Source: Aquimarina aggregata
GTDB lineage: Bacteria > Bacteroidota > Bacteroidia > Flavobacteriales > Flavobacteriaceae
Direction of reading: 5' to 3'
NCBI RefSeq assembly: GCF_001632745.1
Contig: NZ_LQRT01000001.1
Coordinates: 345,715 to 409,714 of the forward strand
Length of the DNA: 64,000 nt
In this document: positions 1 through 64,000 of the stretch, piece by piece
Layout: every line of letters starts with the position of its first letter
Position numbering within the stretch: position 1 is the first letter of the stretch
Program-made: the position numbers and the translations under genes
Notes under the pieces: generated by a model
Seen by the model: the letters and a program-made list of their open reading frames with translations, nothing else
Databases searched by the model: none
What the model was told of the DNA's origin: nothing

Positions 1-413
1 TGTAAGTAAATAGCTTTTTTACCAACCGCCATCATAATTTCGGTCATTACTAACCTCCCAAACCGCTCTAAACTATGGTATTCTTGAAACATTTCTTCTA
101 ATTGCTCATAAGAAATTGCTCTCACAACAGTATCTTCGATAGCTTCAATTCCTAAAAAACTAGGCTCACGTTTAAAAAAACTTTGTGCAGCAGTTATAAT
201 CATTTCTTCACTTGCGAACCAATTTGTGACATCTTTTCCCTTTCGATCATAATAAAAACTACGTAATAATCCTTTTCGTACAAAGAAGATATAATTGCAT
301 GTTTTACCTGCTTCTGCTACTATTTCATTGCGCTGAAAAGTAACTTTTTTAGATTTTATCGATAATGCATGAAGTACCTCGTTGTTTATTAGACTTTTGT
401 CAATCTTTATCAT
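1..413 (-). CDS. Crp/Fnr-family transcriptional regulator (partial, C-terminus outside window)
   Basis: Reading from an ATG at 413 leftwards gives about 137 codons open to the window edge. The protein begins MIKIDKSLINNEVL and has the cyclic-nucleotide-binding jelly-roll pattern of Bacteroidota Crp/Fnr proteins: a strand-rich stretch with GKTCNYIFFVRKGLLRSFY near residues 37-55, then EEMIITAAQSFF and an EAIEDTVVRAISYEQLEEMF segment. The C-terminal DNA-binding domain lies beyond base 1 and is not seen. In this family the effector is usually unknown and is often not cAMP. It is transcribed away from the Rid-family gene starting at 651, so it could control the shared intergenic region. The family call is firm, the target is inference. 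Confidence 0.85.
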   Translation of the reverse strand, partial: MIKIDKSLINNEVLHALSIKSKKVTFQRNEIVAEAGKTCNYIFFVRKGLLRSFYYDRKGKDVTNWFASEEMIITAAQSFFKREPSFLGIEAIEDTVVRAISYEQLEEMFQEYHSLERFGRLVMTEIMMAVGKKAIYL

Positions 414-535
414 ATTTCTTTTGATCACCTGATATTACAAAGTTAACCTTTTCTACTATCCAAAATGTCTTTATTATTTCATGTTTTTAGTAACCTATAT
501 CAATAAGTCACAAGATGTTTTCTACAAATTCCTAA

Positions 536-594
536 TTGTACCAGACGAGTACCCTTTTGTCCATTTTCTAAAACCTATAATCAATATACTTTTG
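536..594 (+). promoter_or_regulatory. TTGTCC-type activator site plus TAnnTTTG promoter for the Rid operon
   Basis: TTGTCCATTTTC starts at 557 and TACTTTTG, a match to the Bacteroidota -7 element TAnnTTTG, starts at 587, exactly 30 nt later. A second copy, TTGTACCAGACGAGTACC, starts at 536, 21 nt upstream of the first. Direct repeats two helical turns apart next to the core promoter are typical of AraC-family activators. The same layout recurs at 10155, 11903, 24391 (minus) and 26898 (minus). The predicted start of transcription is near 601, giving a leader of about 50 nt before the gene at 651. Confidence 0.6.
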
Positions 595-650
595 AATCTC
601 CTAATTTTCTAGGACACGTACATTTAAAAAATCTAAAAATATATAAACAC

Positions 651-1067
651 ATGGCACAAGAAAAAGCTACCATATTACAACCAGAATATTACCAGCGTAG
701 AGCATCCGAAACTGAAAATGGTTTTGGATATTCATTTGCGGTAAAAATCGGTAACCTCATTAAAGCTTCGGGGGCTGTTAGTATGGACGAAGAAGGAAAA
801 CCAACTGCTATTGGTGATTATGCACAACAAATGAAAAATTGTTATGCAGATATTGAGAAAATGTTAATACATTATGGGTGTACTTTTGACGATATTATTG
901 TAGAAAACATCTATACTACAAACATGACTTTATTTATGGAAAATTTAGAATATCGAAAATCGTTATATACCGAAAACCGTTATCCAAAATCGACTTGGTT
1001 AGGAGTAAAAGAACTGGCAATGCCAGAACTTATGATAGAAATAGAAGTGGAGGTCTACATTCCATAA
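651..1067 (+). CDS. Rid-family (YjgF/YER057c/UK114) protein lacking the catalytic arginine
   Basis: The 138 residues match the Rid fold from end to end: FAVKIGNLIKASGAVSMDEEG, then the helix with QMKNCYADIEKMLIHYGCTFDDIIVENIYTT, and the C-terminal strand MIEIEVEVYIP. Archetypal RidA hydrolyses reactive enamines and imines and uses an arginine in a VAR-L-P motif just before the last strand. Here the aligned segment reads GVKELAMPEL, so the arginine appears to be replaced. That points to one of the Rid subfamilies without proven imine deaminase activity. It is the first gene of an operon whose next genes follow after 41 and 9 nt. Cytoplasmic, no signal peptide. The exact activity cannot be told. 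Confidence 0.85.
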   Translation: MAQEKATILQPEYYQRRASETENGFGYSFAVKIGNLIKASGAVSMDEEGKPTAIGDYAQQMKNCYADIEKMLIHYGCTFDDIIVENIYTTNMTLFMENLEYRKSLYTENRYPKSTWLGVKELAMPELMIEIEVEVYIP

Positions 1068-1108
1068 TAATAGCCATTATTTCTGTTATTGATAAAGATA
1101 TAAATACT

Positions 1109-1981
1109 ATGAAAAAAGAAAAATTAAATATCACAAGAGGCGCTACGTTTATAGCGCCTCTTATAACAGCAAAAGAACTTAATGCTATTTTAGGGCAATC
1201 CCATATCAAGATTTTTGATGTGCGAGGTACCTGGGGTACAGATCCTAGATCGTTATATAACGATTACTTATGGGGGCACATCCCGACTGCAACCTTTCTT
1301 GATTGGCGGAAAGAATTTATAGAGCAAGATATTGCGCCTAATTTAGCTCAGGTATCAACATATGAAGCAGCAAAACAATCTTTTAAGACGCTAGGTATCA
1401 ACAAAGAAGACACGGTAATACTCTATGATGACTATCATCATATGTTTGCTGGTAGAATCTGGTGGGCTATGCGATATTGGGGTTTTGAAAATGTTCGTGT
1501 TCTTAATGGCGGTTATAAATATTGGCAATTAGAAGGTTTACCTATTTCTCAAGAGTTTGATAAAATATTAGCAGGTACTTTTGAGCCTATATGTCAAGAA
1601 CATTTGCGAGTATCGCTTCCTGATTTTTTGATTAAAAAAGATAGTGCCTGTGTTTTAGACGGTCGTGGTATTGCCGGATACAACGGAAAACCAGAAGACC
1701 CAAGAACCGGACATATTCCTGGAGCAATTAGTGCTGCATATAACTCGCTTATAGACAAAAACACAGGACTTTTTCTAGAAAAGGAAGCAATTATCAAATT
1801 ATTTGATGAAACTATACCCAATTGGCGTACTAGCAATATTATTTCTTCTTGTGGTGCTGGATATTCTGGAACAGTTGTAATGATAGCATTAGCAAACTTA
1901 GGTATTCAAGCAAGTCTGTTTGACGGATCTTTCTCTGTATGGAAACAGGACCCTGAAAGACCTGTAGTACAATCCTTTTGA
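1109..1981 (+). CDS. Two-domain rhodanese sulfurtransferase (TST/MST type)
   Basis: I start at the ATG at 1109 (MKKEKLNITRG), because the longer frame from 995 would overlap the Rid gene by 73 nt and adds 38 residues unlike the family. This gives 290 residues, the usual size of a tandem rhodanese. The N-terminal domain carries FDVRGTW and the HIPTATFLDWRKEF segment; the C-terminal domain carries CVLDGRGIAGYNG, GHIPGAISAAYN and the active-site loop SSCGAGYSGT. The catalytic cysteine lies in a CGxG loop as in 3-mercaptopyruvate sulfurtransferases, but CGAGYSG differs from the common CGSGVTA, so the donor substrate is uncertain. No signal peptide. Probably co-transcribed with the genes on either side. 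Confidence 0.85.
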   Translation: MKKEKLNITRGATFIAPLITAKELNAILGQSHIKIFDVRGTWGTDPRSLYNDYLWGHIPTATFLDWRKEFIEQDIAPNLAQVSTYEAAKQSFKTLGINKEDTVILYDDYHHMFAGRIWWAMRYWGFENVRVLNGGYKYWQLEGLPISQEFDKILAGTFEPICQEHLRVSLPDFLIKKDSACVLDGRGIAGYNGKPEDPRTGHIPGAISAAYNSLIDKNTGLFLEKEAIIKLFDETIPNWRTSNIISSCGAGYSGTVVMIALANLGIQASLFDGSFSVWKQDPERPVVQSF

Positions 1982-1990
1982 GGTTTAAAA

Positions 1991-2410
1991 ATGAAAAATA
2001 CATTAATTCTATTTATAATATTTATGACATCCACTACAGCTACTTTTGCACAAATATCTGATCGAGAGTTAGTCGAAAACACATTAACCAACTATATGGA
2101 AGGTGGCAAAAACAATGACTTTACCACCTTGAAAAAAGCATTTCATAATACTGCAACCATGAAGTTTATCGGTGATCAATATACCGAAGTGAACGCATTA
2201 GAGTTCTTTGAAGAAAAAATGATTAAGGGTACTGTAATCGATAGAACCAACAGAATACATGATATTAGTATTTCTGGCAATGCTGCAAGTGCGAGGCTAG
2301 AACTAGAGTATCCAACATTTACGTATATAGATTATATGAGTCTTTTAAAAATAGAAGGTGAATGGAAAATCGTAAGTAAAATATTTTCTAAAAGAGAAAA
2401 ACAGAACTAA
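1991..2410 (+). CDS. Secreted NTF2-like (lumazine-binding-type) protein
   Basis: The 139-residue product has a clear Sec signal peptide (MKNTLILFIIFMTSTTATFAQ) followed by a cone-shaped NTF2-like domain. The pattern is SDRELVENTLTNYMEGGKNNDF, a helix, FIGDQYTEVNALEFFEEK, and the strands ISGNAASARLELEYP and LLKIEGEWKIVSKIFSKR. This matches the Flavobacteria family labelled putative lumazine-binding, for which no reaction is established. It starts 9 nt after the sulfurtransferase stop, so it is the third gene of that operon. The signal peptide puts it in the periplasm, unlike its two neighbours. A strong hairpin follows the stop. Confidence 0.75.
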   Translation: MKNTLILFIIFMTSTTATFAQISDRELVENTLTNYMEGGKNNDFTTLKKAFHNTATMKFIGDQYTEVNALEFFEEKMIKGTVIDRTNRIHDISISGNAASARLELEYPTFTYIDYMSLLKIEGEWKIVSKIFSKREKQN

Positions 2411-2438
2411 TTTTTATGACTTCTAAAGCACAATAACA

Positions 2439-2480
2439 AATATGAAGTTCCATAAGTTTATTCTAATGGAATTTCATATT
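2439..2480. terminator. Bidirectional hairpin between convergent genes
   Basis: The arms at 2439-2453 (AATATGAAGTTCCAT) and 2466-2480 pair over 15 bp with a single G-T wobble and a 12-nt loop. It sits exactly between the plus-strand operon ending at 2410 and the minus-strand gene whose stop is at 2481. The U-tract is weak on both sides. Confidence 0.6.
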
Positions 2481-4202
2481 CTAACTAGCTTTTATAAAAG
2501 AGGTGTTATGCAGTTCTCCTAAAAAATCTTTTAATGATATGTCTTCAGATAACCCTAATTTAATTTTAGCTCTATAGCGTGCCGTTTTAACTGTATTGGC
2601 ATTAACATTTAACAAATCGGCAGATTCTTTTATAGATAGCCCTAATTTTACTAACAAACAATGTCTTATATTGGTTTTAGAAAGCTCAGGATAAAGTTCT
2701 TTAAGCTCTATTACTAAACCCGGATATTGAGATTCTATCCGCTCTGTTAAATTAATATTAGAGGTATTATTCTTTAAAAACCTATCAAATGTTTTTAATG
2801 ATTTCTTCAAATCTTCAGCAGTACCTTCGTTAATAACCGTGCTAAACTGATCTCTAATTTCCTTTAATCCTTGCATTTTGTTTGTAATTCCGATAAGTGT
2901 AGCCGAAAGTTCATCTTCTCTCAATTTAATATGATGTTGTAAAATTTTCTTTTCGTTCTTTTTTAAACTTACAATCTCTTTTTGAGATTGATTGTTTTTA
3001 TGATAATGAATAAAAGCAATAATCCCAATTAGTAAACAAGCAATACCAAGAAATAAGCTTATAATGTATTGTTTTTGCCTATTATTTGCTTTAGCCAAAA
3101 TAACCTGCTTTAGCTTTATCTTTTCATTTTCTTCAGCGGTTTTAATAAGGTCTAATTTGGTTTCATAAAATTCGGTATAGATTTTTTTCTCCAGGTCTCT
3201 TATACTATCAACAATGTGACTTTTTTGAGTATTATAATACAAAGCAGAATCTTTTTTGCCCAATTTTATATAATAACTGGAAAGATGATCATATAATTTA
3301 GGTCGCTCATTTGCTGGTGATTTTTTAATTGTTTTTCGCATTGCGCTTACGGCATTTTTAAACTGCCCTAATTCTTTATATGAAAGCGCTAAAAATTCAT
3401 AATGATTTACTACTCCTCGAGGTAAATACTTTTTTAATAAATTAAAATTAGCCATTAATGAATCTATAGACTTTTGATACTCCTTTTCATAATAGAAATT
3501 ATGTGCTTGAAATACCTTTGCATACGCATAATGAAGGCTATCTTGATTTTGTGCAGATTCCTTAATAACCTCTTCTAATACTATTCGGCTTTGCTTAGGC
3601 TTTTTTAAAAATTGATAAGCAACAGCAAGTGAAACCTTCATAACATTTTTCGACCTTACGTCTACATGAATAGTGTCTTTTATGATTTTCTGAATTTGGT
3701 TAATAGCCAATTGATACTGTCCTTTATAAAAATAACAATCTGCAATTCCTCGATTTAATCTAAATTTAGTTTTCACATCATTCTCATCATATATTCTTAG
3801 GGCATCTATATGATATGGCAGTGCATATTCAGGAAGAGCAAAGTCATATAACAAAATATATCCCATAGCGCGTAAATATTCTAATTGTAGGTCTTTACTA
3901 GGATATTTTTTTTGGTGTTTTTCAAATTTCCTACTGTGATAAAACAGGCTGTCAATATTAGGGTGAGTAGTATAATATTGGATGGTTTCTAAATGAGACC
4001 TTAAAATACCTTTATGATACTTTAGTTTTCTTGACTTTTTTAATACATTTTGATACAAGTGATAATCTCTAGAACTATAATTACTTCTATCTAATTGCAT
4101 CAAACTATCAATTTGTTTACTGAGTTGTAATGTGTCTGTTTCTACTTGAGCTAAAGAGACAAAACAAAAAAGATGAAAGCCTAAAAAAAGTAATAAACGC
4201 AT
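2481..4202 (-). CDS. Membrane-anchored TPR protein with C-terminal LuxR-type helix-turn-helix
   Basis: 573 residues: a signal peptide (ending near SLAQ, residue 19), then an all-helical region of tetratricopeptide-like repeats to about residue 340, one transmembrane segment near 381-399 (IISLFLGIACLLIGIIAFI), a coiled-coil stretch, and a C-terminal helix-turn-helix around 510-555 (LSIKESADLLNVNANTVKTA). Bacteroidota use this design as a one-piece signal-to-promoter regulator, with the TPR part in the periplasm and the HTH in the cytoplasm. No kinase or receiver domain is present. It diverges from the lipoprotein at 4546, whose promoter region holds a direct repeat just upstream of the -33 box. 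That makes the lipoprotein and the T9SS protein likely targets, which is inference. Confidence 0.8.
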   Translation of the reverse strand: MRLLLFLGFHLFCFVSLAQVETDTLQLSKQIDSLMQLDRSNYSSRDYHLYQNVLKKSRKLKYHKGILRSHLETIQYYTTHPNIDSLFYHSRKFEKHQKKYPSKDLQLEYLRAMGYILLYDFALPEYALPYHIDALRIYDENDVKTKFRLNRGIADCYFYKGQYQLAINQIQKIIKDTIHVDVRSKNVMKVSLAVAYQFLKKPKQSRIVLEEVIKESAQNQDSLHYAYAKVFQAHNFYYEKEYQKSIDSLMANFNLLKKYLPRGVVNHYEFLALSYKELGQFKNAVSAMRKTIKKSPANERPKLYDHLSSYYIKLGKKDSALYYNTQKSHIVDSIRDLEKKIYTEFYETKLDLIKTAEENEKIKLKQVILAKANNRQKQYIISLFLGIACLLIGIIAFIHYHKNNQSQKEIVSLKKNEKKILQHHIKLREDELSATLIGITNKMQGLKEIRDQFSTVINEGTAEDLKKSLKTFDRFLKNNTSNINLTERIESQYPGLVIELKELYPELSKTNIRHCLLVKLGLSIKESADLLNVNANTVKTARYRAKIKLGLSEDISLKDFLGELHNTSFIKAS

Positions 4203-4352
4203 TGGTTTTAATTTTTTGTGTGTTGGTTATCTATACAACGCTTATTCCTCCAACTACCCTACTCTTTGGTCTATAACAAAAGAAAATTTTAGAGATTTTT
4301 TTTATCGGAAATTGAAAAATTAGATTAATGCTAACCAAATGATACCAGTACA

Positions 4353-4410
4353 TGATGACCTTTTGATGACCTGTTTTTTGTTAATTAAGTAGTGTAACAA
4401 TTTAATTTTG
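4353..4410 (+). promoter_or_regulatory. Promoter with an 11-bp-spaced direct repeat upstream of the lipoprotein gene
   Basis: TTG at 4378-4380 and TAATTTTG at 4403-4410 resemble the Bacteroidota -33/-7 promoter, with a 22-nt spacer, slightly long. Immediately upstream, TGATGACC occurs twice, at 4353 and 4364, one helical turn apart. A repeat on one face of the helix next to the -33 box suggests an activator site. The rest of the 343-nt gap (4203-4545) shows nothing I recognise, and the leader would be about 128 nt. Confidence 0.4.
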
Positions 4411-4545
4411 CAATAACAATTTATGGCATTTCGAAATGTAAAAAAAACATACAGTTGTTGTAACAATAGTTGGGTTAATATCCATGTACTAGTGAATTGG
4501 ATTTAACTCATGAAACACAAATTTTTTAATCCTTAATCTTTTTTT

Positions 4546-4986
4546 ATGAAAACCTTAAAAATTAATGCTCTTTTTGCCTTTGTAGTAGCTATCTCAATGA
4601 TGTCTTGTGACAAAGAAGAATCTTCTAATCAAGATCAATTATCTGTTGAGAATGAAGTTGTCGAATTCGAAAATCGTTTACCAAAACAGGCAGCAGAAGA
4701 AGGTGATCCTGGCGATAGTGTCTCAGACTGTAGTTTTGATGGATTAATAGAAGCTACTGTTCGTATCGGGCATTTTGTTGGAGTAAATGAATTTCCAAAT
4801 CAGTTCGGTGCAGACACTCAAGTAGAGTGGAAAATAAATGGCTCAGTGGTTAATCCTAGAAGACCTCGATTTGTTAGAGTGAATGATCACGTTTCACAAG
4901 CAGGACCAGTTGAAGTTTGTTATAGTGCCACTTCAACAGATTGTCAAACAATAAACGAATGCGTAACTATTGACTTTAAAGGATAA
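4546..4986 (+). CDS. Small lipoprotein of unknown function
   Basis: 146 residues. The N-terminus MKTLKINALFAFVVAISMMSC is a lipoprotein signal with the cysteine at 21, followed by an acidic low-complexity linker (DKEESSNQDQLSVENEVVEFEN). The globular part from about residue 60 is rich in beta strands, with cysteines at SDCSFDG, EVCYSA, STDCQ and NECV, which could form two disulfides. The strand pattern (QVEWKINGSVV, PVEVCYSAT) resembles an immunoglobulin or PKD-like sandwich, but I cannot assign a family. It is followed by a hairpin and then by the large secreted protein at 5231. It may be a surface partner of that protein, as inference from adjacency only. Confidence 0.6.
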   Translation: MKTLKINALFAFVVAISMMSCDKEESSNQDQLSVENEVVEFENRLPKQAAEEGDPGDSVSDCSFDGLIEATVRIGHFVGVNEFPNQFGADTQVEWKINGSVVNPRRPRFVRVNDHVSQAGPVEVCYSATSTDCQTINECVTIDFKG

Positions 4987-5009
4987 GTCCATAAAGCTTT
5001 TAAAAATAG

Positions 5010-5040
5010 AAATTCGGATGATACCATATTATCCGAATTT
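5010..5040. terminator. Hairpin after the lipoprotein gene
   Basis: AAATTCGGAT at 5010-5019 pairs perfectly with 5031-5040. The stem can be extended by three weaker pairs towards an ACCAT loop. It lies 24 nt after the stop at 4986. The U-tract is poor, so termination may be partial. Confidence 0.5.
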
Positions 5041-5230
5041 CTTAAAGTTGAATTTAAAACAAAAACTTAAAAGTTTTGCCAGTTAATGAAGGATCGACAG
5101 GTTGAGTATGTTGAGTATCCTAAAACAGCAACAATCCATTATTTATTTTCTTTATAGAATTGCTATTAAACTACCTGTCCTTTCATACATATTAAATTAA
5201 TAAAGTAGACAATGAGTAAATAAATTTACC

Positions 5231-8200
5231 ATGAAAAGAAATCACATATTAGGGTTATTATTTATATGCTTTCTAATTCAACCAGTTATATATGGTCAAG
5301 TTAAATCAAGCAAAACCAACATCCCAAAAGGACATCAATTATATAAAACTTCAAAAATTAAAATCAAGCAAAGTCAGCAAAGCAATACAATTGTTAAACC
5401 CTCTCAAATAAGAGACAAAGCTTCTGATAGATTTTTTTATGAGTTAGATCGAACATGTGACCCCATGACAAGACAAATCCCAGAGGGTATAGAAAAAAAA
5501 GAGGAGTCATTTATTCAAAATAAAAAATCGTTAAAATCATCTACAATTTCAAAAATGTCTAACACTAACTGGATCAACAGAGGACCATTTAATGTTGGAG
5601 GACGTACAAGAGCATTAGCTATTGATATGTCTAATGAGAATGTTATACTTGCCGGTGGAGTATCTGGTGGGTTATGGCGTTCTGAAGATGGGGGCCAAAA
5701 TTGGAACAAAGTAACTAGAAAATTTCAAAATCCCAGTATTACTGCCATTGTTCAAGATCCTAGACCAGGACATCAACATATTTGGTATTATGGCGGAGGA
5801 GAACGTTTGGGAAATTCTGCAAACTTTAATGCAGTAACACTTTATACTGGGGTAGGCATCTATAAATCTCAAGATAGTGGACGTACCTGGGAGTTATTAC
5901 CATCAACAGTAGATAATACTGTTCTAACAGCTTCTCCTTTTGATATTGTAAATAGCATGGTCATCAACCCAACTAATGGAGATTTATATGTAGCTACTTT
6001 TAATGGTATACATCGATCACAAGATGATGGAAATAGTTTTCAAGAAGTTTTAACAGGAGGTATAGACAAAAGAACAGAGATTGCAGTGACAAAGCAAGGA
6101 AAATTATATGCCTCTGTAGCAGATAGAGATTTTAATACGGTCGTTGGAGGAGTCTATACCTCTGATGAAGGTACAAATTGGACTCGAATATCTGATAACA
6201 TCGCTGATCTTAATAGAGTAGACAGAGCAATATTCGCTATAAATCCGTCAAACGAAAACGAGGTATACGTATATAGTACTTTTGCTAGTCGCAACAGGTT
6301 GTTTAAATATAATGCGATCGATCAAACTTTTATTGATCTTAGTGAACAACTTCCTGTAAGATCAGGATTAATAGGAGGGCTTGTGACACAAGGAGCATAT
6401 AACATGGTGATAGCGGTACATCCAACAAATCCAGAGTTTATTATTATTGGGGGGACTAATCTATTTAGAACAACGGATGGCTTTAGAACTAAAATAGATG
6501 ATACTCCTAACAATTGGATCGGGGGATACTCCCCAAGAAACGATGTATCATTATATCCTGATCAACACCCAGATATGCATGCGTTAGTATTTTTTCCTTC
6601 AAACCCCAATAAAGTATTAAACGCAAATGATGGTGGGGTTTTTATGACAGAAGATATTACTACAAGTAGCTCTTTCGAAATGCCTGTAGATTGGATTTCT
6701 TTAAACAATGGATATGTTACCACCCAACCTTATGCAGTTTCTTTTGATCCCAATGCTGAAAATGAAGATTTATTAGCAGGTTTTCAAGACAATGGCACCT
6801 GGTTTACAGATCAAAAAAATACAGCTGCTTTTTGGGAAGAAGAATTTGGTGGTGATGGTAGTTATAACGCGTTTGCCGATAACGGTCTTACTCGTTATGT
6901 TTCATCGCAAAGAGGCAATGTGTTTCGTCTTAATAATGATGCAAATGGAAATACAATATCATTATCTTGGGTACGTCCTGCAGGTAATAGATCTTTTGCT
7001 TTTATCACTCCTTTTGTATTAAATCCTAATAATGATAATGAAATGTATCTTCCTGCAGAAACAACATTACTTAGAAACAGTAATCTTGATGAAATCCCTT
7101 CTGTGGCGACTATTGACGACCTCACTGCACCTACAGATGTAAATTGGTCAGAAACTACAAAAGTAGAATCTATTCTTGACCCTAATAGCGGAAGAGAACT
7201 TAATACTATTACAGCACTAGATATCTCTACTTTCCCTGAAGCTAACAAAGTATATTATGGTACAGGACAAGGCCAGATCTTTAGATTAGATTTTGCAAAC
7301 CTTCCTTCTAGTAAACCAGTTGACATATTTACCGGTAAAGGTTTACCGGAAAGAGGTTTTATAAGCAGCATACAAGTAGATCCTAATAATTCTGATCGCG
7401 TATTGGTTACTTTCTCTAATTATAATATTCCTAGTATATTTTTATCAGAAAATGCTGGTGAAACTTGGATAAATATTAGTGGTAATTTAGAAGAAAATAA
7501 AGACGGTACTGGTAATGGACCTTCGGTAAGATGGACTTCTTTTTTAGGTAATAAAGATGGGATATTAGCTGGTACTAGTTCAGGACTTTACTACACCAAG
7601 AAAATTCTGAACGAAAATACCGTCTGGCAACTAGAGAACAACCAAATAGGTGACGGCGTAGTAATGCAAGTACGAACACGTAAAGATGGATTTGCAGCAT
7701 TAGCTGTTCATGGAAACGGAGTTTTCAGTAAAAAATTCAATGTTACACCTCCGAGAGGAGAAAAAACATTGGTTGTTAATAAAAAACCTGATGACATTAT
7801 ACTCTCAATAGAAGAAACCCCACAATTTATGACCGTAGATGTTAACGATGTTTTTAGAGATCAGTTTGATAGTAATAGCACTATAGATATTACTGTAGAA
7901 AGTTCTGACAAAGATCGAAGTTTTATCGGATATGAGTTTTTTAATAATCAATTAGAAATCTTCTTCTTTGGAACCAACAGAGATGTTCCAAATGTGGACA
8001 AAGAAGGAAAAGCAACAATCAGGTTAACGGCAACATCAGGTATAGAACGATTAGCAACAGAATTTAAGGTACAGGTAGTTCAGAAACCTTTTCTTAATAG
8101 GTTTGACGAAAATAAACTTCCATATAGAGTTCAATTCCCTTCTTCTGAAGTATCAGAAACGGATATTTTTGGAAATCCTCCTTCATCAGTCGAATTAGCA

Positions 8201-9055
8201 GACCAGATAAAGGTCCCAAGTGGTAAAAAATGGACTATTGAAAGAATGAAAATATTAGCAGGAGCAGATCCTTTTACAAGTGATATATTTCCACCTGGTG
8301 GAAATACGGCAAGAATAAGAATTTATCAAGATGAAAATGGAAAACCAGGAAAGCAAATTGCCAATATGGTCAACAAACTAAGAAAAAACCCATTGTTAGA
8401 CGTTTCATTAAGTATCCTAGGCGATCTAGGTTCACCATCACAAATAGGAGAATTCGATCTTGTATTACCCAATAAAGTCGAACTTACTGAAGGTAAATAT
8501 TGGATATCTTTTACAAGATTAGAAGAAATATATGCTGCAAATAATATTGTTTGGGCACAACAAATTAGGACTTTTGGTGGTCCAGAGTTTGATAATATAA
8601 ATGAATCTGTAATTGCTAATAAGCCAAATCCACACTATAGAAGTTTAGAAGGATCGTTATTTAAAAAAACTTGGGAACCATTTGAAAATTTGGATGTGTT
8701 GCTTCCTACCGCAGAATATCCAATTGAAAATCAAAGTTCACAATTATTATTCTCTTTATTTGGAGAAGTAGATGATATCAACACTATCAAATCTAAAAAT
8801 AGAGATTTACAAACCAATGTTGTAATTTCTCCTAATCCAACAGACGAGATATTTAATATTCAATTTAGCAGAAAACTCGATGAAGATATTTTAGTCAAAA
8901 TCATGGATCTAACAGGTAATGAGATTTTCAGAAAGAATTTTGACAAAAAAGAAACCAGTTATTCTATAGAAACTTCAGGTTTTGCTCGAGGCATTTATAT
9001 CGTTAGTATTACTGGAAATACTATAAAAACTACTACTAAAATGGTTCGTAGATAA
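5231..9055 (+). CDS. Large secreted Asp-box/sortilin-like propeller protein with T9SS type A sorting domain
   Basis: 1274 residues. A signal peptide ends near IYGQ (residue 23). After a basic linker, the region from about 110 to 860 carries repeated Asp-box blades: LWRSEDGGQNWNKV, IYKSQDSGRTWELL, IHRSQDDGNSFQE, VYTSDEGTNWTRI and IFLSENAGETWINI. These build sialidase/VPS10-like beta-propellers; no catalytic residues of a sialidase are evident. A beta-rich region follows. The last ~80 residues (VVISPNPTDEIFNIQF to IKTTTKMVRR) are a type IX secretion sorting domain, so the protein should cross the outer membrane and be released or surface-attached. Such proteins are often called WD40/YVTN/BNR-like and may bind glycans or act in adhesion. 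The substrate is unknown. It is single-copy, between two hairpins. Confidence 0.8.
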   Translation: MKRNHILGLLFICFLIQPVIYGQVKSSKTNIPKGHQLYKTSKIKIKQSQQSNTIVKPSQIRDKASDRFFYELDRTCDPMTRQIPEGIEKKEESFIQNKKSLKSSTISKMSNTNWINRGPFNVGGRTRALAIDMSNENVILAGGVSGGLWRSEDGGQNWNKVTRKFQNPSITAIVQDPRPGHQHIWYYGGGERLGNSANFNAVTLYTGVGIYKSQDSGRTWELLPSTVDNTVLTASPFDIVNSMVINPTNGDLYVATFNGIHRSQDDGNSFQEVLTGGIDKRTEIAVTKQGKLYASVADRDFNTVVGGVYTSDEGTNWTRISDNIADLNRVDRAIFAINPSNENEVYVYSTFASRNRLFKYNAIDQTFIDLSEQLPVRSGLIGGLVTQGAYNMVIAVHPTNPEFIIIGGTNLFRTTDGFRTKIDDTPNNWIGGYSPRNDVSLYPDQHPDMHALVFFPSNPNKVLNANDGGVFMTEDITTSSSFEMPVDWISLNNGYVTTQPYAVSFDPNAENEDLLAGFQDNGTWFTDQKNTAAFWEEEFGGDGSYNAFADNGLTRYVSSQRGNVFRLNNDANGNTISLSWVRPAGNRSFAFITPFVLNPNNDNEMYLPAETTLLRNSNLDEIPSVATIDDLTAPTDVNWSETTKVESILDPNSGRELNTITALDISTFPEANKVYYGTGQGQIFRLDFANLPSSKPVDIFTGKGLPERGFISSIQVDPNNSDRVLVTFSNYNIPSIFLSENAGETWINISGNLEENKDGTGNGPSVRWTSFLGNKDGILAGTSSGLYYTKKILNENTVWQLENNQIGDGVVMQVRTRKDGFAALAVHGNGVFSKKFNVTPPRGEKTLVVNKKPDDIILSIEETPQFMTVDVNDVFRDQFDSNSTIDITVESSDKDRSFIGYEFFNNQLEIFFFGTNRDVPNVDKEGKATIRLTATSGIERLATEFKVQVVQKPFLNRFDENKLPYRVQFPSSEVSETDIFGNPPSSVELADQIKVPSGKKWTIERMKILAGADPFTSDIFPPGGNTARIRIYQDENGKPGKQIANMVNKLRKNPLLDVSLSILGDLGSPSQIGEFDLVLPNKVELTEGKYWISFTRLEEIYAANNIVWAQQIRTFGGPEFDNINESVIANKPNPHYRSLEGSLFKKTWEPFENLDVLLPTAEYPIENQSSQLLFSLFGEVDDINTIKSKNRDLQTNVVISPNPTDEIFNIQFSRKLDEDILVKIMDLTGNEIFRKNFDKKETSYSIETSGFARGIYIVSITGNTIKTTTKMVRR

Positions 9056-9150
9056 CGTTTCTAGGCGATACAAATTTTAATACTGATTGTTTTGCTAAAT
9101 AGTAACATCAGAAAGGATACTAGTGGCTATATTGACTAAAATTTTAATAA

Positions 9151-9181
9151 AAAAACCTTGTAATTTAATTACAGGGTTTTT
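9151..9181 (+). terminator. Strong intrinsic terminator
   Basis: A 14-bp stem (9151-9164 with 9168-9181, one G-T pair) around a TTA loop, starting AAAAACCTTGTAAT and ending in TTTTT followed by GCTTT. It is A-rich before and T-rich after, so it can work in both directions. It closes the transcript of the T9SS protein 95 nt after its stop. Confidence 0.8.
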
Positions 9182-9327
9182 GCTTTACTATTATTTTGCT
9201 TTAGGCTTTTATTAAAAAAAACTTAAATGAGTATCACAATATCGGTCATTCAATATATCTTTATATACTAAAATTAAGTTAGCAGCATCTTAATTGAAAT
9301 TTAGCAGATATTATAATTACCCCCTAT

Positions 9328-10125
9328 ATGAAAAGTGATCACTTTAGAATAGAAACCGACATCAATTATATAGATTCAAGAGATAAAATATTTAGAATGA
9401 TATTTATTAGCGCTGGCGATGCTACTATTAAAATTGATTTTTCAACATATAATATTTTGGGGCCCGCATTAATTTTCATCTCTGAAAATCAGTTATTAAG
9501 TATTGAAAAAAAATCGAGTGAATTAAGTGGAAAAGCTGTGTGCTTTTCTAATGACTTTTTTTGTATTAAATTAAACAGAAGTGAGACCTTCTGTGATGCT
9601 GTAATTTTTAACACTACCAAACCTCCGTATATTCCTTTACAAGCTTCTGAATCAAGAAAAGTAGACTATCTCATCACAGCTATGAATAATGAACTAGAAG
9701 AGGCCAATGATTTTCAAGAGGAAATCATTATTTCACAATTAAAAACCTTGTTACTATCCTCTTCCAAAATTAAACTGAAACAGTTTGGAGAAGTTAATTT
9801 ATCTATTCTATCCCCTGTTGTAACAGGATTTCAAAATCTTTTAGATCAAGAATATGAACGTCAGCATAATGTGCAATTTTATGCTGATGAACTAAATATT
9901 TCGCCAAAAGGGCTAAACAAAGCTGTCAAAAAAGAGTTAGGAAGAACAGTTAGTGAGTTAATCAAAGAAAAGCTAATCGTTGAAGCAAAAAGAGAACTTT
10001 ATACAAAAGAGCTTTCTATTAAGGAAATTGGTTTCAAATTAGGCTTCGAAGATCCTGCATATTTTAGTAGATTTTTCAGAAAAGAGACTTCGCATAGCCC
10101 AAAAGAATACGCAGAATTGCTGTAA
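9328..10125 (+). CDS. AraC-family transcriptional regulator
   Basis: 265 residues. The N-terminal ~150 residues form a cupin-like sensor region (RMIFISAGDATIKIDFSTYN, then KAVCFSNDFFCIKLNR, and FCDAVIFNTT). The C-terminal ~100 residues are a double helix-turn-helix: YADELNISPKGLNKAVKKE and IKEIGFKLGFEDPAYFSRFF, the second being the AraC signature. It is a paralogue of the AraC protein at 22424-23308; both share the FCI-x-C-x-A/G-V-FNT pattern in the sensor half. A TTGTCC-type promoter begins 30 nt after its stop, in front of the YpdA-like gene, and a second copy serves the YHS operon. It is a strong candidate activator of these sites. Its ligand is unknown. Confidence 0.9.
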   Translation: MKSDHFRIETDINYIDSRDKIFRMIFISAGDATIKIDFSTYNILGPALIFISENQLLSIEKKSSELSGKAVCFSNDFFCIKLNRSETFCDAVIFNTTKPPYIPLQASESRKVDYLITAMNNELEEANDFQEEIIISQLKTLLLSSSKIKLKQFGEVNLSILSPVVTGFQNLLDQEYERQHNVQFYADELNISPKGLNKAVKKELGRTVSELIKEKLIVEAKRELYTKELSIKEIGFKLGFEDPAYFSRFFRKETSHSPKEYAELL

Positions 10126-10154
10126 AGACCCAAAAACACCATACAAGGGGATAT

Positions 10155-10192
10155 TTGTCCTACCAGTAAAATCTTAAAGCCGAGTACGTTTG
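10155..10192 (+). promoter_or_regulatory. TTGTCC-type promoter for the YpdA/SDR operon
   Basis: TTGTCCTACC starts at 10155 and TACGTTTG, a perfect TAnnTTTG match, at 10185: the same 30-nt offset as at 557. The upstream repeat at 10134 is poorly conserved. Transcription should start near 10199, only about 9 nt before the ATG at 10208. The promoter overlaps the alternative TTG start at 10190, which argues against that start. Confidence 0.6.
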
Positions 10193-10207
10193 TATAAACG
10201 ATTACAA

Positions 10208-11194
10208 ATGACTCATTATAGCATACTTATTATTGGTGCGGGACCTATTGGTTTAAGTTGCGGAATCGAAGCTCAAAATGCTGGTATTTCATATAAAATT
10301 ATTGACAAAGGAACTCTTGTTAATTCTATCCACAATTTCCCTACAGATATGACATTTTTTTCTAGTTCTGAAAAATTAGAAATAGGAAACCTCCCTTTTA
10401 CATCACTTTCTGTACGCCCTACAAAACAAGAAGGTTTAGAATATTATAGACGTGTTGCCCAACATTATAAATTGAATATTGGCCTTTACGAAACATTCGA
10501 GTCTGTTAACAGAACATCTAATTTATCTAATAAAACACAATTTAAAATTGCTACATCCAAAGAAGCATATACTTGCGACTTTATCATAAATGCAACTGGG
10601 TTTTATGACTCTCCTGTTCTTCTGGATATTCCTGGCGAAAAACTTAAAAAAGTAAATCATTACTTTACATCAGCACACCATCTATTTAAACAAAAAGTTG
10701 CTGTTATTGGGGCCTCAAACTCTGCAATTGATGTTGCATTAGAGGCATATAGAAAAGGTGCTGAAACAACTCTTTTGGTAAGAGGAAAAGAAATTAGTCC
10801 AAATGTAAAATATTGGATCAAACCAGATATAGAGGCCAGAATTGCAGAAAACAACATTAATATATACTATGAATCCGATGTTACAGCAATATCTGATCGC
10901 CATATCATATTTAAATCAAGAAATCAAACCATAAAACTTGAAAATGACTTTGTGTATGCCATGACCGGATATAGACCTAATTTCAATTTATCAGAAAAAC
11001 TAGGAATAGAAATAGATTCTACTACGGGATACCCAAAATACAATAAAACTACCATGGAAACCACTAGCCCAAATGTTTATCTAGCGGGAGTTGTTATAGG
11101 CGGTATGAATACTCGCCAATGGTTCATAGAAAACTCAAGAGATCACGGAAGTAAAATTATCAATCACATAAAAAAATATGAAACTAAAAAATAA
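10208..11194 (+). CDS. ypdA: YpdA-like FAD/NAD(P) disulfide reductase family protein
   Basis: 328 residues from the ATG at 10208; the TTG at 10190 would add six residues but lies inside the promoter. The N-terminal dinucleotide fold reads SILIIGAGPIGLSCGIEAQ, and the second, NAD(P)-binding one VAVIGASNSAIDVALEA. The stretch IHNFPTDMTFFSSSEKLEIG is characteristic of YpdA. A C-terminal TGYRPN motif and GVVIGGMNTRQWFIENSRDHG close the protein. In Firmicutes YpdA reduces bacillithiol disulfide. There is no CxxC pair here, as usual for YpdA. It overlaps the SDR gene by 17 nt, so the two are translationally coupled. The call to family is firm; the substrate in this organism is inferred. Confidence 0.85.
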   Translation: MTHYSILIIGAGPIGLSCGIEAQNAGISYKIIDKGTLVNSIHNFPTDMTFFSSSEKLEIGNLPFTSLSVRPTKQEGLEYYRRVAQHYKLNIGLYETFESVNRTSNLSNKTQFKIATSKEAYTCDFIINATGFYDSPVLLDIPGEKLKKVNHYFTSAHHLFKQKVAVIGASNSAIDVALEAYRKGAETTLLVRGKEISPNVKYWIKPDIEARIAENNINIYYESDVTAISDRHIIFKSRNQTIKLENDFVYAMTGYRPNFNLSEKLGIEIDSTTGYPKYNKTTMETTSPNVYLAGVVIGGMNTRQWFIENSRDHGSKIINHIKKYETKK

Positions 11195-11870
11195 AGTGGC
11201 TATAGTAACAGGGTCTAGTAAAGGACTAGGACTAATTGTTGTTGAACAATTATTGGCCGAAGGTACATTTGTAATAGGTTTTAGTCGAAATAAAACTCCA
11301 ATAGATCATCCTAATTTTGAAGGATATTGTTTAGATATTGGAAACGAAAGTGCCGTTACAGAAACTTTTAACAACGTTATTAAAAAACACAACACCATTG
11401 ATGTCATTATTAATAATGCTGGTTTTGGGGATTATCATAAACTCGAAGAAACAGATTCTCAATTAATGAGACAAATGTTTGAAACTAATGTCTTTGGGGT
11501 TTTCTATCTCACCAAGTGTGCCATCCCTTTTATGAAAAAGTCGCAACAAGGTCATATTATTAACATTTCTTCTATTGCAGGAATAGTAGGTATAGAGAAC
11601 ATGTCGGTCTACAACGGGACGAAATTTGCCGTAAAAGGAATGTCCGAATCTTTATACAAAGAATTACGTCCCCACGGTATAAAAGTGACCTGTATTCTTC
11701 CTGGATCTATAAGTACTAATTTCTTCGATGATTTTGATGGTTTCACAGCTAGCAATACAATGATGAATCCAACAGATGTTGCAGATAGTATTTTATATTG
11801 TTTACAGTCTTCGGCTACGTTTCATCCAGTGAATTTAGAGATTAGACCATTTCATATCTCAAAACAATAA
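11178..11870 (+). CDS. Short-chain dehydrogenase/reductase
   Basis: 230 residues with all classical SDR landmarks: the cofactor motif VTGSSKGLG at the N-terminus, NNAGFGDY after the fourth strand, the catalytic serine in INISSIAGIVG, and YNGTKFAVKG with the YxxxK pair. The segment LPGSISTNFFDDF follows. FSRNK after strand 2 suggests NADP(H), with an arginine rather than an acidic residue there. The gene starts inside the end of the YpdA-like gene, so both are probably made together under the TTGTCC-type promoter. The substrate is unknown; a general carbonyl reductase role would fit the redox setting. Confidence 0.9.
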   Translation: MKLKNKVAIVTGSSKGLGLIVVEQLLAEGTFVIGFSRNKTPIDHPNFEGYCLDIGNESAVTETFNNVIKKHNTIDVIINNAGFGDYHKLEETDSQLMRQMFETNVFGVFYLTKCAIPFMKKSQQGHIINISSIAGIVGIENMSVYNGTKFAVKGMSESLYKELRPHGIKVTCILPGSISTNFFDDFDGFTASNTMMNPTDVADSILYCLQSSATFHPVNLEIRPFHISKQ

Positions 11871-11881
11871 TTAAAGGAAAA

Positions 11882-11940
11882 TAATACAAGTCAAGTTCCT
11901 TTTTATCCATTTCGTACCCTGTCTTATCAATATACCTTTG
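11882..11940 (+). promoter_or_regulatory. TTRTCC-type promoter for the YHS operon
   Basis: TTATCCATTTCG starts at 11903 and TACCTTTG (TAnnTTTG) at 11933, again exactly 30 nt apart. The sequence just before the -7 element, ATCAATATAC, is the same as that in front of the Rid operon (581-590 region). An upstream repeat at 11882 is recognisable but weak. The leader to the ATG at 11996 is about 50 nt. Confidence 0.55.
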
Positions 11941-11995
11941 TTATGTAATCAAAACACAATTAAAAAGAAGTTAATACAATTAAAATTTAAAAATT

Positions 11996-12445
11996 ATGAG
12001 AAATTTAGTTCTTGCACTAACCGTGCTAATATCAACTACGAGCTTTGCTCAAAGTATTAATACAAAATCTGTAGCCCTAGAAGGATATGATCTTGTAGGA
12101 TATTTTACAAAAAACCAAGCCATTCAAGGTTCTGATAAATTATCTGTAGAAGTCGACGGGATACACTACTATTTTAGCAGTGTAGAAAATCAAAAACTAT
12201 TCAAAGAAAACCCAACCAAATACATGCCAGAATGTGGCGGTTTTTGTGCCACAGCAGTAGCCACATCAAACGCCAAGTTTCCAGTTGATCCTGAAACTTT
12301 TAAGGTAACAGATGGTAAACTTTATCTTTTTTATAACGGACCATATAAAGGTGCCAATTTTAATGGCAAAGACCCTTGGGTAAAAGATGAAAAAGCTCTG
12401 ATCAAAAAAGCAAATGATAACTGGAAGACACTTAAAAACAGTTAA
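11996..12445 (+). CDS. Exported YHS-domain protein
   Basis: 149 residues with a signal peptide ending at FAQ (residue 19). The mature part is the YHS-domain pattern: VALEGYDLVGYF, VDGIHYYFSSVENQKLFKENPTKYMPECGGFCATAV, DPETFKVTDGKLYLFYNG, and a C-terminal helix ending in NWKTL. Homologues are listed as YHS domain-containing (seleno)proteins; here the position after GGFCA is an ordinary residue. YHS domains are thought to bind metal through the conserved cysteine and nearby residues, but no role is established for this exported group. It is the first of two tandem YHS genes, separated by a hairpin. Confidence 0.85.
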   Translation: MRNLVLALTVLISTTSFAQSINTKSVALEGYDLVGYFTKNQAIQGSDKLSVEVDGIHYYFSSVENQKLFKENPTKYMPECGGFCATAVATSNAKFPVDPETFKVTDGKLYLFYNGPYKGANFNGKDPWVKDEKALIKKANDNWKTLKNS

Positions 12446-12457
12446 TCCAATTTCTAA

Positions 12458-12497
12458 TAAAGCCATCGTAGTGTTTTAACCTATAACGATGGCTTTA
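12458..12497 (+). terminator. Hairpin between the two YHS genes
   Basis: TAAAGCCATCGT at 12458-12469 pairs perfectly with 12486-12497 across a 16-nt loop. It lies 12 nt after the first YHS stop and 19 nt before the second YHS start. With only a short T-tract it may act as a partial terminator or stabilise the 3' end of the first message. Confidence 0.5.
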
Positions 12498-12516
12498 AAA
12501 TTTAAAAAACTAGCTT

Positions 12517-12954
12517 ATGAAAGTTTGTGCATTTATAATAGCGGTTTTCTTGATTTCATATAACCTGCAAGCCCAATCGATTAATATTAAAAAAGTGGCT
12601 ATAGAAGGCTATGATGTAGTCGCCTATCATAAAGGTCAAGCAATAGAAGGTACGAATAGATTAAGTGTAAAAATAAGAGACGTATTCTATCATTTTAGTA
12701 GCATTGAAAATAAGGCCCTTTTTAAGAAAAATCCAAAAAAGTACTTACCAAAATATGGAGGTTTCTGTGCCATCGGAATTGCAATATATGATGGCAAATA
12801 CAACATTGATCCAGAAGACTTTTTAATCGATAATGGTGAACTCTACCTATTCTGTCCTGATCAAATAGATAATTGGATAGCCGATCAAGAAAATCTAAAA
12901 AGGAAAGCTGAAATTGAATGGTTAAAAATGGAAGAAAAAGAAACTAAAAAATAA
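12517..12954 (+). CDS. Second exported YHS-domain protein
   Basis: 145 residues, a diverged tandem paralogue of the preceding gene. The signal peptide ends at LQAQ. Conserved parts are VAIEGYDVVAYHKGQAIEG, IRDVFYHFSSIENKALFKKNPKKYLPKYGGFCAIG, and DPEDFLIDNGELYLF. The loop corresponding to FYNGPYKGANF of the first protein is shortened, with CPDQ in its place, so a cysteine has been gained there. It starts an apparent operon with the next genes (4 nt to the next start). Function unknown; periplasmic location from the signal peptide. Confidence 0.8.
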   Translation: MKVCAFIIAVFLISYNLQAQSINIKKVAIEGYDVVAYHKGQAIEGTNRLSVKIRDVFYHFSSIENKALFKKNPKKYLPKYGGFCAIGIAIYDGKYNIDPEDFLIDNGELYLFCPDQIDNWIADQENLKRKAEIEWLKMEEKETKK

Positions 12955-12958
12955 TACA

Positions 12959-13345
12959 ATGAAACAATACATTTTTTTAGCCTTTAGCATTATAGTAATC
13001 ACATTTAATAGTAATGCTCAAAGCAAAGACAATCCCTATGCGGGAAAAACATTTAGAATTGATAATTATATAGGTGACAAACTAGATAATTCTGAAGATT
13101 TAGTATTCACAAATAACGAAGTTGAAGGCTCTATTTGTGTACAGTATGGATTTAAAAAAGCTAAATACACTACCACAATTAATAAAAAAGGACTTCAAGA
13201 GTTTTCCTGCACAATGATTAGCAAAGAACACGGAAAAATGGTATGGACAGGCGAAAAGAACAAAAATCAAATCTCCGGAAAATACCTATGGACTAAGGAA
13301 GGACAAGATCCAATACAGTATACTTTCAAAGGAAAAATTAAATGA
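12959..13345 (+). CDS. Small exported protein of unknown function
   Basis: 128 residues with a signal peptide ending near SNAQ (residue 20). The mature part begins NPYAGKTFRIDNYIG and is predicted beta-rich, with repeated strand-turn units (EDLVFTNNEVEGSICVQYGF, MVWTGEKNKNQISGKYLWTKEG, YTFKGKIK) like a small lipocalin or DUF-type barrel. I do not recognise a named family. Two cysteines (SICVQ and FSCTM) could pair. It sits 4 nt after the second YHS gene and 1 nt before the next gene, so it belongs to that operon. Confidence 0.55.
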   Translation: MKQYIFLAFSIIVITFNSNAQSKDNPYAGKTFRIDNYIGDKLDNSEDLVFTNNEVEGSICVQYGFKKAKYTTTINKKGLQEFSCTMISKEHGKMVWTGEKNKNQISGKYLWTKEGQDPIQYTFKGKIK

Positions 13346-13346
13346 C

Positions 13347-14303
13347 ATGAAAAAAAGCAACATTTATATATCACTATTTTCTCTGTCCGGAATACTAATC
13401 TTAACTATTATAATCTCATCTTTTACTAAATCCAAAAAAGATGAAAAACTCCCCTTGAATACTAGTATCTCTAACCTTATTTTTGAAGGGCAAAGAACCG
13501 TTTCTAAAAAAACAAAAGAGTTTTGGTTTGACGGAAAAGCAGAACTTTCGAGTTATAAATTAACTCAAGCCAGATATGGTGAAACACACCAAGGCACAGC
13601 AGTTTTAGTATACGTAACAGAGCCATTTTCTAAAAAAGCAAATACAAAAGCTGATCACAATAATCCCAACAATGTATCTGTTCTAAAACTCAACAAAACA
13701 CTAAAATTTAATACTGGTATTTATCCGTATTCGATGATGACTAGTACATTTTTTCCTTTAGAAAAAGAAAACACTTCGCTAAAAATTACTTCTTCATTAC
13801 AAGAATGGTGTGGTATGACTCACCTTGAAATGAAAAACGAAACTGATTTTATATTTGATTTTAGTTCATATTATGAAGGATTTACTTTTAAAAATAAAGT
13901 GATTAAAAAAACAATATTAGAAGATGATTTATGGACATTGATGCGTTTGAATCCAGAATTACTTCCTATTGGCGAGTATGACATTATACCGTCAATGTCG
14001 TTCTTACGATTAAGAAATCGAGAACCAAAAGCATACAAAGCAATCATCACCCTACAAAATGATGATAAAGGCACCTCCCATTACACCATGAACTATCCTG
14101 AATTAGAACGTGAACTTACGATACACTACACTTCAATATTTCCTTATGCTATTTTAGGATGGGAAGACACCCACTATAGTGGTTATGGAGATGAAAAAAA
14201 ACTACAAACCTCTAAAGCCGAACTCTTAAAAACTATTAAAACCGATTATTGGAATCAAAATCACAATAAAGACAAACACTGGAGAAAGAAGCTCGAATTA
14301 TAA
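13347..14303 (+). CDS. Uncharacterised exported protein (family often auto-labelled 'septum formation inhibitor Maf')
   Basis: 318 residues with an N-terminal hydrophobic segment (residues 8-28), either an uncleaved anchor or a signal. The body has EFWFDGKAELSSYKLTQARYGETHQGTAVLVYVTEPF, LKLNKTLKFNTGIYPYSMMTSTFFPL and SSLQEWCGMTHLEM. From memory these are the landmarks of a Bacteroidota family that automatic pipelines sometimes name after Maf. No nucleotide-pyrophosphatase motif of true Maf is present, so that name should not be used. It starts 1 nt after the preceding stop and is probably translationally coupled to it. The role is unknown. Confidence 0.6.
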   Translation: MKKSNIYISLFSLSGILILTIIISSFTKSKKDEKLPLNTSISNLIFEGQRTVSKKTKEFWFDGKAELSSYKLTQARYGETHQGTAVLVYVTEPFSKKANTKADHNNPNNVSVLKLNKTLKFNTGIYPYSMMTSTFFPLEKENTSLKITSSLQEWCGMTHLEMKNETDFIFDFSSYYEGFTFKNKVIKKTILEDDLWTLMRLNPELLPIGEYDIIPSMSFLRLRNREPKAYKAIITLQNDDKGTSHYTMNYPELERELTIHYTSIFPYAILGWEDTHYSGYGDEKKLQTSKAELLKTIKTDYWNQNHNKDKHWRKKLEL

Positions 14304-14322
14304 AATACTTAAACCAAACAAC

Positions 14323-14865
14323 ATGAAAAATACACTTATTATCATAGCACATCCCAATTATAAAAATTCTACAGCTAACAAAATAATAGTTGATTCTTTA
14401 ATAGATAACATAAAAAATTATGATGTACACAATTTATCCGAGCTCTATCCCAACTTTAATATTGACGTAAAAAAAGAACAAGATGCACTGGTAAAGGCTG
14501 ACCACATTATTTTTCAGTTTCCGTTCTACTGGTATAGTGTACCGCCAATTTTAAAACAATGGATAGATATAGTATTAACATATGGTTTTGCATATGGAGA
14601 AGGAGGAGACAAGTTAAAAGGAAAAAGTTTTATTGTCAGTACTACTACCGGAACACCACTCGAAGCGTATAAAAGTGATGGAGCGAATAAGTATACGATG
14701 GAAGAATTTTTGTATCCCATTAAACAAACGGCAAAATTATGTCTTATGAACTATATAGCCCCTGTGTACTCACATTCAATGATTGCTTGGAAAAAAGAAG
14801 ATCAAATACAGGTGAGAAATAAAGCAAAAGAACATGCTAATCGTTTACTAACTTTAGTGTCATAA
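14323..14865 (+). CDS. Flavodoxin-fold NAD(P)H-dependent oxidoreductase (NQO1/KefF type)
   Basis: 180 residues. The N-terminus TLIIIAHPNYKNSTANKII is the flavin phosphate-binding region, and FQFPFYWYSVPPILKQWIDIVLTYGFAYGEGG is the diagnostic quinone-reductase stretch around the isoalloxazine site. VSTTTGTPLEAY follows on the third strand. Members reduce quinones and other electrophiles by two electrons with FMN or FAD. It lies 19 nt after the previous gene and 31 nt before the methyltransferase, in the same direction. It fits the redox and electrophile theme of the YpdA, SDR and Rid genes; the actual substrate is not known. Confidence 0.85.
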   Translation: MKNTLIIIAHPNYKNSTANKIIVDSLIDNIKNYDVHNLSELYPNFNIDVKKEQDALVKADHIIFQFPFYWYSVPPILKQWIDIVLTYGFAYGEGGDKLKGKSFIVSTTTGTPLEAYKSDGANKYTMEEFLYPIKQTAKLCLMNYIAPVYSHSMIAWKKEDQIQVRNKAKEHANRLLTLVS

Positions 14866-14896
14866 ATCTAAAACAACTAACTAATAAAGACAGATA

Positions 14897-15715
14897 ATGA
14901 GTAATGATATAAAATTTGATTTTGCAAACAATTCAATAGCGACAGCCTATGACCAAGTTTTAGTTCCTTTACTTTTTGAACCTTGGACCACAAGACTTAT
15001 TACAGAAAACAAGCCTTGGTCTGGTAAATATGTTTTAGATCTAGCTTGCGGTACAGGAGCTGTTACAAAACAACTTTTAAATCATGTCACTTGTAAAGGA
15101 AAAGTATTTGCTTTAGATCTAAATGAAGAAATGCTTGCCATTAATAAAAAGAAGTTTGAAGAATTAGGCTGTGAAGATGTAATCGAATTCATTCATGCAT
15201 CCGCAGAAAAAATCCCAATTGAAGACAATACTCTAGACACTGTAATATGCCAACAAGGATTTCAATTTTTTCCTGATAAGCACAAAGCCGCCAGAGAAAT
15301 ATATAGAATACTAAATAAAGGAGGAGAATTAGTTATCTCTACTTGGCTTCCTGTTTCTGAATGTGAAATCTTTGGAATGCTCTGCGAAACATTAGAGGAA
15401 ATAGAAGAAAAAGAATTATCTCAATTAATGCGCATACCTTTTGATTATATGCAAAAGGACGAGTTAAAAACGGTTTTTACAAAAGCTGGCTTTAACACCA
15501 TCAAAATTGAAAAACAATCCATGAATCTTCACCTACCTGAAGGAGTGAATCAAGCTCTTGCATTTGTATACGGAACTCCTATCGGACCTAAGTTAAAAGC
15601 GTTACCTCTAGAAAAACAAGAAAAATTTAAAGAAATCTTTACGAAAAAATTAAATCGATTCGATAAGAATAATTTTGGTAAAATGGCCGCATATATCTTA
15701 AAAACTCAAAAATAA
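14897..15715 (+). CDS. Class I SAM-dependent methyltransferase
   Basis: 272 residues. Motif I reads YVLDLACGTGAVTKQL, motif II FALDLNEEML, then EFIHASAEKIPIEDNTLDTVICQQGFQFFPD, which is the UbiE/COQ5-like post-II region. The second half (IPFDYMQKDELKTVFTKAGF onward) is a smaller-molecule substrate cap without a recognised signature. A small organic acceptor is likely; quinone, lipid and polyketide-like substrates all remain possible. It is the last gene of the run starting at 12517. A gap without a gene follows. Confidence 0.85.
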   Translation: MSNDIKFDFANNSIATAYDQVLVPLLFEPWTTRLITENKPWSGKYVLDLACGTGAVTKQLLNHVTCKGKVFALDLNEEMLAINKKKFEELGCEDVIEFIHASAEKIPIEDNTLDTVICQQGFQFFPDKHKAAREIYRILNKGGELVISTWLPVSECEIFGMLCETLEEIEEKELSQLMRIPFDYMQKDELKTVFTKAGFNTIKIEKQSMNLHLPEGVNQALAFVYGTPIGPKLKALPLEKQEKFKEIFTKKLNRFDKNNFGKMAAYILKTQK

Positions 15716-15980
15716 CCCTTTACAAAAGTGACCGAACATCTAAACTATTCTATTATTTAACATAATTAGTTTGATCATATTATCTAGTTTTTTGACCATT
15801 TATGGTAATAAAACTTTAAGTGTACTTGTCTTTATTTTTTACATTTATATTCTTCGAAAAGTGTAAGAATCAAGACTAAATCCTAGCTTTTTTGTGTTAC
15901 AATCATCATAAAAATAAAACCTCTAGTGATTATAGTTTGACTAATCTTTAATCAAGTTTTTCGGATTAAAAATTGAAAAC
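15716..15980. other. Intergenic region upstream of the fucosidase
   Basis: 265 nt of AT-rich sequence. Near 15925-15945 there is a TTATAGTTTG stretch that only approximates the TAnnTTTG element. I see no hairpin of note and no regulator site that I can defend. Confidence 0.4.
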
Positions 15981-17549
15981 ATGCAAATTATGAAAACTAA
16001 TCACATACGAGTTCTCTTTTTCTTTTTAGTGATAATTAGCACAATGGGATATGTGCATTCTCAGGAAACAAAAAAATATCAAGAAAGTTGGGAATCAGTA
16101 AATACCGTTACGGCAACTCCTAATTGGTTTCAAGATGCTAAATTTGGAATATATGCTCATTGGGGTCCTGTATCTTCGGCATTTGTTGGAGCAGATCCTA
16201 ATCAATATTACGGAGGATGGCATGGTATGTTGATGTATCAAAATGGTAAACTTACTAAAGGAGAAAAAACAAAACCTACATCAAATTATATACATCACAA
16301 AAAAAAGTATGGTGATCCAAAAAAGTATGGTTATAAGCATATTATTGAACAATTTAAACCTACCGCTTTTGATGCTAAAAAATGGGCTGATGTATTTGCA
16401 CTTTCCGGAGCAAAATTTGCCGGTCCAGTGGCGATGCATCATGATAATTTTGCAATGTGGGATAGCAAAGCCACTCGATGGAATTCTATGAATTATGGAG
16501 GAATTGATCCTTCTGCCGCTCTTAAAAAAGAAATTGAAGCTAAAGGGATGAAGTTTATGGGGTCTTTTCATCATGCTTTTACATGGAAATATTTTGCTCC
16601 AGCCCATGCTTACGGTGGAATAAAATCTGAAGATTATGACCTCTATACAGATCCACATGAATTAGATTCAGATATTCCTTCGGATCGTTTTTACAAAGAA
16701 TGGTGGGCTAAATTGAAAGAATTTATTGATGTATACCAACCTGATCTAATTTGGTTTGATTGGTGGCTCGAAAATATGACTGAAGAATCCAGACTTAAAT
16801 TTTTAGCATATTACTACAATAAAGGATTAGAATGGAATAAAGAAGTTGCGGTATGTTATAAAGAAAGTACTTTTACAGAAGAAAATGCTATTAAAGATTA
16901 TGAACGTGGGCGTCCTAATCAACCTAAAAAAGCAACTTGGCTAACCGATACTTCTCCCGGACAATGGTTTTATCGTCCAAACGCAAAGTTTAAAACTCCA
17001 AATGAACTTATAGACATTTTAGTTGATATCGTCTCAAAAAATGGTGTGATGCTCTTAAATGTACCTCCAAACCCTGATGGTTCTATACCCGAAAAAATGA
17101 GCGATTTATTAAAAGATATGGGTGCTTGGCTCGAAATAAATGGTGAGGCTATTTATAAAACACGTCCTTGGACAATCTTTGGAGAAGGCCCAACTCGTCT
17201 TTCTGAAGGGGGGCACAAAGTTGAAAAAATAAAAATCTCCTATACAAGTACAGATATTAGATTTACAAAAAGATCTGATAAAGAGATTTTTGCAATAGTA
17301 TTAGACACTCCGGAGAGCGATATTTTAATTAAATCCCTTACTACACAAATTGGATTGCTAAACTCTAAAATTGAAAAAATCCAACTACTAGGAAGTACAG
17401 AAGAAATAAAATGGGAAAGAAATGAGCAAGGTTTACTAATTAAAAAGCCCAAATCATTTCCTACATCGTATGCACATTCATTTAAAATAACTCTTGAAGG
17501 ATATACCGAAAATAATATTGGGGGTACTGTTGATGCCCATAAAGACTAA
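15981..17549 (+). CDS. GH29 alpha-L-fucosidase, exported
   Basis: 522 residues; an alternative ATG three codons later (MKTNHIRVL) is equally good. The signal peptide ends near VHSQ. The GH29 barrel is clear: NWFQDAKFGIYAHWGPVSS, GAKFAGPVAMHHDNFAMWDS, GSFHHAFTWKYF, and PDLIWFDWWLE, in which Asp260 is the likely nucleophile. GVMLLNVPPNPDGSIPEKM and the C-terminal beta domain with YKTRPWTIFGEGPT follow. It is close to full family length. The enzyme should remove alpha-linked fucose from algal or animal glycans in the periplasm. It stands alone, with no SusCD or sulfatase next to it. It is convergent with the LysR gene. Confidence 0.9.
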   Translation: MQIMKTNHIRVLFFFLVIISTMGYVHSQETKKYQESWESVNTVTATPNWFQDAKFGIYAHWGPVSSAFVGADPNQYYGGWHGMLMYQNGKLTKGEKTKPTSNYIHHKKKYGDPKKYGYKHIIEQFKPTAFDAKKWADVFALSGAKFAGPVAMHHDNFAMWDSKATRWNSMNYGGIDPSAALKKEIEAKGMKFMGSFHHAFTWKYFAPAHAYGGIKSEDYDLYTDPHELDSDIPSDRFYKEWWAKLKEFIDVYQPDLIWFDWWLENMTEESRLKFLAYYYNKGLEWNKEVAVCYKESTFTEENAIKDYERGRPNQPKKATWLTDTSPGQWFYRPNAKFKTPNELIDILVDIVSKNGVMLLNVPPNPDGSIPEKMSDLLKDMGAWLEINGEAIYKTRPWTIFGEGPTRLSEGGHKVEKIKISYTSTDIRFTKRSDKEIFAIVLDTPESDILIKSLTTQIGLLNSKIEKIQLLGSTEEIKWERNEQGLLIKKPKSFPTSYAHSFKITLEGYTENNIGGTVDAHKD

Positions 17550-17591
17550 ATATATAATTTTATAACTGACGGATTTCTAAATCATCTATTA

Positions 17592-18494
17592 TCACACTTT
17601 AAGAAGCGATTCATTAAAGTGCTTTTTTACCGCATCAACAAATGAATTCTCAATATTAGAAATTTTGTTTAAACTAGCGATGTACCAGTCTCTTTTTCCT
17701 ACATTTAAATCAAAAGGAATTATTTCTAGATTTTTATGATTTAAAAAAGGAACAACGGACCATTTTGCCATAACCGAGATCCCCAAATTTGCACTAACCA
17801 GTTCGATAATTGCCTCGGTTAATTGTGCTTTTTGAATAGTACGTACAAATCCAACATTATTATGTAGTATACTTGTAAGCACATAGTTTTTTTCTTCAGG
17901 AATATCATATAAAATTAAATCTTGATTGATCAAATCAGTTAAGTTGATTGTTTTTTGCGTACTTAGTTCATTGTCTTTAGATAAAATCACAACCATTTCA
18001 TCTGTTACCAAAGGTTCAAAATGAATTGATGGATGACTAGATTTAGTGCTTACAATAGCCAAATCAATTTTACCTTCTATTAAATATTCTAAAGGCTCTT
18101 TTGTAGCCTCTATATCAATTTTAACGTTAATCTTTGGATGTTCTTGTCTAAATTCACGAACAACATTTGGTAACCAATGATAACATGTATAGCACTCGGT
18201 AGTTAATCTAATATTTTTTTTCTTTCCCATTTTAATGGCATCCAATTCTGAATTAAGTTGATTCATCGATGCTAGCATTTTTTCTGAATTCGCAAAAAGT
18301 ACTTGACCTACTTCTGTGAGTATTAATTTTTTATTCAATCTATTAAATACTTTGAGTCCGAGTTCTTCTTCTAGTTTTTTTAACTGGTGACTTAATGCAG
18401 GTTGAGAAAGAAATAATTTATCAGCGGCTTTTGTTACAGATCCTTCTTTTACAATAACATTAACCAATTTCAAATTCCGTAAAGAAACATTCAT
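17592..18494 (-). CDS. LysR-family transcriptional regulator
   Basis: 300 residues, the normal LTTR length. The N-terminal winged helix reads NLKLVNVIVKEGSVTKAADKLFLSQPALSHQLKKLEEELG. The effector domain begins near residue 90 with KKNIRLTTECYTCYHWLPNVVREFRQEHP. That TECYTCYHWLP stretch resembles the MetR-like branch of LysR proteins, but methionine genes are absent here. It diverges from the haloalkane dehalogenase at 18676 across 181 nt that contain an LTTR-like dyad at 18504. Control of that gene and autoregulation are therefore likely, as inference. Confidence 0.9.
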   Translation of the reverse strand: MNVSLRNLKLVNVIVKEGSVTKAADKLFLSQPALSHQLKKLEEELGLKVFNRLNKKLILTEVGQVLFANSEKMLASMNQLNSELDAIKMGKKKNIRLTTECYTCYHWLPNVVREFRQEHPKINVKIDIEATKEPLEYLIEGKIDLAIVSTKSSHPSIHFEPLVTDEMVVILSKDNELSTQKTINLTDLINQDLILYDIPEEKNYVLTSILHNNVGFVRTIQKAQLTEAIIELVSANLGISVMAKWSVVPFLNHKNLEIIPFDLNVGKRDWYIASLNKISNIENSFVDAVKKHFNESLLKV

Positions 18495-18503
18495 TATTCA
18501 TAA

Positions 18504-18524
18504 ATTTTATCAATACTATAAAAT
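18504..18524. promoter_or_regulatory. LysR-type T-N11-A dyad
   Basis: ATTTTAT at 18504-18510 is inverted as ATAAAAT at 18518-18524, with 7 nt between. The inner bases give T-N11-A. It lies 10 nt upstream of the LysR start codon and in the shared control region with the dehalogenase gene. The sequence is AT-only in both arms, so chance is not excluded. Confidence 0.5.
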
Positions 18525-18675
18525 TAATTCATTTTTCTTATAAACACAATTGATTTATTTTTGAATTTTAGAAATGTTGATTAGGAAATATGAAACAAGT
18601 TCTTCTGTTTTCAAAAAAAATGAAACTACTACACTATCATCTATACTTTTTTCAATAACCACTAAAGTTTAAACT

Positions 18676-19554
18676 ATGACTCAGAAAAACCAAGAAACAA
18701 ATTCAAATTACTATGAAGTATATGGTAGTAAAATGCATGTGCTTGAATATGGAAAAGAAGAAAAAGGAAATCCAATCCTTTTTTTACATGGAAATCCATC
18801 AAACAGTTTTTTATGGAGAAATATTACACCTTATGTTCAAAAAATAGGACATCACGTTATTGTTCCCGATTTAATCGGAATGGGAAAATCAGACAAGCCT
18901 GCCATTGACTATACTTTTATGGAGCAGTATGCCTATATAGAGAATCTAATTGAGCAAATGAAGCTTAAAAACATTATTTTGGTATTGCATGATTGGGGTT
19001 CTGGACTAGGGTTTCATTATTTTGCAAATCATAAAGACAACATAAAAGCTATTGTTTTTATGGAAGGTATTATTCAGGATATTGGTACATTTTTTCCAAA
19101 AGAAAATATTGATTTTTTCAATAAACTTCGTGGTCCCGGAGGGTATAAAATGATTGCAGAGGACAATATATTCTTAAATAATGTTCTACCAACATGGGTT
19201 TCAAGAGATTTAACTCAAGAAGAACTGGATGCTTATAAAGCTCCTTTTCAAACCATAGAAAGCAGAAAACCCATCTGGAAATTTGTTTCTCAAGTACCTT
19301 TACACGGAAAACCTGAATTAACCGCTTCGATTGTAAAAAACTATAGAGAAGCTTTACAAAACTCTAAAATACCGAAGTTGTTCTTTTATGCGGAACCTGG
19401 AGCTTTTATGCCAAAATCTGTACGAGACTGGATACTTAACAATATCCCTAAACTAAAAGCAGTGAATATCGGAAAAGGAGTTCATTTTATTCAAGAAGAC
19501 AATCCAGAATTAATTGGATCGACATTAAAAGAGTGGATTACTGAATTAGATTAG
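18676..19554 (+). CDS. Haloalkane dehalogenase (subfamily II type alpha/beta hydrolase)
   Basis: 292 residues with the full HLD-II catalytic set at near-canonical positions. Asn40 is in LFLHGNPSNSFLWRN and Trp107 next to it in VLHDWGSGLGF (halide-binding pair). Asp106 is the nucleophile, Glu130 in IVFMEGI the acid, and His270 in GVHFIQEDNP the base. These match the positions I recall for DhaA of Rhodococcus (106/107/130/272, Asn41). The enzyme hydrolyses carbon-halogen bonds of small haloalkanes without cofactor. There is no signal peptide, so it is cytoplasmic. The neighbouring LysR gene is the probable regulator. Marine sources of organohalides make this plausible in nature, but the natural substrate is unknown. 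Confidence 0.9.
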   Translation: MTQKNQETNSNYYEVYGSKMHVLEYGKEEKGNPILFLHGNPSNSFLWRNITPYVQKIGHHVIVPDLIGMGKSDKPAIDYTFMEQYAYIENLIEQMKLKNIILVLHDWGSGLGFHYFANHKDNIKAIVFMEGIIQDIGTFFPKENIDFFNKLRGPGGYKMIAEDNIFLNNVLPTWVSRDLTQEELDAYKAPFQTIESRKPIWKFVSQVPLHGKPELTASIVKNYREALQNSKIPKLFFYAEPGAFMPKSVRDWILNNIPKLKAVNIGKGVHFIQEDNPELIGSTLKEWITELD

Positions 19555-19570
19555 TCTTTAAGACTAATCT
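19548..19570. terminator. Hairpin overlapping the dehalogenase stop codon
   Basis: AGATTAGTCT at 19548-19557 is a perfect inverted repeat with 19561-19570, with a TTA loop; the stop codon TAG lies inside the left arm. No T-tract follows. It may stop or protect the 3' end of the dehalogenase message. Confidence 0.45.
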
Positions 19571-19721
19571 AACACCTTATAAGCTAACCTATACAGCTCT
19601 TAATTTAGAATATGACTTACGTAAATTCTATTCTAACTTAAGGGCCGTATTTTTAATCAACTTAGTAAACTTTTCTCTTTAAAATTAGAAGTAATGTTTA
19701 GTACAAAAAACGATATTACTA

Positions 19722-22268
19722 TTATTCTTTTTGAAGATCTTGAATTTGTACCTGTAAAACTTTACTATCAATTGTATCGCAAGTTGCTTTGATATTAATC
19801 ATAGCTTCATTTAAATTAGATTGAATAATTAATAATGCCTTCCCCTTAGAAGTTGTAACACGATTGCTTTGGTGTTTTTCTAAAACTTCTCTTCCTCCAT
19901 TATCAATACCTAAAAGTTTAGCATCACCTTCGATATGAAATATTACTTCTTTCTCGTTATTCTTGATTGGGACTCCATTTTTATCTTCTAATTGGATTTG
20001 GATATGAGCTACATCATAACCATTTGCCTTTAAGTTCTCTTTATCTACCTTTATAGCAACCCGTGCTAATTCTTGAGCTGTGGTAATAGAGCTTTCTATT
20101 TTAGTCACTTTAGACTTTGCTGTTAATTTTCCTTGACGATACGGAACTAGCCATTTTAAAATATGATCATTTTGATCTTTTAGTTTTTTAGTTCCTAAAG
20201 ACGTATCATTTAAAAATAAGGTTACTTCTGGCTGATTTGTATACACTTCGACCACAATATCTTCTCCTTTTTTGTAGTTCCAATGCTCATTAACCTCATG
20301 CCATCCCCACTTTTGTCTAGCTGCCCAGTTTGGAGTTTTTTCGATTAATGTTTTCTTAGATTCTTGCCAAACATAAGGTGATTTATCTACTAACTGTGTT
20401 GTGATAAATATATGAGGATCATCAGACCATAATGATTTAAACATATGAAAGGCTGGCTTTTTAAACCCTGCAAAATCCAACAAACCACTATTAGAACCTC
20501 TGATAGGCCATTCTCTAGACTCTCCCATATAATCAATACCGGTCCATAAAAATATTCCGGCAATATACTCCTTATCCAGCACGTGTTTCCATTCGTGATA
20601 TTTTGCCCAGTTTTCTGTTCCTAAAAATACTTTTTCAGGATAATTGCGATGTACATAGTCATACACGGATTGGCGATAGCTTAATCCTACAATATCTAGC
20701 GCATCGGCATAACCAGAAAAATTACTTACTGTTGGCATTGTAAGGTTAGCAGTAATAGGACGAGTAGTATCTATTGCTTTAACAGATTTTGAAAGTCTTT
20801 TTGCTGTAGTTGCCAGAATATGTTTTCCTTTTTTTCCTTTATTAAAATTATCTTTTACTTGATCAATAGATAATGGTGGTTCATCCCAATAGTAATTAAC
20901 ATCACCAACTTTATTCTTACCCCAGTACCCAGTTGATTCACCATATCTAGGATAGGTCCATTCTATTTCATTACCAATACTCCACATAATAACAGAGGGG
21001 TGATTTCTATCTCTTAATACCATACTTTTAATATCTTGAGAAGACCATTTGCTAAAATGCTCTGTATATCCTGTTGTTAGGGGGCTAGCCTCTATCTGAT
21101 TATAATTATGGCTTTTATCCTTAGGGTTATCCCATTCATCAAAAGCTTCATCCTGAACCAAAAATCCCATTTGATCACACAAATCCAAAAATTCTGCTGA
21201 TGGTGGATTATGAGCTGTACGAATAGCATTACAACCAGCTTCTTTTAAATTTTGCAATCTACGCTTCCAAACTCCTCTAGGTACAGCACTTCCTACAAGT
21301 CCTCCGTCGTGATGTATACAAACTCCTTTGATTAATGTTTGTTTCCCATTTAAGAAAAAACCTTTATCCTTATCAAAAGAAAAAGATCGAATTCCAAAAG
21401 GAGTCTCAAAACTATCCACTACAATATTATCAATCATAATTTCTGAAACAAGTTGATACATATTTGGGTTTTCGATATCCCATAAGTAAGGAGTTTCAAT
21501 ATTTGTTTCTTGTATTTTATCTCTTGATGAATTAGGTTCTATTTTAATAGTGTCTTGAACATTCTTGATTTTAATACCATCGTGATAAACTGTAGATTTA
21601 ATAACAATTCTTTGTGTTTCTGAAGTTTGATTTGTTATTGTTGAATTAATCGCTACTACTGCCTTTTCTTTAGTAACTTTTGGGGTACTTACAAATACAC
21701 CCCATTGCGGAATGTGTGTTTTGCTTTTGGTCACAAGTTTTACGTTTCTATAAATCCCAGAGCCTGGATACCATCGGCAATCAATATAAGCAGAACGATC
21801 TACTTTAACAGAAATAAGATTAGGTTGATCGTATTTTAAATATTTTGTGAGTTCGTAAGCAAACGGTGTATATCCATAAGGATGTTTACCCAGGTAATGA
21901 CCATTAATCCATACTTCTGAGTTTGAATATACTCCATCAAATTGGATCCATGTAAGCTTATTTGCACTAGTAACAGGCATGTTGAACTTTTTACGATACC
22001 AACCTATCCCACCAGGTAAAAATCCTGTTGCTCCTGCTGTTTTTTCTTGTGTAAACTCTTGTGCTATACTCCAATCATGAGGTAATCTTACATTTTCCCA
22101 ATTTTCATCAGATAAACTTCCAATTTGTTCTTTCTTAGTATCTCCATAATGAAATTGCCAATTAAAATTAAAGTCTTCGGTAATTCTAGAAGTTTTGGAT
22201 TGATCTGATGTACATGCCAAAAGAAAAACACTAATCGCGATACTGCAAAAAAAGGATGTCGATTTCAT
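19722..22268 (-). CDS. GH2 beta-galactosidase-like lipoprotein with DUF4982 region
   Basis: I start at 22268, where MKSTSFFCSIAISVFLLAC gives a proper lipobox; the frame is open to an ATG at 22331, which adds 21 residues before the signal. Domains in order: N-terminal sugar-binding jelly roll (NFNWQFHYGD, LPHDWSI, GGIGWYRKKF), immunoglobulin-like domain, TIM barrel, a DUF4982 region (EVYTNQPEVTLFLNDTSLG) and a final Ig-like domain. Counted from 22331, the acid/base is Glu455 in WSIGNEIEW and the nucleophile Glu573 in FLGTENW. GH2 enzymes of this layout are mostly exo-beta-galactosidases; beta-glucuronidase is possible. A 38-bp palindrome lies between it and the AraC gene upstream. No other polysaccharide gene is adjacent. 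Confidence 0.88.
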   Translation of the reverse strand: MKSTSFFCSIAISVFLLACTSDQSKTSRITEDFNFNWQFHYGDTKKEQIGSLSDENWENVRLPHDWSIAQEFTQEKTAGATGFLPGGIGWYRKKFNMPVTSANKLTWIQFDGVYSNSEVWINGHYLGKHPYGYTPFAYELTKYLKYDQPNLISVKVDRSAYIDCRWYPGSGIYRNVKLVTKSKTHIPQWGVFVSTPKVTKEKAVVAINSTITNQTSETQRIVIKSTVYHDGIKIKNVQDTIKIEPNSSRDKIQETNIETPYLWDIENPNMYQLVSEIMIDNIVVDSFETPFGIRSFSFDKDKGFFLNGKQTLIKGVCIHHDGGLVGSAVPRGVWKRRLQNLKEAGCNAIRTAHNPPSAEFLDLCDQMGFLVQDEAFDEWDNPKDKSHNYNQIEASPLTTGYTEHFSKWSSQDIKSMVLRDRNHPSVIMWSIGNEIEWTYPRYGESTGYWGKNKVGDVNYYWDEPPLSIDQVKDNFNKGKKGKHILATTAKRLSKSVKAIDTTRPITANLTMPTVSNFSGYADALDIVGLSYRQSVYDYVHRNYPEKVFLGTENWAKYHEWKHVLDKEYIAGIFLWTGIDYMGESREWPIRGSNSGLLDFAGFKKPAFHMFKSLWSDDPHIFITTQLVDKSPYVWQESKKTLIEKTPNWAARQKWGWHEVNEHWNYKKGEDIVVEVYTNQPEVTLFLNDTSLGTKKLKDQNDHILKWLVPYRQGKLTAKSKVTKIESSITTAQELARVAIKVDKENLKANGYDVAHIQIQLEDKNGVPIKNNEKEVIFHIEGDAKLLGIDNGGREVLEKHQSNRVTTSKGKALLIIQSNLNEAMINIKATCDTIDSKVLQVQIQDLQKE

Positions 22269-22361
22269 TATACTAATAGGTAAGTTTATTAATGTCAACA
22301 TCTTTCTTTTAAAGATGTTTTTATTCGACAAAACTATAATGATCCTATCTTTTCATATACA

Positions 22362-22399
22362 ACGAATAGATAAAATGTTATAACATTTTATCTATTCGT
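22362..22399. repeat. 38-bp perfect palindrome between AraC and GH2 genes
   Basis: The left half ACGAATAGATAAAATGTTA is followed directly by its exact reverse complement. It starts 25 nt after the AraC stop and ends 94 nt before the GH2 start used here. It may be the terminator of the AhpD-like/DUF1348/AraC operon, although no T-tract follows on the minus strand, or an operator for the GH2 gene. Confidence 0.7.
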
Positions 22400-22423
22400 A
22401 CACTCTTATACCATTTATCATAA

Positions 22424-23308
22424 TTATTCCTCTGCATGAGCAAATCCAACAGTATCTCTATATAGTTGCGGAGATACATCTGTGTTGTTTTTAAAAAATC
22501 TGCTAAAATAATGCTCATCTTGATATCCTAATTCATAAGCTATTTCTTTAACTGTTTTACTCGTTAAATACAATTCTCTTTTTGCCTCAATAATTATTCT
22601 CTCAGAGATTAGATCAGTTAATGTTTTATTAAAGTATTTCTTAGTGATTTTTGCCAAAGATTTAGGAGAGATATTTAATAAATCAGCATAATCACTTGCA
22701 GAATGTTTCGATTTAAAATGAGCTTCTATATTGTCTTTTAAATTTTGTAAAATAAATGGATTTTGACTATCAGATTGTTCTTCCTTAAATTCTGGTATTT
22801 GCTGACTTTTGAGTCTAGAAGTTGTAATCAAAAATATTTTTAAATAAGATATTAATAGTTCATATTGTGCCAAATCCGGATTATGTAATTCGGTTTTTAA
22901 TTGGCTTACAACCATTTCTAAAGTAGTAGCAGAAACACTATCTATTGCCACAATCGGAGAGCTGTAAACTGTATTAAACAAAACTCCATTACAAGAAACC
23001 TCTTTATGATGTTTATGAATACAGAAAAAATCAGGATGAAAATTCAAGACGACTCCCTTAACCTCTTCAGCATGAATTAACATAAACGGTTGATAGGGTG
23101 CAAACGCTAATAAATCATTTTCAACAAAATCATATTCAGAAAAATCAACTTTTACTTTCCCTGTTCCTTTTTGAATCCATATTAATGAAAAATAATTTAG
23201 TCTTTGAATATGATCAAAATGACTATTATCCTGAAAATAGAAAAGTTTAAAAGCTAAATTTCCGTTTTGTTGATTAATTAATGTAAAAACATTTTCTTTA
23301 AACATCAC
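22424..23308 (-). CDS. AraC-family transcriptional regulator, paralogue of the one at 9328
   Basis: 294 residues. The cupin-like N-terminal half has FSLIWIQKGTGKVKVDFSEYDF, GVVLNFHPDFFCIHKHHKEVSC and NGVLFNTVYSSP. The C-terminal half has the paired helix-turn-helix YADLLNISPKSLAKITKKYF and VKEIAYELGYQDEHYFSRFFKNN. The sensor half resembles the other AraC protein in the window. It is the third gene of a minus-strand operon (6 nt from DUF1348) headed by a TTGTCC-type promoter at 24391, so it probably regulates its own operon. Its ligand is unknown. Confidence 0.9.
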   Translation of the reverse strand: MMFKENVFTLINQQNGNLAFKLFYFQDNSHFDHIQRLNYFSLIWIQKGTGKVKVDFSEYDFVENDLLAFAPYQPFMLIHAEEVKGVVLNFHPDFFCIHKHHKEVSCNGVLFNTVYSSPIVAIDSVSATTLEMVVSQLKTELHNPDLAQYELLISYLKIFLITTSRLKSQQIPEFKEEQSDSQNPFILQNLKDNIEAHFKSKHSASDYADLLNISPKSLAKITKKYFNKTLTDLISERIIIEAKRELYLTSKTVKEIAYELGYQDEHYFSRFFKNNTDVSPQLYRDTVGFAHAEE

Positions 23309-23314
23309 CCATTG

Positions 23315-23734
23315 TTATTTAAATTTTCTTTCATTATCACGTATCGATAAGTCGTTAATACTAGCAAATCTTTTCTTCATGAGTCCATTTTCATCAAACT
23401 CCCAGTTTTCATTGCCATATGCTCTGAACCAGTTACCCTCTTTATTTTGATATTCATATTCGAACCTAACTGCGATTCTATTTTCTGTATACCCCCAAAG
23501 TTCTTTTTTAAGTTGATAGTTTTTTTCTTTTTCCCACTTTTCAGTTAGAAAAGCGACAATTTCTTCTCTTCCGTTTATAAAATCTACGCGATTCCGCCAT
23601 TCACTATCAACAGTATATGCTTTAGAGACTTTTTCTGGGTCTTTACTATTCCAAGCATCTTCTGCTAATTGTACTTTTTGTTTGGCAGTTTCCTTGGTAA
23701 AAGGAGGCAATGGTAGTTTTTGTTCTTTACTCAT
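23315..23734 (-). CDS. DUF1348 (SnoaL/NTF2-like) protein
   Basis: 139 residues. The sequence follows the DUF1348 family closely: [55 protein letters not shown], then [16 protein letters not shown] and [18 protein letters not shown]. The fold is a small NTF2-like cone with a hydrophobic pocket. No enzymatic reaction is established. No signal peptide. It lies between the AhpD-like gene (57 nt) and the AraC gene (6 nt) and is presumably expressed with them. Such proteins often accompany stress or detoxification operons, which fits this context. Confidence 0.85.
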
Positions 23735-23791
23735 CTCTATTTATTAATTCGATTATTAAATATAAAGTTTTAATACTAATACGTATTCATT

Positions 23792-24331
23792 TTATTCCTC
23801 TAAAGTAAGAGCCAAAGGGTAGTCCACAGCAACTTTAGTAAAATTATGCAAGTAGTTCAAAACAACTTTCTCACTTATTTGCAGCATTAAATCAATAAGA
23901 TTCTCTTTGGTGTATCCTTGTTTAAAGAACGCCTTGGTCTTGCTTTCATGTACGTTCCCTTTATTTTTTAGTATTTCTATAGTTAATTCTACTAATGTAT
24001 TTATTTTAATATCACCACTTCTTCCTTTACGGATATCAACAATTTCTTCTTCAGTAAATCCTTTAATTTTTCCCAAAACCATATGACTACTTAAACAATA
24101 GATAGAATCATTAAACTGGCTTACTACTAGATTTATAGCTTCTCTTTCCATTCCATTTAACGACGTTTCAGAATTTTGATACGTTAAAAACCTAAACAAA
24201 CCATTCTCTGAGTGCGCCAAAACTGCATGTAGATTTGGAACAAACCCCAACGTTTCTTCAAAAACTTCAAAAATAGCTTGGTTAACCGGCCCAACCTCTT
24301 CTTTCTTAGGGATATTGAATGTCTTGGTCAT
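23792..24331 (-). CDS. Carboxymuconolactone decarboxylase/AhpD-like protein with degraded CxxC
   Basis: 179 residues, all-helical. AhpD-like peroxidase-related proteins carry a CxxC motif followed by histidine. Here the segment reads SQFNDSIYCLSSHMVLG: the resolving side (Cys, then His three residues later) is kept but the first cysteine is a serine. The usual thiol-disulfide cycle should therefore not work as in AhpD, and the acidic residue before the motif is a glutamine, as in related families. The start at 24331 is 23 nt below the -7 element of a TTGTCC-type promoter. It is the first gene of the operon with DUF1348 and AraC. The function remains open. Confidence 0.8.
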   Translation of the reverse strand: MTKTFNIPKKEEVGPVNQAIFEVFEETLGFVPNLHAVLAHSENGLFRFLTYQNSETSLNGMEREAINLVVSQFNDSIYCLSSHMVLGKIKGFTEEEIVDIRKGRSGDIKINTLVELTIEILKNKGNVHESKTKAFFKQGYTKENLIDLMLQISEKVVLNYLHNFTKVAVDYPLALTLEE

Positions 24332-24353
24332 ATAATTCTCTTTAAAAACTATA

Positions 24354-24412
24354 CAAGTATACTATCATATTAATATTCGTAAAATGGACAATCATCGCAA
24401 GTTGATGGATAA
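24354..24412 (-). promoter_or_regulatory. TTGTCC-type promoter with 21-bp direct repeat, minus strand
   Basis: On the minus strand TTGTCCATTTTACG starts at 24391 and TATACTTG (-7 element, one mismatch to TAnnTTTG) starts at 24361, 30 nt downstream. A second copy, TTATCCATCAACTTGCG, starts at 24412, 21 nt upstream. The repeat pair is nearly identical to that at 26898-26919. The rest of the gap to the thiolase gene at 24609 shows a small dyad (GAGATTC/GAATCTC at 24483-24504) and no clear promoter for the plus strand. Confidence 0.65.
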
Positions 24413-24608
24413 TTTTCCCCAAAAACTGTCCTTAACTTTATATTAGGGAAAAAAGTCCATTTAATAGCGTACATTCTCCAAGGAGATTCTTAAAAATGAA
24501 TCTCAAATTTGTACTACGTTGAAATGTAAGTATCTCATATAATATCAGGACAAATCATATGAACTGAAAATGTTGTCAATAGGTAAAAACTAATTTGAAA
24601 ATCTAAGT

Positions 24609-25889
24609 ATGAATAATCTTAATCGTAAAGTTGCTATTATTGGTGGAGCCAGGATTCCTTTTACAAAATCTTTTACCCACTACACTCGTGTTTCGAACAA
24701 TAGTTTAATGACCGGTGCTCTAAAGGCTCTCGTTAAAAAGTATAATCTTGAAGGAAAAAAAATTGACGAAATTGCTTTAGGAACTTTGATTCATTATTCA
24801 ACAGATTGGAATTGGGCAAGAGAAAATGTCCTTAGTAGCGGATTAGACCCTCATTCTCCAGTTCATTTTATAAGTAGGGCATGCGGTACAAGTCTTGACG
24901 CAGCGAATACTATTGCCATGAAAATTGCAACAGGGCAGATTGATATCGGAATTGCAGGAGGAAGTGATACCAATAGTGACACTCCATTGACTATTCGTCA
25001 ATCCTTGGCGTGGGACCTTATGGATATTCGAAATGCAAAAACAACTGGAAAGCGATTACAACAAATTTTTAAAACAAAATGGTTTGACTTTTTTAAATTG
25101 CTGTATCCAAGTGTATACGAACCTCGCACCAAAATGAGTATGGGTGATCATACAGAATTAACTGTAAAAAAATGGGGTATTAATAGAATTGAGCAAGATG
25201 AACTTGCTTACCTGAGTCATCATAAAGCTCAAAAAGCTTATGAAGATGGCTTTTATGACGATTTAGTTTATGAATTTAACGGGATCAAAAAGGATAGTAT
25301 TATTAGAGGCAATACCTCTATTGAAAAACTAAGCACTCTAAAACCGGCATTTGACAAATCAGATTCTGGTACGCTAACTGCAGGAAATAGCTCAGCGTTT
25401 ACCGATGGAGCTTCTACAATTCTTCTTACCTCTGAAGAATATGCAAAAGAACATAATTTAGAAATTGAAGCAAATTTGATAGATATTCAAAATGCGGCGT
25501 TTGATTATGTAAATGGAGAAGATTTATTACTTGCCCCAACAGTAGCGGTCTCTAACCTATTAAAACGTAATAATCTCACATTACAAGACTTTGATTTTTA
25601 TGAAATACATGAAGCCTTTTCTGGACAAGTGTTAGCAACTTTAAAAGCATGGGAAAGTGATGATTTTGCGCGTAATGTTCTTAATAGAGATAAAGCTTTG
25701 GGCGCTATAGATCGTACTAAAATAAATACAAAAGGCGGCAGTACTGCCATGGGACATCCTTTTTCTGCAACAGGAACCCGAGTACTAGCCAATGCTGCAA
25801 AAATTATAAAAGAAAATGGAGGTGGTCGTTGTCTTGTTTCTGTCTGTACAGCAGGCGGAATGGGAACAGCAGCTATTGTCGAAGGCTAA
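24609..25889 (+). CDS. Acetyl-CoA acyltransferase (thiolase)
   Basis: 426 residues, typical of the FadI-like thiolases. The nucleophile Cys92 lies in HFISRACGTSLDAA; NNSLMTGAL precedes it and GGSDTNSD follows. The C-terminal catalytic pieces are DFYEIHEAFSGQ, GGSTAMGHPFSATGTR and SVCTAGGMGTAA, in which the histidine and second cysteine of the family are seen. It would catalyse thiolytic cleavage of 3-ketoacyl-CoA in beta-oxidation, or the reverse condensation. No hydratase or dehydrogenase partner is adjacent. The MOSC gene follows after 3 nt, so the two form an operon. Confidence 0.92.
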   Translation: MNNLNRKVAIIGGARIPFTKSFTHYTRVSNNSLMTGALKALVKKYNLEGKKIDEIALGTLIHYSTDWNWARENVLSSGLDPHSPVHFISRACGTSLDAANTIAMKIATGQIDIGIAGGSDTNSDTPLTIRQSLAWDLMDIRNAKTTGKRLQQIFKTKWFDFFKLLYPSVYEPRTKMSMGDHTELTVKKWGINRIEQDELAYLSHHKAQKAYEDGFYDDLVYEFNGIKKDSIIRGNTSIEKLSTLKPAFDKSDSGTLTAGNSSAFTDGASTILLTSEEYAKEHNLEIEANLIDIQNAAFDYVNGEDLLLAPTVAVSNLLKRNNLTLQDFDFYEIHEAFSGQVLATLKAWESDDFARNVLNRDKALGAIDRTKINTKGGSTAMGHPFSATGTRVLANAAKIIKENGGGRCLVSVCTAGGMGTAAIVEG

Positions 25890-25892
25890 AAA

Positions 25893-26693
25893 ATGAAAAA
25901 ACCTTATATCTCAAAAATTCGTGTCTATCCTGTAAAATCATTAGACCCCATAGAAGTTAATAAAGCAGAAATAGGCATTCACTCACTTCGTTATGATAGA
26001 GAATTTGCTATGGTTGCAGATGACCGACGCTATGTAAACGCTAAACGAACTGGGCGTGTTAATCAATTAAAAGCAACTTACGACTTACCTAATCAACGTA
26101 TTTTCTTATCTCATAGAGATGGGGGAGAAATAAATGATTTTGAGTTAAGAGAAAATAATAAAGCGTTAGAAAAGTATTTAGAAGATTTTTTTGATATGAA
26201 ACTCACCTTATATCATCGTACCAGAGGCGAACTTATGGACATTCCTAAGGCGAGTAGTATCACTATTGTTAGTGAAGCATCTTTACAATCTTTACATCAA
26301 GATTTTAGTGATCATACACTAGAAGATTTGCGATTACGTTTTCGGGCCAATATTGAAATCGGAGGTGTAGATCCTTATTGGGAAGAAAAACTATTTGGTG
26401 AACAAGGTATCGGTTTTCGTTTTCTGGTAGGCAATGTTGAGATGATTGGTGTAAGTCCTCGAGCACGTTGTAATGTTCCTCCTCGAGATCCCTTTACAGG
26501 AGAAACAGATAAAACCTTTGTAAAAACGATGCTAGAAAGTAGGTCTAAAAGCCTACCAACAGATAGTTTATTGTCAAACTATGGAAGTTTGTATCATTTA
26601 ACCGTGAATACATTTGTGCCCGAATCAGAAAAAGGAAAAATAATTACGGTCGGTGATGAAATAGAAATTATCGAACCTGTACGATTGCAATAA
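25893..26693 (+). CDS. MOSC-domain protein (MOSC N-terminal barrel plus MOSC)
   Basis: 266 residues. The N-terminal beta barrel begins ISKIRVYPVKSLDPIEV with EFAMVADDRRYVNAKR, as in YcbX and mARC proteins. The MOSC core carries RFRANIEIGGVDPYWEEKLFG and the conserved cysteine in SPRARCNVPPRDPFTGE, expected to bind the molybdenum cofactor sulfur. Such proteins reduce N-hydroxylated compounds or carry sulfur. There is no ferredoxin domain, so an outside electron donor would be needed. Coupled to the thiolase by a 3-nt gap; a metabolic link between the two is not obvious. Confidence 0.88.
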   Translation: MKKPYISKIRVYPVKSLDPIEVNKAEIGIHSLRYDREFAMVADDRRYVNAKRTGRVNQLKATYDLPNQRIFLSHRDGGEINDFELRENNKALEKYLEDFFDMKLTLYHRTRGELMDIPKASSITIVSEASLQSLHQDFSDHTLEDLRLRFRANIEIGGVDPYWEEKLFGEQGIGFRFLVGNVEMIGVSPRARCNVPPRDPFTGETDKTFVKTMLESRSKSLPTDSLLSNYGSLYHLTVNTFVPESEKGKIITVGDEIEIIEPVRLQ

Positions 26694-26707
26694 TAAAGTG
26701 TGTATTT

Positions 26708-26854
26708 TTTTAATTGAGGTCTGGCAATCATGTAACCAAACCCCAATTAAAACAATCTTACAAAGCTTTTGTTACCGATACTTTTCTAAGATTATATTGA
26801 TGATTATAGTTCTAATATCTATTTTTTAGAACCATCGTTTTGTAATCATCATTA
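26708..26854 (-). ncRNA. Possible small RNA (or 8-codon peptide mRNA) under a TTGTCC-type promoter
   Basis: A promoter at 26861-26919 points left into a gap with no gene. The predicted transcript begins near 26854 and reaches a 17-bp hairpin (26708-26724 with 26736-26752). On the minus strand every pair forms, two as G-U; on the plus strand the same positions are A-C mismatches. This supports the minus-strand RNA as the functional one. No T-tract follows, so the 3' end is uncertain. Directly at the predicted start there is a tiny frame, 26852-26826 (MMITKRWF), which would be leaderless. The existence of the transcript is inference from promoter and structure. Confidence 0.35.
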
Positions 26855-26860
26855 TTAAAA

Positions 26861-26919
26861 CAAAAATACTTTTGAATCCGCGTAAATGAAATGGACAAAT
26901 AACGCTAGTTCATGGATAA
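26861..26919 (-). promoter_or_regulatory. Orphan TTGTCC-type promoter with 21-bp direct repeat, minus strand
   Basis: On the minus strand TTATCCATGAACTAGCG starts at 26919, TTGTCCATTTCATT at 26898 and TATTTTTG (TAnnTTTG) at 26868. The spacings 21 and 30 equal those in front of the AhpD-like operon, and the boxes are nearly the same. It is the only copy without an annotated gene behind it. Confidence 0.55.
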
Positions 26920-26943
26920 TTTTCCTGAAATGTTATTTTTAAT

Positions 26944-27147
26944 CTAAATATAAGTTAACGGTCCTATAGGAGAAGTTATGCCTGAATTAATTGATGTTAA
27001 ACATTCTAACGAAGACGTTGGTAAATCCGTTTTAGTAGTATTTGACACTTTCGAAATTCCTCCCCCATTGATTGAAGCCATATCCCCTAATTTTGCAATT
27101 TTGGTTTTTTCTAAATTGAGTAAAGATTTTTTGTGATTTGTTTTCAT
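26944..27147 (-). CDS. Probable RiPP precursor peptide (class I lanthipeptide-like leader, GG type)
   Basis: 67 residues. The first ~30, KKSLLNLEKTKIAKLGDMASINGGG, follow the Bacteroidota natural-product leader pattern: basic start, regularly spaced Leu/Ile, an L-x-x-M-x-x-I stretch and a terminal double glycine. The ~37-residue core is rich in Ser and Thr (about 14) with a single cysteine in SSLECLTS and ends in PLTYI. Many Ser/Thr with one Cys would allow dehydration and one thioether ring. No LanB, LanC, cyclase or ABC transporter lies in the window, so modification enzymes would have to act from elsewhere. Upstream, TACTTTG near 27180 is close to, but one base short of, TAnnTTTG. Confidence 0.6.
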   Translation of the reverse strand: MKTNHKKSLLNLEKTKIAKLGDMASINGGGISKVSNTTKTDLPTSSLECLTSINSGITSPIGPLTYI

Positions 27148-27278
27148 GTGAAAGTAAAGTTTTAATTTGAAGAATCACAAAGTACACGTTTTAATTATGT
27201 CTAACAGGAAACGCTGCCCAAAATTGATTAATTTTAGGTAGTATTTCTTATAATTTTAAAAACACAAGAAACTGATTA

Positions 27279-28973
27279 TCAGTTGCTTATTTTTTTAATA
27301 AAATAGGAAGGATAGATTCCTGTTTTTTTATAGAAAGCAGAAGAAAATGATTGCGCATTTTTAAAACCTACTTCTTCAGCTATAGCCTTGATAGTATAGG
27401 ATCGTAAAGATTTATTTTCTGTTAACTGTGCAACGGCATAGTCGATTCTTAAATTATTAAGGTAATTGGCAAAATTCACATTCTTATATACATTAATAAT
27501 CTTTGATAAGTAAGCACTATTAGTCTGTAATTCTTTGGCTAGCGAATTCAAAGTATAATGTTTTTTAGAAAACTTATCGGACTGCTCAAAATTCTGAAGC
27601 TTTTTTAATACGGTTGCTATAACATCTTTAGGGATATCTAACTCTTCCTTTTTTGGAAGTTCAGTAATGATAGTTGGTTTTGTTTCCGCAGATTCTCTAT
27701 TTTTTTGAGCTGTAAGTAATCTTTCAAATCGCTTTTTATTTAGGTAACTTCTCCTAAAACCATATATCGCTAGAGCGAGAACTATTGCAAGAATTATGAT
27801 TAATAATAGTATTGTATCTCTTTTTAAAAAAGTTTCTTCTTGTAATTGATCTATTAACTTTTCTTTTTCTGCAATAAGCTCAACGGTATCATACTTTTCA
27901 TTAATGTTTTTGGTTAAGTATAGTTGATCTGCATGTTTAATACTATCTAACCTCAACAACGTATTGATATATTCAATTTGTCCTTCTGCATCTTGTTTTG
28001 ATTTAGAATACTTGATTAAATAATTATACGTATCCATCAATTCAGGAATAACATTTTCAGTTTCCTTAAAAATACGATCAACGCTTTTAAAAAATTTGAT
28101 ACTGGTTTCTGTATCGCCAAGATCATTATAAGAACGAGCTATATAATAGTCGCAAGTAGCGACTCTTGTTTCTTCTTTATCAAATTGTTTAATTAAGTCT
28201 TTGCCTTTTTGTAAACTATCGATAGCTCTAATATATTTTTTTGATAAATATTGATGTATTCCTGAAGTAACTACTAGATAAGAGTATGTTGTTGAATCTT
28301 TGACCTTTAAAGTTTCAATTATTCCCTCATTAGTATAAAATTTTGCTTTATCCAATTCTCTACTATGAATATATGAATCCGCTAAAGCAAAAAGAACTTT
28401 ATTTATATTCAATGGTTTACTGTATTCAGGGTTCTTTTTAAGAAAAGTTAAATATTCTTCAAAAATAATTTGCGCTTCTTCTCGTTCTCCTGAAGCATTT
28501 TTTAATAAACCTATATTAAATTTTAATGTCCTGTATAAACTCTCATTTCCATTTTCCTTAGCAGAATTTGAAGCGTTGAGATAAAAATCCAAAGCTTTCT
28601 TACGATTTCCTTTTTCAAAATACACATTTCCTTTTACTAAATAACCTAAAGCTGGGTAAGTTGGGAAGCCTTTTCCTTTAGTTAATGAGATTAAACTATC
28701 TGCATATGATAGCTGTTTTTCTTTATTTAGAGTAGATAGAAAACAATAAACATCTGCCATAGCCAATGTATCAGCCTGTGATTTAGCATCGTTTAACGAA
28801 ACTAACAATGTTTGTATTTTCACACTATCAGGTAGTGTTGATATTTTTGCTCTTAATCTATCAAAATTTGAAACTTCTTGTGTTGCATTGCTGGCTTTGG
28901 ATTGCCCGTTTATTTGTTCTAAAAAAACAAATAAAACTATCAAATAACATAAAAGCCAATATTTTTTGCTCAT
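27279..28973 (-). CDS. Membrane-anchored TPR protein with AraC-type DNA-binding domain (copy 1)
   Basis: 564 residues: a signal peptide ending at QINGQ, a helical TPR region to about residue 360, a transmembrane segment near 381-404 (ILLLIIILAIVLALAIYGF), and a C-terminal AraC double helix-turn-helix (SLAKELQTNSAYLSKIINVY and IKAIAEEVGFKNAQSFSSAFYKKTGIYPSYF). This is the one-piece transmembrane regulator design of Bacteroidota. It follows a close paralogue after 47 nt, and the first 55 codons of both are almost identical at DNA level. Likely targets are the two lipoproteins at 30939 and 31967, or the RiPP precursor; this is inference. Confidence 0.85.
   Translation of the reverse strand: MSKKYWLLCYLIVLFVFLEQINGQSKASNATQEVSNFDRLRAKISTLPDSVKIQTLLVSLNDAKSQADTLAMADVYCFLSTLNKEKQLSYADSLISLTKGKGFPTYPALGYLVKGNVYFEKGNRKKALDFYLNASNSAKENGNESLYRTLKFNIGLLKNASGEREEAQIIFEEYLTFLKKNPEYSKPLNINKVLFALADSYIHSRELDKAKFYTNEGIIETLKVKDSTTYSYLVVTSGIHQYLSKKYIRAIDSLQKGKDLIKQFDKEETRVATCDYYIARSYNDLGDTETSIKFFKSVDRIFKETENVIPELMDTYNYLIKYSKSKQDAEGQIEYINTLLRLDSIKHADQLYLTKNINEKYDTVELIAEKEKLIDQLQEETFLKRDTILLLIIILAIVLALAIYGFRRSYLNKKRFERLLTAQKNRESAETKPTIITELPKKEELDIPKDVIATVLKKLQNFEQSDKFSKKHYTLNSLAKELQTNSAYLSKIINVYKNVNFANYLNNLRIDYAVAQLTENKSLRSYTIKAIAEEVGFKNAQSFSSAFYKKTGIYPSYFIKKISN
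28768..28934 (-). repeat. 167-bp exact repeat, copy A (5' end of TPR-AraC gene 1)
   Basis: Identical base for base to 30528-30694. It covers the signal peptide end and the first ~55 codons. Downstream of it the two genes diverge quickly to what looks like roughly half protein identity. The pattern suggests recent gene conversion or an unequal exchange at the 5' ends. Confidence 0.9.
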
Positions 28974-29020
28974 TAGGCTGTAATTTTAATTAATAAACCT
29001 TGTATCTTATTAAATCAATA

Positions 29021-30733
29021 CTAAATAGTAACCTTATTATCGTTCTTTAAGTTCTTAATAAAATACGAAGGGTAAATACCTGTTTTTTTACGAAACGCCT
29101 TTGCAAAAGATTCTGCTGTATTAAAGCCTATCTCTTGTGCAATTGCTTTAATTGTATACTTTCTAAATTTTGTGTCAGATTGCAATTTTTCAACAATAAA
29201 ATCAATTCGCAGATCATTAATATATTGATTCATACTTTTTCCCTTATATCTATTCACTACCAAAGATAAATAACTAGAGTTTGAGTTAAATCTTTTTGCT
29301 AAATCTTTAGAATTTATATTTCGTTGAAGATAAATTTCTTGTTTTTCAAACATTAGTAATTTCCCAAGCAACTGATCAACTACTTCTTTACTAATATTTA
29401 CTTTATCTAAAGAGGATTCTTTATTTGATATTTTATTGTTCTGTTTAGTCTTATTTAGTAATTTAAGAAATCGTTTTTTGTTTATATAGTTTCTTCTATA
29501 ACCATAAATAGCTATTAAAATCAAAACTATAAGGAAAAGGGTTAAAACATTAATCTTATCTTTATTAAAAAAGTTTTCATGTTTCAATTCTGTAATTAGC
29601 CTTTCCTTTTCAGAAATCAATTCGACCGTATCATACTTTTTATTTATTCCTTTAATCAAATGTATTTGACTATCATCTTTTATACTGTCAAATTTTAGTA
29701 AACTATTTATATACTCAATTTGCTTCGGTACATTTTGTTTAAATTTATAATATTTGATTAAATAATTATAAGCATCTAACACTCGTGGAACTACATATTC
29801 AGTTTCTTCGAGAGTCTTATTTACATTTTCAAAATATAATATACTATTCTCTATTTCTCCAAGAGAATCATAAGAAAGTCCTATATAATAATCACATAAT
29901 GCAATTCTTAGGCCTTTTTCATTTGACTTTTGTATTATCTTTTTTCCTTTTTCTAAACTATCAATAGCTTTATGATAGCTTTTTAATTGATAATCTATTA
30001 TTCCAGAATTAATAACAAGGTAAGAATATGTGAGACTATCATCTATTTTTAAAGTATGTCGAATTCCTATATTAGTATATCGTTTTGCCAAATCAAACTG
30101 GTTATTCTTAAGATATGAATCAGCTACTGCAAAAAGAACTCTATTATAAGTAATTGCATTTTTGTACTTAGGGTTTTGATCTAGAAAATTCAAATATTCT
30201 ACAAAAATAGTTTGAGCTTCTTCTATTTCGCCAACAATATCTTTTAATAACCCTATATTAAATTTTAATGTTCGATATAAGAGTTCATTTTTACTGTTCT
30301 TTGCTGATTTAGAAGCTATTAGATAAAACCCTAAAGCTTCTTCATAGTTTCCATGTTCATATTCTCCTATTCCTTTACTCAAATAGCCCCTTGCTGGATA
30401 TCTAAAATACCCTTTCCCTTCTGTTAAAACAATCAAACTATCTGCATACACAAAACTATTTTTATATAACGTCTGATTTTCTCCCGTTACCCTTGACAAA
30501 AAATAATACGCATCTGCCATGGCTAGAGTATCAGCCTGTGATTTAGCATCGTTTAACGAAACTAACAATGTTTGTATTTTCACACTATCAGGTAGTGTTG
30601 ATATTTTTGCTCTTAATCTATCAAAATTTGAAACTTCTTGTGTTGCATTGCTGGCTTTGGATTGCCCGTTTATTTGTTCTAAAAAAACAAATAACATTAA
30701 TAAACTACTTAAAAGTAAATATCTTTTATTCAT
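29021..30733 (-). CDS. Membrane-anchored TPR protein with AraC-type DNA-binding domain (copy 2)
   Basis: 570 residues with the same layout as its neighbour: signal peptide (FLEQINGQ), TPR region, transmembrane segment near 389-411 (VLTLFLIVLILIAIYGY), and the AraC double helix-turn-helix (DLAKRFNSNSSYLSLVVNRY and IKAIAQEIGFNTAESFAKAFRKKTGIYPSYF). The recognition helices differ from copy 1 (NTAESFAKAF versus NAQSFSSAFY), so the two may have different target sites. It diverges from the DUF5648 lipoprotein at 30939, with 205 nt of shared control region. Insertion or loss of short stretches in the linker before the DNA-binding domain also separates the two copies. Confidence 0.85.
   Translation of the reverse strand: MNKRYLLLSSLLMLFVFLEQINGQSKASNATQEVSNFDRLRAKISTLPDSVKIQTLLVSLNDAKSQADTLAMADAYYFLSRVTGENQTLYKNSFVYADSLIVLTEGKGYFRYPARGYLSKGIGEYEHGNYEEALGFYLIASKSAKNSKNELLYRTLKFNIGLLKDIVGEIEEAQTIFVEYLNFLDQNPKYKNAITYNRVLFAVADSYLKNNQFDLAKRYTNIGIRHTLKIDDSLTYSYLVINSGIIDYQLKSYHKAIDSLEKGKKIIQKSNEKGLRIALCDYYIGLSYDSLGEIENSILYFENVNKTLEETEYVVPRVLDAYNYLIKYYKFKQNVPKQIEYINSLLKFDSIKDDSQIHLIKGINKKYDTVELISEKERLITELKHENFFNKDKINVLTLFLIVLILIAIYGYRRNYINKKRFLKLLNKTKQNNKISNKESSLDKVNISKEVVDQLLGKLLMFEKQEIYLQRNINSKDLAKRFNSNSSYLSLVVNRYKGKSMNQYINDLRIDFIVEKLQSDTKFRKYTIKAIAQEIGFNTAESFAKAFRKKTGIYPSYFIKNLKNDNKVTI
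30528..30694 (-). repeat. 167-bp exact repeat, copy B (5' end of TPR-AraC gene 2)
   Basis: Exact copy of 28768-28934, direct orientation, 1760 nt apart. It covers the same coding positions in the second paralogue. Confidence 0.9.
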
Positions 30734-30862
30734 ACCAATACCATTAGAATAGAGATCATCATATTTCTGACAAAGACTGTAAAAATAGGGATTTTAGAAT
30801 CCTAATACTACTTGACATTTATAAATTTAAAGTCCTGATTTATAAATATCAGGAATATCAAC

Positions 30863-30894
30863 TTGTAGTTTACTGTCTATTGAAACTAGCTTTG
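30863..30894 (+). promoter_or_regulatory. Bacteroidota -33/-7 promoter for the first DUF5648 lipoprotein
   Basis: TTG at 30863-30865 and TAGCTTTG at 30887-30894, spacer 21 nt, a good consensus match. Transcription would start near 30901, a short leader for the gene at 30939. Confidence 0.6.
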
Positions 30895-30938
30895 AGGTTT
30901 CAAACAAATCAGTTCACAAATCTTTATTTCTTAATCTT

Positions 30939-31523
30939 ATGAAAAATACTTTTCTTTCATCATTTGCAATATTACTATTCACTATCACATTTTCTTTTAC
31001 TTCTTGTGAAAAAGATGAACAAGAGGCTAATCCAGATCAAAACAGTAATCAAACTGAAATCACTCCAGATACAAAAATAACCGGTAAAGCTGCTGGATTT
31101 ACAAATGAAAAAGTCTATAGATATTATCAAGGCGGGAGTTCTTCTTTACATACATACAGAACGCAAAGTGGAACAGGATCTGCTATTGGGCGTAGAGAAG
31201 GAATTGCATTTACAATTCCCACCTCAGCGTCTTCATCTGGAGTAGATCGAAACAAATACAACTTCTTATGGTTTCTTTTACACCCCCAACAAAAAGACTT
31301 TATATTAACAACAAGTTCATCTGAATTCTGGAATTTACGTCGTCAAGGTTGGAAAAATGTAACCTACAAATATATTTTGATACAAAAAGGATCAGGGAAT
31401 GGAGCAAAAAAACTCTATCGTTTTTATGATACCAAAAACTCTGATCATTTGTTTACTAAAAATTACACCGAAGGAGTTAATGCAGGTTTAAAATATGAAG
31501 GAACCGTTGGCTGGGTCTTTTAA
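30939..31523 (+). CDS. DUF5648-type lipoprotein (copy 1)
   Basis: 194 residues. The lipoprotein signal has its cysteine at 23 (FTFSFTSCEKDEQEA). After an acidic, Asn/Gln-rich linker there are two DUF5648-like repeats: VYRYYQGGSSSLHTYRT near the start and LYRFYDTKNSDHLFTKNYTEGVNAGLKYEGTVGWVF at the end. The Y-R-x-Y ... DH-x-x-T ... G-x-x-YEG pattern is that of the repeat found in many secreted bacterial proteins, probably ligand or glycan binding, of unknown function. It pairs with the paralogue at 31967 and diverges from the TPR-AraC regulators. Confidence 0.75.
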   Translation: MKNTFLSSFAILLFTITFSFTSCEKDEQEANPDQNSNQTEITPDTKITGKAAGFTNEKVYRYYQGGSSSLHTYRTQSGTGSAIGRREGIAFTIPTSASSSGVDRNKYNFLWFLLHPQQKDFILTTSSSEFWNLRRQGWKNVTYKYILIQKGSGNGAKKLYRFYDTKNSDHLFTKNYTEGVNAGLKYEGTVGWVF

Positions 31524-31966
31524 GAATCAAATAATAATCAGAAGAACAATCTTTACATTATTAAATTAATTTACTGGGGAATAGATAATTAATTAATATG
31601 TCAAGAATGTTCATATCAAAACCCAAATTGTATAATTTGGGTTTTGTTTTTTGAAAGCCTGTTCCTGTAATATTTTTAAACAACCTACTATTTTCATATC
31701 TCTTTTTCAACAAGACCTATTACCCATTAATAGGTAAATAATCACCCCCTTTATTTATTCATCATTTTAAACAATATGAGGAATCATTATTTATGTGTTT
31801 CTATATAAATCCACTATATTCATAAGAGTAAACTCCTATAAATCAAATACTAAAAACTAACTAACACAAAAGAATAGTAAAACATGATACCCAACAATAC
31901 GTGAGAAATCATTAATAAAATACACTCCAGATAAATTTATTCAATAACTCTTAAAACTCTAAAACA
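31524..31966. other. 443-nt intergenic region between the DUF5648 paralogues
   Basis: It contains the terminator at 31618-31645. Beyond it the sequence is AT-rich with no open frame above about 10 codons. No promoter that I can defend was found ahead of 31967, and no similarity to the control region of the first copy was noticed. Confidence 0.5.
31618..31645 (+). terminator. Intrinsic terminator after DUF5648 copy 1
   Basis: AAAACCCAAATT at 31618-31629 pairs perfectly with 31634-31645 around a GTAT loop, followed by GTTTTTTG. A clear 12-bp stem with T-tract. Confidence 0.85.
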
Positions 31967-32548
31967 ATGAAAACCAACAAATTTTTATTCTCGATTTTTA
32001 CTTCATTTTTAATAAGTATAGTATTTATATCATGTGAAGTAGAAGAAAGTACAATACCAGCAGAGCAAATAGTCAAAGATGCTGATCTAAATTCTAATGA
32101 AACAACTGGAAAATCAAGTTTAAGGCGAGAAAATGTCTATCGATACTATAGTGGCGGATCTCAAACTATGCATACTTATAAAACTAGAAGTGGAAATGGT
32201 ATCGGGATCGGTAGCAGCGAAGGCGTTTCTTTTTCGACTCCTGTTACTACAAATGTAAACAGCGTTAACAGCAATGAATTTAATGTATTGTTTTTTATGC
32301 TACATCCCCAACGTAAAGATTTTGTAATAGGATCCGGAGTTGGTGAATTTCTTGATTTAAAAGGAAAAGGCTGGAGAGATGTAAGTGGTAGAAACTATGT
32401 ATTGATACATAAAAAACCAGGTAATGGCAGAAAAAAATTACACCGTTTTTATGGTGTTGCAAATTCTGATCATTTATACACCAAAAATTATGCTGAAGGA
32501 ATTAATGCCGGATACAGATATGAAGGAGTCACTGGTTGGGTATATTAA
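31967..32548 (+). CDS. DUF5648-type lipoprotein (copy 2)
   Basis: 193 residues, paralogue of the gene at 30939. The lipobox cysteine is at 24 (ISIVFISCEVEES). The repeats read VYRYYSGGSQTMHTYKTRSG and LHRFYGVANSDHLYTKNYAEGINAGYRYEGVTGWVY, with the middle segment FNVLFFMLHPQRKDFVIGSG matching FLWFLLHPQQKDFILTTSS of copy 1. Conservation is higher in the repeats than in the linker, as expected for functional surface domains. Followed by a strong terminator. The role is unknown; surface or periplasmic binding is the best guess. Confidence 0.75.
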   Translation: MKTNKFLFSIFTSFLISIVFISCEVEESTIPAEQIVKDADLNSNETTGKSSLRRENVYRYYSGGSQTMHTYKTRSGNGIGIGSSEGVSFSTPVTTNVNSVNSNEFNVLFFMLHPQRKDFVIGSGVGEFLDLKGKGWRDVSGRNYVLIHKKPGNGRKKLHRFYGVANSDHLYTKNYAEGINAGYRYEGVTGWVY

Positions 32549-32644
32549 ATGCTAAAAATTAGGTTAGACAATTTTTTTAAGACAATCAATTTAGACTATC
32601 TGGAGAAATAATAATGAATTGATTATTTTAGAACTCATTAAATT

Positions 32645-32674
32645 AAAAGTCCGAACCTTAAGATTCGGACTTTT
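32645..32674 (+). terminator. Intrinsic terminator after DUF5648 copy 2
   Basis: AAAAGTCCGAA at 32645-32655 pairs with 32664-32674 (TTCGGACTTTT), with an 8-nt loop and a T-tract overlapping the right arm. Confidence 0.85.
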
Positions 32675-32743
32675 TGTGATAACTTATATAGATATAGTGT
32701 TTATTATGAATAAGTTATTATTTTTGTTTACCAAATTTTATCT

Positions 32744-33634
32744 ATGACAAGCATTAAACCCCTAATTACGAGCCTACTATTGTTATTTATAACTTCTTTT
32801 ACATATGCTCAAAATAGCGCTGTTCTTCAAGAATCTAATATAAATACAACAGATACCACCAATACTAAAAAAACCAAAATGACCAGGTGGCAAATGATCA
32901 AGTATGATGGAGCATCGGCATTTGGAGGTGTAAAAAACACATATTTAAGACCGTTAACCTGGAAAAGTAAAGATTGGTTCACCTTTGGAGGGATACTAGC
33001 AGGTACAGGTATTTTATTAGCCGCAGATGAACCTGCAAATGAATATTTTACAGAACAAGGAGATGAAATACCAAGTGGTGTAAAGGAAGTAGCCTTTCGA
33101 TTTGGAAAACCCTTAGTTAATTATGGATTAACTACTAGTGTCTATGCTCTTGGGTTAATCACAAAAAATGAAAAAATTAGAAAAACAGGAGTACTTTTAA
33201 TAGCTTCTGCCACAGCAGGAGGCCTACTGCAGACAGCAAGTAAAACCATAGTGGGTCGAGCACGCCCTCTTGAAGGAGAAGGTAATGTAAGTTTTCGTTT
33301 TTGGTCTAGTGAAGCAGGGTACCACTCTTTTCCTTCTGGACATGCAATTCTTTCGTTTACTACAGCCTATGCTTTATCCAAACAGTTTAAAAGCCCCTAC
33401 ATTAAAGGAGGACTATATGCCGTTGGATTACTTTCTCCAGTATCTCGTTTATGGGAAGAAGCACATTGGTTAACAGATGTTGTATTAGGTGTTGCAATAA
33501 GCATTGTTGTCGTTGATAGTATAGACAACTACTTAAAGAAAGACGAGCGTTATGTTTCTGGTGATAAGAAACATAAAATTAGATGGAATCTAAGACTTGG
33601 TGCCGGTAGAGTTGGCCTAGTTGGTAGATTTTAA
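32744..33634 (+). CDS. PAP2-family phosphatase
   Basis: 296 residues with a signal peptide ending near TYAQ. The three PAP2 motifs are complete: K-x6-RP in SKTIVGRARP, PSGH in FPSGHAILSFTTAYALS, and SR-x5-H-x3-D in SRLWEEAHWLTD. Several hydrophobic stretches (FGGILAGTGILLAAD, GVLLIASATAGGLLQ, TDVVLGVAISIVVV) suggest an integral inner-membrane or membrane-facing enzyme. Likely substrates are lipid phosphates such as undecaprenyl pyrophosphate or phosphatidic acid. Its stop lies 18 nt from the stop of the convergent glycerol fusion gene, which might indicate a lipid or glycerol theme but may be chance. Confidence 0.88.
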   Translation: MTSIKPLITSLLLLFITSFTYAQNSAVLQESNINTTDTTNTKKTKMTRWQMIKYDGASAFGGVKNTYLRPLTWKSKDWFTFGGILAGTGILLAADEPANEYFTEQGDEIPSGVKEVAFRFGKPLVNYGLTTSVYALGLITKNEKIRKTGVLLIASATAGGLLQTASKTIVGRARPLEGEGNVSFRFWSSEAGYHSFPSGHAILSFTTAYALSKQFKSPYIKGGLYAVGLLSPVSRLWEEAHWLTDVVLGVAISIVVVDSIDNYLKKDERYVSGDKKHKIRWNLRLGAGRVGLVGRF

Positions 33635-33652
33635 ACATCACTATTTGTACAC

Positions 33653-36600
33653 CTATGAGAACTCTTTTTCGTAATACGTAGCAGCATCTTGCAATAATAA
33701 ATCCAGATATTTATTTTCTGCTTTAAGGCGTATTTCGTCCCAGTTAAGGTATTTTACAAGATCTTCCTCAACTATAGATCTATAATCATGCACACTATTG
33801 ATATCAAAATAAAGTCTACCAGTTCTTCTCACAAAGAAATCGGCTAATCCATTCGCCATTTCATGATGTACACTATACCATACTTCTGCTCTTATGAGTC
33901 TATCTTCAACAGATTCATTTAAGAAATAATTTACCTTATCTAGAATAATATCTGTTTGTTTCCCATATGTCGAAACCAAATACCATCCATAATCCGAATC
34001 TTGGATATTTAGCGCTTTAAGGCGTTGTGTAACTTCGTTCATATATGTGTCTACTTCGCTAAGATTCTTAAGTGGATGACTTGTGAGTTGAATTTGATGG
34101 GTAGAAGATTTAGAGAAAGCTTCTCTCTTTTTACTACTCATGGTTTTAAGAACTGTGTCAATAACACGTTGCGCCATTTTTCTGTATCCTGTTAGTTTAC
34201 CTCCAGCAATTGAAATCAGCCCTGTTTCTGACACAAAAATCTCATCTTTTCTAGAAAGCTCTGATGGATCTTTCCCTTCTTCATGAATTAAAGGCCTAAG
34301 TCCAGCCCAATTAGACTCTATATCGTCTTGAGTAAGGTTTAAACTAGGGAACATATGATTAACTGCTTTTAAAAGGTATGTCGCATCTTCTTCTGTCGCC
34401 ACGACTCGATTAAGATTCGCATTATAATTAGTATCTGTTGTACCCACATATGTTGCTCGACCTCTAGGAATTGCAAAAATCATTCTACCGTCGGGAACAT
34501 CAAAATAAATAGATTGTGTAAGCGGAAAACGTTCTCTTGAAAAAACCAAATGTACACCTTTAGTCAGGTGTAGGTATTTATTATTCATAGAATGATCTTT
34601 TTCTCTTAAAAGATCTACCCATGGACCTGCTGCCGAAACATAATTTCTTGATTTAATTACAAAACTTTTCTTACTATTATGATCTATACATTGTAAACTC
34701 TTAATTTTTCCTTTCTCATCATAATTAAAAGCTATCATTTCACAATAATTGATACTATTTGCACCAAAGGAAGCAGCTTTTTTTAATAATTCTACCGTAA
34801 GTCTAGCGTCATCTGTTCTATATTCTGCATAATATCCACCTCCTGTAAGGCCTTCTGCGCTAAGCAAGGGTTCTTTTTCCAGCGTTTCATCGGCAGTAAG
34901 CATCTTACGTTTATCATCTCCTTCTACATTCGCTAAAAAATCATAGACTTTTAACCCTACAGAAGCCATAAACTTTCCATACGTTCCTCCTTCAACAAGA
35001 GGCAATAGCATTTTCTCTGGTACTACAAGATGAGGTGCTAGTTTATGTACTGCAGCCCGTTCACTACCCGATTCTTTTACCAAGCCAATCTCCATTTGTT
35101 TCAAATACCGCAATCCACCATGAATTAGCTTTGTAGACTTATTACTTGTTCCTGAAGCAAAGTCATTTTTTTCTACCAAACATACTTTCAACCCTCGAGA
35201 AGCTGCATCTAAGGCTATACCTGCCCCTGTTACTCCTCCTCCTATAATAACAAGGTCATATTTTTCATTTTTAGTCTTACGCAGCTGCATTTGGCGATCC
35301 AGAACCGAAAAACGAATAGGTCCTTCTTCTTTTACTGCAAGCATATTTTTATTTGCAGTTTTTGTACGTGCAACTGCTTGTTGCCAGCCTATATACTTTC
35401 TACTTCGTTCATACTCTTTAATTTTAGGAACAAAAACAGTATCTACAGCCCTAATTTTTGCAATGTCTTTTTTGGTCCATATACCTGCTTTAATACCTGC
35501 TAAAAATGCTGCACCCAGAGCAGTCACCTCTAACATTTTGGGGCGATCAACCGCCACATTAAGAATATCAGACTGAAATTGCATTAAATAATTATTAGCA
35601 GAAGCTCCTCCGTCTACTTTAAGCTCTTTCATTTGTTTACCACTATCTTCAACCATAGCCTCAAGAACATCTCGTGTTTGATATGCTAAAGCTTCTACTG
35701 TGGCCTTTATAATTTCATTTTTACCAGAATCTAATGTTAGTCCGTAAATAGCTCCTTTTGCCTCCATATCCCAATGTGGAGCACCTAAACCTGCAAAAGC
35801 GGGTACAACATATAAATCATCTGCTGTAGTAGTCGTATTACATATATCTTCTGTCTCTGAGCTATTCTCTATAACCTGAAGTTTATCTCTAAGCCACTGT
35901 ATAGAGGCCCCACCTACAAAAATACTTCCTTCTAAAGCATACTTAATGTTATCTTCTGGCAAACTACAACACAAGGTTGTTAATAATCCATTTTTAGAAT
36001 TATACGGTTTTTTTCCTGTATTAAGTAACATAAAACATCCGGTGCCATATGTGTTCTTAGCTATTCCGGACTTGTATCCTCCTTGACCAAATAATGATGC
36101 CTGTTGATCTCCTGCAACACCATAAATAGGAATATCATAACCTTTGTAATGGATAGCTCCAAAATCAGAAGAAGAATATTGTACTGTTGGTAACATAGAG
36201 GTAGGAATATTCATTGCAGCTAGTAACTTATCATCCCATTCTAGGTTGATAATATTATAGAGCATTGTTCTGGAAGCATTGGAGTGATCTGTAACGTGTT
36301 TAGTACCGTTTGTGAATTTCCAAATCAGCCAAGTATCAATAGTGCCAAATAACAAATCTCCATTAATTGCTTTTTCTCTCGCTCCTTCTACATTATCCAG
36401 TATCCACTTTAGTTTAGTTCCTGAAAAATAGGAGTCAATGACTAATCCTGTATTTTCAGACACATAATCGTTTAATCCTTGAGATTTGAGGCTTTCACAA
36501 ATTTTTGTAGTTCTTTTATCTAACCAAACTATGGCATTATAAATTGGTTCTCCTGTGTTTTTATCCCATACCACAGTAGTTTCTCGCTGATTTGTTATTC

Positions 36601-36832
36601 CAATACTTGCTATTTCCTCTATTGATATATCTGATTTTTCAAGTACTTCACTAAAAACTTGTTGTTGATGTGCTAAAATCTCAAGCGGATCATGTTCAAC
36701 CCATCCCGATTTAGGATAATGTTGTGTAAGCTCTTTTTGAGCTATTCCACAAATTTCCCCTAAATTATTGAAAATAATTGCTCTGGTGCTGGTTGTACCT
36801 TGATCGAATGCTATGATATACTTTTTAGCCAT
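33653..36832 (-). CDS. glpK-glpD: Glycerol kinase / glycerol-3-phosphate dehydrogenase fusion protein
   Basis: One uninterrupted frame of 1059 residues. Residues 1 to ~495 are a full FGGY glycerol kinase: IIAFDQGTTSTRAIIF, GITNQRETTVVWD, AIVWLDKRT, GVAGDQQASLFGQG, and KVDGGASANNYLMQFQSDIL. After a linker of about 15 residues, residues ~510-1059 are a full FAD-dependent glycerol-3-phosphate dehydrogenase: FSVLDRQ, the dinucleotide fold DLVIIGGGVTGAGIALDAASRG from Asp526, KSTKLIHGGLRYL, ISIAGGKLTGYRKMA. Glycerol would be phosphorylated and then oxidised to dihydroxyacetone phosphate with electrons passed to quinone. Both parts have their usual length, so this is a true fusion and not a frameshift. 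No glpF transporter or glpR repressor is adjacent. Confidence 0.92.
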   Translation of the reverse strand: MAKKYIIAFDQGTTSTRAIIFNNLGEICGIAQKELTQHYPKSGWVEHDPLEILAHQQQVFSEVLEKSDISIEEIASIGITNQRETTVVWDKNTGEPIYNAIVWLDKRTTKICESLKSQGLNDYVSENTGLVIDSYFSGTKLKWILDNVEGAREKAINGDLLFGTIDTWLIWKFTNGTKHVTDHSNASRTMLYNIINLEWDDKLLAAMNIPTSMLPTVQYSSSDFGAIHYKGYDIPIYGVAGDQQASLFGQGGYKSGIAKNTYGTGCFMLLNTGKKPYNSKNGLLTTLCCSLPEDNIKYALEGSIFVGGASIQWLRDKLQVIENSSETEDICNTTTTADDLYVVPAFAGLGAPHWDMEAKGAIYGLTLDSGKNEIIKATVEALAYQTRDVLEAMVEDSGKQMKELKVDGGASANNYLMQFQSDILNVAVDRPKMLEVTALGAAFLAGIKAGIWTKKDIAKIRAVDTVFVPKIKEYERSRKYIGWQQAVARTKTANKNMLAVKEEGPIRFSVLDRQMQLRKTKNEKYDLVIIGGGVTGAGIALDAASRGLKVCLVEKNDFASGTSNKSTKLIHGGLRYLKQMEIGLVKESGSERAAVHKLAPHLVVPEKMLLPLVEGGTYGKFMASVGLKVYDFLANVEGDDKRKMLTADETLEKEPLLSAEGLTGGGYYAEYRTDDARLTVELLKKAASFGANSINYCEMIAFNYDEKGKIKSLQCIDHNSKKSFVIKSRNYVSAAGPWVDLLREKDHSMNNKYLHLTKGVHLVFSRERFPLTQSIYFDVPDGRMIFAIPRGRATYVGTTDTNYNANLNRVVATEEDATYLLKAVNHMFPSLNLTQDDIESNWAGLRPLIHEEGKDPSELSRKDEIFVSETGLISIAGGKLTGYRKMAQRVIDTVLKTMSSKKREAFSKSSTHQIQLTSHPLKNLSEVDTYMNEVTQRLKALNIQDSDYGWYLVSTYGKQTDIILDKVNYFLNESVEDRLIRAEVWYSVHHEMANGLADFFVRRTGRLYFDINSVHDYRSIVEEDLVKYLNWDEIRLKAENKYLDLLLQDAATYYEKEFS

Positions 36833-37018
36833 ATTTTTGAGTATTTGTGATTCCAGATCAATTTTGAAATTGAATTTTAAATAAATTCTTTATAACAAAG
36901 ACTGAAGTCTTACAAATATCAGAAGTATTATAGTAATCTCCAATTAAAAACTATATTTTATATGCTATTCTATGCTACTTTTATGAAAAATTCAATAAAA
37001 CATTGATATTTAAACCTT

Positions 37019-37924
37019 TCAATCTTTAATTGGCAAGAATATTTCTGTTTTCCAATCAAGTTCATTACCTCCTTGCATTGGATTGTTATAAAAAATCTCT
37101 AGTGGAGATCGTTCAACTTTTATATTATGATTTTTGGCATATTCTAAGAGTTTAAACCATGCCTGATCACTATTTCTATAGTTACCGTAATATGTTGCTT
37201 TTAAAACTTTTTGAGAAGAAGTATGTTTATACTTTAGACCATTCAACTCTGGTATCGTATCTTGATGTAGTATCGGAAATCCAAATTCAAACGTAATACG
37301 ATCACTTTTATCATCCCATTTATTTACTTTAACTAATGGATATCCTCCTCTTTTTAAGTTATTTTCGATTATTTTTGGGTAAAGAAAATCATTATTATTG
37401 ATCATAACTTGCGCCTTATCTGATCGTTTTGATTTCATTTGAATATATACATATTCCATTCCCGGAATTTCCTGTTCTCCATTAATCTCAACTTTATATT
37501 TTTTTGAAAAATCGAGAAAAATCTTTCGAAATTGAATCATCTCATCCCTAACCCCATTTATTAATGTTGAAGATCCAGTAATTACCTTTAACCGATTATT
37601 AATGCTATGTTCTTTTGACATTACACCAACTACCACTTTAGTGATGGTATCATTTACTTTCTTAAAATTCCAATCTAAAATAAAGCTCTCGTTTTGTTTA
37701 TTAATTTCCTGGTTAACGTGGTTAAATTCGATTGCTTCTCGTAATGTTACATTTTCTTTTTTTTCATTCTTACCCCATAATTTTAATCCTTTTACTTCAT
37801 AGTATAAACTTGCCGGGCTCGTTGTTACTTTAAATGTAATTTGGTAATCATACTCTTTTATACCCAAATACCATATTGTTAATCCTAAAAATAGAATTGA
37901 AATTATAGCAATTATTTTTTTCAT
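37019..37924 (-). CDS. Membrane-anchored SRPBCC/GyrI-like (effector-binding) protein
   Basis: 301 residues. One N-terminal transmembrane segment (IIAIISILFLGLTIWYLGI) is followed by a stretch similar to the SRPBCC lipid-binding fold (ITFKVTTSPASLYYEVKGLKLWG, FILDWNFKKVNDTITKVVVGV). The C-terminal ~150 residues look like a GyrI-like effector-binding domain: VYIQMKSKRSDKAQ, FEFGFPILHQDTIPELNGLKYKH and AWFKLLEYAKNHNIKVERSPLEIFYNNP, in which the ALLEYAKENG-like pattern is typical. There is no DNA-binding domain, so it is not an AraC regulator. It lies 35 nt after the haloperoxidase-like gene and may be part of that operon. Function unknown. Confidence 0.65.
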   Translation of the reverse strand: MKKIIAIISILFLGLTIWYLGIKEYDYQITFKVTTSPASLYYEVKGLKLWGKNEKKENVTLREAIEFNHVNQEINKQNESFILDWNFKKVNDTITKVVVGVMSKEHSINNRLKVITGSSTLINGVRDEMIQFRKIFLDFSKKYKVEINGEQEIPGMEYVYIQMKSKRSDKAQVMINNNDFLYPKIIENNLKRGGYPLVKVNKWDDKSDRITFEFGFPILHQDTIPELNGLKYKHTSSQKVLKATYYGNYRNSDQAWFKLLEYAKNHNIKVERSPLEIFYNNPMQGGNELDWKTEIFLPIKD

Positions 37925-37959
37925 ATACTACTAGCTTATCAGTCTCATGATATATCAGG

Positions 37960-39288
37960 TTAGTTACTTTTTTTCATTTGAAGTTTTTTAACCACAAAAC
38001 TTCCTAATGAGCGACCTTGATCTAATCCAAGATCTATCGCTGCTCGATAATGAATCCCTCCGTACAATCGACTAATTGCCGCTTCGTCTGCGGCTTGATT
38101 AAATGAATTAAACGAGCGTATTGGTAAACCATATTGCAATTCGGTATCATCATTAAATTCGAAATTATCCCCGAAAATAGACGTTAATACTGTCGAAGCT
38201 GCTCCTGAAACTACTGAATGCCCGCTTGTATATTCTGGAAAAGGTGGAGTTTGCAAAACAGGCTCCCAATTTTCATCAATATGCTGATTTATTAGTGTCT
38301 CTGGACGTATTAAATTACTTCTGTATTTTTCATCCCAGCAACTAATAAATGCATCTGCAATTGCTATTGAAGTCTTAGTATATGCAAAAACAGTTTTTGA
38401 GAAATCTGCATTAGTTTTTTCACAAGCAATCTTACATATACCAATCCAATGTGCTCCTGGTGTTATTTTTTTTGTTGCAAACATTAGATGTCCTTTATGT
38501 GTAGAAACATAAGGGTTACAATCCCAAAATTGCGCAATTTCGAGTTTTTCTGATTCTTCTCCTTCCTTTTTGATTGTCTCACCCACCTCATAAGTTTCTA
38601 AAAGCTCTTTATAAAATGCAGATTCTTTTTCTAAAGAAAAGTCAGGATATCTTGCTGGTTTAAATTGTGCCGAAGAGTCTATAATCGAAGGCCTTATTTT
38701 TGACCAATGTGGCTCTATCCCATCCATATAATCAGGTGGTGTAGGTTGCCATCTTGAAGGATCTTCTGTATTAACAGAGAATTTAGGCATCGTTCTAGTC
38801 TGGGCATAATTATCACTAGAATACCAGCTTTTTATATGTTCGGCGACTTGATTTCCATATGCTCTTGAATCTTGAAAAACGGTTTTATTTTTGGTTTGCC
38901 ATGATGCATATAAACTATCTTGATATACGTTTATTTTATCCTCAGAAAAAATAAGATTCTTTCCTATTTCCAGGTACGCTATTAGTGATGCCATAGCATA
39001 ATTTATTTGTTTACCATCACCAGCCTTTGGGATAGAATTTAGACCATGTAATTGGCTTTGTAATGAATTGTATTCATTTTCTTCTTGACAGATTACTTCG
39101 TAGGCAGCAATATTGGCATAATTATATATTCTACTAGCTACTGGAGGTGAAAAAATATCATGTACCATAACTTCAGTAACTTTATCGACTGCGGCATGAT
39201 AATCACTAGCCGTAATATTAATTTCTTGATTCTGATTTTGACATGATGCAAAACATATAAAAATAGCGAAGAGTCCTATACATTTCAT
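37960..39288 (-). CDS. Vanadium-dependent haloperoxidase-like / PAP2 superfamily lipoprotein
   Basis: I start at 39288, where MKCIGLFAIFICFASC is a lipoprotein signal; the frame is open to 39357, which would overlap the upstream gene by 35 nt. The core residues of the acid phosphatase/haloperoxidase site are present: K-x6-RP in KYRSNLIRPE, SGH in FPEYTSGHSVVSG, and SR followed by H in SRLYGGIHYRAAIDLG. Vanadate or phosphate binds this set. Members may oxidise halides or act as phosphatases, and sequence alone does not decide. It is the last large gene of the SusCD-VCBS operon and is expected in the periplasm or at the cell surface. Confidence 0.8.
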   Translation of the reverse strand: MKCIGLFAIFICFASCQNQNQEINITASDYHAAVDKVTEVMVHDIFSPPVASRIYNYANIAAYEVICQEENEYNSLQSQLHGLNSIPKAGDGKQINYAMASLIAYLEIGKNLIFSEDKINVYQDSLYASWQTKNKTVFQDSRAYGNQVAEHIKSWYSSDNYAQTRTMPKFSVNTEDPSRWQPTPPDYMDGIEPHWSKIRPSIIDSSAQFKPARYPDFSLEKESAFYKELLETYEVGETIKKEGEESEKLEIAQFWDCNPYVSTHKGHLMFATKKITPGAHWIGICKIACEKTNADFSKTVFAYTKTSIAIADAFISCWDEKYRSNLIRPETLINQHIDENWEPVLQTPPFPEYTSGHSVVSGAASTVLTSIFGDNFEFNDDTELQYGLPIRSFNSFNQAADEAAISRLYGGIHYRAAIDLGLDQGRSLGSFVVKKLQMKKSN

Positions 39289-39322
39289 ATGTATTCTCTT
39301 CAAAAAAATGCTAGTGTTTACT

Positions 39323-42300
39323 TTATTTGAGAATTTCATAAATTTCTGCTTTTTCATTGTGTATGGTAATTAGCAAATAGTCTTTAGTATCAAAATTAAT
39401 AATATTTAATCCTCTAATCGATTTTTGAGACAGATTAACATTTAGTACAGTTCCATCAATAATTTCATCATTTGTACGCAATAAAGCTCCTCCGAATCCA
39501 TCAAATTTGCCATGGTAGGGAATGACTCCAAAATAATTGCCTGCCATAAATATTTCTTCATTTCCATCCCCATTAAAATCATGTCGAAGCATTCGCGTGA
39601 TTGGTGCTACTTGTAATTCTTCCTTAAATGGTATAAATACGAAAGTGCCATTATCATTCCTTAAATATCCCGAAGCTAACTGATGCACTTCTAACAAAGT
39701 AGCTTTATTTAAGGTTTCTTTTCCGAATACATTCTCTATTGTAAGACCTGCAAATGTCTTATAGCTAGTAAATTTCTTTCTTAAAAAGTTTAATTGTCCT
39801 GATAACTCATCCAACCCTAAGGCTGTATAATACTTTCCGTCTTTTGGCAGCGCTAGAATAGTCTCTGTTTTTTGATTATTATCAAAATCAGAATAATACA
39901 AACGTAGCGGAAAATCCTGAGATGCTTTAAATTTTGTATTCAAACCAAAATTACCAAGTACATAATCTAAATCACCGTCTTTATCTATATCAAATTCTTG
40001 TAACGACTGCCATAAACCATTTAGTTTTTCTTTATAAAGTGTCGTTGTTACATCTTTTAAATCACCGTTTTTATTTTCAAAAAAACGAGGAGACATCCAT
40101 TCTCCGATAATAATTAAATCTTTGACTCCATCGTTTGTAAAATCACTCCAAATAGCATCTGTTACCATTCCTATTTGTTGTAGTGCTTTATTTTCTTTTA
40201 CACTAAAATTTCCCTTATCATTTATGAGTATATATGAATTTGGGATTTTTCCAAAATCGTTAGATACTACATACCCTCCTACGAAGATGTCTAAGTCGCC
40301 ATCTTTATCTATATCGTTGGGTTTTATAATCGATTCGTGTTCAAATAATTCTGGAAACTGACTTTTCTCAAATCCTGAGTTTGATTTAAGGTATAATCTA
40401 TCAATTAATTCTTTAGATTTTCCGAAAAACTCTCCTCCTGATGAAGCTATTAAAAGGTCATTTTTTTGATCCGCATTAAAATCTTCGATAATAGCAGTTA
40501 CATCTTCTTTCTTTTTGTCGGCATCTAAAAAATCCAGAAATTGCTGTTGAAAGCCTGTTTTTGTTTGAAAAAATAGCTGAGATGGGTTATTTTTTGAACT
40601 TCCAAAGAAAACATCATCCATACCATCCCCATTAAGATCCCCAATTGCTGTAGCGGGACCACGATCAGAAATTCTATAGGGTATCAGTTTTTGTCTATTA
40701 AAATCAACATAGCTATTTTCTTTATGTACATATTGTAACCCGGGAATACTATCTAATTTTCTAAACCAAGTTTTATCAGGTTTAGAAAAGATCTTGGTAT
40801 AATTTACAGCATCTCTTTTATGCAATACTTTTATCTGTAAGGTCTGATTGGTTTTTATATTTTCTGCCACTTGTATGGTATGATCTGGCCATATAATTTT
40901 TAATGAATCTACTACCTCAACATTTCCATATCCAAAATGTACAATTGGTTCTGATGACGACTGAAACCCTTTTGTGGCATATAATTGCCTATGTTGCACA
41001 ATACCATTGTGATAGGATATTACTTTAGTTCCTATCCCAAATTTATTTTTCTCTTTAAAATTAAGTTTTAGTTTTAAGAATTTATTTGTACCATCTATTT
41101 GATTGCGATAAAAAGTCACCGGAGCATTGATATTGTTTGTAACTAGATCCAAATCCCCATCATTATCAAAATCTGCATATGCACTTCCGGTACTGGCCAA
41201 TTCCTCTTTTGGCAACCATTTTTTCGACTGATCTGCAAAACGAATGTTTTGGTTCCCCTGGAAAATATAATTCTGTACAACTCCAGATGGCATCATATCA
41301 AGAGCTTTATTATCTACTAACTTTGTATTATGAAGTTGTTCTTTGATTTTTGTATCGGAAATATATTTAATATAATCTAAATTATTAGGTCGTTTAGGAA
41401 TACCATTTGAGATAAAAACATCTTGTTCTGCATCTTGGTTATAATCGGCAAACAACGCAGACCAACTCCAATCTGTAGCAGAAAGACCACTAAGTAATGC
41501 TGTTTCGGTAAAAAATTCTCCTTCTTTATTGATTTGAAGCATATTTCTAGAATATTGATAGTGATATCCCAATCTATTAATTCGTATTGCTAACATATCT
41601 ACAGTTTCATCTCCCGCCGATGCCTTAAGAACCGCCTCATCATCTGGGGTCATATCCAAAGTTAGGATATCTTGATATCCATCATGATTAATATCTGCAA
41701 TATCACTTCCCATAGAAAAGCGACTAGTATGTCCAAATTTTTCTTTTAATCTTTCTGTAAAAGTCCCATTTCCATTATTGATATAGTAATAATCATCTTC
41801 ATGAAAATCATTACTTACATAAATATCTGTAAATCCATCATTGTTAAAATCCGCTGTAGCCACCCCAAGTCCATATCCATTCCCTCCACTATAAATACCA
41901 GAAGCTTCGCTTACATCTGTAAATATTGATCCATCATTACGAAGTAATTTATCACCACTTTCATCACTTCTTTTATTACGTAACGCGGCTTTTCCATATG
42001 AATTTTGAGTATGAACTGCATGGTTTAGTAAATACATATCTAAATCGCCATCGTTATCATAATCAAAAAAGCTTGCTGAAGTGCTATAGTTTTGAAAATC
42101 TAATCCGTATTCTGCTGCTTTCTCAGAAAATCTTCCGTTTTTATTATTAATGAAAAGTTCATTTTTACCTTTCAGACCACGAAGTCCGACTACTGCACAA
42201 ACATAAATATCAAGAAAACCATCTCCGTTTACATCTGCCATCACTGCTCCAGTATTCCAATCTGAAGTTCCAGAAATACCTGCCTGTTCTGTTGCATCTT

Positions 42301-42595
42301 TAAATTGAAAATCTCCTGTATTGAGGTAAAGTTTATTTTTGCCCTGATTTGATGTAAAAAAAACATCTACCAGTCCATCGTTATTAACATCTCCAACAGC
42401 AACTCCAGCACCATTATAGAAATATAAATAATCCAGAATATTAAGTTCTTCTGTAGGAATCAAAGTATTCTGAAATCCAACTTTTGTGATTTCAGAAGAC
42501 ATCTTATGGAATACTTCTCCTTGTTGTAATTTTTGTTGAGTACAACTACAAAAAAGTATAATCCCTAAAATTATTATGATCTTATATTTAATCAT
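39323..42595 (-). CDS. VCBS/FG-GAP repeat lipoprotein with ASPIC/UnbV domain (copy 3)
   Basis: 1090 residues. The lipobox is ILFCSC (Cys18). The chain contains more than ten calcium-binding loops of the D-x-N-x-D-G-x-x-D type: DVNNDGLVDVFF, DVNGDGFLDIYV, DYDNDGDLDMYL, DLNGDGMDDVFF and DIDKDGDLDYVL. They build two seven-bladed integrin-like propellers. Between them is an ASPIC/UnbV segment (GIGTKVISYHNGIVQHRQL, IVHFGYGNVEVVDSLKIIWPDH). Proteins of this type accompany SusCD pairs in many marine Bacteroidota and are believed to bind substrate outside the cell; no catalysis is known. A hairpin at 42626 separates it from copy 2. Confidence 0.88.
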   Translation of the reverse strand: MIKYKIIIILGIILFCSCTQQKLQQGEVFHKMSSEITKVGFQNTLIPTEELNILDYLYFYNGAGVAVGDVNNDGLVDVFFTSNQGKNKLYLNTGDFQFKDATEQAGISGTSDWNTGAVMADVNGDGFLDIYVCAVVGLRGLKGKNELFINNKNGRFSEKAAEYGLDFQNYSTSASFFDYDNDGDLDMYLLNHAVHTQNSYGKAALRNKRSDESGDKLLRNDGSIFTDVSEASGIYSGGNGYGLGVATADFNNDGFTDIYVSNDFHEDDYYYINNGNGTFTERLKEKFGHTSRFSMGSDIADINHDGYQDILTLDMTPDDEAVLKASAGDETVDMLAIRINRLGYHYQYSRNMLQINKEGEFFTETALLSGLSATDWSWSALFADYNQDAEQDVFISNGIPKRPNNLDYIKYISDTKIKEQLHNTKLVDNKALDMMPSGVVQNYIFQGNQNIRFADQSKKWLPKEELASTGSAYADFDNDGDLDLVTNNINAPVTFYRNQIDGTNKFLKLKLNFKEKNKFGIGTKVISYHNGIVQHRQLYATKGFQSSSEPIVHFGYGNVEVVDSLKIIWPDHTIQVAENIKTNQTLQIKVLHKRDAVNYTKIFSKPDKTWFRKLDSIPGLQYVHKENSYVDFNRQKLIPYRISDRGPATAIGDLNGDGMDDVFFGSSKNNPSQLFFQTKTGFQQQFLDFLDADKKKEDVTAIIEDFNADQKNDLLIASSGGEFFGKSKELIDRLYLKSNSGFEKSQFPELFEHESIIKPNDIDKDGDLDIFVGGYVVSNDFGKIPNSYILINDKGNFSVKENKALQQIGMVTDAIWSDFTNDGVKDLIIIGEWMSPRFFENKNGDLKDVTTTLYKEKLNGLWQSLQEFDIDKDGDLDYVLGNFGLNTKFKASQDFPLRLYYSDFDNNQKTETILALPKDGKYYTALGLDELSGQLNFLRKKFTSYKTFAGLTIENVFGKETLNKATLLEVHQLASGYLRNDNGTFVFIPFKEELQVAPITRMLRHDFNGDGNEEIFMAGNYFGVIPYHGKFDGFGGALLRTNDEIIDGTVLNVNLSQKSIRGLNIINFDTKDYLLITIHNEKAEIYEILK

Positions 42596-42625
42596 TCTTT
42601 TGTATTCTACCTTTTCGGTTTATTC

Positions 42626-42656
42626 AACCCCGAAGGTTTTGAAAACCTTCGGGGTT
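42626..42656 (-). terminator. GC-rich hairpin inside the SusCD-VCBS operon
   Basis: AACCCCGAAGGTT at 42626-42638 and its inverse at 42644-42656 form a perfect 13-bp stem (TTGAA loop). It stands between two VCBS genes, 15 nt after the stop of copy 2 (lower coordinates). No T-tract follows on the minus strand, so it more likely slows decay or processes the message than ends it. Its GC content is striking in this AT-rich DNA. Confidence 0.55.
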
Positions 42657-42670
42657 TAGACAAACAATTT

Positions 42671-45600
42671 CTATTTTTTTAATTTAAAAATCTTAGGAGT
42701 TTTGTTATTAATTCCTGAAATCAAGTACTTCTCTCCAGATTTATTTTTCAACCAATGTAATTCTTTAACCTCACCTTCAACAAAAAAACCGGAAGCTTTT
42801 TGATCTATATACTCTCCATTACTGGTACTTAGTAGAATATTACCTGTACTTGCATCTAACCTTGAGAATTGTGGTTTAAAGCTATAATTGTTACCTGCTA
42901 CAATAAGATCCAAAACTCCATCATTATTTAAATCCTCTGTTTCTATATCGCAAATACAGGATATTTGCACTTCATCTGGTAGTGTTTTAATTTCGAAATT
43001 ACCTTGCCCATCATTATAAGCGATAAGACTAGCAAAATTGTTCACACTTTTAACAGTAGCGTTTTGTAATACTTCTGGAGAAAACAATTCATCTATTGCT
43101 TTGGTTGCATATTCTGAAAATTTTAAATTTTGTTTTTTCAAAACATTGATTTGCCCTGTTAGTTCATTTCTTAAGTGTATCGGAATATCTCTACCATCGA
43201 TTGTTTGTGTAAAAATTTGTTCTATGGTTCCATTACTATCAAAATCATGAATATACATCTTTACAGGGTTTTCATTATCAGCCTGATACATTGCATTAAG
43301 GCCTCGATTTCCTAGTATTATATCAATATCACCATCTTTATCAAGATCTTTAGCTTCGAGGGTATTAAACCAACCAGAAATACTATCCAAATTTGTGTTA
43401 AAACTGATTAATTTTTCTTTAGTATTCTTAAAAACTTTAGGAGACATCCACTCTCCCACCACAATTAAATCTTTTATTTTATCATTATCTATATCTTGCC
43501 ATATAGCATCTGTTATCATACCTATAGTACCAATCGCTGTAGCCTTATTTTTAGTAACATCTCTAAAGTTACCTTTACCATCGTTTTCTAAAAGATAACT
43601 GTTTGGGGAAACTCCGTACATTCCAATAACACTTTGACTTCCAACAAAAATATCTATATCTCCATCTTGATCGTAATCATTAGAGGCTAGAGCTGCAATA
43701 TTTGTTTGTGTTGGAAGTATAATACTACCTCTTGAAAAAATACCTTTTCCATCATTTACATAACTTCTAACACCAGTTCGAGCTCCTTTAAAATTACCTC
43801 CAGAACCAATAATAAGGTCTAAATCTTTATCTCCATCAATATCTTCAAAAACGGCAACTGTATCCTCGAAAAAATCTTCAGTCTCGAATTTTGTAGGTTT
43901 TAATTTACCATCATGACTTTGTAAATAGACTTTTCCTACTTGTCCATATGCGCCACCAATATATACATCATCATTTCCATCATTATTAACATCACCTATT
44001 GCCATTGCTGGCCCTTCTCTGGATTGCATTTTATATAGCAAACCTTCAAAATCAAAGTCAACATAAGCATCTTCTTTATGAGTAAGGAGTTCTTGCTTTA
44101 CGGGTTCAAAATACTTGCCTTTTCCTGTTTCAGGAAAAATATACTCTTGAGTAGCGTCTTTTTGATCTAACGTGAGTAGTGAATTTAGTTGTACATCTTT
44201 TTTTACAAGGGTTTTTCGATTTGGAAATATCACTTGTAAAGAATCTATTGTATTGATAGTACCAAGTCCTATCGTCATGGTATATTCGATAGACGATTGA
44301 AAACCTCTTGAAGGAATTAATTCTTGTCTAAAGATTTTATTTTGAGAAAAAACCTCAACAATACTTCCGATACCAAATGTATTTTGATCTGCTCCTTTAA
44401 TTTTTACTTTTAAGTACGCGTTCTTTTTTTGTTCGCTATGGTTTTGATAGACTCCAACGGGCATATTAAAATTGTTTACGATCAGATCTAAATCTCCATC
44501 ATTATCCAAATCCCCATAAGCAGAGCCGTTAGAAAATGTAGGTTCTTCAAAGCCCCAATCTATTGTCTGATTAGAAAATGTAAGGTCCCCATTATTTTTA
44601 AAAGCGTAGTTGGGAATTGGGGTAGATGGCATTTTGTTAATAATCGAATCTACTTCTTCTTTTTTACCTGTTAAAGTCATTTTTTGTATAATAGTATTGG
44701 CAAAAAAGTTCATAAAATCTTGATTTGTGAGATCGTGATAAATACCATTGCTTACATAAATATCTCTATACCCATCATTATCCATATCAAATAACAGGGC
44801 GCCCCAACTCCAATCTGTTTTTGCTACTCCGCTGTAAAAAGCTATTTCTGAAAATGTATTATCCCCATTATTTAGTTGTAATGAGTTTTGCATATATTGA
44901 TTATAAAAATCTCGGCTTTTTTTCAGGGTATATACATCATAACTTTCAAAAGCACTTGTTTCTTTGAGTCTCTTATCATCTTCTGGAAGCATATCAGTTA
45001 CAAAAATCTCTGGTAGACCGTCATTGTTAATATCTGCCATATCGGCTCCCATTGATGAAATACTTAAATGTGACATCCATTTTTTTATTTCTTCATTAAA
45101 TGTCCCGTCACCTTTATTGATATATAAATAATCTCTTTCATAGAAATCATTAGACACATAAATATCAGGTAGTAGATCTTTATTTACGTCACCTACTGTT
45201 ACCCCTAAACCAAAACCAATTAGACTTCCGTATATTCCTGCTGCCTCACTAACATCTGTAAAAACACCTTTATCATTTCTTAGGAGTTTATCACCTCCTC
45301 CTTTTAAAATCTCAGGAATATTCCAATCTTTGGCTCTTACATCTCGTTTGTTTACATATCCCAGACTACTTACTGGTATAAAACTATTGTTTAAAAGGTA
45401 GACATCGAGATCCCCATCAAGATCATAATCAAAAAAAGCAGCATGTGTTGTAAATCCACTATCGGCTAGATTATATTGTGCTGCTTTTTCTGTAAATGTT
45501 AAATCACCATTATTAATAAATAATTCATTTTTTTGATCATCACCTTCTACATTACCTGCATTACATACGTAAATATCTAATAACCCATCGGCGTTAATAT

Positions 45601-45976
45601 CTACCATTACCACACCTGTAGACCATGCATTTTTCCCTTTTATATTTGCCGATGTCGTAATATCCTCAAATTTAAAATCGCCTTTATTAAGATATAATTT
45701 ATTCTCCTTTCGGTTTGCAGTAAGATATACATCAGGCAATCCATCATTGTTAATATCACCTATAGCAACACCACCACCGTTATAAAAGTTTCTATATTTA
45801 AAAATATTGAAGTCCTTTTCATTATGCACTTGATTTATAAAATCGATATTTGTACTTTCTGAAGATACCTTCGTAAATAATGTATTTTTTGGAGTTACAA
45901 TTTCTTCCTTTGATTGTTCTTTGACACAAGAGACCAACATCACAAGAACAATACAATGATATATAAATTTATTCAT
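42671..45976 (-). CDS. VCBS/FG-GAP repeat lipoprotein with ASPIC/UnbV domain (copy 2)
   Basis: 1101 residues. Lipobox MLVSC (Cys17), followed by VKEQSKEE. The propellers show DINNDGLPDVYL, DINADGLLDIYV, DYDLDGDLDVYL, DVNNDGNDDVYI and DYDQDGDIDIFV calcium loops. The UnbV-like part is GIGSIVEVFSQNKIFRQEL with TIGLGTINTIDSLQVIFPNRK. Its start codon overlaps the stop of copy 1 by 8 nt, so the two are translationally coupled. The three copies align along their whole length but share only scattered identity, so the duplication is old. Extracytoplasmic, probably on the cell surface with the SusCD pair. Confidence 0.88.
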   Translation of the reverse strand: MNKFIYHCIVLVMLVSCVKEQSKEEIVTPKNTLFTKVSSESTNIDFINQVHNEKDFNIFKYRNFYNGGGVAIGDINNDGLPDVYLTANRKENKLYLNKGDFKFEDITTSANIKGKNAWSTGVVMVDINADGLLDIYVCNAGNVEGDDQKNELFINNGDLTFTEKAAQYNLADSGFTTHAAFFDYDLDGDLDVYLLNNSFIPVSSLGYVNKRDVRAKDWNIPEILKGGGDKLLRNDKGVFTDVSEAAGIYGSLIGFGLGVTVGDVNKDLLPDIYVSNDFYERDYLYINKGDGTFNEEIKKWMSHLSISSMGADMADINNDGLPEIFVTDMLPEDDKRLKETSAFESYDVYTLKKSRDFYNQYMQNSLQLNNGDNTFSEIAFYSGVAKTDWSWGALLFDMDNDGYRDIYVSNGIYHDLTNQDFMNFFANTIIQKMTLTGKKEEVDSIINKMPSTPIPNYAFKNNGDLTFSNQTIDWGFEEPTFSNGSAYGDLDNDGDLDLIVNNFNMPVGVYQNHSEQKKNAYLKVKIKGADQNTFGIGSIVEVFSQNKIFRQELIPSRGFQSSIEYTMTIGLGTINTIDSLQVIFPNRKTLVKKDVQLNSLLTLDQKDATQEYIFPETGKGKYFEPVKQELLTHKEDAYVDFDFEGLLYKMQSREGPAMAIGDVNNDGNDDVYIGGAYGQVGKVYLQSHDGKLKPTKFETEDFFEDTVAVFEDIDGDKDLDLIIGSGGNFKGARTGVRSYVNDGKGIFSRGSIILPTQTNIAALASNDYDQDGDIDIFVGSQSVIGMYGVSPNSYLLENDGKGNFRDVTKNKATAIGTIGMITDAIWQDIDNDKIKDLIVVGEWMSPKVFKNTKEKLISFNTNLDSISGWFNTLEAKDLDKDGDIDIILGNRGLNAMYQADNENPVKMYIHDFDSNGTIEQIFTQTIDGRDIPIHLRNELTGQINVLKKQNLKFSEYATKAIDELFSPEVLQNATVKSVNNFASLIAYNDGQGNFEIKTLPDEVQISCICDIETEDLNNDGVLDLIVAGNNYSFKPQFSRLDASTGNILLSTSNGEYIDQKASGFFVEGEVKELHWLKNKSGEKYLISGINNKTPKIFKLKK

Positions 45977-48900
45977 CAGTATATTTCATTTTTTTGACAA
46001 CCTGAAGGCTATCATTATTTAAAGTAAACATCAAAAATTCTTCGTTTTTTATTTTAATACTCTTTACTGATCTTACGGCTCCTTTAACACTTAGGTTCGC
46101 TTCTTTATGGCTTTGAAAACCTCCTGCTTTATCATTAAGTAGTACAACTCCGTAAGACGCATCTAATCTACTTAATTGAGTACTGATCTCATATGTATTT
46201 CCTGCAAAAATTATATCTGGGTATTGATCATCATTAATGTCATTAATAAAAATATCATGTACTGATGATATCTGAGTTTCCCAGGGTAGTATATGAGTTG
46301 TAAAATTAAGATTCCCTATATTCTCAAAATAAGTAGTGCCTAATGTATAGACTTCTTTTTTCTTGGCTTTGTTAATTTTAGAGGATGAGAAGTAATCCTT
46401 AAAGTCTGCATCAGCGAATGCGCCGTAACTTAAGTACTTTTTGTTTAATTGTGGAATTTGTTTTACCAATTCATCTTTGGTAGCAATAGAAGTTTCTTTT
46501 CCTTTATAATAATATGTAGCAATAGGGTCTATTTTACCATTATCATCAAAATCGGCAAGGTATAATTTAATAGGTTCTTTTACTGTGGCTTTTAATCGGC
46601 TATTTAATCCCCAATTACCAGCAACAATATCCAGATCACCATCGTTATCCATATCATGAACTTTAATAGTATTCCACCATCCATTTGTATTTTTTAAAGA
46701 CAGAATTTCTTCTTGTTTAAAATGTCCTTTCCCATCATTAAATAGTATCGTAATGGGCATATAGTGACCTGCTAATACCAAATCTTCATAATGATCTCCA
46801 TTCATATCTATAAATTGAGCGTCATAAACGTGACCTATCGAACTTAATTGAGGAGCAAGATCAGAAGTTACATCTTTAAAATTACCTTTTCCATCATTTT
46901 TAAAAAGATAATTCTTTGGTACCACTTCGTATTTGTTGGGCACACTAGCGCTACCTATAAAAACATCTATATTTTTATCCCCATCAATATCAGAACTTAC
47001 TATTGTAGATGCATTAATTTTATCTGCAAAGGTTCCTATTTTCTTTTTAAAAACCCCTTTTTCATTGATATACAAACTCGGTGCGCTTTGATAATTTTCT
47101 AATTTTTCGTTACCTCCATAAATGGAAATTACATCTAGATCTCCATCATTGTCTATATCTAAAAAACATTGGTCTACATCCTCAAAACGTTTATCCAAAT
47201 CAAAATCACTTTGCTCACTCTTTTTAAAATTTCCGTTTTCTTGTTGTATAGAAAGGGTAGCCGCTTTAAATCTTCCTCCAGGAATAAAAACATCATCTAA
47301 TCCATCATTATTAACATCTACTACAGAAAGATGGGGACCCTCATTAGAATTTGTATAAGGTATCAAAGGTTCTACATCAAAATCTTTGGTTTCAAAATCT
47401 TGATGCTTGAACTTTATATTTATCGTATCATTTTTAAAGAAAACCGCTGAGTTTACTTTAGATTTAATAGTTTTAGCCCCTTGTCTATCAATGGTTACTA
47501 GTTTATTTGCCTCAATATTTTTAAGAGTTGTTATTTTTTTATCAGGCCAATACACCTGTACAGAATCTAGTATAGTCGAGTTTCCTAAGCCAAAATGAGG
47601 TATCAAAGAAACTGATGAAAGATATCCTCTTGTAGTAAAAACTTCGGACATTTGCATGGCATCATTAGTATAGACAAAAATCTTAGCTCCTATAGCATTT
47701 GGATTACTTTTAGTGCCCTTTAATTTAATTTTTATGTAGTTATTTTCTTGGGTAAACTGATCTGATTGGTTTTCATACACAAATGCTTTCTCATCTATAT
47801 TATTTGTCACAATATCCAAATCACCATCATTATCCAAATCAACATAGACTGCCCCATTACTGTATGACGGAATAGTTTCTGACCAAGAATCTGAAACATT
47901 ATCAAAGGTCAAGTCTTTATTATTTTTATAGAAATAGTTAACCGTTTTCTTATTGGGTATTTCTTTTATAAGAGCTAAATCTTCTTTGGTCATTCCTTTA
48001 CTTATTCGCTTCTGAATATTCTCATTTGCGATAAAACTTATAAAATCCATGTCATTTGTTGCTCCTTTAATACCATTAGAAATAAATACATCTTTATAAC
48101 CATCATTGTCAAAATCTGCAAGTAGGGGCGTCCAACTCCATTCTGTTGCTGCTATCCCAGAATAAAAAGCTATTTCGCTAAAATCACCGTTACCCCTATT
48201 AAGCTGTAATGCATTTTGCATAAACTGAGCTCGGTATCCGTTTTTTAAATACTGATTATAGGTAGAAAAGCCATATTCTGTACCTGAAGATTTATATGTG
48301 GATAAATCCTCTGGCAACATATCTAAAGATAATATATCGACTAAACCATCATTATTAAAATCTGCCATATCAACACCCATTGAAAAGTGTGAAGTATGTT
48401 GAATTTTTTTTTGATCAGAAGAGATTACTTCTTTAAATGTTCCATCCTTTTGATTGATATATAAATAATCGTTTTCAAAAAAATCATTACAAACATAAAT
48501 ATCAGGATACATATCACCATTAACATCACTTGTTGCAATACCTAACCCATAACCTATCGCTCCTTGAAAAATACCAGCCTCTTTAGAAATATCCTGAAAG
48601 ACTCCATTATTATTTTCATACAATCGATCTCCTGAAAACGGATCAATCTGTTTTCTTTTTGAACCTCTTCCGTATGTACGATTAGGATGAACAGAATGAT
48701 TTAACAAATACATGTCCAAATCTCCATCTAAATCATAGTCAAAAAAACTTGCTTGTGTCGCAAAGCTCGAAACATCTAAATTGTATAAAGATGCTTCTTC
48801 TTTAAAAATGGGAATACCCATCTCATCCACACCTTGATTTACAAAAAGCTTGTTTTTTCCTCTTATATTTTTATAGTTAGCAACTTTACATACGTAAAGA

Positions 48901-49286
48901 TCTTGTAAACCATCCTGATTAATATCAACTACTGTAACTCCAGTAGACCAACTTTGATTGTCTTTTAAGATCTCAGACTGGACTTTTTTAAACTTAAAAC
49001 CTCCTTGATTAATATATAACTGATTTTCGTTTTGATTGGCCACAAAGTACAAATCTTCTAAACCATCATTATTAAAATCTGCAACTGCTACTCCGGCTCC
49101 ATTATAATAATAGAGGTATGTTAAAATATTAAGCTCAGGAGTATTTATTAATGTGTTACTAAATGAAATACCCGTACGGTTACTTGACAACACATTAAAA
49201 AGATGTGATTCCTTTTCTACCTCACATGATATAAAAAGAAAAAAGGTAAGCAGTGAGATACTAATATTTCTGAAAGTAAGATTCAA
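45969..49286 (-). CDS. VCBS/FG-GAP repeat lipoprotein with ASPIC/UnbV domain (copy 1)
   Basis: 1105 residues. Lipobox LFISC (Cys21) followed by EVEKESH. Calcium loops include DFNNDGLEDLYF, DINQDGLQDLYV, DYDLDGDLDMYL, DVNNDGLDDVFI and DMDNDGDLDIVA. The UnbV-like part reads AIGAKIFVYTNDAMQMSEVF with HFGLGNSTILDSVQVYWPDKK. It is the first of three consecutive paralogues after SusD, from which it is separated by a hairpin at 49322. Gene order and coupling suggest that all three work with the same SusCD importer, perhaps binding different parts of one substrate. This is inference; the substrate is not visible. Confidence 0.88.
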   Translation of the reverse strand: MNLTFRNISISLLTFFLFISCEVEKESHLFNVLSSNRTGISFSNTLINTPELNILTYLYYYNGAGVAVADFNNDGLEDLYFVANQNENQLYINQGGFKFKKVQSEILKDNQSWSTGVTVVDINQDGLQDLYVCKVANYKNIRGKNKLFVNQGVDEMGIPIFKEEASLYNLDVSSFATQASFFDYDLDGDLDMYLLNHSVHPNRTYGRGSKRKQIDPFSGDRLYENNNGVFQDISKEAGIFQGAIGYGLGIATSDVNGDMYPDIYVCNDFFENDYLYINQKDGTFKEVISSDQKKIQHTSHFSMGVDMADFNNDGLVDILSLDMLPEDLSTYKSSGTEYGFSTYNQYLKNGYRAQFMQNALQLNRGNGDFSEIAFYSGIAATEWSWTPLLADFDNDGYKDVFISNGIKGATNDMDFISFIANENIQKRISKGMTKEDLALIKEIPNKKTVNYFYKNNKDLTFDNVSDSWSETIPSYSNGAVYVDLDNDGDLDIVTNNIDEKAFVYENQSDQFTQENNYIKIKLKGTKSNPNAIGAKIFVYTNDAMQMSEVFTTRGYLSSVSLIPHFGLGNSTILDSVQVYWPDKKITTLKNIEANKLVTIDRQGAKTIKSKVNSAVFFKNDTINIKFKHQDFETKDFDVEPLIPYTNSNEGPHLSVVDVNNDGLDDVFIPGGRFKAATLSIQQENGNFKKSEQSDFDLDKRFEDVDQCFLDIDNDGDLDVISIYGGNEKLENYQSAPSLYINEKGVFKKKIGTFADKINASTIVSSDIDGDKNIDVFIGSASVPNKYEVVPKNYLFKNDGKGNFKDVTSDLAPQLSSIGHVYDAQFIDMNGDHYEDLVLAGHYMPITILFNDGKGHFKQEEILSLKNTNGWWNTIKVHDMDNDGDLDIVAGNWGLNSRLKATVKEPIKLYLADFDDNGKIDPIATYYYKGKETSIATKDELVKQIPQLNKKYLSYGAFADADFKDYFSSSKINKAKKKEVYTLGTTYFENIGNLNFTTHILPWETQISSVHDIFINDINDDQYPDIIFAGNTYEISTQLSRLDASYGVVLLNDKAGGFQSHKEANLSVKGAVRSVKSIKIKNEEFLMFTLNNDSLQVVKKMKYTDE

Positions 49287-49321
49287 GAGTTATTTTTTAT
49301 CAATTAAAATTACTATGAATA

Positions 49322-49346
49322 GAGCCCTTCTATGACAGAAGGGCTC
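49322..49346 (-). terminator. Hairpin after SusD (probable attenuating terminator)
   Basis: GAGCCCTTCT at 49322-49331 pairs perfectly with 49337-49346 around ATGAC. It lies 37 nt after the SusD stop and 35 nt before the first VCBS start. No long T-tract follows on the minus strand. In SusCD operons such hairpins commonly lower expression of downstream genes relative to the porin pair. Confidence 0.6.
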
Positions 49347-49383
49347 CATTCTAAATACATTTTATTATAAATCAGGATATTAA

Positions 49384-50871
49384 TTAATACCCAGGATTTT
49401 GATCTAAGTTTGGATTTGTAGCTACAGCAGCAGCTGGGATTGGGAATAAGTTTCTGAAATCTTCAGTATTTGTTTTCATATCCCAAGTTGTATTAAATGT
49501 TCCAAAACGTATTTGATCGTTACGTCTCCATCCTTCGATCCATAACTCTCTACGACGTTCTAACAAAAGTTCATCCATAGTGTAACTTCCTGCGGCAGTA
49601 ACGCCTCTAAGTGTTCTTAAACCATCTATAATACTTTCTGCTGTTTCAGCAGAAGTACCACCTCTCATGATTGCTTCAGCTTTCATTAATACAACATCAG
49701 CATATCTTGCTAATACACTACCGTTTTGAGGATCAGGATTACCATCAGCATTCTTGTTTGTATACTTCATTGGTCTTACACCTGTACGTTCATTATTCCC
49801 GCTAATTCCTGTAGGGAAATCTTTTGTAAACACTAAAGGATTTCCTCCTCTATCATTTAAGGCTGTTCCATCTGGAGCAAATTGTTGACCGATTAACATT
49901 CCTGTTCCAACCCCAGCAGTACCAGGATCTCCTAAACGAATATCTGCACTATCGAATGAATCATAAACTTCACCTAATGTAACAAACCCATTCCATCCTC
50001 CTTGAAAAGGGTGCAAGATATTCCAAACTCTATTACCTGTACCTGTATCTAAAGCCAAAACAATCTCTTGATTTGCATGTCCTGGTAAGAAAATACCAAA
50101 ATAATCAGCATCAAGCGTATATCCTTGAGCAGTTACAGCATCACAAAACTCAACAACTTTTGTATAATCAGCAGCATCTGCACTACCTGTATATACAGCT
50201 TTATTAAGATATACTTTTGCTAATAAGAAATTAGCAAAAGCTTTATTTACAGTATATATATCTGTTAAATCGGCATCTTCTAAATCTGGTAATGCTTCTG
50301 TAAGGTCTTGAACAATAAAATCAAAAGCCTCTGCTCTACTCATTACCATTGGGTTTACATCAACACCTTCATTTACTCCTCTAAAAGGTACCTGACCAAA
50401 GAAGTCCATTACATAGAACATATTTAATGCCCGTAAAGTCTTTGCTTGTGCCAATTGAGCTGGTGTAGCGTTAGATTCTGGCGCTATAATCTGATTACAT
50501 CTAAATACGGCAGCATTACGATTATTCCAAGCGGTAAGTATATGTGCATGTGTTGGTGTCCATGCATGCTGATGCATTGTTCTCCAAATACCATTATCTC
50601 CCCAGTCTGCTCCTCTAGTAACCACAGCTAATTCATCTGAAGACACTTCAAGAAGTGCATAGGTATTAGCCTGATCTCCCATTCCTTCAATATCATTATA
50701 TGCAGATTCTAAAAAATTACCTGCATCAATTCCAGCAAATGCACCAGAACTATCTTCTGCTGGCACAGAATCATCAAATGTTGGCTCTAAATCAGTACAC
50801 GCAGCTCCTCCCAATACTAGTAAAGCTCCAAAAACGTACCGTACGCCGATCTTAAAATTTAAATTTTTCAT
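49384..50871 (-). CDS. susD: RagB/SusD-family surface glycan- or nutrient-binding lipoprotein
   Basis: 495 residues. The lipobox cysteine is Cys25 (LVLGGAACTDLEP). The helical SusD core has FLESAYNDIEGMGDQ, ALRALNMFYVMDFFGQVPF, EAFDFIVQDLTEALPDL and AFANFLLAKVYLNKAVY, the TPR-like part. RYADVVLMKAEAI, LLERRRELWIEGWRRNDQIRFG and the ending FPIPAAAVATNPNLDQNPGY are signature pieces. It caps the SusC channel and binds the ligand outside the cell. It lies 23 nt after the SusC gene. The binding region gives no clue to the ligand. Whether it binds a sugar or another polymer is undecided; downstream genes are not glycoside hydrolases. Confidence 0.93.
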   Translation of the reverse strand: MKNLNFKIGVRYVFGALLVLGGAACTDLEPTFDDSVPAEDSSGAFAGIDAGNFLESAYNDIEGMGDQANTYALLEVSSDELAVVTRGADWGDNGIWRTMHQHAWTPTHAHILTAWNNRNAAVFRCNQIIAPESNATPAQLAQAKTLRALNMFYVMDFFGQVPFRGVNEGVDVNPMVMSRAEAFDFIVQDLTEALPDLEDADLTDIYTVNKAFANFLLAKVYLNKAVYTGSADAADYTKVVEFCDAVTAQGYTLDADYFGIFLPGHANQEIVLALDTGTGNRVWNILHPFQGGWNGFVTLGEVYDSFDSADIRLGDPGTAGVGTGMLIGQQFAPDGTALNDRGGNPLVFTKDFPTGISGNNERTGVRPMKYTNKNADGNPDPQNGSVLARYADVVLMKAEAIMRGGTSAETAESIIDGLRTLRGVTAAGSYTMDELLLERRRELWIEGWRRNDQIRFGTFNTTWDMKTNTEDFRNLFPIPAAAVATNPNLDQNPGY

Positions 50872-50894
50872 TTTTGTGTTTTTTTTATAATTTA

Positions 50895-53873
50895 CTAAAA
50901 AGCTACGTTTAATCCTAATGTAAAGGTCCTAGCTCTTGGAAAGGCTGTATAATCAATCCCGATAGATGGAACCCCGTTAATCTGTTTATTTACAGATACT
51001 TCTGGATCTTGCCCACTATAATCTGTAATTACAAATAAGTTTTGGGCATTCATAAATAGTCTTAATGAATTAAATAGCTTAGAATTAGCTACATCAAAAT
51101 TATACCCTAAAGTCACATCTTGTAGTCTTAAGAATGAACCATTCTCTAAGAACCTTGTAGAAACATCACCTGCATTAAATGGATCTTCTGTACCTATCAA
51201 AGCAGCAGCATCTGTAGATACATTTCTTCCTTGAGATAAATTTGCTACTGTAAATAACGCATTGGCATTGTTATTATATATTTTATGCCCGAATTGCCCA
51301 GTTAAAAATAAAGTTAAATCAAAATCTTTATATTTAAAACTATTAGAAAAACCTAACGTAAAGTCTGGCAATGGACTATCGCCTGTAAATTTCTGGTTAT
51401 CAACTCCACCAACATATTGAGCAATACCATTTGCATCAAAACCTGTAAACTCTCTTAAAAAGTAAGCATATAACGGTTGACCATCTGCAATTTGTTGTGC
51501 AAATGCTCCTGTTAACCCAGGACCATCAATAGCACCTGTATTTAATGGAGCTTCTGTATAGTTCTGAACTTCGTTTTTATTATATGCTATATTAAATGAA
51601 GAATCCCAAAAGAAGTTTTCTGATTCTAAAACAGTAGCGTTAATTAAAAATTCAACACCTTGGTTAATTACATCGGCATCTAAATTTCTAAATACAAAAG
51701 GATTAACCGCCGGCTGAGCACTAGTTACTTGAATTAATAAATCAGAAGTCACTTTACGATAAAAATCTACTTGTCCATTAATCCTACCATTCAGGAATCC
51801 AAAATCTAAACCTAAGTTAAACTGAGAAGTTTCTTCCCACTGTAAATCAGGATTATTAAATGCAACTCCTCCTTCTCCTCCAGGAGTAAATAATCCGTTA
51901 TTATCAATAGCACCAACACCAAAACGAGTTCTTTCTACATATTGATTAGAAGGAATCTCTTGGTTACCAGTAATACCATATCCTACTCTTAATTTTAAAT
52001 CTGTAAATACTTCTGGAATAAAATCTTCATCAGACATTCTCCATGCTGCTGCAAAAGAAGGGAAATATCCGTATTTATTATTATCTCCAAATCGTGTAGA
52101 ACCATCTGCTCTTACCGTAGCTGTTAATAAATATTTTCCTTTATGAGAGTAATTAACTCTACCAAAATACGATTGCAATTCATCAACAACATTCGCAGAG
52201 TTTGCACCAAAAGCACTAGCAGATCCAATATTATTGATCATAAGTTCTGTATTGGCTGTTCTAAAATCTGCTGCAATTGTAGTTCTTGCTTCTCCTCTAA
52301 ATCGCTGATATGAATATCCTAATAAAGCATCTATTGTATTGCTTTCATCAATTTCTTTATTATAGTTGAAATACGCTTCCCATAATCCCGTAGTAACAGC
52401 CAAATCGTCTATTTGTGCTCTACCAAGACCCTGAACACCAGTTACTGGTAAATCAGAAGAAAATGCTCCTGCTCTAGTCGAAGTAGATTTATCGATACCT
52501 ACTAATGTTTTAAAAGATAATTCGTCTGTAAATGAATATTCTGCAGATAAATTTGCGAATGTTCTAAATGTATTTGTGTTATCTGTGATATAAAATAACA
52601 GTGCCGCTGGATTTATCTGCTCAACAGATCCCGTTAGCGTTGGTATACCATTAGCATCAAAAGGTGCCAAAGTTGGATTTGAATAGTATGCAGTAGAAAT
52701 TAAATCTCCACGAGCATTTGCATTATCAGATACTGGAGCACGCTCATCCTCTATATCAGATACTGTTAATTGTGTTTCAAGTTTAAGTTTATCGTCGAAA
52801 AAACTATAGTTTCCATTAAATCTTGCTGTAAATCTTTCTAAACCACTATTTTCTACAACACCTTCTTGATCAGAATATCCAACAGAAAAACGATATCCCC
52901 CCTTTTCATCTGCTCCACCAAAAGCTACATTATAATTGGATGAAAAAGAATTTCTAAAAATTACATCTTGCCAATCCGTGTCTGCTCCTTGATCTAAAAC
53001 ACTTAAATCTGCGCCTAATGAACTTTGAGCTGCTAAGTATCCAGCTCTATCTAATAATTCTATTCTTCTGGAAACCGATCCCGTAGAAATAGAAGAGGAG
53101 AATTCTAATAATGGAACTCCAACTTTTGCTTTTTTAGTTGAAATAATTACTACACCATTTGCACCACGAGAACCATAAATTGCGGTAGCGGATGCATCTT
53201 TTAAGATATCAATACTAGCAATATCATTTGGATTTAAGAAATTTAGTGGGTTTTTTGCAGATGCTGCTCCAATATCAGATCCTCCTGTTCCCGCAGAAGT
53301 ATCTGTACCATTTAATGGAAAACCATCTACAACATAAAGCGGGTTATTATTTGATCGAACTGAAGAAGTACCTCGAATTCTTAGGTTAATACCTGCTCCA
53401 GGTTCACCACTAGTTTGGGTAATTTGAACCCCGGCAGTTTTACCTTGTATTAACTGTTCTGGCGAAGAAATCACACCCCCATTAAAATCTTTTGCTTTTA
53501 CGGTGGCTACAGCTCCTGTCGCATCTTTAGCACGAATAGAACCATATCCGATTACAACCACTTGTTCAAGTTCTGCTGCATCTTCTTCTAGTGTTACGTT
53601 AATCGTGGTTTGCCCATTTACGGAAACTTCCTTTGACTTGAAACCTACATAACTAAAAACTAAAATTGCATCGCTTGCAACATTATCTAAGGTATACTTA
53701 CCGTCAAAATCCGATACTGAACCATTAGATGTCCCTCGTACTAGAACATTTACACCTGGCACAGGACCACTTCCATCAGATATTACCCCTGAAACTGTAA
53801 TCTGTGAATACAACATACTCCCCGATAAAAATACCAATAAGAATATGAGCTTTTTAAGTATCATACTTTTCAT
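50895..53873 (-). CDS. susC: SusC/RagA-family TonB-linked outer membrane transporter
   Basis: 992 residues; a start three codons later (MILKKLIFLLVF) is possible. After the signal peptide, a carboxypeptidase-regulatory-like domain (ITVSGVISDGSGPVPGVNVLVRG, SDFDGKYTLDNV) spans about 24-100. The plug follows with EQVVVIGYGSIRAKDATGAV and the SusC signature DILKDASATAIYGSRGANGVVIIST. The remainder is a 22-strand barrel ending ARTFTLGLNVAF. It imports the ligand captured by SusD using TonB energy. At 992 residues it is of usual length. The 289 nt upstream hold a hairpin at 54082 but no promoter that I can defend. Confidence 0.94.
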   Translation of the reverse strand: MKSMILKKLIFLLVFLSGSMLYSQITVSGVISDGSGPVPGVNVLVRGTSNGSVSDFDGKYTLDNVASDAILVFSYVGFKSKEVSVNGQTTINVTLEEDAAELEQVVVIGYGSIRAKDATGAVATVKAKDFNGGVISSPEQLIQGKTAGVQITQTSGEPGAGINLRIRGTSSVRSNNNPLYVVDGFPLNGTDTSAGTGGSDIGAASAKNPLNFLNPNDIASIDILKDASATAIYGSRGANGVVIISTKKAKVGVPLLEFSSSISTGSVSRRIELLDRAGYLAAQSSLGADLSVLDQGADTDWQDVIFRNSFSSNYNVAFGGADEKGGYRFSVGYSDQEGVVENSGLERFTARFNGNYSFFDDKLKLETQLTVSDIEDERAPVSDNANARGDLISTAYYSNPTLAPFDANGIPTLTGSVEQINPAALLFYITDNTNTFRTFANLSAEYSFTDELSFKTLVGIDKSTSTRAGAFSSDLPVTGVQGLGRAQIDDLAVTTGLWEAYFNYNKEIDESNTIDALLGYSYQRFRGEARTTIAADFRTANTELMINNIGSASAFGANSANVVDELQSYFGRVNYSHKGKYLLTATVRADGSTRFGDNNKYGYFPSFAAAWRMSDEDFIPEVFTDLKLRVGYGITGNQEIPSNQYVERTRFGVGAIDNNGLFTPGGEGGVAFNNPDLQWEETSQFNLGLDFGFLNGRINGQVDFYRKVTSDLLIQVTSAQPAVNPFVFRNLDADVINQGVEFLINATVLESENFFWDSSFNIAYNKNEVQNYTEAPLNTGAIDGPGLTGAFAQQIADGQPLYAYFLREFTGFDANGIAQYVGGVDNQKFTGDSPLPDFTLGFSNSFKYKDFDLTLFLTGQFGHKIYNNNANALFTVANLSQGRNVSTDAAALIGTEDPFNAGDVSTRFLENGSFLRLQDVTLGYNFDVANSKLFNSLRLFMNAQNLFVITDYSGQDPEVSVNKQINGVPSIGIDYTAFPRARTFTLGLNVAF

Positions 53874-54081
53874 AATATAGAGTTTGATTTAAATTTTTAA
53901 TTGATTTGTTGTTTAACTTATTTTATTAATTATTGTTTATTGATAAAAAGTTTATTCTAGTTTTTAGTAACAGTGAGACATCTAAGTCTTTTACCACATT
54001 TGACTCATTTTGTAACTGTAAAGTCAAAATTAAAAACAAAAAGTTACAAAAAAAATAGATGCCTCACTTGTCACACCTTCG

Positions 54082-54103
54082 AGAAGTTTTATAAAAAACT
54101 TCT
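54082..54103. terminator. Hairpin between the GH13 gene and SusC
   Basis: AGAAGTTTT at 54082-54090 is inverted at 54095-54103 around ATAA. It is 60 nt after the GH13 stop (minus strand) and separates that gene from the SusCD operon. No T-tract on the minus strand. The rest of the 53874-54162 gap shows nothing clear. Confidence 0.45.
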
Positions 54104-54162
54104 ACGCTAACAAACAAAAACTATTTTCACTTTCTACTGAATTCATATTTGTTTCTCATTTA

Positions 54163-55833
54163 TTATTCGAATTTTAAAATTAAACCTTGATATGGCTTAA
54201 GATTGATAACTTCATTATCAAACATTAAGCTCTCGTAATTATTTACTATTATGTTTTTATTTGTACATTTCTTAGGCAATGTAAACTTAGAATTGTTATC
54301 ACTAAAATTTAATATCACTAGTATTCTTATTTCGTCTAGTGTTTTGGTATACGCATAAATACTTGGATTATCATACTCCAACTCTTCCACATCTCCGTAA
54401 ACAAATACGTCATTGCTTTTTCGAATGTTTAATACATTTCTATAAAAATTAAGTATCGAGTTTGGGTCATTTTCTTGAGTTACTGTATTAATCTTATTGT
54501 AATTTGGATTTACTTTTAACCAAGGTTCGACAATAGAAAAACCCCCATTAATTTCATCATTCCATTGCATTGGTGTTCTGGCATTATCTCTTCCTTCTTT
54601 ATTTATTAATTCTAGAGCTCGTTCTTTAGACATTTTTTGAGTCACTAAATTTTCTTCATAAAAATTTAAAGACTGCACATCCCTTACCTCATTAATAGAT
54701 TCTAAAACAATATTGGTCATTCCAATTTCATCTCCTTGATAAATATTTAAGGTTCCGTTTTGGGTGGATTGCATTATAAAAAGCATTTTTGCAGATTCTG
54801 CCCAATATTTATCATCATTCCCAAATCGTGACACCATTCTAGCAAAATCATGATTACCCATAGCATTTGCTAACCAACCTTTTTGATGAACGGCATCTCT
54901 CCATTTCTTAAAAATACTTTTCATATTAACCAGATCAAAAGGTGATGACTCTTCAAACTTACCATTAACTATAGTACATTCAAGAATATCAAAATGATAC
55001 AACATATCAAGTTCTTCTCGATCATTATTAATATACAAACCTGCATTATCGTGATTAATCCCTACTCCTTCTGCTAAAGAAAATGCGTCATAATGTCGAA
55101 TAACTTTTTCCCTCATTTCCTTTAAATACTCATGCAACTTAGGACCATTAGCATATACATCTTCAATTACCTTTCTAAATCCAACATCTGGTGCATTTGG
55201 ATATCCATCTCTTTTCGAGATCAATGGGATGACGTCCATTCTAAATCCATCAACTCCTTTATCCAGCCAAAACTTCATTGCATTAAATATTTCTTCTCTT
55301 ACTTTTGGATTTTCCCAATTAAGATCAGGTTGTTTTCTTGTAAACAGATGCAAATAGTATTCACCTGATGCTTCATCAAATTCCCATGCGCTTCCACCAA
55401 AAAACGATTTCCAATTATTTGGAGGCCCTCCATTACTTAGAGGTTTTTTCCAATGAAAATAATCTCTAAACGGATTATCTTTTGATTTTTTTGCTTCTTC
55501 GAACCACTTATGCTCATCTGAACAGTGATTGGCTACCAGATCTAAAACCAGCTTCATGCCTCTTTTATGAGTTTTTTCAAGCAATTCATCAAAATCTCTC
55601 ATTGAGCCAAACTCGGGCATTATCGCACGGTAGTCACTAATATCGTATCCATTATCATCGTTGGGAGAGCTAAAAATCGGGCTCAGCCAAAGAATATCTA
55701 TATTAAGTTTTTCTAAATAGTCTAATTTCTCTATAATCCCTCGTATATCACCAATACCATCATTATTACTATCATTAAAACTTCTGGGATAAATTTGGTA
55801 GATAGTCCCTTTTTTAAACCAAGAAAAATTCAC
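54163..55833 (-). CDS. GH13 alpha-glucosidase, oligo-1,6-glucosidase type
   Basis: 556 residues, no signal peptide, cytoplasmic. Regions: WFKKGTIYQIYPRSFNDSNNDGIGD at the start, region I DLVANHCSD, region II GFRMDV with nucleophile Asp200, region III AEGVG with Glu255, and region IV GNHDFAR with Asp329. These are close to Asp199/Glu255/Asp329 of the Bacillus cereus oligo-1,6-glucosidase. The residue after the nucleophile is valine (Val201), which in this family goes with alpha-1,6 specificity, whereas threonine or alanine goes with alpha-1,4. So isomaltose- or panose-like substrates are predicted. The divergent LacI gene at 56524 may control it; no operator copy was found in front of this gene. 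Confidence 0.9.
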   Translation of the reverse strand: MNFSWFKKGTIYQIYPRSFNDSNNDGIGDIRGIIEKLDYLEKLNIDILWLSPIFSSPNDDNGYDISDYRAIMPEFGSMRDFDELLEKTHKRGMKLVLDLVANHCSDEHKWFEEAKKSKDNPFRDYFHWKKPLSNGGPPNNWKSFFGGSAWEFDEASGEYYLHLFTRKQPDLNWENPKVREEIFNAMKFWLDKGVDGFRMDVIPLISKRDGYPNAPDVGFRKVIEDVYANGPKLHEYLKEMREKVIRHYDAFSLAEGVGINHDNAGLYINNDREELDMLYHFDILECTIVNGKFEESSPFDLVNMKSIFKKWRDAVHQKGWLANAMGNHDFARMVSRFGNDDKYWAESAKMLFIMQSTQNGTLNIYQGDEIGMTNIVLESINEVRDVQSLNFYEENLVTQKMSKERALELINKEGRDNARTPMQWNDEINGGFSIVEPWLKVNPNYNKINTVTQENDPNSILNFYRNVLNIRKSNDVFVYGDVEELEYDNPSIYAYTKTLDEIRILVILNFSDNNSKFTLPKKCTNKNIIVNNYESLMFDNEVINLKPYQGLILKFE

Positions 55834-56523
55834 TCAACAATCAATTAATTTTTAAACAATAATTTATTTTATATCTAGCATACTGCACTGTATGATTTTA
55901 ACCTTACTTTATCTGCATAACACTAATTCAAGCCTATTAAATCACAAATAGTGTTAAATTTTTAAAAAATCACTAACTAAACAAGCTATTCATTGACAAA
56001 AATATAGCGATATTTATATACAATCGTCGACTTAATCCTCTTTACATTATATATACATCTATAAAAATTCTCAACAACTACACAATAAAAAACTAATAAT
56101 CAATATTTTACATAAAAAATAACATTTACACTACAATATCAAAATTGTATTAAAAAAGCAATTGAGTATAGATTTTGTAAAGATTGACTTATATGTAATG
56201 TCTTTAAAAATTAACATTATTACTCTTTATCACACAGCATCAAAATTTCCTAAACCCTGTTAAGCATTGCTTTTTTTATTCTAAATTAGCACAGCTATAT
56301 ATATTAAACCTAAGTATTTTGGGGAGGTTTTTTTATTACATTTTTCAAAATTTTAAGCAATAGCGTATGCGAATTGCCTAAAAATCAAATATGTTTATTA
56401 CAAATTACTAAACTATTCAGATATATGAATAGCAATCCTTTCACTTAAAAAAATACAAACGTTTGTATTATTATATATTTACTGAAAATGATGTTTTAAT
56501 AACAATTTTTTAACTAAATTCTA
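55834..56523. other. 690-nt intergenic region between divergent GH13 and LacI genes
   Basis: Very AT-rich. On the minus strand a possible -7 element (TATTTTTG, 55997-56004) precedes the GH13 gene with a spacer (16 nt) too short for a good promoter. The only clear element is the LacI-type palindrome at 56452-56469. No open frame or structured RNA was recognised. Confidence 0.5.
56452..56469. promoter_or_regulatory. LacI-type operator (18-bp perfect palindrome, central CG)
   Basis: AATACAAACGTTTGTATT is perfectly symmetric about a central CG, the hallmark of LacI/GalR operators. It lies 54 nt upstream of the LacI start at 56524 and probably serves autoregulation and perhaps the divergent GH13 gene. 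No second copy was seen near the other LacI gene or in front of SusC or GH3. Confidence 0.75.
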
Positions 56524-57555
56524 ATGACTTTTAAAAAAAGGAGGGTGAAACTTGAAGATATCGCTAGACATCTTAATATTTCTATTGCTACAGTTTCAAG
56601 AGCTTTAGACGAAAGCCCTAGGGTAAAAGAAAGCACTAGAGAAAAAGTTTTCAAAACTGCCAAGGCAATGGGTTATATGCCTAATCAGATCGCAAAAAGT
56701 CTAAGTTCGGGAAAAACCAACATCATTGGGGTTATAATACCTAGATATGATGAACCATTTTTTATAGAGGTATGTAGAGGAATTGATGAATATGCAAGAG
56801 AACATAATTATAAAATATTAATTAGCTCTTCAAGAAATTCGTTTGAATTTGAAAGGGACAATCTTATTGCTTTTGAACGTGGATTAGTTGATGGAATTAT
56901 TCTCTCTCCTACTCATGAAACAGAGATGTTTGCTCATATTAGAAATATTACACGCAAAGGCATACCTGTGGTATTATTTGACAATATTAGAGAAGAAGTA
57001 CCAGGAGCAGATCATATCCTTATAGATGACGATAAAGCTTCGTTTAATGCCGTTGAATATCTTATTAAAAAAGGAAAAAAGAGAATTGCTTTTATTGGCG
57101 GTATAATCGAAAAAAAAGTATTTCAAGATCGATACAAAGGTTTTCTGGAAGCTATGAAGCAATACAACGTAACTATATATGACGAATTAGTTATGCACTG
57201 TGCCTCATTAGATCGAGATCTAGAAGACATGGAAATACAAAACTTTTTTAAAAATCAAAAAATAAAACCTGATGCAGTTTTTGCTTGTACAGACAATTAT
57301 GGCCTACTCGCCATGAAAACACTTCTTAGATCTGGTCGAAAAATCCCCGAAGAAGTCTCTGTAATTGGCTTTGGAGATCTTGGACTAGGCGCAGTATTTG
57401 TTCCTTCTATGACTTGTATCGCTCAACCTACTTTTGAGATGGGTCAAAAAGCCGCAGCATTATTAATTGATCAATTAAACGAACCCAGTGATGTGAAACA
57501 TCATAAAAGAGTAGTAAAACTTGCAACTAACTTAATCCTAAGAGACAGTACTTGA
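56524..57555 (+). CDS. LacI-family transcriptional regulator (1)
   Basis: 343 residues. The N-terminal HTH reads VKLEDIARHLNISIATVSRALDESPRVKESTREKVFKTA, with the hinge helix NQIAKSLSSGKT. The periplasmic-binding-protein-like core starts at NIIGVIIPRYDEPFFIEVCRGIDEYA and ends IAQPTFEMGQKAAALLIDQL. The effector pocket sequence GDLGLGAVFVPSMTCIAQP follows the sugar-regulator pattern. An 18-bp palindrome 54 nt upstream is its likely operator. Divergent from the GH13 gene; convergent with the second LacI gene. The inducer is unknown. Confidence 0.92.
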   Translation: MTFKKRRVKLEDIARHLNISIATVSRALDESPRVKESTREKVFKTAKAMGYMPNQIAKSLSSGKTNIIGVIIPRYDEPFFIEVCRGIDEYAREHNYKILISSSRNSFEFERDNLIAFERGLVDGIILSPTHETEMFAHIRNITRKGIPVVLFDNIREEVPGADHILIDDDKASFNAVEYLIKKGKKRIAFIGGIIEKKVFQDRYKGFLEAMKQYNVTIYDELVMHCASLDRDLEDMEIQNFFKNQKIKPDAVFACTDNYGLLAMKTLLRSGRKIPEEVSVIGFGDLGLGAVFVPSMTCIAQPTFEMGQKAAALLIDQLNEPSDVKHHKRVVKLATNLILRDST

Positions 57556-57593
57556 ACAATGATTACTGATATATAAAACTGAGTTACACTTAA

Positions 57594-58607
57594 TCAGTTT
57601 GTAGAATCCCTAACAATTAAAGAGGTTTTTACTATTTCTGTTTTGGGTTTGTAATTTTCGTCAAAATTATCAAGGTGACTAACTAGAATTTGAGCTGCTT
57701 TAGCCCCTAGTTCTTCGGCATGTTGAGAAACGGTAGTTAATTTGGGATACGAATGTTGAGAAAGTAAACCATCTGTAAAACCAATTACAGAGACTTCTTC
57801 AGGAATTTTATACCCTAATTTTAAAGACATATTAATGGTAATTGCTGCTGCAGTCTCATCTAAACCAAGTACTGCATCAATATCGTTTTCTCGTAAAAAA
57901 TCTTCTATTTCAGATTCAAAAGTATTAGGATCCTTTAAAGGCAATTGTTTCAGAGATACTTTATCATTTTTATCTGTAACTTCTTTTGCTCCTTCTAATC
58001 TTAACTTTGCTACACTTAAATCATTACTAATTGTTGTAATGACTGCTATTTTTGTGCAACCTGTATCAATTAAGTATTGAATAGCGTTTTTTGAAGCTAC
58101 TTTATCATCGACTACTACTTTATCACAATTAATCTCATCGGTAACTCTATCAAACATGACTACTGGAACACCATCTCTTTTTAAATCTGTGTAATGATCA
58201 AATTTATTTAAAAATTGAGTTTCTTGACTTAATGCAACTATAAAACCATCAACACTGCTGTAATTAAGCATTTCTACATACTCCAATTCTTTTTTGAAAG
58301 ATTCGTTTGTAATACATGTAACAATCTTATACCCACTATTAGACGCCTCTTGTTCTATACCGAATAACGCTTTTGCATAAAAATGGTTTAAAATTTCAGG
58401 CAGAATAACTCCTATTGTTTTTGTCTTATTACTTTTAAGACTAACAGCTAGTGCATTAGGTTTATAATTGTAAAAATTAGCTAATTCATGAACTCGATTT
58501 ATAGTTTTTTCACTGATTTCGGGATCATTTTTTAATGATTTAGAAACAGTTGAAATTGACAAATTAAGCTCTTTTGCAAGCTGCTTGAGTGTTACTTTTT
58601 TCCTCAT
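57594..58607 (-). CDS. LacI-family transcriptional regulator (2)
   Basis: 337 residues. The HTH is VTLKQLAKELNLSISTVSKSLKNDPEISEKTINRV, with hinge NALAVSLKSNKT. The core begins KTIGVILPEILNHFYAKALFGIEQEA and has FTDGLLSQHSYPKLTTVSQHAEELGAKAAQIL near the end. The SLSQHS/ SHPKLTTV type of effector loop is frequent in Flavobacteria regulators linked to sugar use. It lies 20 nt after the sensor gene (58628-61411) in the same direction and is probably co-transcribed with it. Target genes are not shown by any operator copy in the window. Confidence 0.92.
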   Translation of the reverse strand: MRKKVTLKQLAKELNLSISTVSKSLKNDPEISEKTINRVHELANFYNYKPNALAVSLKSNKTKTIGVILPEILNHFYAKALFGIEQEASNSGYKIVTCITNESFKKELEYVEMLNYSSVDGFIVALSQETQFLNKFDHYTDLKRDGVPVVMFDRVTDEINCDKVVVDDKVASKNAIQYLIDTGCTKIAVITTISNDLSVAKLRLEGAKEVTDKNDKVSLKQLPLKDPNTFESEIEDFLRENDIDAVLGLDETAAAITINMSLKLGYKIPEEVSVIGFTDGLLSQHSYPKLTTVSQHAEELGAKAAQILVSHLDNFDENYKPKTEIVKTSLIVRDSTN

Positions 58608-58627
58608 GACTCCAATTTTGAAACTTC

Positions 58628-61411
58628 TTATTTAAGGCTAATAAGAATGTTGATCAAATTATCTTTGGAGTCTAAAGTAAGCTTTTTTCTTAATCTATGC
58701 CTGCTAACATCTACACTTTGTGAACTTATTCCTAACAAAGGAGCTATTTCTTTAGAAGATAAATTCATTTTAAGATAGGCACATAATCGTAAATCTTTAG
58801 AGGTAAGATTAGGGTATTTCTTAGATAACTTCTCATAAAATTCCTGATGAGATTTATCAAAATTAATCTCGAACAGTTTACTTTCTTTATTAGTGATATA
58901 ATATTCTACAAGTCTAATTAGCTCATTATAACTGTTAGTAGGTAATTTTTGCTCTGATGATTCTTGAACCTTAATAATTTTATTTCGTATCTTTTTAAGA
59001 ATTTTATTTTTATTAAGATTTACATAAGCAATTTGTGTAAGCTCTCTACTTTTTGCTTTAATTTCATCTTGTAATTTAGCATTGTTTAGCTCGATAATCT
59101 TATGTTCTTGTTCTAGTTTTTGAGCTTTATGTTCTTCTTCTTGTTTTTGAAGTTTCTCTGCTTTTTGCTGCAATAACATCCTTTCTTGTTTCTTCATCTT
59201 ATATCGATTAAACGAAACAGTTGTGATGACCAACAGCAAAAACAGTAACAGATATAGCAAGTACGCCCAGGGTGTTCTATATATCGGTGGTTTAATTTTA
59301 AATTCAAAAGAGGCTTCCTCAATATTCTCCTTATATTTTGCTCTAATATTAAAACTATAATCCCCTTCAGTTATATTAAATAAGGTTTGTTCTGTACTGG
59401 TTGTCCAACTACCCCACTCATCATCATTGAGTTTTGTTTGATACAAGACTTCTTGACCATAGACAGGTAACGCATAATTAATTTTTAAATCATTATCAGA
59501 AAATGGAATCTCTGCTCCTTTATCATATGATTTTTGGCTATTAACGGAAACAAAATCCATTATCAACAAATTGTTCTTTACACTTTCTGGAATTATAACA
59601 CCATTTTTAGTGTATACCGAAAAACCATTAAATACAGGAATAATCTCACTACTTTCATTTACTGAAAACGCATTTAAAATATCAGGAATTAACTGATCTC
59701 TTAATTCATGAAGTACAGTAACGCCTTGCTTGTCTTCAATTGCTACATTTTGATTATCCAAATACCATGTTTGCTGACCCTTTTTAAATATTCTAGGAGC
59801 ACGCCCCCTATTTTCACCAATAATAACTTTATCAAAAGTGTTATTTTCTTTTAAGTATGTATATTTATGATAGTCTGAAGTAATTACGATCTCATTATCT
59901 ACCTTAGACATGGATACTTCTGAGCCCCCAAAATCATTAAGAGAATAAAATGCCAATTTCTTTATCTCTTTATTAGCATAATCAAATTTAAATTTAAAAA
60001 CTCCTTCGGATCTAATCGTTAACCATATATTGTTTTCTACGTCTATCTCAACATATCGAGTAGATTTTTCAAAACCTTTTAGTTTGTAACCACTCCATTT
60101 TTGATCAGTTTTTTCATAAAAAGAAACACCACTATAATTACCAGAGATAATACCTTCAAACCCATTACTTTCATCTTTAATAGCCCTAAAATTCCAAGAA
60201 CCTAGGTCTTCTCCAATTCTAGTTAGGTTATCGCCATTAGCTAAATAAGCACCATTATCATGCCCTATAAAGACTTGATCATCAACTTTTTCTATATTCC
60301 AAACTTGACCATTAAGTAATAATTCAAATTCTGGATTTGGCTCATTGGTATTTGCTAAATACAATCCTTGATTGGTACCTAAATACAACAGGTCTTTGTC
60401 TTTAAGTACTGCATAGGTTGTTCCAAATTCCCCATAATAATCATAAAAATACTTAAGAGATGAGTTTAATTTGATAAAATCTATTCCGTAATCTAATGCC
60501 AACCATAAGTTACTTTCTGAATCTTGGTATATCGATAAAACCGTATTATTTTGTAACCCGCTTTTTTTGTTAATATTTTCGAATTCACCAGTCTCCAAAT
60601 CTAATATATATAACCCATTAGATACAGTACCTATTGCTATTCTATTATCATGAAGTTTTAAGAACGAAAATATCTGAGCCTTTTTTATCGCATCTAATTC
60701 GGAGAACTCAAATGGAATTAATGTATCTCCTATTAGTTTAAATATGCCTTTGGTATCAGTGATAATCACCAAATTCTCGTTAAGACTGGTAACTCCGATA
60801 ATGTTTTCATTAAGCTTCTGATCACTAACTATAGGCATAAGGTTAGTTCCTTGAAGCTTAAAAACACCATATTTAAGATCATTTACGTATAATTCATCAT
60901 TAACGATATAGCTCCATTTAAACCGATACGGAGCGGGGATTTTGGTAACAATATTACCTTGATTTACATAAAGATTTCTAAATGTCTGAAATACGACTTC
61001 ATCATTTACATAATGCGCTCTCCAATACTCTTCTACTTCAGAAATAGCATCTTTCTTTCCTGCCCCAAGAGGCACCACTTTATAATCAGTATATTGTTGA
61101 TTAACTAATACACCATATTGACCATCTGCTCCGAAATAAATTGAATCTTTGTTCTTAACAAAAAGATTTCTATTAACAATATCCGACCCGACATTTACTG
61201 ATTCCCATTTTGTGCCATCAAAAATTAAAACCTGTCCTCCATTGGCAACATAAATCAAACCTGTTTCATCTTGTCCTATATCCCAAGATTGTGTATTAAA
61301 ACCCATACTTTTAGTATCGTAATGGGTAATTCGAGGTAAAGCCTTTTTTTCAATAAATTGTGAAAAAACCGAACAACTGAAAAACAAAACTATAATTACT
61401 ACTCGATGCAT
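58628..61411 (-). CDS. Two-component-type propeller sensor with Y_Y_Y domain and C-terminal LuxR-type helix-turn-helix
   Basis: 927 residues. A signal peptide (ending near SVFSQ) precedes a beta-propeller ligand-binding sensor (repeats such as IDVENNIWLTIRSEG and IYQDSESNLWLALDYG) of about 620 residues. Then comes the Y_Y_Y domain (WTTSTEQTLFNITEGDYSFNIRAKYKE), a transmembrane segment near 714-737 (AYLLYLLLFLLLVITTVSF), a long coiled coil (KAEKLQKQEEEHKAQKLEQE) and a LuxR-type HTH (MNLSSKEIAPLLGISSQSVDVSRHRLRKKL). No histidine kinase is present, unlike in hybrid two-component proteins, so signal passes straight to DNA. Such sensors sit by polysaccharide-use genes; the GH3 gene upstream is the likely target. 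Confidence 0.9.
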   Translation of the reverse strand: MHRVVIIVLFFSCSVFSQFIEKKALPRITHYDTKSMGFNTQSWDIGQDETGLIYVANGGQVLIFDGTKWESVNVGSDIVNRNLFVKNKDSIYFGADGQYGVLVNQQYTDYKVVPLGAGKKDAISEVEEYWRAHYVNDEVVFQTFRNLYVNQGNIVTKIPAPYRFKWSYIVNDELYVNDLKYGVFKLQGTNLMPIVSDQKLNENIIGVTSLNENLVIITDTKGIFKLIGDTLIPFEFSELDAIKKAQIFSFLKLHDNRIAIGTVSNGLYILDLETGEFENINKKSGLQNNTVLSIYQDSESNLWLALDYGIDFIKLNSSLKYFYDYYGEFGTTYAVLKDKDLLYLGTNQGLYLANTNEPNPEFELLLNGQVWNIEKVDDQVFIGHDNGAYLANGDNLTRIGEDLGSWNFRAIKDESNGFEGIISGNYSGVSFYEKTDQKWSGYKLKGFEKSTRYVEIDVENNIWLTIRSEGVFKFKFDYANKEIKKLAFYSLNDFGGSEVSMSKVDNEIVITSDYHKYTYLKENNTFDKVIIGENRGRAPRIFKKGQQTWYLDNQNVAIEDKQGVTVLHELRDQLIPDILNAFSVNESSEIIPVFNGFSVYTKNGVIIPESVKNNLLIMDFVSVNSQKSYDKGAEIPFSDNDLKINYALPVYGQEVLYQTKLNDDEWGSWTTSTEQTLFNITEGDYSFNIRAKYKENIEEASFEFKIKPPIYRTPWAYLLYLLLFLLLVITTVSFNRYKMKKQERMLLQQKAEKLQKQEEEHKAQKLEQEHKIIELNNAKLQDEIKAKSRELTQIAYVNLNKNKILKKIRNKIIKVQESSEQKLPTNSYNELIRLVEYYITNKESKLFEINFDKSHQEFYEKLSKKYPNLTSKDLRLCAYLKMNLSSKEIAPLLGISSQSVDVSRHRLRKKLTLDSKDNLINILISLK

Positions 61412-61578
61412 TTTTATTTTAATTAATATGACAATGCTTATAAATATACCTTAAAAAATCTTAACAATCATAAGGTGACCTTAATACACTACAATGACGC
61501 AAATATTACAATTCTTATTTGATACAATTAAAAAAAGATATTTCCATAGAGAATTTTATTAACGGTTTTAAGTATCCT

Positions 61579-63897
61579 TTACTTAAAAGAAAAATCTTTT
61601 TCTAATGCAGTTTTTGAGCTTCCGCCTACAAATATTTTAAATTCACCTGGTTCGGCTTCCCATTTTTTATTAACTGTATAAAACTGAATTACTTCTTCGT
61701 TAATCTCGAAAGAAACCGTCTTACTTTTACCTGGTTCTAGTTCTATCATTTCAAAACCTTTTAATTCTTTGACCGGTCTAGTTATACTTCCTATTAAATC
61801 ACGGATATAGAATTGCACAACCTCTTTCCCACTTACTTTACCTGTATTTTTAACCTCTACAGAAACCGTAATTTTATCACCAGAAGAAAATGATTGCTTA
61901 CTAATAGCCATATTTTTGTACTCAAACGAGGTGTAACTTAATCCATGCCCAAATGAAAACAACGCATCATTTTTTTCGTCGGTATAATGTGACCAAAATA
62001 CCATTCCATCAGCATTAGATGGTCTTCCTGTGTTCTTTGCATTGTAATACAAAGGAACTTGCCCCACACTGCGAGGAAAAGAAACAGGTAGTTTTCCTGA
62101 AGGATTATAATCTCCAAATAACACATCGGCAATTGCATTCCCAGATTCTGATCCTAGATGCCATGTTTCTAAGATTGCTGAAGATTTTTCAATAATACTA
62201 GTTAAAACCAATGGTCTTCCGTTCATTAAAACGACAACAATATTCTTGTTTACCTTAGCTACTGCTTCAAACAGTTTTTGTTGAGGCATTGTTAACTCTA
62301 TACTAGCTTGACTTCTACCTTCACCAGATTGAAAAGCTTCTTCTCCTAAAGCTAAAATAACAACCTCTGCGCCTTTTGCCGCCTGAACAGCTTCTGGAAT
62401 TCCTGCTAAATCCTCTCTATTTACCTTCAACTCTCGAACAAAACTTCGTTGTCCTACTCCAACAGCCACTCCCTTTGCATGAGATATTTTTACGTCTTTA
62501 CCAACAGCACTTTTAATTCCTTCAAGAAGTGATACTGCAGAATTTTCTGTAGCCATTGCCCTCCAGCTACCTATAGGCGTATCCTTATCATCAGCTAACG
62601 CCCCTATAACGGCAATACTTTTTACATTTTTCTTGAGCGGTAAAATACTATTATTATTTTTTAACAATACAATAGATTTTTTAGCAACATCTCTAGATGC
62701 TTCTAAATTTTCTTTGGTATAAATTTCATTTTTCTCTCTATTTTCATCACAATATTTGTAAGGGTCATCAAACAGTCCTAATTGAAACTTTACCCTAAGA
62801 ATACGTTTCGCAGCATCATCTATCAATTTCTCATCTACTTTTCCATCTTTCACTAATTGTTCCAACCCTTTCTCATAAGCGCGACCTTCCATATCCATAT
62901 CATTACCTGCTACAATCGCCTTCTGGGATGCATCAACTCTATCCTTAACATATCCATGATAAATCATCTCTGCTATTGAAGCCCAATCTGAAACGATGAA
63001 ACCATTCCAACCCCATTTGTCCTTTAAAATATCACGTTGCAAACCTTTATGTCCAGTCGCAGGTATACCATCTATTTCATTAAAAGCACTCATCATAGAT
63101 GCTACGCCAGCTTCTGCTGCAGCCTTAAATGGTGGCAGTACTGTATTATGCAATTCATACTCTCCGATGTTAACCGTATTATAATCTCTACCGCCCTCAG
63201 CAAAACCATATGCTGCAAAATGCTTTGCACAAGCAGCCAATGTTTCTTTTCCTGAAAGATCATTTCCTTGAAAACCATTGATTCTTGCAACAGCTACTTT
63301 AGCTCCAAAAAAAGGATCTTCTCCAGCACCTTCCATTATTCTGCCCCATCGTGCATCTCTAGAAATATCTACCATAGGACCAAAAGCCCAATTGATACCA
63401 GCAGCAGTTGCTTCTTTTGCAGCTACAGAAGAAGATTTCTTAATTGCCTCAAGATCCCAACTTGCACTCTCTGCTAAAGGAATAGGAAAAATAGTTTTGA
63501 ACCCATGAATCACATCGTATCCAAAAAGCAATGGTATTTTTAGTCTAGAATTCTCTACTACTTTAGACTGTAACTCTCTAGTACCTGCAACAGATGTTAC
63601 ATTTAACATTGCACCTACTTCTCCATTTTTTAATTTTTCGTACTTCTCTTTATTTCCAACATCAGAAGGAGGTCCGGTTACATCCCAACTTCCGTTATAT
63701 AAAACTAATTGTCCTATTTTTTCTTTCAATGTCATTTTAGCCAATAAAGCATCAACTTTATTTTCTATCAAACTTTCTTTATTTTTATTTAAAGTAGATG
63801 GAGTTGTAGAATTTTGAGAAAACAAAACCATAGAATTACAAAAAAATGTAACTAAAAAAATAACAATGGTTGTTTTACTATTGTTCTTTATTTTCAT
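61579..63897 (-). CDS. bglX: GH3 beta-glucosidase (BglX-like), exported
   Basis: 772 residues. Signal peptide ending near LFSQ. The barrel has VDALLAKMTLKEKIGQL, FGYDVIHGFKTIFPIPLAESASWD, CAKHFAAYGFAEGGRDYN and the nucleophile Asp304 in GFIVSDWASI. The second domain has GSWRAMATENSAVSLLEG and EEAFQSGEGRSQASI, where Glu526 is the likely acid/base, and a C-terminal fibronectin-like domain (VSVEVKNTGKVSGKEVVQFYI). It would remove terminal beta-glucose from laminarin- or cellodextrin-type oligosaccharides in the periplasm. The 103 nt up to the window edge hold no clear promoter. Neighbours beyond the edge may complete a beta-glucan locus. Confidence 0.93.
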   Translation of the reverse strand: MKIKNNSKTTIVIFLVTFFCNSMVLFSQNSTTPSTLNKNKESLIENKVDALLAKMTLKEKIGQLVLYNGSWDVTGPPSDVGNKEKYEKLKNGEVGAMLNVTSVAGTRELQSKVVENSRLKIPLLFGYDVIHGFKTIFPIPLAESASWDLEAIKKSSSVAAKEATAAGINWAFGPMVDISRDARWGRIMEGAGEDPFFGAKVAVARINGFQGNDLSGKETLAACAKHFAAYGFAEGGRDYNTVNIGEYELHNTVLPPFKAAAEAGVASMMSAFNEIDGIPATGHKGLQRDILKDKWGWNGFIVSDWASIAEMIYHGYVKDRVDASQKAIVAGNDMDMEGRAYEKGLEQLVKDGKVDEKLIDDAAKRILRVKFQLGLFDDPYKYCDENREKNEIYTKENLEASRDVAKKSIVLLKNNNSILPLKKNVKSIAVIGALADDKDTPIGSWRAMATENSAVSLLEGIKSAVGKDVKISHAKGVAVGVGQRSFVRELKVNREDLAGIPEAVQAAKGAEVVILALGEEAFQSGEGRSQASIELTMPQQKLFEAVAKVNKNIVVVLMNGRPLVLTSIIEKSSAILETWHLGSESGNAIADVLFGDYNPSGKLPVSFPRSVGQVPLYYNAKNTGRPSNADGMVFWSHYTDEKNDALFSFGHGLSYTSFEYKNMAISKQSFSSGDKITVSVEVKNTGKVSGKEVVQFYIRDLIGSITRPVKELKGFEMIELEPGKSKTVSFEINEEVIQFYTVNKKWEAEPGEFKIFVGGSSKTALEKDFSFK

Positions 63898-64000
63898 AAA
63901 ATAGAATTTTCAAATTTTAATATTTACAATTCTAAATTTACAATACACTTTACAAAAAACGTATAGTATTAAATCTAAACATTATATATACAGTTTATAA

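Follow-up and report, generated by a model that had tools for sequence, protein, structure and literature searches.

The question raised by this locus is what might read a TTRTCC box that recurs exactly 30 nt before the -7 element of several promoters, and whether these promoters answer to one regulator or to more than one. The window – the whole 64,000-nucleotide stretch of DNA analysed here – had earlier been interpreted without database searches, and that sequence-only reading listed five such promoters, with boxes starting at 557, 10155, 11903, 24391(-) and 26898(-) and -7 elements at 587, 10185, 11933, 24361(-) and 26868(-). When the letters were rechecked, all of these starts proved right, each -7 element lying exactly 30 nt after its box; so did the tally of four perfect -7 elements plus one with a single mismatch (24361), and the claim that three sites have a second box 21 nt upstream (536, 24412 and 26919). 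Sites 11903 and 10155 carry a different but conserved block at the second-box position. All five promoters are thus upheld as real, but the list was incomplete, for there is a sixth at 24474(+).

We consider it highly probable that the six sites serve as operators for a pair of sister AraC-type activators. Each activator is predicted to contact two tandem half-sites spaced by 21 bp, the nearer of which stands 30 bp before the -7 element. The sites and the two regulators are as follows.

536..594, forward strand: site 1, type A, before the Rid, sulfurtransferase and NTF2-like genes; distal block TTGTACCAG (536-544), proximal box TTGTCCATTT (557-566), -7 element TACTTTTG (587-594), predicted start at about 599.
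10134..10192, forward strand: site 2, the weakest of type A, before the YpdA and SDR genes; distal block ACACCATACAAGG, proximal box TTGTCC(TACC) (10155-10164), -7 element TACGTTTG (10185-10192).
11882..11940, forward strand: site 3, type A, before the row of genes running from two YHS genes to the KefF-like and methyltransferase genes; distal block TAATACAAG (11882-11890), proximal box TTATCCATTT (11903-11912), -7 element TACCTTTG (11933-11940).
24354..24412, reverse strand: site 4, type B, before the AhpD-like, DUF1348 and AraC genes; distal box TTATCCAT (24412-24405), proximal box TTGTCCATTT (24391-24382), -7 element TATACTTG (24361-24354).
26861..26919, reverse strand: site 5, type B, not followed by any protein gene; distal box TTATCCAT (26919-26912), proximal box TTGTCCATTT (26898-26889), -7 element TATTTTTG (26868-26861).
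24453..24511, forward strand: site 6, type B, new, before the thiolase and MOSC genes and divergent from site 4; distal box AAGTCCAT (24453-24460), proximal box TTCTCCAAGG (24474-24483), -7 element CAAATTTG (24504-24511).
9328..10125, forward strand: AraC-type regulator A, 265 aa, with HTH_18, which would act on sites 1-3.
22424..23308, reverse strand: AraC-type regulator B, 294 aa, with HTH_18, whose targets would be sites 4-6 and its own operon.

The -7 element TAnnTTTG is perfect in sites 1, 2, 3 and 5 and has one mismatch in site 4 (TATACTTG) and in site 6 (CAAATTTG), the latter form being common among the sites of relatives. Site 6 has a poor proximal box (TTCTCCAAGG); its distal box, spacing and -7 element fit. 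In sites 1 and 3, the type-A distal block is conserved at a matching phase, yet shows no clear repeat, and that of site 2 – which begins 30 nt past the stop of the 9328 AraC gene – is ambiguous.

In flavobacterial promoters, the -33 element may lie 20-26 nt before the -7 element, and at this distance from the -7 start a TTG is absent in all six promoters. According to the accessible part of PMC6847099, a weak -33 element is common in Flavobacterium, so the missing TTG is no proof of activation; the same source places the -7 element at -12 to -5 and reports that position -9 is almost never G in F. johnsoniae, while site 2 has G there. On that placement, the distal half-site begins at -63 and the proximal one at -42, the proximal box extending to -33. 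The sites are most likely class-II AraC activator sites that replace the missing -33 element. In the mechanism that we propose, an inducer – probably a reactive small molecule – would be sensed by the N-terminal barrel of the regulator; a dimer would then occupy -63 to -33, stand in for the missing -33 element and recruit sigma-A RNA polymerase by class-II activation, and regulator B would thereby raise its own expression too.

It is unlikely that the AraC proteins instead repress here, or that the inducer flips them between repression and activation, a dual behaviour of which autoregulated one-component AraC proteins are capable and which E. coli AraC exemplifies. Against this alternative, the sites lie immediately upstream of promoters that lack TTG at -33, the classical place for an activator, and a Rob box overlapping -35 counts as class II in the accessible part of PMC13335620.

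If the sites are activator operators, the next issue is how many activators they serve. A type-B matrix, trained on the relatives of the 22424 AraC with no site of the window, ranks 26898(-) as the best of the window (45.9), followed by 24391(-) (40.6) and 24474(+) (35.4); the next match, 11903, reaches 17.4, the reversed window 13.4 and site 557 only 3.5. A type-A matrix, trained on relatives of the 9328 AraC plus AraC genes of a more remote group (10 sites from 8 loci, four of them orthologues of sites 1 and 3), gives 50.0 to 557 and 45.1 to 11903, then 20.5 to 26898, the best site of the 22424 type, and 18.3 to 10155, so that site 2 scores below a type-B site on its own matrix.

Comparison with relatives divides the sites in the same manner. 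Two other genomes (G216 and G214) have an 88% orthologue of the 9328 AraC amid the same genes and keep sites 1-3, and their best 22424-like protein is a 47-51% paralogue; conversely, relatives of 22424 carry type B at loci where the only 9328-like match is that same protein. When the three species are aligned, the distal region from -25 to -1 is invariant in 18, 21 and 24 of 25 columns for sites 1, 2 and 3, respectively, the proximal box in 9, 7 and 10 of 10 columns and the 20-nt spacer in 8, 7 and 8; the fixed bases of the -7 element are kept, 6 of 6, in each. In G216 and G214, the sulfurtransferase, AraC and YpdA genes are adjacent; in the window, about 7 kb of other genes separates the sulfurtransferase from 9328. 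At one G214 locus (L132, about 10307-11113), the site-1 promoter is retained and drives an SDR gene placed before Rid.

Divergence of the regulators is likewise followed more closely by the distal half-site (box 1) than by the proximal one (box 2). The Mantel correlation with AraC divergence is 0.84 for box 1, 0.29 for box 2 – a low value that is partly built in, because box 2 was used in picking the sites – 0.57 for the spacer, and 0.57 and 0.63 for the flanks; the spacer value implies that shared descent contributes to the correlation of box 1. This comparison left out sites inside AraC genes, those more than 3 kb upstream or more than 1.9 kb downstream and weaker matches, and a second site was removed by hand from each of L135, L138 and L208.

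The earlier view of one regulon under one AraC is therefore not supported: the two matrices split the sites, and sites 1-3 persist in G216 and G214, which have no close orthologue of 22424. We infer that 557, 10155 and 11903 are probably controlled by AraC 9328, and 24391, 24474(+) and 26898 by its paralogue 22424. That a single one of the two proteins binds all sites seems quite improbable: the proximal box is nearly identical at all sites, the paralogues are 33-34% identical and the genes lie within 26 kb, but the distal boxes form two classes, each matching the loci of one regulator's relatives, and the mutual absences just described – sites 1-3 without a close 22424 orthologue, type B where the sole 9328-like match is the 22424 relative itself – argue against it.

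The surroundings of related AraC genes link the sites to AraC. A search over ±2.5 kb of 38 loci selected by AraC rank, allowing at most one mismatch each in the proximal box and the -7 element, turned up 27 sites at spacing 30 on the AraC strand, spread over 23 loci, against one on the opposite strand and a mean of 1.6 (maximum 6) at other spacings. This set omits L151-L157 and L168-L170, which had been fetched partly on a known pattern match, and includes one locus, L167, from the genome of the window itself. At 32 loci of more distant AraC genes, a spacing-30 box occurred four times on the AraC strand. The site lies either before the operon that contains the AraC gene or 10-98 bp past the AraC stop, ahead of the next gene, with a few further off. 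Altogether 42 of 47 family loci kept a site, a figure that counts the poorly matching L101; L141, L161 and L164 gained one via the matrix, and L146 and L207, both among the 38 rank-selected loci, have no clear site.

The second half-site is equally regular. In 27 loci of 22424 relatives (at least 45% identity), the proximal box and the -7 element served as the sole criteria for picking 23 sites; TCCAT stands exactly 21 bp upstream in 22 of them, and the second half-site had played no part in the picking. With a leave-one-out matrix covering both boxes and the -7 element, the top match exceeded the reversed control in 27/27 loci of 22424 relatives, 25 of these matches being on the AraC strand and two on the opposite strand. 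In the control AraC group, one of 32 loci scores above 25, and there are several weaker look-alikes 7-58 bp behind the AraC gene; L218, L219 and L229, with control AraC genes of about 35% identity, carry such an element past the stop, so the layout may extend beyond the two AraC groups. The spacing, the AraC strand and the 22/23 second boxes together support, as a prediction from sequence, the earlier proposal that an AraC-type protein acts via two repeats spaced by 21 bp, the proximal one ending at -33.

Further afield, a Saprospiraceae metagenome contig has a type-B element before a YHS-AhpD-DUF1348-AraC row, the AraC being 71% identical, and L263 has an exact site ahead of AhpD-MOSC; a search for relatives of the AhpD-like protein in named genomes returned two loci only. 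At L149 (8426-9040, genome G290), a DUF417 gene – which we take to belong to the RclC-type family – follows the AraC gene and site.

Beyond such loci, the single-box pattern thins out to background. TTRTCCATTT-N20-TANNTTTG occurs exactly three times in the 6.19-Mb genome (60 contigs), all inside the window, against 0 exact matches in the reversed control. With up to two mismatches it gives 61 matches in the same genome against 64 in reversed controls; in 52 genomes of the genus, 157 against 155 with at most one mismatch; and in 198 other genomes of the family, 10 exact matches against 7 control matches in all 199. The whole-genome matrix scan put forward in the sequence-only reading thus finds background rates outside the cluster at the level of genome, genus and family, which implies that there is no large regulon and that the signal is local: the regulons are local to the cluster. 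Other one-mismatch matches to this ten-base version in the same genome lie on contigs C24, C46 and C60, that on C46 having no second box.

Patterns with both boxes fare differently according to their stringency. The looser RTCCAT-N15-RTCCATT yields 67 matches in the genome with at most one mismatch, against 75 in controls, and six exact ones, three of which correspond to sites 4 and 5 and to a promoter belonging to a third AraC paralogue. Both boxes plus the -7 element give 106 matches against 65 in controls at up to three mismatches, with two exact – site 5 being one of them – and one at one mismatch; the control has one at up to one mismatch and 0 exact. The third paralogue, 46-47% identical to regulator B, has its exact element about 850 nt upstream:

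G000:C1:253335-253390 (L249, L167), reverse strand: exact two-box element with -7 element of the third AraC paralogue.

In the 52 genus genomes, the full pattern has 15 exact matches; 13 are outside the genome of the window, and 12 of these 13 lie within 2 kb of a 22424 relative. Across 395 genomes of the phylum, there are 12 exact places in 10 genomes, the control columns being 0. AhpD-, DUF1348-, MOSC- or AraC-type genes follow six of the ten exact phylum places outside the window's own genome; as for the others, three precede sugar-transporter-like ORFs and one a SusC-like ORF, their first residues having been judged by eye. The three (L259, L260 and L261) belong to other families of the class, and perhaps reflect sugar regulators that use the same layout.

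These distributions also bear on the notion that the proximal box belongs to the core promoter, as a variant recognised by sigma-A or a different sigma factor, and is no activator site at all. It would account for the constant distance to the -7 element, for a box that touches the -33 position and for the lower variability of box 2 compared with box 1 between AraC clades. We nonetheless judge it very unlikely, as the pattern is not enriched genome-wide and is instead concentrated next to a single AraC group, on the strand of the AraC gene, a second box standing two helical turns away.

Within the window, the spacing itself departs from expectation. TTRTCC followed after 30 nt by TANNTTTG occurs exactly four times; elsewhere in the range of spacings from 10 to 59, exact pairs occur just twice, once each at 41 and 51. 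When the window was simulated 120 times with a first-order Markov model, spacing 30 gave a mean of 0.08. With one mismatch allowed, seven matches stand against 1.8 expected, and since one of 100 shuffles also reached seven, this count taken by itself is weaker evidence. Chance matches in AT-rich DNA – an explanation to which that shuffle, and genome-wide counts equal to those of controls, might lend some colour – are extremely improbable, given that 0/120 simulated windows reached four exact pairs at any single spacing from 15 to 45 and that the sites show three-species conservation and 27/27 leave-one-out matches; the cross-genome tests refute chance for sites 1 and 3-5, site 2 resting mainly on the three-species conservation and site 6 on a single matrix score.

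The genes that the two activators are predicted to control, and the stretch behind site 5, are listed below.

651..2410, forward strand: predicted target operon of site 1, Rid (651-1067), sulfurtransferase (about 1070-1981) and NTF2-like (1991-2410).
10211..11870, forward strand: predicted target operon of site 2, YpdA family (10211-11194) and SDR (11178-11870).
11996..15715, forward strand: predicted targets of site 3, two YHS proteins, two unknowns, a KefF-like flavoprotein and a methyltransferase.
23315..24331, reverse strand: predicted targets of site 4, AhpD/CMD-like (23792-24331) and DUF1348 (23315-23734), then regulator B.
24609..26693, forward strand: predicted targets of site 6, thiolase (24609-25889) and MOSC (25893-26693).
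26695..26858, reverse strand: hairpin-rich stretch directly behind site 5.

Sites 6 and 4 stand back to back, and at L141 a type-B site is followed by a gene row that combines homologues of the thiolase and MOSC proteins (68% and 67% identity) with a relative of 22424. It is likely that the neighbouring detoxification-like enzymes are switched on by the AraC regulators. A role in "redox or electrophile stress", as proposed earlier, would be read solely from the kinds of genes present.

Site 5 is the exception. No gene lies behind the 26898 site, where all ORFs of at least 20 aa have at most 48 aa. The 164 nt that follow it fold into three hairpins at -45.3 kcal/mol (z -6.85), and 0/200 shuffles fold as well. 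Among relatives, the stretch has matches in 11/110 genomes, none convincing, the sole match below 1e-4 outside its own genome covering 30 bases; in Rfam it has two weak matches far under the curated scores. It may encode a small RNA, or be a relic – the leader or orphan promoter of a lost gene; it could also be the terminator region of the convergent MOSC gene. Nearby, a 67-aa ORF on the reverse strand (26944-27147 of the window), which begins MKTNHKKSLLNLEKTKIAKLGDMASINGGG and has no NCBIfam match, presumably resembles the leader of a ribosomally made peptide.

HTH_18 scores above the Pfam cut-off in both regulators, and helix-turn-helix domains are the only Pfam domains in either (265 and 294 aa). 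The structure model of regulator B (mean pLDDT 78.1, pTM 0.55) shows a beta-barrel and two helix-turn-helix units and matches AraC-family structures; the N-terminal strand-rich barrel, which has no Pfam domain, resembles the regulatory domain of RhaR (TM 0.73 by target length). After the barrel, residues 94-108 carry a conserved FFCI..H....E..C motif in a low-confidence loop of the model; C96 is present in 42/48 family proteins and C106 in 25/48, and both in 32/32 control AraC proteins. The motif is possibly a redox or metal sensor. The best NCBIfam match of both regulators is HpaA (TIGR02297), and close relatives are named 'activator of pobA' in databases; an HpaA identity was rejected, the scores of 85.7 and 101.2 bits being far under the cut-off of 274.65 bits, and no aromatic hydroxylase was found among the window proteins scanned and listed.

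As a tentative and rather doubtful conjecture, the proximal half-site TRTCCATTY might be common to many paralogous regulators and double as the replaced -33 element, the distal half-site alone, always 21 bp out, might name the regulator, and site 5 might drive a hairpin-rich small RNA. If this were true, sequence alone could suffice to assign operators to thousands of such regulators, by inspecting the DNA 30 bp ahead of a -7 element; in Bacteroidota, AraC-type relatives of regulator B number 4994 proteins at E 1e-30 or better. The rule – 21 bp, 30 bp, AraC strand – would pair a regulator with its operator and is testable. Two paralogous regulons side by side would also offer a view on how specificity splits, and, given a known inducer, the promoters could serve as inducible tools.

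How much of this was already known? In the literature searched, which mostly stopped short of subscription papers, no description of an operator for this AraC group was found, and among the matches listed for TTGTCC together with AraC there was nothing related. A flavobacterial start-site study (PMC9723704) reports, in its accessible part, sigma-A motifs around TAnnTTTG, and neither TTGTCC nor 'direct repeat' was found in that part. Direct repeats of 21 bp for Bacteroides AraC-type regulators are already known, and the regulon described here was not found in the accessible portions of these sources.

The closest known systems are indeed those of Bacteroides, for which, as far as the accessible parts of the papers go, tandem half-sites with a 21-bp periodicity are predicted for the AraC-type domain of RhaR (PMC3870299) and 21-bp direct repeats for hybrid two-component systems (PMC3878776). 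The tandem 21-bp half-sites are shared, but those systems, on the same accessible text, govern sugar use, whereas here one-component regulators lie by AhpD, YHS, SDR and Rid genes, their predicted half-sites read TRTCCAT and the step to the -7 element is fixed at 30 bp. In the hybrid systems, moreover, the AraC-type domain is joined to kinase and receiver domains, and Pfam detects neither in regulators A and B.

Among class-II AraC/XylS proteins, SoxS, MarA and Rob likewise combine a box at -35 – the Rob box overlaps the -35 element in the accessible part of PMC13335620 – with a DNA-binding domain of two helix-turn-helix units, and there is a sequence match to the SoxS of 7w5w. These proteins act on sigma-70 promoters, whereas the promoters here have the Bacteroidota -7 element and a second tandem box. 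YqhC and RclR, two AraC-family proteins of E. coli, are close as well: in the accessible parts of PMC5297802 and PMC7464077, they activate adjacent reductase or disulfide-reductase genes for aldehydes or HOCl. RclR, in the same portion, needs Cys-21 and Cys-89, whereas regulator B has C96 and C106, the latter not kept in all relatives. The gene sets differ as well, and the likeness of YqhC and RclR to the present regulators is one of family and of activating neighbouring genes, as predicted here.
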